IMG/VR virus record: IMGVR_UViG_3300028025_000533
Span: 1-24,077 of that record
From: a virus
Length of the DNA stretch: 24,077 bases
Reading direction: 5' to 3' (one strand)
This document shows positions 1 to 24,077 of the stretch, in pieces (the stretch's first letter is position 1; each line of letters begins with the position of its first letter). Under the pieces are notes generated by a model that made no database searches, had not been told where the DNA came from, and was given only the letters and a program-made list of their open reading frames with translations. Both the position numbers and the translations under genes were made by a program.

Positions 1-105
1 AGAAGGCTCAAGACGGGAAAGAATGTCTGGGTCAAGTCCTGCAAGGTTGGTGACGCAAGCAAGGGGGCGATATTTCACGACTATGCAATCAAGGAAAACA
101 CATGA
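1..105 (+). CDS. 3' end of an early-region protein of unknown function
   Basis: The open frame enters from the left edge and gives 34 residues before TGA. The visible tail is basic (it begins RRLKTGKNVWVK and contains SCKVGD) and ends in KENT. The stop overlaps the start of the next gene as ACATGA, the coupling style used throughout this + strand block. The start and most of the protein lie outside the window, so I do not recognise the family and assign no function. That it is coding is supported by the continuous frame from base 1 and the overlap with a well-formed downstream gene. Confidence 0.7.
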   Translation, partial: RRLKTGKNVWVKSCKVGDASKGAIFHDYAIKENT

Positions 106-311
106 AGACCGTAATTGAAATGGCGCGGGAGGCTGGATGGCCCGACAGCCTTATTGCACCAGTAATCATGGCAAAGCTTGCTGAGTTTGCCGAACTTGTT
201 CGTGCTGACGAGCGTGAGGCGTGCGCAGGTGAGTGTGATGAGTGGATAAAAAATGGAAGTGCGTTGGCAGAAGATATTGCCGCCGCCATCCGAGCAAGGA
301 GCAACACATGA
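102..311 (+). CDS. Small acidic phage protein, unknown function
   Basis: A 69-residue soluble, predicted all-helical protein. The centre carries LVRADEREAC, and the C-terminus ends in an AAAIRARSNT helix. From memory, short phage proteins with a very similar 'LVRADER.AC' stretch followed by an AIRAR-type tail are common in early regions of phages of Proteobacteria, but none I know of has an assigned function. No signal peptide, membrane segment or metal cluster is evident (only two cysteines). The start overlaps the preceding stop and the stop overlaps the next start, so it is translated as part of a coupled chain. Confidence 0.75.
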   Translation: MKTVIEMAREAGWPDSLIAPVIMAKLAEFAELVRADEREACAGECDEWIKNGSALAEDIAAAIRARSNT

Positions 312-424
312 GAGAGATCGACCTCAACACCTTGCTGATCATTCTGGTTTCATGGTCGCACGGCCTACTGTGCGGCTGGGCCATCTGGCGAGAAGATAAA
401 AGGAAAAAGAATGAAACGAATTGA
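308..424 (+). CDS. Small single-pass membrane protein (38 aa)
   Basis: The ATG is preceded by AAGGAG with a 7-base spacer and overlaps the previous stop as ATGA, which is why I chose it over longer upstream extensions in the frame. The protein has a short charged N-terminus, a hydrophobic stretch at about residues 8-28 (LNTLLIILVSW to WAIW) and a strongly basic tail (REDKRKKNETN), which suggests one transmembrane helix with the tail in the cytoplasm. It is far from the lysis genes and on the other strand, so an early membrane-directed role is possible, but nothing specific can be assigned. Confidence 0.65.
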   Translation: MREIDLNTLLIILVSWSHGLLCGWAIWREDKRKKNETN

Positions 425-572
425 CCAATACAAAGCCAAGCTGAAGATCGCCAAGAGCGAGATGAAGCACAAGACGCGGCAACTGAACTCTGCCACCCGC
501 AGCTACAACCGCACCAAAACCCTCATTGAATCACTGGAGAAGAAAATTGAACTACACATGGCGAAGCCTTAA
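411..572 (+). CDS. Small basic helical protein (53 aa), unknown function
   Basis: The ATG follows AAAAGG with a 7-base spacer. The product is very rich in Lys and Arg (MKRIDQYKAKLKIAKSEMK...), with heptad-like hydrophobic spacing and no membrane segment, so a single long helix or a coiled coil is likely. It overlaps the preceding gene by 14 bases and the following gene by 26, both in different frames. I do not recognise a family. Possible roles include nucleic acid binding or a small adaptor, but this is a guess from charge alone. Confidence 0.6.
   Translation: MKRIDQYKAKLKIAKSEMKHKTRQLNSATRSYNRTKTLIESLEKKIELHMAKP
536..539 (+). promoter_or_regulatory. Ribosome binding site GGAG deciding a TTG start
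   Basis: GGAG stands 7 bases before the TTG at 547. The only in-frame ATG codons (586, 589) have no recognisable Shine-Dalgarno sequence, so this site favours the TTG. The same layout (GGAG, seven A-rich bases, TTG) occurs in the lysis region at 16734-16721. Confidence 0.55.
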
Positions 573-738
573 CGACGCGCTGGCGATGATGACCGAACAC
601 CAGGTCAAAGAACTACTGGACGAGGAGATGGCGGGCGCTCGTCGCCTCAAGGTCATGGAGCGCCTGCACCAGCGATACAACACGCTGCGCGTCGCCCGTG
701 AGCGCCGCAACATCTTCGCAGGCGCTGTTGCACTATGA
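547..738 (+). CDS. Small helical early protein with probable TTG start
   Basis: Read from TTG, the product is 63 residues and begins MNYTWRSLNDALAMMTEHQV. It is charged, predicted all-helical and soluble, with an Arg-rich second half (GARRLKVMERLHQRY, then LRVARERR). The TTG has a good GGAG seven bases upstream, and the residues before the internal ATGs (586/589) fold naturally into the same helix, so I prefer it to the 50-residue ATG version. It overlaps the preceding gene by 26 bases and the next by ATGA. Small phage proteins with a similar 'DALA.MTE.QV..LL' start seem familiar to me, but no function is known to me. Confidence 0.6.
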   Translation: MNYTWRSLNDALAMMTEHQVKELLDEEMAGARRLKVMERLHQRYNTLRVARERRNIFAGAVAL

Positions 739-1052
739 ATCGTTTTATGGCATGGGAGGCCCACAACTTGGCCAAGTTTGCCAAAGACGCCTACGCACGC
801 ATACAAGAATTGGAAGATATGAAATCACACGCCACAAGAATACGCGAGCTGCTGCGCCAGACGCCTGACGGCATGACGCTAGCCCAACTGAGCGACGCCA
901 CGGGCACACGCTCAGACACTCTTAGCAACACGCTGTCCGCGATGCAAGACGCCTACATCGACCGCTGGACCGGCCCGCACCGTGGCCAGTGGGCCGCTGT
1001 CTGGTGCGTCGTGGTGCCGCCAGCCAACTGCCCGAGGCCAGACCATGCGTAA
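735..1052 (+). CDS. Probable winged-helix/HTH DNA-binding protein
   Basis: A 105-residue protein. The first 30 residues form an amphipathic helix (MNRFMAWEAHNLAKFAKDAY...). Residues about 35-75 read like a winged helix-turn-helix: RIRELLRQTPDGMTLAQLSD, a turn, then a recognition-helix-like segment with TRSDTLSNTLSAMQ. A short beta-wing-like stretch with several Trp follows (DRWTGPHRGQWAAVW). Such 'L..TPDGMT..QLS..TG' modules are typical of small phage regulators, though the sequence alone does not prove DNA binding. The start overlaps the previous stop as ATGA. It could regulate the early-to-late switch or simply be an accessory early protein. Confidence 0.65.
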   Translation: MNRFMAWEAHNLAKFAKDAYARIQELEDMKSHATRIRELLRQTPDGMTLAQLSDATGTRSDTLSNTLSAMQDAYIDRWTGPHRGQWAAVWCVVVPPANCPRPDHA

Positions 1053-1527
1053 GCGCAGCAAGTACCGGCCAAAGCCGCAGCTACTTGACCCTCTGACGTG
1101 GGTGCTCGCGGGCATGAAGCCCGTGCTGACGGCCAAGACGATCATGGAGAACGTGCGGATTAAGAACCACCTAGCGCTGCGCTCTGTCGTCGAGGGGACA
1201 GCCACCCGCTACGACATGGACATCTTGATCGAGGCGTTTAACGTGACCGAGGCGCTGTGCCGGGTTGACGCCTCACTTGGCCGTGACTGGTCCGAGGAGA
1301 TCAGGGCAGGGCAGGACGCGCTGCTGACGATGGGCAGGCGGGGTGTTGCCAAGGGCGACCGCTTCTTGTTCACTGGCGCGGAACTGAACGCAGCCAATAC
1401 CGTCATGGAGATTCATGACGCGCAGCTTGAGAGCTGCACCGTCGCGCAGATGGAGAAAGCACTGCACGAAGTTATCAAAGACAAACTACATAAAAAAGCA
1501 AGGCCAATCGTATGTTCGACCAACTGA
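1045..1527 (+). CDS. Conserved-looking early protein, unknown function (160 aa)
   Basis: The ATG at 1045 is inside the stop region of the preceding gene and has GAGG just upstream. It gives a natural basic start (MRKRSKYRPKPQLLDP), whereas the longer in-frame extension reads like non-coding sequence. The rest is largely helical with no membrane segment: VRIKNHLALRSVVEG, then DMDILIEAFNVTEALCR, and later FTGAELNAANTVMEIHDAQL. I recall similar proteins as recurrent hypothetical genes in phages of Burkholderiales, always without a function. It overlaps the next gene by 16 bases. No catalytic motif is apparent. Confidence 0.75.
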   Translation: MRKRSKYRPKPQLLDPLTWVLAGMKPVLTAKTIMENVRIKNHLALRSVVEGTATRYDMDILIEAFNVTEALCRVDASLGRDWSEEIRAGQDALLTMGRRGVAKGDRFLFTGAELNAANTVMEIHDAQLESCTVAQMEKALHEVIKDKLHKKARPIVCSTN

Positions 1528-1697
1528 AAACCCTGTTCCGCCCACCAAGCATCGAGGTCAGCGCGCTGCGCGAGCTGGAAGCCGCCAAGCGTGACCTGCT
1601 GCGGATGCAGGACACGCAAGAATACGCTGCCAAGATGGTGGAGTACCACCAAGGCAAGATCGACCGGCTGACGTCATTTCTGAAGAACAGCGCTTGA
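1512..1697 (+). CDS. Small coiled-coil early protein (61 aa)
   Basis: The ATG is preceded by AAGG with an 8-base spacer. After a short hydrophobic head (MFDQLKTLFRPPS) the protein is one long predicted helix with heptad spacing (ALRELEAAKRDLLRMQDTQE, then AAKMVEYHQGKIDRL), so it probably forms a coiled coil. It is the last gene of the + strand block, and its TGA is immediately followed by the stop codon of the first - strand gene, with no terminator between them. The consistent pairing with the 160-residue gene upstream suggests the two belong together, but the function is unknown. Confidence 0.7.
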   Translation: MFDQLKTLFRPPSIEVSALRELEAAKRDLLRMQDTQEYAAKMVEYHQGKIDRLTSFLKNSA

Positions 1698-4370
1698 TTA
1701 TTCTTGTGGCTGTTGGACAGCACCGCGAGCAGCACCGGTCACAGCGTCATCCGCCGCGTCTTTGACCCACTGGATGCCGTACTTGCGGCCAACGTCGATG
1801 GCGTCTTGGATTTTCTTCTGGTCGAACCCTGCTGCGCGGGGTTGAACAGCCTGGAAGACCTTGATGGCGTCAGTCGGGTTGAGCAGCAGCGCCTTCAAGC
1901 GTTCTTCGGTAGCGTCGGACGCCTTCTTCGCCCAGAACTTGCTGAACAGCGACGTGATGGCGTAGGTTGCGCCGGACACAGGGTTGTAGATGCGCGAGAG
2001 GATTTGCTCGGGCGGCACACCAGTCAATTGCTCGATAGGTGTGCGGGGGACGGTTTCGCCCCTGAACGGCACGTTGGTGATGTCTCTGGTCAGACGATCA
2101 GAGACAGTCACAAAGTCCTGCACCTTTTGAGCGTAGGTCGGGCCAAACACGCGGTTGAATACCGCAGCGTTGTTGCGGTCTGTCAGCGCAGCGATAGGGT
2201 CTTTGGCACTGATCAAATCGTCCAACATGAACGCCCGCACAGCGTTGACGGAATCCTTGTTCGCGCCGTACTGCTGCATGAACTTGTTGGTGAACTTGAT
2301 GTCACCGTACATCTTGTTGACCAAGTCCTGAGCGCTGCCCATGCCCTGGGCGCTGATGATCTGCTCGCCAGCCACACGCTGGAAGTCGGTGTTTAGACGC
2401 GCGCGCTCGGCCAGCAGTTTCTGCACGTCTTGCGTTGCGCCTTGCAACTCCTCACGCAGGCCTGGCACCATCGATACGCCGCCTTCGTTTTTCTTGAGCC
2501 ACTTGGCTGCTGCCTTGGGGTCCAAGACGTCGTTCTTGAGCGCGGCGTTGGTGAAGCTGTCCAAGAAGGCCGAACGAACCAGTTGAGTACCCTCTGGCCC
2601 GACAGCGTTGACAAACTCGGTGACGTTCGACTTGTTGCCGATGATGGCGGGGGCGATCTGCTCCACAAACTTCTTACGGTCCACGGACTTTAGCGTCGCT
2701 GTGTCGAACGGCAAACCGACCTTTTGCAGATACGCCTTGTCGGCGTTGCGGTATGCGGTGACAAAGTCTGGGTCGAGGCTGTCAATGTGACCGCCGACGC
2801 GCTGCTTCAGCTCGGTCAGCAACCGGATGTCGGTGGGCACGTCGGTCTTGCTCAACTGACGGTTGATTTCGCGCTTGAGTGAATCCAAGTCTTCGATCGT
2901 GGCCGCGCTGAACTCTTTACCCGCTGGCCTCATAGGCGCGCCTTCGGCGGTCAAGATGGCGCTTGGCTCTGTGGTCGTAGGACGGAACCGTGACTGCACC
3001 CGGCTGTAAATGGACGGGAACGTCTTGAACACGTCAGACGCACGCTCGCCAGCCACGAAGTTGTAGATGTCGTCCACCGATCCGGCGGGCAGTTCCACAT
3101 TCTTGGCCTTGGCAATGTTAAACGCTTCGGTGTAAAGCGGCTTGACCTCGGCGTAAGCTGCTTTCTCTTTCTGGGCGACCAAATTGGACACGCGCTGACC
3201 GAACACGTTGGGGTCAACCGACTGGCTCTTGTAGGCGTCGGCGATCTGCTCGTCCAGCGAGCGAACGCGGCGAACCTGCGCCTTCACCAAGTCAGGGCCG
3301 GTCGCAGTGACGATAGCCTTAGTTGGGTCGCCAAACAGACGAATTTGGTTTTGCAACAGCGCGGCCTTGGCCGACTCGTACTGGTTGCCGTACTGAGCGC
3401 GGAACACTGGGTCACGCGATGACAGGTTCTGGATGAAGTTGTTGATGACCGGATTGTCGGCCAGCAGGGCGGACACGGGCATTTGCACCGTAGCGCCGCC
3501 AGGCGCTTTGAGCGACACACCTTGTTGCGCTTTGGCGGCGTCGGTCAGCGTCTTCATAAAGTTGGGGTCCGCAGCGCCTGCTGCGATGAAGATGTTGCTG
3601 ATGCGGTTGTCCACATCCTTGAGCAGTTCGTCCTCGGGGACCGTGCCGCGCACTTTGTCCCATTGACCTTTGATGACGTCAAAGCCTTTGCCAGCCAGCG
3701 GAGCGCCCTTCAAGGTGGTGCCCAAACCGTAGGCAGAAGTTGCGCCGCCCAGCAAACCGCCAGTGATCTGTCCAACTGTTGCGCCGGTTTCGCCGCCGAC
3801 TTTCCCGCCTATTGCGCTGCCAGCCTGACCACCGGCTTCTGCACCGCTGCCGATAACGACCTGCTCACCAGGCCGCGCCACCGCTTGGCCGAACATGCCC
3901 ATGCGGCGGGTTGCAGCTAGCGCAGGGAACAAGTAGTTTTCAGGCGACGTAGCGGCTTCGATGCCAGCCGCCATGATTCGCTGCCCGCCTGTTTGCGGCT
4001 GCACACCTGTCGTGCCAAGCGCCTGCATGATGGGCTGACGCACGGCTTCGCGGCCTGTACGGTAGGCGTCTACGACGCCTGTGGCGGGGGCTTGCGCGGG
4101 CGATCCGGCTGCGCGCATACCCATCTCTAGTGGGTTGACACCTAGACGAGACAGCGTGTCGAATAAGACGTTGGCCGTGCCCGACACCATGCCCGCGCTG
4201 CCTGCGATGCCCCTGCGCCCCGCTTCGGCTGCGATAGCGCCAGTTGACGGCGCGGTAGGTGCGGTGGTGCCTGCGATCATGCGCAGCGTTTCGTCCGACA
4301 GGCCTCCCAGATTGCCGGATGAAATGGCTTGGAGTTCCGTCTCAGACAGTTTGGTCAGGTCAATCGCCAT
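1698..4370 (-). CDS. Large internal virion / DNA-ejection protein (890 aa)
   Basis: This is the last and longest gene of the late operon. The N-terminus (MAIDLTKLSETELQAISSGN) is followed by an Ala/Gly-rich, weakly hydrophobic zone at about residues 40-225, with GxxxG-like spacing that could insert in membranes. A long, mostly helical and charged body follows (about 240-870), with segments such as DSLKREINRQLSKTD, and a Gln-rich end (AVQQPQE). Size, position behind two other Ala/Gly-rich proteins, and the short-tailed phage context match the inner-core or pilot proteins that podoviruses eject before DNA. I see no lytic transglycosylase motif, so the assignment rests on context and composition. 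The start follows the previous stop by one base, with only a weak AGG upstream, so translation is probably coupled. Confidence 0.6.
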   Translation of the reverse strand: MAIDLTKLSETELQAISSGNLGGLSDETLRMIAGTTAPTAPSTGAIAAEAGRRGIAGSAGMVSGTANVLFDTLSRLGVNPLEMGMRAAGSPAQAPATGVVDAYRTGREAVRQPIMQALGTTGVQPQTGGQRIMAAGIEAATSPENYLFPALAATRRMGMFGQAVARPGEQVVIGSGAEAGGQAGSAIGGKVGGETGATVGQITGGLLGGATSAYGLGTTLKGAPLAGKGFDVIKGQWDKVRGTVPEDELLKDVDNRISNIFIAAGAADPNFMKTLTDAAKAQQGVSLKAPGGATVQMPVSALLADNPVINNFIQNLSSRDPVFRAQYGNQYESAKAALLQNQIRLFGDPTKAIVTATGPDLVKAQVRRVRSLDEQIADAYKSQSVDPNVFGQRVSNLVAQKEKAAYAEVKPLYTEAFNIAKAKNVELPAGSVDDIYNFVAGERASDVFKTFPSIYSRVQSRFRPTTTEPSAILTAEGAPMRPAGKEFSAATIEDLDSLKREINRQLSKTDVPTDIRLLTELKQRVGGHIDSLDPDFVTAYRNADKAYLQKVGLPFDTATLKSVDRKKFVEQIAPAIIGNKSNVTEFVNAVGPEGTQLVRSAFLDSFTNAALKNDVLDPKAAAKWLKKNEGGVSMVPGLREELQGATQDVQKLLAERARLNTDFQRVAGEQIISAQGMGSAQDLVNKMYGDIKFTNKFMQQYGANKDSVNAVRAFMLDDLISAKDPIAALTDRNNAAVFNRVFGPTYAQKVQDFVTVSDRLTRDITNVPFRGETVPRTPIEQLTGVPPEQILSRIYNPVSGATYAITSLFSKFWAKKASDATEERLKALLLNPTDAIKVFQAVQPRAAGFDQKKIQDAIDVGRKYGIQWVKDAADDAVTGAARGAVQQPQE

Positions 4371-4371
4371 C

Positions 4372-5634
4372 TTATCGGCCTCCAGCAGTTGGTCGCGCGC
4401 CTTGACGGCGTTTCAGTTCAGCAGCAGCTTGTTCGGCCAATGTACCGCCGCCAGCGGCAGCAGCAGGCGCTGCGCGGAACTCAGGGAAGTCCAACGCTGC
4501 ATTGACCGCATCAGGATCGTAATTTTTGTTGCGCAACGCGATCTTGCGCTGAGTGTCGATCTCGGCGTTGGCTTTGTCGGTAGACACTTTCCTGATCGCC
4601 TGCAAGGTGCGTTTGATCTTGTTCTGCGTGTCCAGCGTCGGCGTTGAGGAGAACAGCGTCGAGATATAGTCGGCTGTTCCGCCCAGCAGGGCAGGGTCGG
4701 CACCGGCTGCTTTCAATTCTTTCTGGCTGAGATCGCCAGCGCCAGCGATGGCCTTGGCAAACTGCACTTGCGCGGCGCGGTACGACGCGAAGTTGCCTGT
4801 GTCGATTGAGTCTTGGATGTTGGTCAGCGCATTATCGGCGGCGAACACAGCCTTAGCCTGTGGATCAATGGTGCTCTGCACCTTGGCGCGGAAGCCTGGA
4901 ATGTCCACCAGCGCCTTATCGCCGGGCAGCACAAACGTCTGCGACGGTGTTCGGGCGCGGCCTTCGGTTTCCAGACGCTTGTTGACCACGGCTTTTTGTG
5001 TGGGTGTCAAATCTGCATATGGTTTGTTGTCAAACAGTTCAGCAGCCACGCGCTCGGCTTCAGCCCCAAACGATGGGCCTTTGGCCTCTTTGGGTGCGGT
5101 CAGACGCCTGTACTCAGTGTTGAACGCGGCGTTGTACTCTGGCGAGCCTTCTGACCCTGCCAGCGCTGCGATAGCGCGGGCGTTGGTCAAGTCGGCGGTC
5201 GTAGGTGCTGCTGGAGGCGCGCGCTCCCGCGTGGCTTGGGCTATGGACGCCTGCGCTGCTGCGTTGCGCTGACCGATCAGCGCCAGCTCGGCTTGGGCCT
5301 TACGCCCAGCGTCAGCCAGCGCCATCGCGCCCTGCGTGTCACCCATCTGCGCGAGCATCTGCGAGGCACGCGTAAACGAGTTAGGGTCGTTCTGGTCGAG
5401 CTGACGAGCGACTTGGTTGCGGGCGCTGATGAGCTGCAACTGTGGGTCTTGCGCCCCCAATAAATTGCCAACGCCGCGCCCGAGCTGTGCTGCGCCGGAC
5501 TGGATCATTGCCGCACCGCGAACACCAGGTGCTAGTCTGGCCATCTGGATGGCCCGCGCCTGATCTTGCGCGGCCAGTTGCCGTTCATACAAGTCGGGCG
5601 TAATGCCGAACAAACTCCCTACGATTTCAGCCAT
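4372..5634 (-). CDS. Putative internal virion / ejection protein (420 aa)
   Basis: I start this gene at the ATG at 5634, one base after the preceding stop and 7-8 bases after a GGGGG stretch. The longer in-frame version begins with TTG inside the upstream gene and adds only unsupported residues. The product is Ala/Gln-rich and mostly helical: MAEIVGSLFGITPDLYERQL, long coiled helices at about 20-150 (AQAELALIGQRNAAAQASIA), a Pro/Ala linker near 145 and a second helical half. No enzyme motif is visible. Its place between two other large Ala/Gly-rich proteins at the end of the virion operon suggests a capsid-internal or ejected protein, by analogy with the three-protein sets of T7 and P22. The exact role is inferred. 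Confidence 0.55.
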   Translation of the reverse strand: MAEIVGSLFGITPDLYERQLAAQDQARAIQMARLAPGVRGAAMIQSGAAQLGRGVGNLLGAQDPQLQLISARNQVARQLDQNDPNSFTRASQMLAQMGDTQGAMALADAGRKAQAELALIGQRNAAAQASIAQATRERAPPAAPTTADLTNARAIAALAGSEGSPEYNAAFNTEYRRLTAPKEAKGPSFGAEAERVAAELFDNKPYADLTPTQKAVVNKRLETEGRARTPSQTFVLPGDKALVDIPGFRAKVQSTIDPQAKAVFAADNALTNIQDSIDTGNFASYRAAQVQFAKAIAGAGDLSQKELKAAGADPALLGGTADYISTLFSSTPTLDTQNKIKRTLQAIRKVSTDKANAEIDTQRKIALRNKNYDPDAVNAALDFPEFRAAPAAAAGGGTLAEQAAAELKRRQGARPTAGGR

Positions 5635-5635
5635 G

Positions 5636-7636
5636 TTATATCCCCCAGATTTTGTTTGAGACGCCTTTGGCAAATGTCGGGTCGCTAGCTAACCCAGATA
5701 TCAGTGAGGCAAACGGGTTGGTTGTTGCCGCACGGCCCATCGATATTTCAGCAGCCGTTCCTGCGCCCGCCAAACCGAGTCGTCCAGCGTTCGCGCCCGC
5801 AGTAGCCACCTGGTTCGCCAAACCGGTGCTCATCGTGAACGGCTGCTGCCCTAAGTTTTCAAGACCTGTGACCTGACCCATTGCGCTAGTGTAAGGCGCA
5901 TACGCTGCTTGTTGGCCTGCGTAGTAGTTGCCCATCGTCTGAGCACCTGTGCCGAGCAGACCTGCGCCGAACGTAACGTTTTGTTGACCTGCTTGCTGGG
6001 CCTGCGCAGCCAATAATGCCTCTTGCTGTGCGCGGGCGTTGAACAGCGCCTGCAACTCAGGTGTTGTTGCACCAAAAGAGCCGCCTTGTGCCACAGACAG
6101 ACCTGCGCGGCCTTGCTGCTGCAATCTGTTTTGTAAGTTGGCCAGCTCAAGCTCACGCCCAGGCTGCAAAAGCGCCATCTGTTGGTTGATGTAGTTCTGC
6201 GCGACGTCTTGGGGCGACTGCGCGAGGTACTGGTTACCCAAGTTGAACAGGCTCTGCGCGCCAGTCTGCAAAGGCGCAAACGCCTGCTGCGCACCTTCAG
6301 CTTGCGTGATGCCTTTACCTGCCAACGCTGCAAAGCGGTCCTGCGCGGCTTTCGCCTCGGGGGTGAGTTGGTAGCCAGCGCTGGTCATCTGGCCTGTCAC
6401 GGGGTCGTACTGGAACTGCGACGTGCCAAAGCGCGTCGTCATGCCGATTGGGCGGAACTGAGCACCCTGCACCGCCTGTCGCGTAGCAGCGTTGATGCTG
6501 GTAACGCCCGCTTGGGCAGCAGCGCGGTCTTCTTCCGATTGCAGCAAACCAGCAACGGTATTGAGGCCACCGGAGAGCAGCCCGCCAGTGCCAGTGCCAG
6601 CACCAGCACCAGCACCAGTGCCAGCAGCGGTGCCAGCAGCGGTGCCAGCAGCATTTATCCCGGTAGTCAGCGCGCCCGTACCTAAGTTTGCGCCCAAAGA
6701 GCCGCCTACGCCGCCGACTGTGGCCGCAGTACCTGCGCCAGTCCCCAGCAGCCCGGTGCCCAGCTCAGAGCCGGTCAAGATGCCCGTGCCGGTCAACGCT
6801 CCAGTGCCTGTCGTGCCCAACAGACCTGTGCCAAGTGTGGAGCCGGACAGGACGCCTGTGCCGGTCAATCCAGCCAGACCAGCAGCGCCAGCCCCTGCGC
6901 CCAGCAGACCTGTGCCAAGCGTAGAGCCGGACAAAATACCCGTGCCGGTCAAGCCCGCGCCTGCGTTGATGCCAAGACCGGCTGCGCCTGTGGTGCTGAG
7001 GCCAAGGCCCCCTGCACCAGCGGAAATGCCAGACCCTAGACCCATACCGGTTACACCAGCACCAGCACCAGCACCAGCACCAGCACCAGCACCAGCACCA
7101 GCACCAGCGCCTAGCAAAGACGACGCACCATACGCAGCAGCCGCAAGCAGCGCAGCCGGTTTAAGCGTGTCCTCGCGGAAGCTCATCCAGCTACTCTGAC
7201 GGTTGCTTGTGTAAGGCAACGCAGTGCCGTCAGCAGCAAAATCAATTTGATAGTCAATATCCAAGCCACGGGTGCCTCGGCCCAAAAGTTCTGGGCGTGG
7301 TAAAGGTTCACCAGTTGTTTTATTGATTAAGGTTATGTTGGTTTGTAAGCCACCTTCTTCACCTAAATCTAAATCAGTTCGGGTTTGGCCCAACTGGCTC
7401 AAGGAACCAATGCCGTTCTCGGCCAAGCGCAGCGCAAAGTCCGCAGCCGCAGCTTGGGGTGATGCCGTGTTGCCTGCGTACCAAGCCGGTGCCGTACCAG
7501 CGTTTTGTTGGGCCAAGATTTCGCGGTAGATGTTTTGCGCGTTCGGCCCCATAACGCCGTCGAGCTTGCCCAGCTCTTTCATGTAATCAGCGTCGGGCGA
7601 TTTCAGAGCCTTAACGTACTTATCGTAATCCCACAT
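5636..7636 (-). CDS. Gly/Ala-repeat virion protein, putative ejection or tail protein
   Basis: A 666-residue protein with a strong AAGGAG ribosome binding site. The N-terminal domain (about 1-165, MWDYDKYVKALKSPDADYMK...) is ordinary and globular. Residues about 165-365 are an extraordinary low-complexity Gly/Ala/Thr zone, with a pure Gly-Ala alternation at 176-194 and three copies of an 18-residue unit (LTGTGILSGSTLGTGLLG) at 229, 257 and 281. The C-terminal part (about 366-666) is helical and very Gln/Ala-rich (ELANLQNRLQQQGRAGL). Such a zone could be a flexible or membrane-active linker. The operon position suggests a structural, perhaps ejected, protein. No homology-based function can be assigned from reading alone. 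Confidence 0.6.
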   Translation of the reverse strand: MWDYDKYVKALKSPDADYMKELGKLDGVMGPNAQNIYREILAQQNAGTAPAWYAGNTASPQAAAADFALRLAENGIGSLSQLGQTRTDLDLGEEGGLQTNITLINKTTGEPLPRPELLGRGTRGLDIDYQIDFAADGTALPYTSNRQSSWMSFREDTLKPAALLAAAAYGASSLLGAGAGAGAGAGAGAGAGAGVTGMGLGSGISAGAGGLGLSTTGAAGLGINAGAGLTGTGILSGSTLGTGLLGAGAGAAGLAGLTGTGVLSGSTLGTGLLGTTGTGALTGTGILTGSELGTGLLGTGAGTAATVGGVGGSLGANLGTGALTTGINAAGTAAGTAAGTGAGAGAGTGTGGLLSGGLNTVAGLLQSEEDRAAAQAGVTSINAATRQAVQGAQFRPIGMTTRFGTSQFQYDPVTGQMTSAGYQLTPEAKAAQDRFAALAGKGITQAEGAQQAFAPLQTGAQSLFNLGNQYLAQSPQDVAQNYINQQMALLQPGRELELANLQNRLQQQGRAGLSVAQGGSFGATTPELQALFNARAQQEALLAAQAQQAGQQNVTFGAGLLGTGAQTMGNYYAGQQAAYAPYTSAMGQVTGLENLGQQPFTMSTGLANQVATAGANAGRLGLAGAGTAAEISMGRAATTNPFASLISGLASDPTFAKGVSNKIWGI
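6743..6952 (-). repeat. Three spaced copies of a 54-bp coding repeat
   Basis: Copies at 6899-6952, 6815-6868 and 6743-6796 each encode a variant of LTGTGILSGSTLGTGLLG (the second has V for I; the third has T for S and E for T). They are separated by 30 and 18 bases that encode short Gly/Ala/Thr linkers. DNA identity between copies is high but not complete, which implies duplication followed by divergence under protein-level constraint. Confidence 0.85.
7055..7108 (-). repeat. Perfect hexanucleotide tandem repeat, nine copies
   Basis: The + strand reads ACCAGC nine times without interruption. On the coding strand this is (GCTGGT)n, giving an alternating Gly-Ala run at about residues 176-194 of the 666-residue virion protein. 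Each unit is two codons, so gain or loss of a unit keeps the frame. A second, imperfect array of related units (CCAGTG/CCAGCA/CCAGCAGCGGTG) lies at about 6587-6650 of the same gene. Confidence 0.95.
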
Positions 7637-7647
7637 AATCTTTCTCC

Positions 7648-7710
7648 TTAAACGGATGCGTCAGGCAAGGCAATCGACTGCGCTACCCACTGATATTGTC
7701 TACGGTCCAT
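7648..7710 (-). CDS. Possible 20-residue micro-ORF coupled to the glycine-rich gene
   Basis: The ATG overlaps the stop of the glycine-rich gene (TGATG), and the frame runs 20 codons to a TAA that merges with the AAGGAG of the next gene. The peptide begins MDRRQYQWVAQ and ends PDASV: a charged head, then a mixed tail, with no membrane segment. It fills almost exactly the gap between the two genes. It could be a real micro-protein, a leftover of a degraded fibre accessory gene, or a device that carries ribosomes to the next gene. The overlap and fit are seen directly; expression is inferred. Confidence 0.35.
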   Translation of the reverse strand: MDRRQYQWVAQSIALPDASV

Positions 7711-8492
7711 CACACGTCGCCTGTGTTCGTTGAGGGAAATGCTCTGTTATACCCCCAAATAATTCTTACCGCGCCGCTGCCCGCAGGGTAAGTTCCACTC
7801 GAACCGCCAGCGCCGCCACCATAAGTAGAACCAGAGCCGCCAGAGCCAGCAGTCCCACTTGGATTTGCATTGGAAGTTAAGCCACCAGTGCCGCTAGACC
7901 CTTGGCCTAAAATTCCTACGCCGCCGCCAGAGCCACCCACGTAAGTGCCGCCAGGAACAGACGCTGTCCCGCCGCCGCCAGAGCCACCGGTTCCATTGTC
8001 GCCGTTAGTTCCTAAGCCTCGACCAGCGCCGCCAGCGCCAGCATATCCACCAGCCCCGCCGCCGCCAGACCTGACAGACGATGCACCACCAACTGCAGCG
8101 CCATTGCCGCCAGAGTAACCAGTACCAGCCACCACAGCCCCGCCGATACCTCCGCTATATGGAGTTGAAGATGGTTTACCACCCTCAGCCTCTACTGGCG
8201 CAGACCCCAAAGAGCCGCCAAACGCCGAATTAGAACCCGCTGTACCAACAATAACTGTGTAAGAATTTCCAGGCGTCACTGCGTAGTTGTTGATGTAAGC
8301 CAAAGCGCCGCCACCACCGCCAGCGATACCTTCTGAACTCCAGTTAACAGCCGACCCACCAGAACCTACGCACACAACAGAAACCGAACTTACACCTGTT
8401 GGACAAGTCCATGAGTAAGTTCCAGCAGTTGTAAATGCCTCCTGCCCGCCTGGCAAAGAGCCAACTAAAAATGAGTTACGAGCAGCGAACAT
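7710..8492 (-). CDS. Glycine-rich tail protein, candidate adhesin
   Basis: I start it at 8492 (MFAARNSFLVGS), where the ATG shares one base with the TAA of the upstream fibre gene; the longer in-frame version is unlikely. The 260-residue product opens with a small beta domain (EAFTTAGTYSWTCPTGVSSV, then VVCVGSGG) and continues as a Gly-rich body with GGGGGALAYI and a VTPGNSYTVIVGTAG strand, the hallmark pattern of phage glycine-rich tail domains. Residues about 100-240 are dominated by Gly, Ser, Ala and Thr. It ends in GAVRIIWGYNRAFPSTN, a C-terminal signature I recall from phage glycine-rich tail proteins. Polyglycine sandwich folds of this kind form the receptor-binding part of T-even-like gp38 adhesins. 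Together with its place after a fibre gene, that makes receptor binding likely but unproven. Confidence 0.7.
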   Translation of the reverse strand: MFAARNSFLVGSLPGGQEAFTTAGTYSWTCPTGVSSVSVVCVGSGGSAVNWSSEGIAGGGGGALAYINNYAVTPGNSYTVIVGTAGSNSAFGGSLGSAPVEAEGGKPSSTPYSGGIGGAVVAGTGYSGGNGAAVGGASSVRSGGGGAGGYAGAGGAGRGLGTNGDNGTGGSGGGGTASVPGGTYVGGSGGGVGILGQGSSGTGGLTSNANPSGTAGSGGSGSTYGGGAGGSSGTYPAGSGAVRIIWGYNRAFPSTNTGDV

Positions 8493-9070
8493 TACGGTGT
8501 GTATCCTTGTGCAACAGAACCATACCAATTAGTGCCATCACTGACAAATGAAAAGATGTCCATCTTTCCAGCAGTTGGCGTTACGGTAGGGGCGGACGCA
8601 GTCGTATATTTAACGCCGGTGAATGTTGCGGTGCCGTTGCCCGTAGACGCCGCTTGTTTTAGCAACAAGATAAACGACTTACCCGCAGTAGCAGTAGGCA
8701 TCGTAAATGTGCAAGCAGTGGAAGCAGTGAGCGTCGCTGTTTGAACAGTCCCGCTTGTCAACACTAACGTGTGTGCGCTTGTTACAGTACCGATTGCAAC
8801 AACACTCTCAACGTAATTCGTGACCGTTGGGTTTGTTAGGGTTTTGTTTGTCAGGGTTTGCGTATCTGAAGTGCCAACAACATCCCCTGTAGGCGCGGTC
8901 TTCAACGCAAAAGCAGCTAGATCAGCGTCATAGTCTTGCTTCGATGCGATAGCCGTAGAAATGTTGTTGAACTCAGTATCGATCTCAGTACCCTTGACAA
9001 TCTTCGCGGGGTTACCTGAACTGAGGTTGTCTTTACTGGCAAAGTTAGTGCTCTTTGTGTAGTCACTCAT
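8492..9070 (-). CDS. Short tail fibre / tail appendage protein (192 aa)
   Basis: The start MSDYTKSTNFASKDNLSSGN, followed by KIVKGTEIDTEFNNI, is a familiar opening of podoviral tail fibre proteins and probably mediates attachment to the tail hub. The middle carries TLTNKTLTNPTV, a fibre-shaft motif in many phages. The C-terminus is a compact Thr/Ala-rich beta domain (GKSFILLLKQAAS... DGTNWYGSVAQ). The length is short for a complete receptor-binding fibre, so it may act as an adaptor for the glycine-rich protein that follows by a TAATG overlap. Its own start overlaps the nozzle gene stop as ATGA. Confidence 0.75.
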   Translation of the reverse strand: MSDYTKSTNFASKDNLSSGNPAKIVKGTEIDTEFNNISTAIASKQDYDADLAAFALKTAPTGDVVGTSDTQTLTNKTLTNPTVTNYVESVVAIGTVTSAHTLVLTSGTVQTATLTASTACTFTMPTATAGKSFILLLKQAASTGNGTATFTGVKYTTASAPTVTPTAGKMDIFSFVSDGTNWYGSVAQGYTP

Positions 9071-10626
9071 GATAATTTCCCATTTTTCGATTGGATTTCA
9101 ATCTTTTGAATAGACAGTTGAACGCCGTTAATGTCGGACTCATAGCCTGTCTGAACAACCTTACCTGTGCCAGTAGCAGATGCTTTTAACGTGTTCAAAG
9201 CAACACCATCAGAATACTGAGCCACTACGGTTGCGTTAGCGCCGTACTCAGCGATGCCGTACTCAGCCACGCCTTGAACCGGAATAGTTGCAGTTGAACT
9301 CAGATAGTTAGTCTTGAAGTCAAAACCCCACTTAAAAATAACCGATTGATTCGTGCCGCCGATGACAACAACCGAAATCTTCTTCAAGATAGATATTTGA
9401 TCCGCGTTGCCAAGGTCTGCATGGTTGGTGTAGTACTGCATCCGATACACACTCGTGTAGTCGTTATAGCCCGTATACTGACCAACGTAGCCATTCTTGC
9501 CAATGTAGATAGCGCCGCTTCGCAAAGACGCTAACGCTGTGGGCGCGATGGAGTCCCAAGTAGTTACGCGGGAAGACCCATCCTGCAAAATAACTTTGGT
9601 GTCAAAACAGTAGACCGACTGAGTGACGGGCATCGTCAACAGATAAAAGCCTTCTCTCTCCGAGTAAACAGATTTAATGTTTGCCAAGTTTTGAGAAGCA
9701 ACATCGCTCATCAAGTCGTTACGGACGTTTTTGGACAGATCGCGCTCTGGCGCTGACTTTTCTTGGATTGTGCGCATCAGCGAGCGCACGCCCGAGTTGG
9801 ACAAGAAGATCACATCCGAGCTTGTGGTCTGCACGCTGTCGCGGGCCAAGCAGCCGATGCCGCCCACTGTGTCCGACAAAGACATCGTGGAGGGCGTCGT
9901 CGCACCTTGGTAGACCAGAATCTGGCGCTTGCCGAAGATGAACAGGAACCCGTTGTGCGCGGCCAAGCCTTGCACCTCATCCGCGCCGTTTGGCCACACT
10001 CTTGTAGTGTCTAGGGTGCCTGTGGTGCCGCCTGACCAAACGTGGCCTGCAATCAGGTCTGAAAAGGACACCGTAACCTTGTCGGTGCTGGAGCTGGCCA
10101 CCCACAGGCGACCGTAAGCCGCCAGCGCAATGTTGGCGCTGGGCACCGTGCCGACATAGCCTGACTTCTCGCTTACGCGGCGATAAGTCGTCGTGCTGAC
10201 GGCGGGGTCGTAGATCAGCGGGTCGTGGCCCGCCTGGAAGAAGTAAGTGATGCCGTTGAGCGAAACAACCGACCAGTTGCTAGCGGTGATGGTGGGCGCA
10301 GTAGCCCCGCCCCCGTAGGTCAGCTCCACAACAGCGTTGGCGGTGCCCAGTTTGAACAGCTTGTTGTTACCGGCAAACAGAACGGTCAGGGTGCCGTTTG
10401 TCTGCGCCAGCTCATGGATAACGCCCACATCGTTAGCACCAAGGTCACCAGATGACGAGTTGACCCGTGTCCAGCCCTTACGTGCGCCGATGCGACCGTA
10501 CTGGTCAATCACGCAATTAATCGCCACCAAAGCAAAGCCAGACGCAAGATCAAGAGGAGAGTCTTGCGTATTCAGCCCGAAAAAACCGGGGGCTGAGATG
10601 CTGGCGGTTTGGATCAACTGGCTCAT
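9067..10626 (-). CDS. Tail nozzle / hub protein (519 aa)
   Basis: After MSQLIQTASISAPGFFGLNT comes a patch that resembles the N-terminus of podoviral nozzle proteins (QDSPLDLASGF, then NCVIDQYGRIGARKGW): a list of virion-proximal residues leading into a 'GR.GARKGW' stretch. The rest is beta-rich with repeated blades (TLTVLFAGNNKLFKLG; GITYFFQAG; NGFLFIFGKRQILVYQG), which fits the beta-propeller core of T7 gp12 or P22 gp10-type proteins. It directly follows the adaptor gene with an ATGA overlap, the order expected for head-to-tail connector proteins. The family assignment is from pattern and synteny, not from a search. Confidence 0.7.
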   Translation of the reverse strand: MSQLIQTASISAPGFFGLNTQDSPLDLASGFALVAINCVIDQYGRIGARKGWTRVNSSSGDLGANDVGVIHELAQTNGTLTVLFAGNNKLFKLGTANAVVELTYGGGATAPTITASNWSVVSLNGITYFFQAGHDPLIYDPAVSTTTYRRVSEKSGYVGTVPSANIALAAYGRLWVASSSTDKVTVSFSDLIAGHVWSGGTTGTLDTTRVWPNGADEVQGLAAHNGFLFIFGKRQILVYQGATTPSTMSLSDTVGGIGCLARDSVQTTSSDVIFLSNSGVRSLMRTIQEKSAPERDLSKNVRNDLMSDVASQNLANIKSVYSEREGFYLLTMPVTQSVYCFDTKVILQDGSSRVTTWDSIAPTALASLRSGAIYIGKNGYVGQYTGYNDYTSVYRMQYYTNHADLGNADQISILKKISVVVIGGTNQSVIFKWGFDFKTNYLSSTATIPVQGVAEYGIAEYGANATVVAQYSDGVALNTLKASATGTGKVVQTGYESDINGVQLSIQKIEIQSKNGKLS

Positions 10627-11270
10627 ATGGCTACAAACTCCTGCGCCTCGGGGTAGCGGGTGCCTTCGAGCGCAATGTAATCTGCCAACATGGACCGGTA
10701 CAGTTGGAACGCCTCGGACGAGTTCAAACCGCCGTCCTCACCACGCTCAACCAAAGCGCGGGAGTAGGCATTTTGGGTCACCAACACGTCTGGCACCTTG
10801 ACAAGCGTGCTGTCGGACGACAGTGTCGCCTGGGGCACAGTCAACGAGAAAGGCAGGACGTAGACGTTATCTGGACGTGCGTACAGCAGCACCTTGGTGT
10901 CGCCGTTGTTGTCTACGCCGTCAAATGAATAGTATTCTGGAATACCGCTAATTGCGGGCACCAAGTTCTGGAAGCGGTTCATCTGCACAAAGCTGATGTT
11001 TTGCATTCCGACATTTGATGTGACGTTGATCACATCCATGACTTGAAACTTCTGGCCAGCCCCCGTCAAAGAGTATAAGTAAGTGCCTGGCGTGGTCGTG
11101 ATGGTGACAGTCGTACCCAGCACGTTCCATGCGTAGGAGTCCTCAATCTGGCGTTTGGCATCGTTGACAAACTTGCCGATCAGATTGGAATATGAGGTCT
11201 CGCTGACTGTGGAGACTTGTTCCTCGCGCAAGCGCACTAGAACATCATTGACAAGTTCGAGGTAGGTCAT
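10623..11270 (-). CDS. Head-to-tail adaptor (tail tubular A-like)
   Basis: A 215-residue protein opening with MTYLELVNDVLVRLREEQVS, then SNLIGKFVNDAKRQIEDSYAW. This N-terminal helical pattern is characteristic of adaptor/gatekeeper proteins of short-tailed phages (T7 gp11-like, P22 gp4-like), which bind beneath the portal. A beta-rich middle follows (TTVTITTTPGTYLYSLTG), and the C-terminal helices include NAYSRALVERGEDGG and YRSMLADYIALEG. It lies immediately upstream of the nozzle gene with start-stop overlaps on both sides, matching the assembly order portal-adaptor-nozzle. Confidence 0.8.
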   Translation of the reverse strand: MTYLELVNDVLVRLREEQVSTVSETSYSNLIGKFVNDAKRQIEDSYAWNVLGTTVTITTTPGTYLYSLTGAGQKFQVMDVINVTSNVGMQNISFVQMNRFQNLVPAISGIPEYYSFDGVDNNGDTKVLLYARPDNVYVLPFSLTVPQATLSSDSTLVKVPDVLVTQNAYSRALVERGEDGGLNSSEAFQLYRSMLADYIALEGTRYPEAQEFVAI

Positions 11271-11602
11271 TGGCGTGTCAATCCGATTTGTTCAAATGTG
11301 TTGATAGATGACATTGCGGAAGCCGCTTCAGCTGTAATTCTTACTTGATCACCTTCTTCAAGCACAACATACGCGCCGCCGTCAAACCTTAAATATTGTG
11401 TTGTTGCTAGCTGATACGCATCAATCACTGTGACTTCAGTGTTTGCGCTAGCGTCATACCACCAAACGCTAACCGTTTTATTGTTGCCTGTGTGGTTTGA
11501 GATATAGCAGAGATTCCAAAGTGCGTAGTAACCAGTCGGCACTGTATAGACGGTTGTCTTAGTGCCAGCTGGTAAGTTTACGCCGACAGATATGGGTCTC
11601 AT
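11267..11602 (-). CDS. Small beta-rich virion-associated protein, unknown (111 aa)
   Basis: Predicted almost entirely beta-strand (TKTTVYTVPTGYYALWNLCY, KTVSVWWYDAS, VVLEEGDQVRITAEAAS), with no signal peptide or membrane segment. The 'TVYTVP.GYYAL.N..ISN' and 'LEEGDQVR' phrases resemble small jelly-roll or beta-sandwich proteins that decorate phage heads or tails. It sits between the basic micro-genes and the adaptor and overlaps both neighbours by ATGA. A head-tail or decoration role is plausible from fold and position; no family is assigned. Confidence 0.65.
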   Translation of the reverse strand: MRPISVGVNLPAGTKTTVYTVPTGYYALWNLCYISNHTGNNKTVSVWWYDASANTEVTVIDAYQLATTQYLRFDGGAYVVLEEGDQVRITAEAASAMSSINTFEQIGLTRQ

Positions 11603-11892
11603 TTCTTGTTCCTGGCTGAGATCGCCTTGGCTTTCGCCTTAGCGTCCTCTTTGGACGTTGCGCCCCAAGCCTTCAGAGACAAGAGTAGCCGGGTCGGCTT
11701 ACCGTCTTTCATCTCAGGCCCAGGCATATTGCCCATGCGTGCTAAGAAGGAGGCCCTACGAGGGTTGTCGCCCGACTTCACGGGGGCTTTGAGATCGCCC
11801 CCGGTTGACGCATTATAAGACGCCCGGCCCTTGGCGTTCAAGCCCCCAGATGCAGATTTGCCTTCTTTGCGCTGCCAGGCGGGCGTCTTCAT
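11599..11892 (-). CDS. Small basic protein, PAWQRKEG/GGLNAKGR type (97 aa)
   Basis: It begins MKTPAWQRKEGKSASGGLNA, continues KGRASYNASTGGDLKAPVKS, and has a second block NPRRASFLARMGNMPGPEMK and a Lys/Ala-rich tail. I recall a domain of unknown function in phages and bacteria with the PAWQRKEGK..SGGLN.KGR signature, probably DUF6321; the exact number should be checked. It is strongly basic and lacks membrane segments or cysteines, so nucleic-acid or capsid-interior contact is conceivable. It overlaps the 50-residue gene upstream and the 111-residue gene downstream by ATGA. Confidence 0.75.
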   Translation of the reverse strand: MKTPAWQRKEGKSASGGLNAKGRASYNASTGGDLKAPVKSGDNPRRASFLARMGNMPGPEMKDGKPTRLLLSLKAWGATSKEDAKAKAKAISARNKK

Positions 11893-12041
11893 TTCTTCTT
11901 CGCCTTTCCAGCTTGCGACAGCGCAATGGCCACAGCTTGCTTTTGGGACTTGACAACAGGACCACCCTTGCCGGAGTTCAGCTCACCCGCTTTAAACTCG
12001 CGCATGACCTTGCTGATCTTCTTTTCGGCTTTGGTTTTCAT
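11889..12041 (-). CDS. Small basic protein, DUF6496-like (50 aa)
   Basis: The 51-codon frame starts with MKTKAEKKISKVMREFKAGE and then has LNSGKGGPVVKSQKQAVAIA. The combination 'KVMREFK.G.L.SG..G..VKS.KQA.AIAL..AGK' is the pattern of a small family I know as DUF6496, found in bacteria and phages and of unknown function. About one third of the residues are Lys or Arg. The start overlaps the previous stop (TGA sharing bases with ATG) and the end overlaps the next gene. Family membership is fairly secure from the motif; function is unknown. Confidence 0.75.
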   Translation of the reverse strand: MKTKAEKKISKVMREFKAGELNSGKGGPVVKSQKQAVAIALSQAGKAKKK

Positions 12042-12181
12042 TTCTTTTTCGCTTTATTTGTCGCGGTCCGCTGACCACGGGCTGGCATAGGCTTGGCCTT
12101 GCTAACGGCGATCATCACCGTCATAGGCATGGCCTTCTTGGCCTTCTTGGAATCAGTCATTTTGGGTGCTTTGCCGTACAT
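12038..12181 (-). CDS. Very basic micro-protein, unknown (47 aa)
   Basis: It starts at an ATG preceded by AAGGAG, which is built into the stop codon of the gene before it (TAAGGAG), with a 6-base spacer. The product (MYGKAPKMTDSKKAKKAMPM, then TVMIAVSKAKPMPARG, ending in KAKKK) is Lys/Met/Ala-rich, with no hydrophobic segment long enough for a membrane helix. It overlaps the next gene by four bases. Small MYG..-type Lys-rich proteins occur near capsid genes in related phages as far as I recall, but no role is known. Coding status rests on the strong RBS and overlaps. Confidence 0.65.
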   Translation of the reverse strand: MYGKAPKMTDSKKAKKAMPMTVMIAVSKAKPMPARGQRTATNKAKKK

Positions 12182-12191
12182 GATGTGCTCC

Positions 12192-12404
12192 TTAGATTGT
12201 TTCAACAGCCTTACGTGGCCGACCCATGCGTTTGACGGGCGTTGGGGCCGTCATTGGCAGCGCTTTGCCAGCCTCTTGGGCTTGCGTTTGCTCACCTAGC
12301 GCATCAACCAAAACGTAGCCTGCGTGGCCGCGCATCGAGTCGATGTCATGCTGCTGCGTGAACGTCACCGTATTACCACTTTGCAAGCATTTGTATGTAG
12401 CCAT
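12192..12404 (-). CDS. Small protein with C-terminal AT-hook-like motif (70 aa)
   Basis: The N-terminal half is a compact beta-like unit (MATYKCLQSGNTVTFTQQHD, then SMRGHAGYVLV). The C-terminal tail is basic and contains KRMGRPRKAVETI. The core GRPRK matches the Gly-Arg-Pro core of AT-hook motifs, which bind the minor groove of AT-rich DNA. Only one copy is present, so binding would be weak alone. Position in the capsid-to-tail interval suggests a small virion component or an assembly factor that touches packaged DNA, which is inference. The RBS is weak (GAAAG). Confidence 0.65.
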   Translation of the reverse strand: MATYKCLQSGNTVTFTQQHDIDSMRGHAGYVLVDALGEQTQAQEAGKALPMTAPTPVKRMGRPRKAVETI

Positions 12405-12420
12405 GATTTTCTTTCAGTAG

Positions 12421-12442
12421 AAAGGGGACCTAAGCCCCCTTT
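12421..12442 (-). terminator. Hairpin behind the decoration gene, weak terminator or RNA processing site
   Basis: Three bases after the TAA of the 107-residue gene, the transcript can form a nine-pair stem (AAAGGGGGC / GTCCCCTTT, one G-T pair) with a TTAG tetraloop. No T-run follows on the - strand, so it is not a classical terminator. It could slow polymerase, protect the 3' end of the capsid mRNA, or be an RNase processing site. Confidence 0.5.
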
Positions 12443-12445
12443 CAT

Positions 12446-12769
12446 TTACACCACGCGGCCAACGACCAACTTAACAGTTGTAGAGGCTAAATTAACAGCC
12501 GCTCCAGTTGTGTTGGTTGTGGCAATGGTCACCACGTTGGCGGCAGACACGTAAGCGTGGCGAACAAGCCCCGCTTCGCTCACGCCAGCCGACATACCAA
12601 TCACCATATCGCCCAAGGCAACGCCAGGAACAGCTACGGTGTCAGTCGCCGCAGCTTGGTCTGCGATCTCAGCAGTGTCCAAAGTGCAGGTAATAGCCCA
12701 GGTATCAGAAAAGATACCCCGGAATTGATCATTTCCCCGACGGGAAGTGATTGCGGATGCAGCAGCCAT
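12446..12769 (-). CDS. Probable head decoration protein (107 aa)
   Basis: The gene has a clean AGGAG six bases before its ATG and lies directly behind the major capsid gene. The product is small and Ala/Val/Thr-rich: MAAASAITSRRGNDQFRGIF at the N-terminus, then alternating strand-like segments (TWAITCTLDTAEIA, TVAVPGVALGDMVIGM, VVTIATTNTTGAAVN). Phage head decoration proteins are often about this size, beta-rich and encoded next to the capsid gene. No membrane segment or signal is present. It is isolated from the capsid gene by a strong terminator and followed by a second hairpin, so its mRNA level is likely lower than or distinct from that of capsid. Function is inferred from size, fold and position. 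Confidence 0.6.
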   Translation of the reverse strand: MAAASAITSRRGNDQFRGIFSDTWAITCTLDTAEIADQAAATDTVAVPGVALGDMVIGMSAGVSEAGLVRHAYVSAANVVTIATTNTTGAAVNLASTTVKLVVGRVV

Positions 12770-12781
12770 TTGAATCTCCTT

Positions 12782-12812
12782 AAAAAGACGCCCCCGGCTT
12801 GTGACCGGGGGC
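12782..12812 (-). terminator. Intrinsic terminator directly after the major capsid gene
   Basis: The - strand transcript reads GCCCCCGG, a seven-base loop, CCGGGGGC, then GTC and five T residues: a perfect eight-pair GC stem with a U-tract. It begins seven bases after the capsid stop codon and is followed at once by AAGGAG of the next gene. On the + strand the stem is not followed by a T-run, so it acts for the late operon only. It must be leaky for the downstream tail genes to be expressed unless they have their own promoter. Confidence 0.85.
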
Positions 12813-12818
12813 TATTCA

Positions 12819-13793
12819 TTAGGCTGGTACAGCCAAAGCGAAGGCAGCGGATGCGTCAGCAGCAGTGCTGGTGGCGTTGGTACGCAGAGCCTTCACGCCG
12901 TACAGAGTGTCAGCAGTGAACAGGGTACCGAGGTATTCCTGCTTGTACTGAGTCTGCGAACGGATGCCCAACTGCTCAACCAACACCATCGAATCGCGGT
13001 GGCCCATCAAGCAGATACGGTCAGCGCCGCTGTTACCAGCGCCGGTGTCGGCGTTGGAAGTAGCGAACACGGCCATACCGTAGAGCTGACCGATCTCACC
13101 GTTGCGGATAGCGTCGCCGTTGCCAACGAATGCTTGCTCGGTGTAACGGGCCAGACCCATCAGGGTGTTGCGGCTCGAAGGAGGGATCAGGAAGAAACGG
13201 CCGTCCATAGGAATGTCGTTGTCGTCCAGGCGCTGGATGGTGCGGCGGATAGCAGCATCAGTCAGTGCAGCAGCGTTGGAAGTCGTGCTGTTGTAGGCAG
13301 TAGTGCCGTCAGAGCCAACAAAAGCCTTGGTGGAGGTGTTGCTGGTTGCGTAGTCGTTGGTGCCCACGGTAGCGCCGTTGAAAGCGCGGCCCAAGCGAAC
13401 CAAGTCAGTGTCGATGCGGCGAGCCAAAGCATAACCAGCGTCTTCTGTGTAGAAGGAACGCAGTGATGTCAGAGCTTGCACTTCGACGATGTCTTCGATC
13501 AAGCGGCTGTATTCGTAGTGTTGGTTGATCAACACTTGAATGTTGGTTTCGCTGTTGGCGATCAAAGTCACAGCATCCGTTGCGGCCTTGAGCGAAGCGT
13601 TGCCGCGAGCTGGGCTAGGGATGTTGACGGTATCACCCTTCTTACCTTTGAAAGACATCTTCTTGACCAAGTTGGCCAAGACGAGGTTTTTCTTGTAAGA
13701 GGCAATAATTTCATCACTCCAAATTTCTGGAATGAAACTCGCTGCCGAGGTGGTGGTTACCGAGTTGGTTGGGGAAAATGCGGTGTTTGCCAT
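12819..13793 (-). CDS. Major capsid protein
   Basis: A 324-residue protein with GGAG eight bases before the ATG. It begins MANTAFSPTNSVTTTSAASF and has IPEIWSDEIIASYKKNLVLA, then MSFKGKKGDTVNIPS, a stretch I recognise from podoviral major capsid proteins of the HK97 fold. Later segments (NIQVLINQHYEYSRLIEDIV; RRIDTDLVRLGRAFNG; PMDGRFFLIPPSSRNTL) fit the spine helix and P/A-domain pattern. The position directly after the scaffold gene, and a strong terminator directly behind it, both match a highly expressed capsid gene. The length is typical for this family. I see no slippery site giving a longer minor form. Confidence 0.85.
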   Translation of the reverse strand: MANTAFSPTNSVTTTSAASFIPEIWSDEIIASYKKNLVLANLVKKMSFKGKKGDTVNIPSPARGNASLKAATDAVTLIANSETNIQVLINQHYEYSRLIEDIVEVQALTSLRSFYTEDAGYALARRIDTDLVRLGRAFNGATVGTNDYATSNTSTKAFVGSDGTTAYNSTTSNAAALTDAAIRRTIQRLDDNDIPMDGRFFLIPPSSRNTLMGLARYTEQAFVGNGDAIRNGEIGQLYGMAVFATSNADTGAGNSGADRICLMGHRDSMVLVEQLGIRSQTQYKQEYLGTLFTADTLYGVKALRTNATSTAADASAAFALAVPA

Positions 13794-13814
13794 GTTAAAA
13801 GCTCCAAAGTTAAA

Positions 13815-14546
13815 TTATCGAACACGCCCTTCAGAGTACGCCTGCATGATTTCATCACTCAGTGTTTCGTACCTTGCCGGGTCTGTCATCTTGAGACGAA
13901 TGAGGTCGGCTCGTCGGTAGACTCGTTTTGAACTCTCGCCAGAGCCGCCTACGTCAACTTGCGCAGCTTTCATGCTTTTGGCCCGCACAGCAGTATTTGC
14001 CTGTTCGGATTCCTTGGCCTTGACGCCGCGAAGCTGCTTGAAGGTGGTCAACAGTTCATTGGCCGAATCATAGTCAAACTCACCATCGGCTTTTGCGTAG
14101 AGGCCCAAACGCACGGGCGAAGACTTCACCCAGTTTTGAAACTCAGCATCACCGGCTATCTGTGCGTAGTCGGGATGGTCTTGCACTAGCTTTTGCTGAA
14201 TCTGCATCCGTTTGAAGTCTTGGCCCGCTTGGCGCGCCGCGAGAACATCTGGATGCCTATCAATCGTTGCTTGAACTGCTTTTTGAGGGTTCTCAAAAAA
14301 GTCAACTTCAGGTTCTTCCTCCTGAATACGCTGCTGCTTAGAACTGAGGTTCTGCTTGAGCAACTCGTCAGCTAATTTACGGACCTCGCCGACCTCTTGG
14401 GCCTGCTTGCCAATGAGCTTTTCAGCCTCTTGGTGCATCCGCACAACGTCCTCTAAACTTTTGGCCCTGTATTTCTCAGGAAGTTCGGATTTCGTTTCTT
14501 CAATTTCGAGTTCGCCTAGCGGCTCAGATTCATTGTCAATCAACAT
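13815..14546 (-). CDS. Capsid assembly scaffolding protein
   Basis: A 243-residue, highly charged, mainly helical protein. The acidic N-terminus (ESEPLGELEIEETKSELPEK) leads into YRAKSLEDVVRMHQEAEKLI, then QAQEVGEVRKLADELLKQ, a pattern I know from scaffolding proteins of podoviruses. The middle has long helices (AARQAGQDFKRMQIQQKLVQ), and the basic C-terminus (RVYRRADLIRLKMTDPARYE) is the usual capsid-binding end. It lies 21 bases upstream of the major capsid gene. The start has AGGA nine bases before the ATG. No protease domain is fused, so scaffold is probably released intact or cleaved by a host enzyme. Confidence 0.8.
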   Translation of the reverse strand: MLIDNESEPLGELEIEETKSELPEKYRAKSLEDVVRMHQEAEKLIGKQAQEVGEVRKLADELLKQNLSSKQQRIQEEEPEVDFFENPQKAVQATIDRHPDVLAARQAGQDFKRMQIQQKLVQDHPDYAQIAGDAEFQNWVKSSPVRLGLYAKADGEFDYDSANELLTTFKQLRGVKAKESEQANTAVRAKSMKAAQVDVGGSGESSKRVYRRADLIRLKMTDPARYETLSDEIMQAYSEGRVR

Positions 14547-14598
14547 ATTTATGTTCCTGCCAAAATGGTTGTAGGATAATCAACTCGGCGCTGGGCGC

Positions 14599-14826
14599 TT
14601 ATGAGTTGGCTTTGCGCTCGGCGTTCAACTTCTCAGTGTGCTTGTGCTCAAACCGTCCGTAAGCGGATGGAAAGTGCCCAGACCAACCTTCAAGGTTGAA
14701 TTTCGGTGCGCTTACGACGCGGCGGGCGAACCCCCCGCATCCACACAGCACGCTGGTAGTCTCATAACCAACCAGTGCCTCTGTGCGCTGCCCGCAATCG
14801 CAGGCAAATTCATACATTCTTTTCAT
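14599..14826 (-). CDS. Small zinc-ribbon protein, FmdB-like (75 aa)
   Basis: The N-terminus MKRMYEFACDCGQRTEALVG, followed by VLCGCGGFARRV, has two CxC-type knuckles (C9/C11 and C28/C30), the layout of small FmdB-type zinc ribbons, which usually start 'M..Y.F.C..CG'. The tail contains APKFNLEGWSGHFPSAYGRF and a basic end. GAGGA precedes the ATG at 14826 by 5-6 bases, which supports it over the second in-frame ATG at 14817. Function is unknown; these ribbons are found beside capsid genes in many phages. It overlaps the upstream gene by 17 bases. The 52 bases between it and the scaffold gene hold only the scaffold RBS and no clear promoter. Confidence 0.7.
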   Translation of the reverse strand: MKRMYEFACDCGQRTEALVGYETTSVLCGCGGFARRVVSAPKFNLEGWSGHFPSAYGRFEHKHTEKLNAERKANS

Positions 14827-15049
14827 TCAAATCCTCATACGCTCGTTCGCTGACCCCTTTCAGGGTTTTCAGCCAAGTCAGGATAGAAATCTCACCTTTG
14901 CGAAATTGTAGACTTTTTTCATCCGCAATGGTAGAGACATTATTCATCGCCTCCAACATTACATCTACGTCTTCCATTAAGTCGAGCCAACCTTGCTGGG
15001 AGAATAGGTCAAACCGATCTTCGTAGTATTTTTGCAGTTCTGGTGTCAT
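14810..15049 (-). CDS. Small acidic helical protein, unknown function (79 aa)
   Basis: The product is acidic and wholly helical by eye (MTPELQKYYEDRFDLFSQQG, then WLDLMEDVDVMLEAMNN, later ILTWLKTLKGVSERAYEDLN), with no cysteines or membrane segment. The opening 'YYEDR..LF...GW..L..D' seems a recurrent phage theme that I recall from genes near scaffold or lysis modules, with no function attached. It overlaps the zinc-ribbon gene by 17 bases, so the two are probably coupled, and follows the endolysin gene by 24 bases. It could belong to either the head-assembly or the lysis module. Confidence 0.65.
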   Translation of the reverse strand: MTPELQKYYEDRFDLFSQQGWLDLMEDVDVMLEAMNNVSTIADEKSLQFRKGEISILTWLKTLKGVSERAYEDLNEKNV

Positions 15050-15073
15050 GTGTGTGTGTCCGTGGTAAAAGTT

Positions 15074-15700
15074 TCAGGCAAGGACAGAGCCGTCGATGAC
15101 TGCCAAAGCCTGGTTAGTATGCAAGATGCGATCATCCAGACCAATCGTACCGCCGTTGATCTTTCGTGTAAGTGCCAAGTTGTTGCTGGTTTCGGCCAGC
15201 CCGTTGAGCTTTTGCGTGTCCCAGAACCAGCCAGCCGTCAGGGCGGCGTACTGCGGCGTAGCCACTAGGTCAGGCTCCATGATGAAGTCCACGCCCAATG
15301 CTTGGCCAGCATGGTGGTAATTCGCAGCGCCAGTTAGCTGCAAAATTCCGCGCCCGCGAAAACGAAAGCCGTCACCCGATGCCTCATCCCGGTTGTTCAT
15401 GCGGTTGCCGTAGATGCGGTTGGCGATCTTCTTGGGCTGGCGCTCGTAGGCTGCAGCCTCTTCAGGCGTAAAGCCCCATGAACGCTTGGGCGTGCGCGGG
15501 AACAATTTCAAAAGCGTAGCAGCGCGGTAGTTCAGGTTTTCTTCCAGTACCCGGAAGTTGGCGCTCTCATGGCCGCATTGGCCAATGAATGCCGCCTGCT
15601 GGCGCGGCGTCAGAATGTTAAAGCGCTCAAACGTGGCATTCAATGGGTCAGCCCACACAGGGTCAATGTGCAGCTTTTTAAGTTGCTCAGGGGTTACCAT
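15074..15700 (-). CDS. Endolysin, glycoside hydrolase family 19
   Basis: A 208-residue protein with GAGGAG seven bases before the ATG. The GH19 chitinase/lysozyme fold is clear: GQCGHESANF at residues 40-49 holds the catalytic glutamate (E45). FRGRGILQLTGAANY at about 114-128 is the second signature, NRIYGNRMNNRDEASGDG at about 94-111 is a conserved lead-in, and YAALTAGWFW at about 151-160 lies in the substrate-facing helix. It has no signal peptide or N-terminal anchor, so it accumulates in the cytoplasm and needs a holin to reach peptidoglycan. Length is normal for phage GH19 endolysins without a cell-wall-binding domain. It overlaps the Rz-like gene by 14 bases. Confidence 0.92.
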   Translation of the reverse strand: MVTPEQLKKLHIDPVWADPLNATFERFNILTPRQQAAFIGQCGHESANFRVLEENLNYRAATLLKLFPRTPKRSWGFTPEEAAAYERQPKKIANRIYGNRMNNRDEASGDGFRFRGRGILQLTGAANYHHAGQALGVDFIMEPDLVATPQYAALTAGWFWDTQKLNGLAETSNNLALTRKINGGTIGLDDRILHTNQALAVIDGSVLA

Positions 15701-16190
15701 TCACGATTCTCCTCATTTGGTCGTACGCGTCAATGCAGGCGTTGAGCTGGTTGATGGCCTTGTCGCCTTCGGCTGCAATCTCGGCAATCAATCTCAGGGT
15801 TTCTCGCTCGTCACCAGCAGCTTGGTCAGCCGGTCGGTCAGGTTCGCTTCTCGCTTGGTTGCTATCTCCAGCGGCAGGGGCGGGACTTGGGCTGGCTTGT
15901 GGACAACTGGCGGTGGGGAAGCGCACCCTGCCAGCACGAATGGCAGCAGTAAGATCAGTTTGCTTTTTGTTAACAACATCATTTGCCTTTCGTAGTTCAG
16001 CATCTTTGTCGGCCACAGCCTTGGCCATCTCTTGCTCTTTGGCTCGGGCCTCTTCATTTTTCTTGGCAATCTCGGCCTGCATTTCAACATCGCGGTCGCC
16101 CCAGCCACTGTTGTAGCCGTACTTGTAGATTCCAAAGATGGCAAGCAGCGCCAGCAGCACTGCGATGCCTGTGCGTTGTATGGAGGTCAT
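15687..16190 (-). CDS. Rz: Inner-membrane spanin (Rz-like)
   Basis: A 167-residue protein with an N-terminal signal anchor (residues about 6-24, RTGIAVLLALLAIFGIYKYG). A long charged periplasmic coiled coil follows (EMQAEIAKKNEEARAKEQEM, then AVADKDAELRKANDVVNKKQ), then a Pro/Ser linker and C-terminal helices. This is the standard architecture of Rz. The start overlaps the stop of the membrane gene upstream as ATGA, and a complete Rz1 is nested in the +1 frame. Two cysteines (one in the PTASCPQAS linker, one near the C-terminus in LNACIDAY) could support covalent dimers, as in lambda Rz. With the nested lipoprotein it would fuse inner and outer membranes in the last step of lysis. Confidence 0.88.
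   Translation of the reverse strand: MTSIQRTGIAVLLALLAIFGIYKYGYNSGWGDRDVEMQAEIAKKNEEARAKEQEMAKAVADKDAELRKANDVVNKKQTDLTAAIRAGRVRFPTASCPQASPSPAPAAGDSNQARSEPDRPADQAAGDERETLRLIAEIAAEGDKAINQLNACIDAYDQMRRIVNGNP
15794..15979 (-). CDS. Rz1: Outer-membrane spanin lipoprotein (Rz1-like), nested in Rz
   Basis: Lying entirely inside Rz in the +1 frame (the lambda arrangement), it has the signal MLLTKSKLILLLPFVLAGCA with an LAGC lipobox, processed before the cysteine. The mature part is 43 residues, opens CASPPPVVHKPAQ and ends LTKLLVTSEKP; it is Pro-rich and then helical, as expected for o-spanins. Of the two adjacent ATG codons (15982 and 15979), the second has the better spacing (6 bases) from AAAGG. 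Asp is absent at position +2 (Ala instead), so the lipoprotein should be sorted to the outer membrane. Longer in-frame upstream starts lack a signal at the N-terminus and are rejected. Confidence 0.88.
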   Translation of the reverse strand: MLLTKSKLILLLPFVLAGCASPPPVVHKPAQVPPLPLEIATKREANLTDRLTKLLVTSEKP

Positions 16191-16723
16191 GCGGCCTCTT
16201 TCCGAGCCGCTGCAATCTCTGCACGGTCTTCGTCAGTCTCTTGGTGCTCTGGCGGCGTTGTCGGTGGTGGGCCAGGCGTCCATGACTCATCCAGTTCTGG
16301 ATTCTTAAAGCCCATCCAGTTGAAGTCGGGCATGGCGTTGGAGGGCTGGGGCGTGTAGGCGTACTGAGGAGCATGGTTGTGGTGCAGGGGTGCATACTGC
16401 TGGCCATACTGCGGTCCAGAGGGTGGTGATGACCGCATGGCGTTGACCGCACCAGAAACAGCACGCTTGCCCACGATGCCGCCAATGCCGCCCACGATCA
16501 GCAGCACGATGTCGTTCAGCATCTTGGTGTAAGCCTGGTCAATGGGGGCCATCGACTTGATCGGCTGAGTCACAAAGGTGACCGAGTACAGCAGGGCAAA
16601 GACGATGCCAGCCAGGATCAGCGTGATCATGATGACCACAAAGCCCCAGACCCTGACCTCGATGGCCTCGGCGCTTAACCGATCTTCATGGCTTGGCGTC
16701 TGCGGGCTGTTTAGTTTGATCAA
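16187..16723 (-). CDS. Two-pass membrane protein, possible holin, TTG start (178 aa)
   Basis: There is no usable ATG before the first membrane helix. A TTG at 16723 has GGAG with a seven-base spacer, so I take it as the start. Residues about 26-50 (VWGFVVIMITLILAGIVFAL, then LYSVTFV) and 70-90 (DIVLLIVGGIGGIVGKRA) are predicted membrane helices, the second rich in Gly. The C-terminal half is soluble and rich in Pro, Tyr, His and Gln (GPQYGQQYAPLHHNH), ending in a charged helix. It directly precedes the spanin and endolysin genes. Two helices fit a class II holin, but the 85-residue tail is unusual, so 'holin' is only a candidate. It overlaps the lipoprotein gene by 38 bases. Confidence 0.65.
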   Translation of the reverse strand: MIKLNSPQTPSHEDRLSAEAIEVRVWGFVVIMITLILAGIVFALLYSVTFVTQPIKSMAPIDQAYTKMLNDIVLLIVGGIGGIVGKRAVSGAVNAMRSSPPSGPQYGQQYAPLHHNHAPQYAYTPQPSNAMPDFNWMGFKNPELDESWTPGPPPTTPPEHQETDEDRAEIAAARKEAA

Positions 16724-16898
16724 TTTGCTTCTCCAAAATTGGGGCCACTAAATACTCAGGGCATTGCTGGGTGAACAGACACTTGGGCTTTTGGCAGTCA
16801 GGCTTGTGAAAGTTATCGGGATTCTGGCACGGATACCTGTATCGGTCTTCACAGCCGACCAGCGCCAGCATGGCCACGATCAATGCAATGATTTTCAT
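16686..16898 (-). CDS. Cysteine-rich small lipoprotein (70 aa)
   Basis: The signal MKIIALIVAMLALVGCEDRY has an LVGC lipobox, so the mature lipoprotein starts at C16. It carries four further cysteines in DRYRYPCQNP, KPDCQKPKCLFTQQC, which suggests disulphides in the periplasm. Glu at +2 does not meet the strict Asp inner-membrane retention rule, so outer membrane is the likelier location. It is distinct from the nested Rz1. I recall similar 'CEDRYRYPCQ' lipoproteins beside lysis genes in other podoviruses, function unknown. It might act in lysis or as a superinfection-blocking lipoprotein. ATGA overlap with the gene upstream. Confidence 0.75.
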   Translation of the reverse strand: MKIIALIVAMLALVGCEDRYRYPCQNPDNFHKPDCQKPKCLFTQQCPEYLVAPILEKQIDQTKQPADAKP

Positions 16899-17053
16899 AT
16901 GCCTAGCTTCTCCAAGAATGCCTCAATGACTCGGTTGGCAATGTCTGGGGGTAAGAACACCAGCACCTTAAAGCCGACCCAGATAAAGGCCAGGTAACAG
17001 TTGATTTTGAGCCACTTGTCAAAACCATCTTTGACCTCTTTCCACTTGTCCAT
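16895..17053 (-). CDS. Small single-pass membrane protein (52 aa)
   Basis: I start at the ATG at 17053, one base after the previous stop; the longer frame uses TTG inside the upstream gene. The product (MDKWKEVKDGFDKWLKINCY, then LAFIWVGFKVLVFLPPDIA) has a basic amphipathic N-terminus, one hydrophobic segment at about residues 19-36 and a charged C-terminal helix. It is part of the coupled membrane cassette before the spanins. Size and topology would fit an antiholin or a pinholin-like helper, but no family is recognisable. Confidence 0.6.
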   Translation of the reverse strand: MDKWKEVKDGFDKWLKINCYLAFIWVGFKVLVFLPPDIANRVIEAFLEKLGI

Positions 17054-17054
17054 G

Positions 17055-17546
17055 TCATGACCCGCACCCGTAATCAGAACAGTAAAAGACAATTTCCAGA
17101 ATGCCCCAGAAGATGATGATTGAAATCACTGAGATCAGCGTGATTGCAATGGTCAACTCGATCACCTCTTTGCGCCTCTTGGCAGCGTTGAGTTCTCTTG
17201 CAGCCTCTCTGCGCTGTTCTTCGCGGTCTTCTTTGTTCATCTCCATCACCCGCTGCTGGATGGAGTTCCAGACATCCATGTTGTTGGTGGAGAAAAACAG
17301 ACCCTTAAGCTGCTCCTCGAAATCCTTCTGAGCCTTCAGCGCCAGTTCAATCTCGATGGCCTTGCCCATGTTGGACCCACCAGCCTTCTTGGCTTGGCTG
17401 GCTGCTTTGGTGGCCGTGTGCTTGGCATCAAAGTATTTGCCGATCAGCGGGCCAAGACTGGAGACATCATCGACCGTCTTGGATGCTTTCTTGATTAGAT
17501 TTACCGCTGCACTGACAGCGGCCATAGCACTCACAGGATCGATCAC
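17055..17546 (-). CDS. Lysis-region protein with C-terminal membrane anchor (163 aa), GTG start
   Basis: The GTG at 17546 is preceded by AAAGGGG with a five-base spacer and overlaps the previous stop as GTGA, so it is the likely start; longer frames are not supported. It begins VIDPVSAMAAVSAAVNLIKK (first residue Met in the cell), then has helical soluble segments (FDAKHTATKAASQAKKAGGS, QKDFEEQLKGLFFS, EDREEQRREAARELNAAKRR), and ends with one hydrophobic helix (LTIAITLISVISIIIFWGIL) and a Cys-containing tail. I recall phage proteins starting '.DPVSA...A..A...IKK' in the same neighbourhood of marine and freshwater podoviruses, of unknown function. A tail-anchored helical protein could assist holin action or be a virion protein. 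Confidence 0.65.
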   Translation of the reverse strand: MIDPVSAMAAVSAAVNLIKKASKTVDDVSSLGPLIGKYFDAKHTATKAASQAKKAGGSNMGKAIEIELALKAQKDFEEQLKGLFFSTNNMDVWNSIQQRVMEMNKEDREEQRREAARELNAAKRRKEVIELTIAITLISVISIIIFWGILEIVFYCSDYGCGS

Positions 17547-17626
17547 GACAGCCCCTTTAATACAAACAAGGCGACCTGAAGGAGCCACCAGACAGCAATT
17601 ATGCTGATGGCAATTTTAAGTCTCAT
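17543..17626 (-). CDS. 27-residue membrane micro-protein
   Basis: The ATG overlaps the previous stop (TCATGA) and the TGA overlaps the next start (TCGTGA, giving GTG). The peptide begins MRLKIAISIIAVWWLLQVAL and ends FVLKGLS: two basic residues, then about 20 hydrophobic ones, long enough for one transmembrane helix. The last codons also carry the AAAGGGG ribosome binding site of the following gene. It is below usual gene-calling limits, but the exact start-stop linkage on both sides and the membrane character argue for real translation. Confidence 0.6.
   Translation of the reverse strand: MRLKIAISIIAVWWLLQVALFVLKGLS
17552..17558 (-). promoter_or_regulatory. Ribosome binding site AAAGGGG deciding a GTG start
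   Basis: AAAGGGG lies five bases before the GTG at 17546, inside the coding region of the 27-residue micro-gene. It fixes GTG as the start of the 163-residue gene and means that ribosomes finishing the micro-gene end on top of the next start. Confidence 0.65.
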
Positions 17627-17715
17627 GACAGCACCATGATGAAGACCCTGGCGCACCAAATGACCATGCCAATCAGAAGGGCTGCTGCAATAAAGCTAAC
17701 AGCCCAGTCCTTCAT
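17623..17715 (-). CDS. 30-residue membrane micro-protein
   Basis: The ATG sits in the stop of the 68-residue gene (TTATGA), and the TGA overlaps the start of the 27-residue gene (TCATGA). The peptide begins MKDWAVSFIAAALLIGMVIW and ends VFIMVLS, a single hydrophobic helix with only one Lys, one Asp and one Arg. Codon use and hydrophobicity are unlike a random frame. With its neighbour it forms a pair of tandem single-helix micro-proteins in a row of membrane genes before the endolysin. Confidence 0.6.
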   Translation of the reverse strand: MKDWAVSFIAAALLIGMVIWCARVFIMVLS

Positions 17716-17918
17716 AACCCAAATATTTTCTTGACCATCTCGGCTGCGACACCTGGTCCAAGTAAGACAGCGGCAATCACAGCGTAAAGCAGATACTCGA
17801 TCTTGGTCATCCGCTTTGAGCCGGACTCAAATGATTTCTGGATGGCCTCATACCGATGGGCGCACACTTGCTCATGGGTTGTCAATCTGGCCTCCGTTGC
17901 GTCAATCTGCTCTGACAT
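17712..17918 (-). CDS. Small membrane protein, XhlA/holin-like (68 aa)
   Basis: GAGG precedes the ATG by about seven bases. The N-terminal part (MSEQIDATEARLTTHEQVCA, then HRYEAIQKSFESGSKRM) is an amphipathic, charged helix with heptad spacing. The C-terminal part has one hydrophobic segment (YLLYAVIAAVLLGPGVAAEM) and a short basic end. This order of coiled coil then single membrane helix is that of XhlA-type proteins linked with phage lysis. It is the first gene of the membrane cassette and is coupled to two micro-proteins by TTATGA and TCATGA. Holin or holin-partner function is inferred from topology and place. Confidence 0.65.
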   Translation of the reverse strand: MSEQIDATEARLTTHEQVCAHRYEAIQKSFESGSKRMTKIEYLLYAVIAAVLLGPGVAAEMVKKIFGL

Positions 17919-17928
17919 GCTTTACCTC

Positions 17929-18225
17929 TTACCAAGGAGTACCAGTAGCGGTCACGGGGTTCTTCTTAGCCGCAATCTGCGCAGCCAAAGCAGCTTCAGT
18001 GGCGTCTTTGTCAACACCCGATGCCCAGCACCAATCCAAAACCTCTTGCATGGTCACATCAGCGTAGGGGATAGCTGGTGCAGCCTCGGCAAAGCTGCAA
18101 GTGGAATAGATGGAGGCTGTGTAGTCGCCATCAACAGCAGAAGCTGTCCAATGGGCGGTCGTGATGAAGCCGTTGGCGGTTTCGTAGTCGGTTTGGGTGA
18201 TAACCCAGTTGTATGCGATGGTCAT
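17929..18225 (-). CDS. Small protein following the fibre gene, unknown function (98 aa)
   Basis: AAAGGAA lies six bases upstream of the ATG. The N-terminal half is beta-like (MTIAYNWVITQTDYETANGF, then TTAHWTASAVDGDYTASIYS). The second half is helical (TMQEVLDWCWASGVDKDATE, then ALAAQIAAKKNP) and ends in TATGTPW. I recall similar 'YTW.IT......T....V..THWT' proteins next to fibre genes of many phages, of unknown function. Position right after the S74 fibre suggests a fibre-associated or assembly factor. The next gene begins ten bases after its stop, and no terminator is visible there. Confidence 0.65.
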   Translation of the reverse strand: MTIAYNWVITQTDYETANGFITTAHWTASAVDGDYTASIYSTCSFAEAAPAIPYADVTMQEVLDWCWASGVDKDATEAALAAQIAAKKNPVTATGTPW

Positions 18226-18245
18226 GGTGATTTCCTTTCAGGGGG

Positions 18246-20711
18246 TTAATTTGACTCAAGGGCTGCGACACGGGCGCGGAGTGATTTAACTTCTGCGATC
18301 AGGTTGGCAATGATCTCGGCACTGGAGTAATCCATGCCTTGCATTTCCTCACCGTCCTTCACGCCTGTTGCCACGGGGGTGCGTGATGCCTCTTGTACTT
18401 CGTGAGCAATCAAGCCAACAAAGGTAGAGCCGTCAGCCTTCCATGTGCCTTCAACGGGGTTCAGGCTGTCAATGTACGCACCAGAAGTGGTGATAGGGCC
18501 TGTGATGTTTTTCAGTCGGTAGTCGGAGGATGTGTTGAAAGACGTTGCTGTATCGGAGTAGCTAATTGAGCCAACAGCAGTTCCATTGAAATAAAAACCC
18601 ATTGCGGTGGCTGCGCCGCTTGTTGACTTGTTGATGTCAATCCGTCCCACGCCGCTGCTAGAGTTGTAAATCGTAGTACCAACGCCTCGTGCACTCGTAG
18701 TCCCCACCAGCAAGTCCCCATCGCTGGTGATACGAGCGGTTTCAGAACCAGAAGAACCATAGAACCTTGTTGTACCGTCATCCTGAATATACAAGCGAGT
18801 AGCACCAGCAGAGTTGGATGCCTCAAATGATGCTGTTGCACTGGTTGTTCCAGCACCTCGTACATATAAACGGGCAGTGGATGTCCCCGCAGTACCAATA
18901 CTTACGTTGCCATCGGCGTGGATACGAGCGCGTTCGGCGTTGCTTGTGCCAAAAATAAGTGGGTTATTTTCGTAATTCCAAAGGTAAGCATCTAGACTGC
19001 CAAGGAGGCCCAAATAAAGCCCATCGTTGGTAGCAGTTCCACTGTTTGAGTTTTGGAAAAGCAAAGTGGCTTCGTTCGCGGTGCTATTTCTAATTCTGTT
19101 GCGGTATGTGGCACTAGCAGATACAACATCTAAACGATCAAGGGGCGATGTAGTACCCACCCCCAAATTCCCACTCGCGTCCAGCGTCATCGCCTGAGTA
19201 AAGCTAATAGCGTTACCTGCTGTGCCGGAGGGGGCGTTGTACCACTTGTGCGTTCCAGAATCTGCTGTGTAAAGCAAAGCTGACCCAGTTGCGTTGTATT
19301 TCCAACCGCTATTGAAATACGCATTGGTGGCAAGATTTACACTGGAATTTCCAGCTAATGTTGCATATTCCGCTTGGAACGCCTTGACAACGGCAAAAGC
19401 ACTCGGAGTAACCCCCAAGCCGAGGTTGCCGGAGGCATCAAGCAGCAGTCGTGTTGCAGCGGCGGCAGAGTCAAACACTGCAAAATTGCCGCCAGTGACC
19501 ATGCCCATTTGATAGGTGCGGGATGTTTCCGAATTGGCTTGGAATGTCAAACCATATCCAGCAGCGTATGTGCCTGTATTGATTCGTGCTAAACCAATAA
19601 CATGGAGTTTATCTGTAGGCGAACTCGTCCCAATACCCAGACCTGTGGAGGTCAGGCGCATTTGTTCGGCGTTGTTTGCGTAGAACGACATGAACCTGCC
19701 AGTAGGTGCAAGCAAATACAAATCAGTTCCAGTGGCATATATACCGTCTATTGCCAATTCAGTGGATGAAGCCCCACCCGTGACCGTTGCACGAAATTTA
19801 GGCGCAACACCTGTGTTGTTAAGTAACGTCCCATCAAACGTCAGCGCACTCCCCGTAGTCAGGACTTTGCTGCCGTTGAGGTAGGCCACGCCGTTGGCTG
19901 TGCCGCCGTTGTGCGTCACTGTGCCGGAGGTGGTTAGATCAGTGAAGTTACCAGTACTGCCGCCATCCACGCGCTGCCACACGGAGCCGTTGAAGATGAT
20001 CCAGTCACCCACTCCCCACAGCGTCTGGCCGTCAATGCTGGTGCTGCCCGCCACCGACACGACGTAGTAGTCGCCCTTGTCGCCAGTGCCTGCAACAATG
20101 GTTGGGCTGTTGGTCGATGCGTTCCAAGTACCCACGTAGTTGACCGCACCCAAGCCTGACAACGTGTTGATCTGGTTTTGCAGGCTGGTCAGTGTGTCCA
20201 GCACGCCTTGGCTGGTGCCGCCGCCGTTGGTGATCACCTTGATCTTCTCAGCCAGGTCGGGGGCCACCACCTCGCCCACGTTGATCTGACGACCGGACGA
20301 CAGGCTGATAATCAACGAGCCGTCAAAGTCAATGCGCGCATCAGCGACCGACACGCCATCTTCACCATCACGGCCGTCCATGCCGCGTGCGCCGTCCAGA
20401 CCACGCAAGCCTGGAGCGCCATCACGGCCGTTACGGCCGTCCTTGCCGTCACGGCCATCCTTGCCGTCGATGCCGTTGCGGCCATCTTTGATGGTGGCCA
20501 CACGCTTTTCAATCACGGTGGTCACGCCATCGTACTTCTCGCGGATGTCATTGTCGATTTTCTTGAGCGCTTGGATGACTAACTGCACGTTCTCGGCAGC
20601 TTTGCGCTGTTGCATCGCCTTAATCTCTGAGACTGAATTACTGACTGAGCTGAACAAGTTGTCCGCAATGCCATCCAGCGCGCCGCCATCAAAAATTTTA
20701 TCGATTGCCAT
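18246..20711 (-). CDS. Collagen-containing tail fibre with S74 intramolecular chaperone
   Basis: An 821-residue fibre. Residues 1-75 form a helical attachment domain, and 77-119 are fourteen perfect Gly-X-Y triplets (a collagen-like stalk, rich in Asp/Arg/Lys). About 190-250 is a small Trp-rich beta module (YVGTWNAST, GDYYVVSVAG, GVGDWIIFNGSVWQRVD) resembling carbohydrate-binding or trimerisation knobs. About 260-720 is a repetitive beta shaft with recurring 'LDASGNLG.GT.SP' phrases. The last ~95 residues are a peptidase S74 domain: SSDYRLKN gives the expected Ser729 and Lys734 dyad, then GLIAHEVQEA and a terminal coiled coil. The chaperone should trimerise the fibre and cut itself off before Ser729. 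GGAG lies about seven bases before the ATG, inside the portal gene, which it overlaps by 14 bases. Confidence 0.88.
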   Translation of the reverse strand: MAIDKIFDGGALDGIADNLFSSVSNSVSEIKAMQQRKAAENVQLVIQALKKIDNDIREKYDGVTTVIEKRVATIKDGRNGIDGKDGRDGKDGRNGRDGAPGLRGLDGARGMDGRDGEDGVSVADARIDFDGSLIISLSSGRQINVGEVVAPDLAEKIKVITNGGGTSQGVLDTLTSLQNQINTLSGLGAVNYVGTWNASTNSPTIVAGTGDKGDYYVVSVAGSTSIDGQTLWGVGDWIIFNGSVWQRVDGGSTGNFTDLTTSGTVTHNGGTANGVAYLNGSKVLTTGSALTFDGTLLNNTGVAPKFRATVTGGASSTELAIDGIYATGTDLYLLAPTGRFMSFYANNAEQMRLTSTGLGIGTSSPTDKLHVIGLARINTGTYAAGYGLTFQANSETSRTYQMGMVTGGNFAVFDSAAAATRLLLDASGNLGLGVTPSAFAVVKAFQAEYATLAGNSSVNLATNAYFNSGWKYNATGSALLYTADSGTHKWYNAPSGTAGNAISFTQAMTLDASGNLGVGTTSPLDRLDVVSASATYRNRIRNSTANEATLLFQNSNSGTATNDGLYLGLLGSLDAYLWNYENNPLIFGTSNAERARIHADGNVSIGTAGTSTARLYVRGAGTTSATASFEASNSAGATRLYIQDDGTTRFYGSSGSETARITSDGDLLVGTTSARGVGTTIYNSSSGVGRIDINKSTSGAATAMGFYFNGTAVGSISYSDTATSFNTSSDYRLKNITGPITTSGAYIDSLNPVEGTWKADGSTFVGLIAHEVQEASRTPVATGVKDGEEMQGMDYSSAEIIANLIAEVKSLRARVAALESN

Positions 20712-22728
20712 TTTTCAACTCCGTGTTCAAAGTTTCGAGGAAGTCGTTTTCCACGTCCACAACATTGTTCTTTGCGTTGTTCATCTGCAACTCAACAATC
20801 TTGCTCTTGTTTTTGATGTCCGCTTCCTTGAGCATCAACTCAGCAATCTTCACCCGCTTGTCAAACTCGTTGGACTCGTTGCCAGCGGGCAGGTTCTTGG
20901 TGGTAGAAGCGATGACCTTGGCCTGCACTTCTTGCGGCATCAGTTGCGCCTCGGCCATCAGCTTGGTCGCCTCTGCCCGGTTCTGCTCGGCCTGCGTCGT
21001 GCTGACCGCGATCTGAGCCTGCGCCGCTTGCAGCGCCAACTGCTGCTGCACCTCTTGCATCTGCTTGGCCTGTGGGTCTGGCTGGCTCATCTGATCCAGC
21101 GCGCCCATCAGCTCGTAGCGGTTGGACAGGCTAGAGTTGTTCAAGATGCCCTTCAAGATCAGCGGCAGCACCGGTGTGTTTGGCCCCAGTGTCTGCAAGA
21201 GACCAATGAACTGCTGCTGCTCGTACTCGCGGGCAATAATGCCCAGAGTGGCCGTTGGCACAAACTTCATGTCCACGCTCGGATAGCGCTCAGGGTCAAA
21301 CTGCATGTACCGGAATGCCGCCTTTTGAATGAACGGAATCAGGAAGTCTTCTTGGAAGTTGACCAGTGTGCGTTTGTACTTCTTGATGATCGTGGCCACC
21401 GCCATGCTCATGCCCGCGCCGTCACGGCTGACTTGGCTGACCATACCTTGGCTGTCCAGCGTGCCAGTGGCTTGCAGCAGCATACGCTCGAACTCTTTGG
21501 CCGTGTTCAGGTTGTTCAGACTTGTCTCGCCGAACTTGAACGGGTACAGAATCTCAGCAGGGTTGCCGTTGACCATGAACGCTTTGCCCGGCTTGACCTC
21601 GAACCGCGCCCCGCGTGGCAGGCGGGTGGCGTCCATACCCATCATGGGTGAGGTCGTCAACGCCAGCGAGTCCAAGTGGCTGCGCACCTGGGCGTCGATG
21701 GCCTTTTGCATGTTGTAAGACTTCTCCACCGTGCCCCGGCCCAGTAGGCGGTTAGGCACAGTGTCGTCTTGGTACGTCAGAACCGGGCGGTCCTTCATCA
21801 TGTACGGGTTTTCTTCGGCTTTAAGCAGCAGACCATCGTTGGCGATCACGACAATCGCCTCCACCATGTCCGAATAGTCTTCAGCCGCCGAATCGTCAGG
21901 GAACAAGTCCTCGACCTCAGTGTCTTTTTCTGTCAGGTATTCGCGGGGCACCAGGCCGTAGTATGTCAGCAGACGCACTTTCTCGTCGCGGTACTGACTC
22001 AGCTCCTGCGTCGGCTCCAGATCGGTGTCCTCATACGACGGGGCGATGTTCACCTTACGATAGATGCCCTTTTCGATGCCTTCGACGATCTTGTGGATGC
22101 CCACATACTTCTCGATTGCCACGCCCATGCAGTCGTCCACAGACGTGCCGTTGGGGTCAAACAAGAAGTTTTTGGGGTTGACGGGCATGATTTTGACCGC
22201 AATCCGGTTCTTTTCTATCACACCAATGGCCGCTTGGCCTGTTTGCCCTGGAATCGGCTGAGTAGCCGGTTCAAACACCTTTTCCGTCTTGACGACGATC
22301 TCGCCGATGCCTGTGCCGTAGATTTCGGCCATCAGCTCAATCTGATCGATTGCTTTTCTGATCTTGTCCTGCTTGAAGTCCTCCATGAGCTGCGCTTTGA
22401 GCATCTCAACGTCCAACGGGCTACCGTTGACGTCTTTGAGGTCGTCTTCAATGTCAAAAAAGTCGCCTTGGCCAAAGATCGCCTCCATGATCTCGGCGTG
22501 GCGGGTCTCCACCGCTTGCTGGGTGGCCGGGGTCACGATGCGTGAGCGCTCAGAGTCACGAGTTTTGTCTTCTGCCGCCCACTCACCACGGAAAATACGC
22601 TCGTATTCGAGGTAATCGTCCAGAAAGTTGGTGTTGCGGTAGTCGCGCCAGCGGTCGCAATGATCAACGACGAAAGCCGTCAGCTCCTTGTCGTTCTCTG
22701 TCGGCTCGTCGAACTCATTCTGATCCAT
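20698..22728 (-). CDS. Portal protein (P22-type)
   Basis: A 676-residue protein with AGGGG about seven bases before the ATG. The N-terminal part (LTAFVVDHCDRWRDYRNTNF, then YLEYERIFRGEWAAEDKTRD, then RSRIVTPATQQAVETRHAEI) is the opening I recognise from large podoviral portals. The centre carries NPKNFLFDPNGTSVDDCMGV and TYQDDTVPNRLLGRGTVEKS, typical of the wing and stem. The C-terminal ~120 residues are long Gln/Ala-rich helices (KQMQEVQQQLALQAAQAQIA), matching the barrel extension of P22-type portals. It follows the terminase gene by 21 bases. The dodecameric ring is the DNA entry/exit channel and terminase docking site. Confidence 0.85.
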   Translation of the reverse strand: MDQNEFDEPTENDKELTAFVVDHCDRWRDYRNTNFLDDYLEYERIFRGEWAAEDKTRDSERSRIVTPATQQAVETRHAEIMEAIFGQGDFFDIEDDLKDVNGSPLDVEMLKAQLMEDFKQDKIRKAIDQIELMAEIYGTGIGEIVVKTEKVFEPATQPIPGQTGQAAIGVIEKNRIAVKIMPVNPKNFLFDPNGTSVDDCMGVAIEKYVGIHKIVEGIEKGIYRKVNIAPSYEDTDLEPTQELSQYRDEKVRLLTYYGLVPREYLTEKDTEVEDLFPDDSAAEDYSDMVEAIVVIANDGLLLKAEENPYMMKDRPVLTYQDDTVPNRLLGRGTVEKSYNMQKAIDAQVRSHLDSLALTTSPMMGMDATRLPRGARFEVKPGKAFMVNGNPAEILYPFKFGETSLNNLNTAKEFERMLLQATGTLDSQGMVSQVSRDGAGMSMAVATIIKKYKRTLVNFQEDFLIPFIQKAAFRYMQFDPERYPSVDMKFVPTATLGIIAREYEQQQFIGLLQTLGPNTPVLPLILKGILNNSSLSNRYELMGALDQMSQPDPQAKQMQEVQQQLALQAAQAQIAVSTTQAEQNRAEATKLMAEAQLMPQEVQAKVIASTTKNLPAGNESNEFDKRVKIAELMLKEADIKNKSKIVELQMNNAKNNVVDVENDFLETLNTELKNGNR

Positions 22729-22749
22729 TTTTGACCCCTATGTCGGTGG

Positions 22750-24009
22750 CTATACCCCCGATATTACATCCATCGGCTGCCAGTCCTCGTTATCCGCGTC
22801 TTCAAAGTAGCTGGTGACGGCCAACTGGTCGATGTACGACAGCGCGTCCGGCAAATCGTCGTGGACGCCCTGCGATGGAAACATCAGAAGCTGGTCCACG
22901 AACGTGTCCCAGTTCTCCTCGCTGTTTAGGACGATTCTACCGTGTTCAAATCGCCCTTGCAAAGACCAAATTACCCGGTCTGTTTTTTTCCGGTTGCCGT
23001 GCGTCAGGTCCACGATGTGGCTGTACACGTTGTTTTTCCTCATCAGGTCGCTCAAATACGGCAGCACCGCGTTTTTGAGCGCCCCTCGCTCGATGCCAAT
23101 GGACATCGGCCTGTAATCCCGCATCTTCATCAGTATCTTCGCCGCCGTCTCACGGATGTCCCACCGACCGTGCTCGATCTCTTTGATGAACCACTTGCCG
23201 TCGTCGGTCACTTTCACCACCGCAATCGCCGACTCGTCCAGCCTTTTCTTACTGTTAGCCGCCTGCTTGGCCACTTCCTCAAACCCGGCCAAGTCCACGG
23301 CCACGAAGTAGCTGCCGTACTCCGGCTCCTCGCCGTATTTCAGCCACTCCTCCTTGAACACGTCCGCGCCTGCATTTGAGAAACTGGCCATGTATTCCTG
23401 CTTGAACGAGAAGCTGGATAGCGTCTTCTTCGCGCTCTCGATCTCGGTCGGGTCGATCAGCGGATTGTCTGCCGTGGTGAAGTGCCAGCTTTTCCAGTCG
23501 CTGTCCATCTCGTCCTGCCCCAGCTTCCACAGGTCGTGAAACCAATTACGCCCCTTGGGCGTGCCGATGAACATCGCCCTGCCCTTCCTGTCTGACAGAG
23601 ACGCCCGGATCACCTGCTCCCACGCCTCGGGCTTGATGTCGGCCACCTCGTCCAGCACGGCATATGTCAGACTGACGCCTCGCAGCGTGTCCGGCCTGTC
23701 CGCGCCTCTGACGTAGATTCTCGCGCCGTTGATCAGCGTGATGTCCAAGTTGTTCACGTGGCTCGACTGGATCACCTCTTTGCCCAGGTCCAGCAGCAGG
23801 TCCCAGATAATCTGCCGCGACTGACCCATTGTTGGGCTGACGTACAGCACGGCTGATCCCGGTGGGCACCTTAAGCCTTCGATGATGAGAGTCGTTGCCG
23901 CCAGTCGTGACTTGCCACAGCGCCGCCCGGCGGCGATGACTTTGAACCGCGTCTGGTCGGTGTAGACGATCTGCTGCCAAGGCAGCAGTTGGAAGTTGAG
24001 ATCAGACAT
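22750..24009 (-). CDS. Terminase large subunit
   Basis: A 419-residue packaging motor with both domains complete. ATPase: AAGRRCGKS at residues 26-34 (Walker A), AVLDEVA at 117-123 (Walker B with D120 and catalytic E121), and IGTPKGRN at 148-155 (coupling motif). Nuclease: FVAVDLAG at 235-242 (D239), IGIERGA at 304-310 (E307) and VHDDLPDAL at 382-390 (D384/D385/D388), forming the acidic RNase H-like site. It cuts concatemeric DNA and pumps it through the portal encoded next. The start overlaps the preceding gene by eight bases (ATGTCTGA). The length is on the short side but not truncated. Confidence 0.93.
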   Translation of the reverse strand: MSDLNFQLLPWQQIVYTDQTRFKVIAAGRRCGKSRLAATTLIIEGLRCPPGSAVLYVSPTMGQSRQIIWDLLLDLGKEVIQSSHVNNLDITLINGARIYVRGADRPDTLRGVSLTYAVLDEVADIKPEAWEQVIRASLSDRKGRAMFIGTPKGRNWFHDLWKLGQDEMDSDWKSWHFTTADNPLIDPTEIESAKKTLSSFSFKQEYMASFSNAGADVFKEEWLKYGEEPEYGSYFVAVDLAGFEEVAKQAANSKKRLDESAIAVVKVTDDGKWFIKEIEHGRWDIRETAAKILMKMRDYRPMSIGIERGALKNAVLPYLSDLMRKNNVYSHIVDLTHGNRKKTDRVIWSLQGRFEHGRIVLNSEENWDTFVDQLLMFPSQGVHDDLPDALSYIDQLAVTSYFEDADNEDWQPMDVISGV

Positions 24010-24077
24010 CTGTGATGTCCTCGGGCTGAATTAGGGGCGGCGTCTCGCCTAGACCTGTGATGTTGATCGTCACTGCG
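24002..24077 (-). CDS. 3' end of an upstream gene, probably terminase small subunit
   Basis: The last 24 codons of a frame that enters from the right edge end in EDITDV, TGA, overlapping the terminase start by eight bases. The visible tail (AVTINITGLGETPPLIQPED) is acidic and Pro-containing. Small terminase genes almost always stand directly before the large subunit, so that is the likely identity; the visible part alone does not show it. Confidence 0.6.
   Translation of the reverse strand, partial: AVTINITGLGETPPLIQPEDITDV

Follow-up and report, generated by a model that had tools for sequence, protein, structure and literature searches.

To our knowledge, the genes that time lysis are mostly uncharacterised except in a few model phages. 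Lysis cassettes with small transmembrane genes are already known. In phage N4, the two-helix lysis regulator gp62 lies beside the tail-anchored pinholin gp63 (PMC12642591). Phage BSPM4 encodes ORF52, a 64-aa single-helix protein which modulates the holin and lysis timing (PMC11657625). Among actinobacteriophages, Gordonia phages have multi-gene holin-like cassettes in which small transmembrane genes, single-helix ones included, overlap in runs close to the endolysin, and the members of these cassettes were proposed to act together (PMC9671378). By analogy, the three systems can be taken as precedents for the logic of a holin-tuning accessory. What is new in the gene pair described here, p30 and p27, is its size, together with a conserved coupling and an occurrence across different lysis modules.

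Gene content of the locus

The window is a 24,077-base IMG/VR virus record, with its genes on the minus strand. The conserved gene order is tail fibre, DUF7936, p68, p30, p27, p163, p52, lipo70, p178, Rz and GH19 endolysin, and from p68 to GH19 it is fixed in dozens of contigs. The features of the chain and the adjoining lysis genes are:

17712..17918, minus strand: p68, 68 aa, head of the coupled chain, SD-like site present
17623..17715, minus strand: p30, 30-aa single-helix membrane microprotein, ATG overlapping the p68 stop (TTATGA), no SD site
17543..17626, minus strand: p27, 27-aa single-helix membrane microprotein, ATG overlapping the p30 stop (TCATGA), no SD site
17055..17546, minus strand: p163, 163 aa, GTG start overlapping the p27 stop (TCGTGA), SD-like site present
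16895..17053, minus strand: p52, membrane protein of 52 aa with one helix, conserved and following p163 in the cassette
16686..16898, minus strand: lipo70, 70-aa Cys-rich lipoprotein with lipobox LVGC (CEDRYRYPCQNPDNF...), conserved and found in most such cassettes
16187..16723, minus strand: p178, two-helix membrane protein with a Pro-rich tail, start codon uncertain (TTG), phrog_25359 (uncharacterised)
15687..16190, minus strand: Rz-like inner-membrane spanin, phrog_1327 (E=8.8e-14)
15797..15976 (end approximate), minus strand: Rz1-like Pro-rich outer-membrane lipoprotein, nested in Rz in another frame, lipobox LAGC, start uncertain
15074..15700, minus strand: GH19 endolysin, phrog_181 (E=6.2e-70) and PF00182 (E=1.1e-11)

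The initial annotation had described genes of 68, 30 and 27 codons in front of a GTG-started gene, joined by three exact junctions, and all of them are present on the minus strand at the coordinates given here. Each junction (TTATGA, TCATGA and TCGTGA for p68/p30, p30/p27 and p27/p163, respectively) is a 4-base stop/start overlap. The two middle genes were correctly seen as single hydrophobic helices, with best 19-residue Kyte-Doolittle means of 2.43 for p30 and 2.52 for p27. The consensus of p27 is MRxKIAIGIVVVWWLLQVALVVVRGL.

The head of the chain, p68, has a hydrophilic N-terminal part, a conserved THExVCAxRY motif and a single C-terminal helix (best 19-residue Kyte-Doolittle mean 1.92), and it matches the uncharacterised PHROG phrog_37133 (E=2.8e-4). 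Its identification as an XhlA/hemolysin was rejected, with no Pfam match and a weak match to a PHROG 'hemolysin' (E=0.009) in one of 44 relatives. The p163 protein is helical and mostly hydrophilic, with a C-terminal membrane helix; it matches the uncharacterised PHROG phrog_32327, and its predicted structure, a low-confidence model, resembles only uncharacterised phage proteins. Neither p30 nor p27 matched Pfam or PHROG at E values up to 1, known holin families included. Profile searches of the PDB gave no useful match, and tRNA, Rfam and promoter/terminator scans found nothing exceeding chance.

Downstream, p178 directly precedes the spanin genes. Judged by its two predicted helices and its position, it is probably the best candidate for the main holin; it did not match known holins, and its low-confidence structure model resembles nothing. 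The nested Rz1 is present in 51 of 52 distinct Rz relatives. Since it is already there, lipo70 is unlikely to be the o-spanin. The GH19 endolysin (N-terminus MVTPEQLKKLHIDPVWADPL) has no SAR or signal-anchor helix, its maximum 19-residue hydropathy being 0.63, so a large-hole holin is expected. The lysis setting proposed in the initial annotation is borne out by this endolysin and the nested Rz/Rz1 spanin pair beside p30 and p27.

Elsewhere in the window, two small genes of 79 and 75 aa with a 17-base overlap (14599-15049, minus strand) lie between the endolysin and a scaffold-like gene, and the 75-aa protein has a zinc-ribbon-like CxC...CxCG pattern. A 666-aa protein (5636-7636, minus strand) contains a long low-complexity stretch of Gly/Ala/Thr and matched nothing in PHROG; by position it is probably structural.

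Comparison with described lysis cassettes

Like the module here, the N4 cassette combines an endolysin and spanins with a two-helix membrane protein and a tail-anchored protein whose N-terminal part is helical. In layout only, p68 and p163 resemble gp63, and p178 resembles gp62. Comparison of gp62 and gp63 with the p68, p163 and p178 profiles gave no significant match, and homology was therefore rejected. No 30- or 27-aa gene is annotated in the N4 cassette region, and N4 uses a SAR endolysin, whereas the GH19 endolysin here is without such a helix. BSPM4 ORF52, likened to p30 and p27 by description only, is twice their size and has a soluble C-terminal part. The Gordonia cassettes belong to other hosts and have other sequences, and their overlapping run encodes proteins with four, four, four and one helix. 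In contrast, p30 and p27 are only 30 and 27 residues long and coupled, and the module here carries Rz/Rz1 spanins.

Association with endolysins

In 98 of the 103 distinct p30 loci that extended far enough, an endolysin gene followed no more than 2.5 kb downstream (60 GH19, 29 GH24 and 9 GH108), which indicates that p30 travels with lysis modules. In one locus (L118), p30 is followed immediately by a GH108 endolysin and GTA_holin_3TM (PF11351), a three-helix holin distinct from p30 and p27. The corresponding figure was three of 17 for p68 without p30 and p163, and 31 of 37 for p163 without p30. Because p163 adjoins endolysins also when p30 is missing, p30 is perhaps a mere passenger of a larger membrane-gene block. 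With holins, p30 and p27 share a membrane helix and a lysis-cassette location, and they likely belong to the lysis module, as judged from gene neighbourhood.

Conservation and selection of p30 and p27

Loci were gathered from IMG/VR phage contigs with p163, p68, p30 and p27 as queries, giving at least 302 related stretches for p30 and 48 loci for p27. Stops or frameshifts were seen in none of the 107 distinct p30 copies and none of the 34 distinct p27 copies, with reading frames extended to their stops; the tblastn-based sampling may miss decayed copies. One p27 copy has a 4-codon in-frame deletion. Broken micro-frames between intact neighbours, the pattern named beforehand as speaking against the pair, were not found, and clean absence was common in more distant relatives.

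In 56 p30 and 23 p27 sequences, pN/pS was 0.45 and 0.24, respectively, in each case lower than in any of 200 simulations of neutral evolution (minima 0.71 and 0.50). Codon positions 1/2/3 diverged by 0.28/0.17/0.53 in p30 and, read in its own phase, by 0.28/0.16/0.43 in p27 (38 distinct p30-p27 regions without gaps). The codon phase of substitutions flips exactly at the p30-p27 overlap (permutation p <1e-5 and 2e-5); the permutation assumes exchangeable sites and the sequences are related, so the p-values are indicative, and the flip itself is independent of them. Strongly conserved p27 residues are K4, A6, I9, WW13-14, Q17 and AL19-20. Codon phase and pN/pS rule out a non-coding reading. Both frames are almost certainly real genes, and their substitution patterns are those of purifying selection.

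Genes of fewer than 30 codons are often missed in annotation. The view that both micro-genes are too small for gene callers held for p27, of which no annotated relative was seen, and not for p30, which has an annotated though unnamed 30-aa relative (UOF80813.1 in MW202710.1, the sole annotated phage record with one). A host search for p30 relatives in GTDB genomes found none.

The conserved frames, and not the overlaps alone, are what goes beyond chance at this locus. Three couplings in a row had been considered improbable by chance, an argument that fails here: exact 4-base overlaps occur at 11 of the 29 neighbouring junctions in the window (small genes in two apparent gaps included), and six are consecutive in a run of mostly structural genes (12205..12038, 12041..11889, 11892..11599, 11602..11267, 11270..10623, 10626..9067 and 9070..8492, minus strand). 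Because such overlaps are common in this window, the run at p68-p163 was not used as evidence.

Gain, loss and variants

Among 68 distinct loci selected by p163, 29 have both genes, eight only p30, one only p27 and 30 neither. Where checked, the neighbours in loci without p30 and p27 are joined directly, and in some relatives p68 leads straight to p163; the absences look clean. The two genes are not gained and lost alike: p27 is almost always accompanied by p30, and p30 is often without p27 (77 of 121 distinct p30 loci). Since both are absent from the lysis cassettes of many related phages, they appear to be dispensable for lysis there.

In two loci (L289 and L290), the p27 frame extends into a 157-aa protein, MRVKIAIGIVVLWWLLQAASIAMA-QDTT..., with a signal-peptidase-like site (SIAMA-QDTT), and the p27 sequence looks like a signal peptide. 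Together with the mean N-terminal charge of p27 (~ +1.9), this extension suggests an N-in orientation. The charge pattern of p30 is ambiguous to C-in, and its orientation is likewise ambiguous.

One 46 kb contig, IMGVR_UViG_3300042516_001195, carries two different p30-p27-p163 cassettes (L013/L268 and L014/L274) ~39.2 kb apart. The spacing is near the size of related contigs; probably the assembly of a circular genome ran on beyond its starting point and took in strain variation. Five further contigs (L087, L090, L092, L108 and L126) have a near-identical p68 (85-97%) without an adjacent p30, and on each of them a p27 or p163 relative from the p30-p27-p163 block is located elsewhere.

Translational coupling

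Overlaps of the ATGA type couple translation via termination-reinitiation (PMC6728339, PMC10666635). Among the distinct p30-p27 pairs, 37 of 38 overlap by exactly four bases (-4). The p68-p30 spacing is -4 in 53 of 73 cases and otherwise +1 or +2, and the p27-p163 spacing is variable (-4, -1 and others). Mean anti-SD energy at the p30 and p27 starts was -2.5, compared with -2.1 for random sequence; it was -4.9 for p68 and -5.6 for p163, and p68, p163, Rz and GH19 ranged from -4.8 to -5.8. The p30-p27 pair therefore combines a conserved stop/start overlap with a downstream gene that has no SD of its own, as a coupled pair does. Because p30 and p27 start without an SD and their neighbours with one, coupled translation of the two is likely. 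The coupling of the micro-frames put forward in the initial annotation is in this way upheld, as a prediction from sequence, by the conserved overlap and the SD-less starts.

Possible roles of p30 and p27

The best overall explanation, which we hold tentatively, is that p30 and p27 form a coupled inner-membrane pair encoded among the late lysis genes of freshwater phages, acting as a holin-modulating accessory. Ribosomes ending p68 would re-initiate on p30 and then on p27, and the output of both would be proportional to p68 translation. Both helices would be inserted in the inner membrane, packed against a holin or against the tail-anchored p68 or p163. The partner holin would here probably be the two-helix p178, and elsewhere the GTA-type three-helix holin. 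Such packing could delay or sharpen hole formation, shifting lysis timing. The pair would then be an accessory of the antiholin or co-holin type, and not the hole releasing the GH19 endolysin. As a role for p30 and p27, holin modulation is plausible, if still short of probable.

A rather unlikely alternative is that the two are membrane morons, for example superinfection-exclusion or host-membrane-modulating peptides unconnected with lysis timing. They are indeed patchy and dispensable among close relatives, small, single-helix and without a known family, and accessory genes are often located between tail and lysis genes. However, in the 98 of 103 loci p30 has an endolysin for a neighbour, drawn from three unrelated families, and p30 and p27 scarcely vary in their order and overlap, a constancy greater than a free moron would show.

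The initial annotation favoured a heteromeric pore or depolarising, pinholin-like unit with p30 and p27 in fixed ratio, which is distinctly unlikely. Linked synthesis is implied by the conserved overlap and SD-less starts, and a split hairpin is conceivable with p27 N-in and p30 ambiguous to C-in. Yet p27 is missing from the majority of p30 loci (77/121), and a fixed-ratio pore as a general rule does not survive this. Moreover, the GH19 endolysin has no SAR-like helix and would not be released by pinholes. Other hole-former candidates are present (p178, and GTA_holin_3TM in a relative), which makes an accessory more likely than a pore. A further reading, in which p30 and p27 would be a split two-helix hairpin of opposite topologies forming one holin-controlling unit, with p27 added later to a p30-only regulator, appears improbable.

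It is very improbable that the two belong to the tail-side gene block as membrane peptides located in the virion or associated with ejection. The chain does follow directly after the tail-fibre and DUF7936 genes, but p30 keeps its endolysin neighbour when the upstream gene switches (fiber, DUF7936 or p68), and neither protein matches a virion family. That p30 and p27 are functionless spacers relaying ribosomes from p68 to p163, as SD-less starts in a tightly coupled chain might suggest, can practically be dismissed given the amino-acid-level selection, the strongly conserved p27 residues, the SD-like site of p163 itself and the relatives joining p68 straight to p163; in its strong, relay-only form it is refuted by codon phase and pN/pS.

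The holin-modulating accessory thus stays our preferred reading, and the layout of p30 and p27 makes a lysis role testable with small constructs. The two genes represent a widespread, selected membrane pair of 30 and 27 residues in uncultured freshwater phages. Should they prove to tune holins, they would rank with the smallest known lysis regulators, and the way they come and go as modules next to three types of endolysin would reveal how lysis modules are put together in phages.
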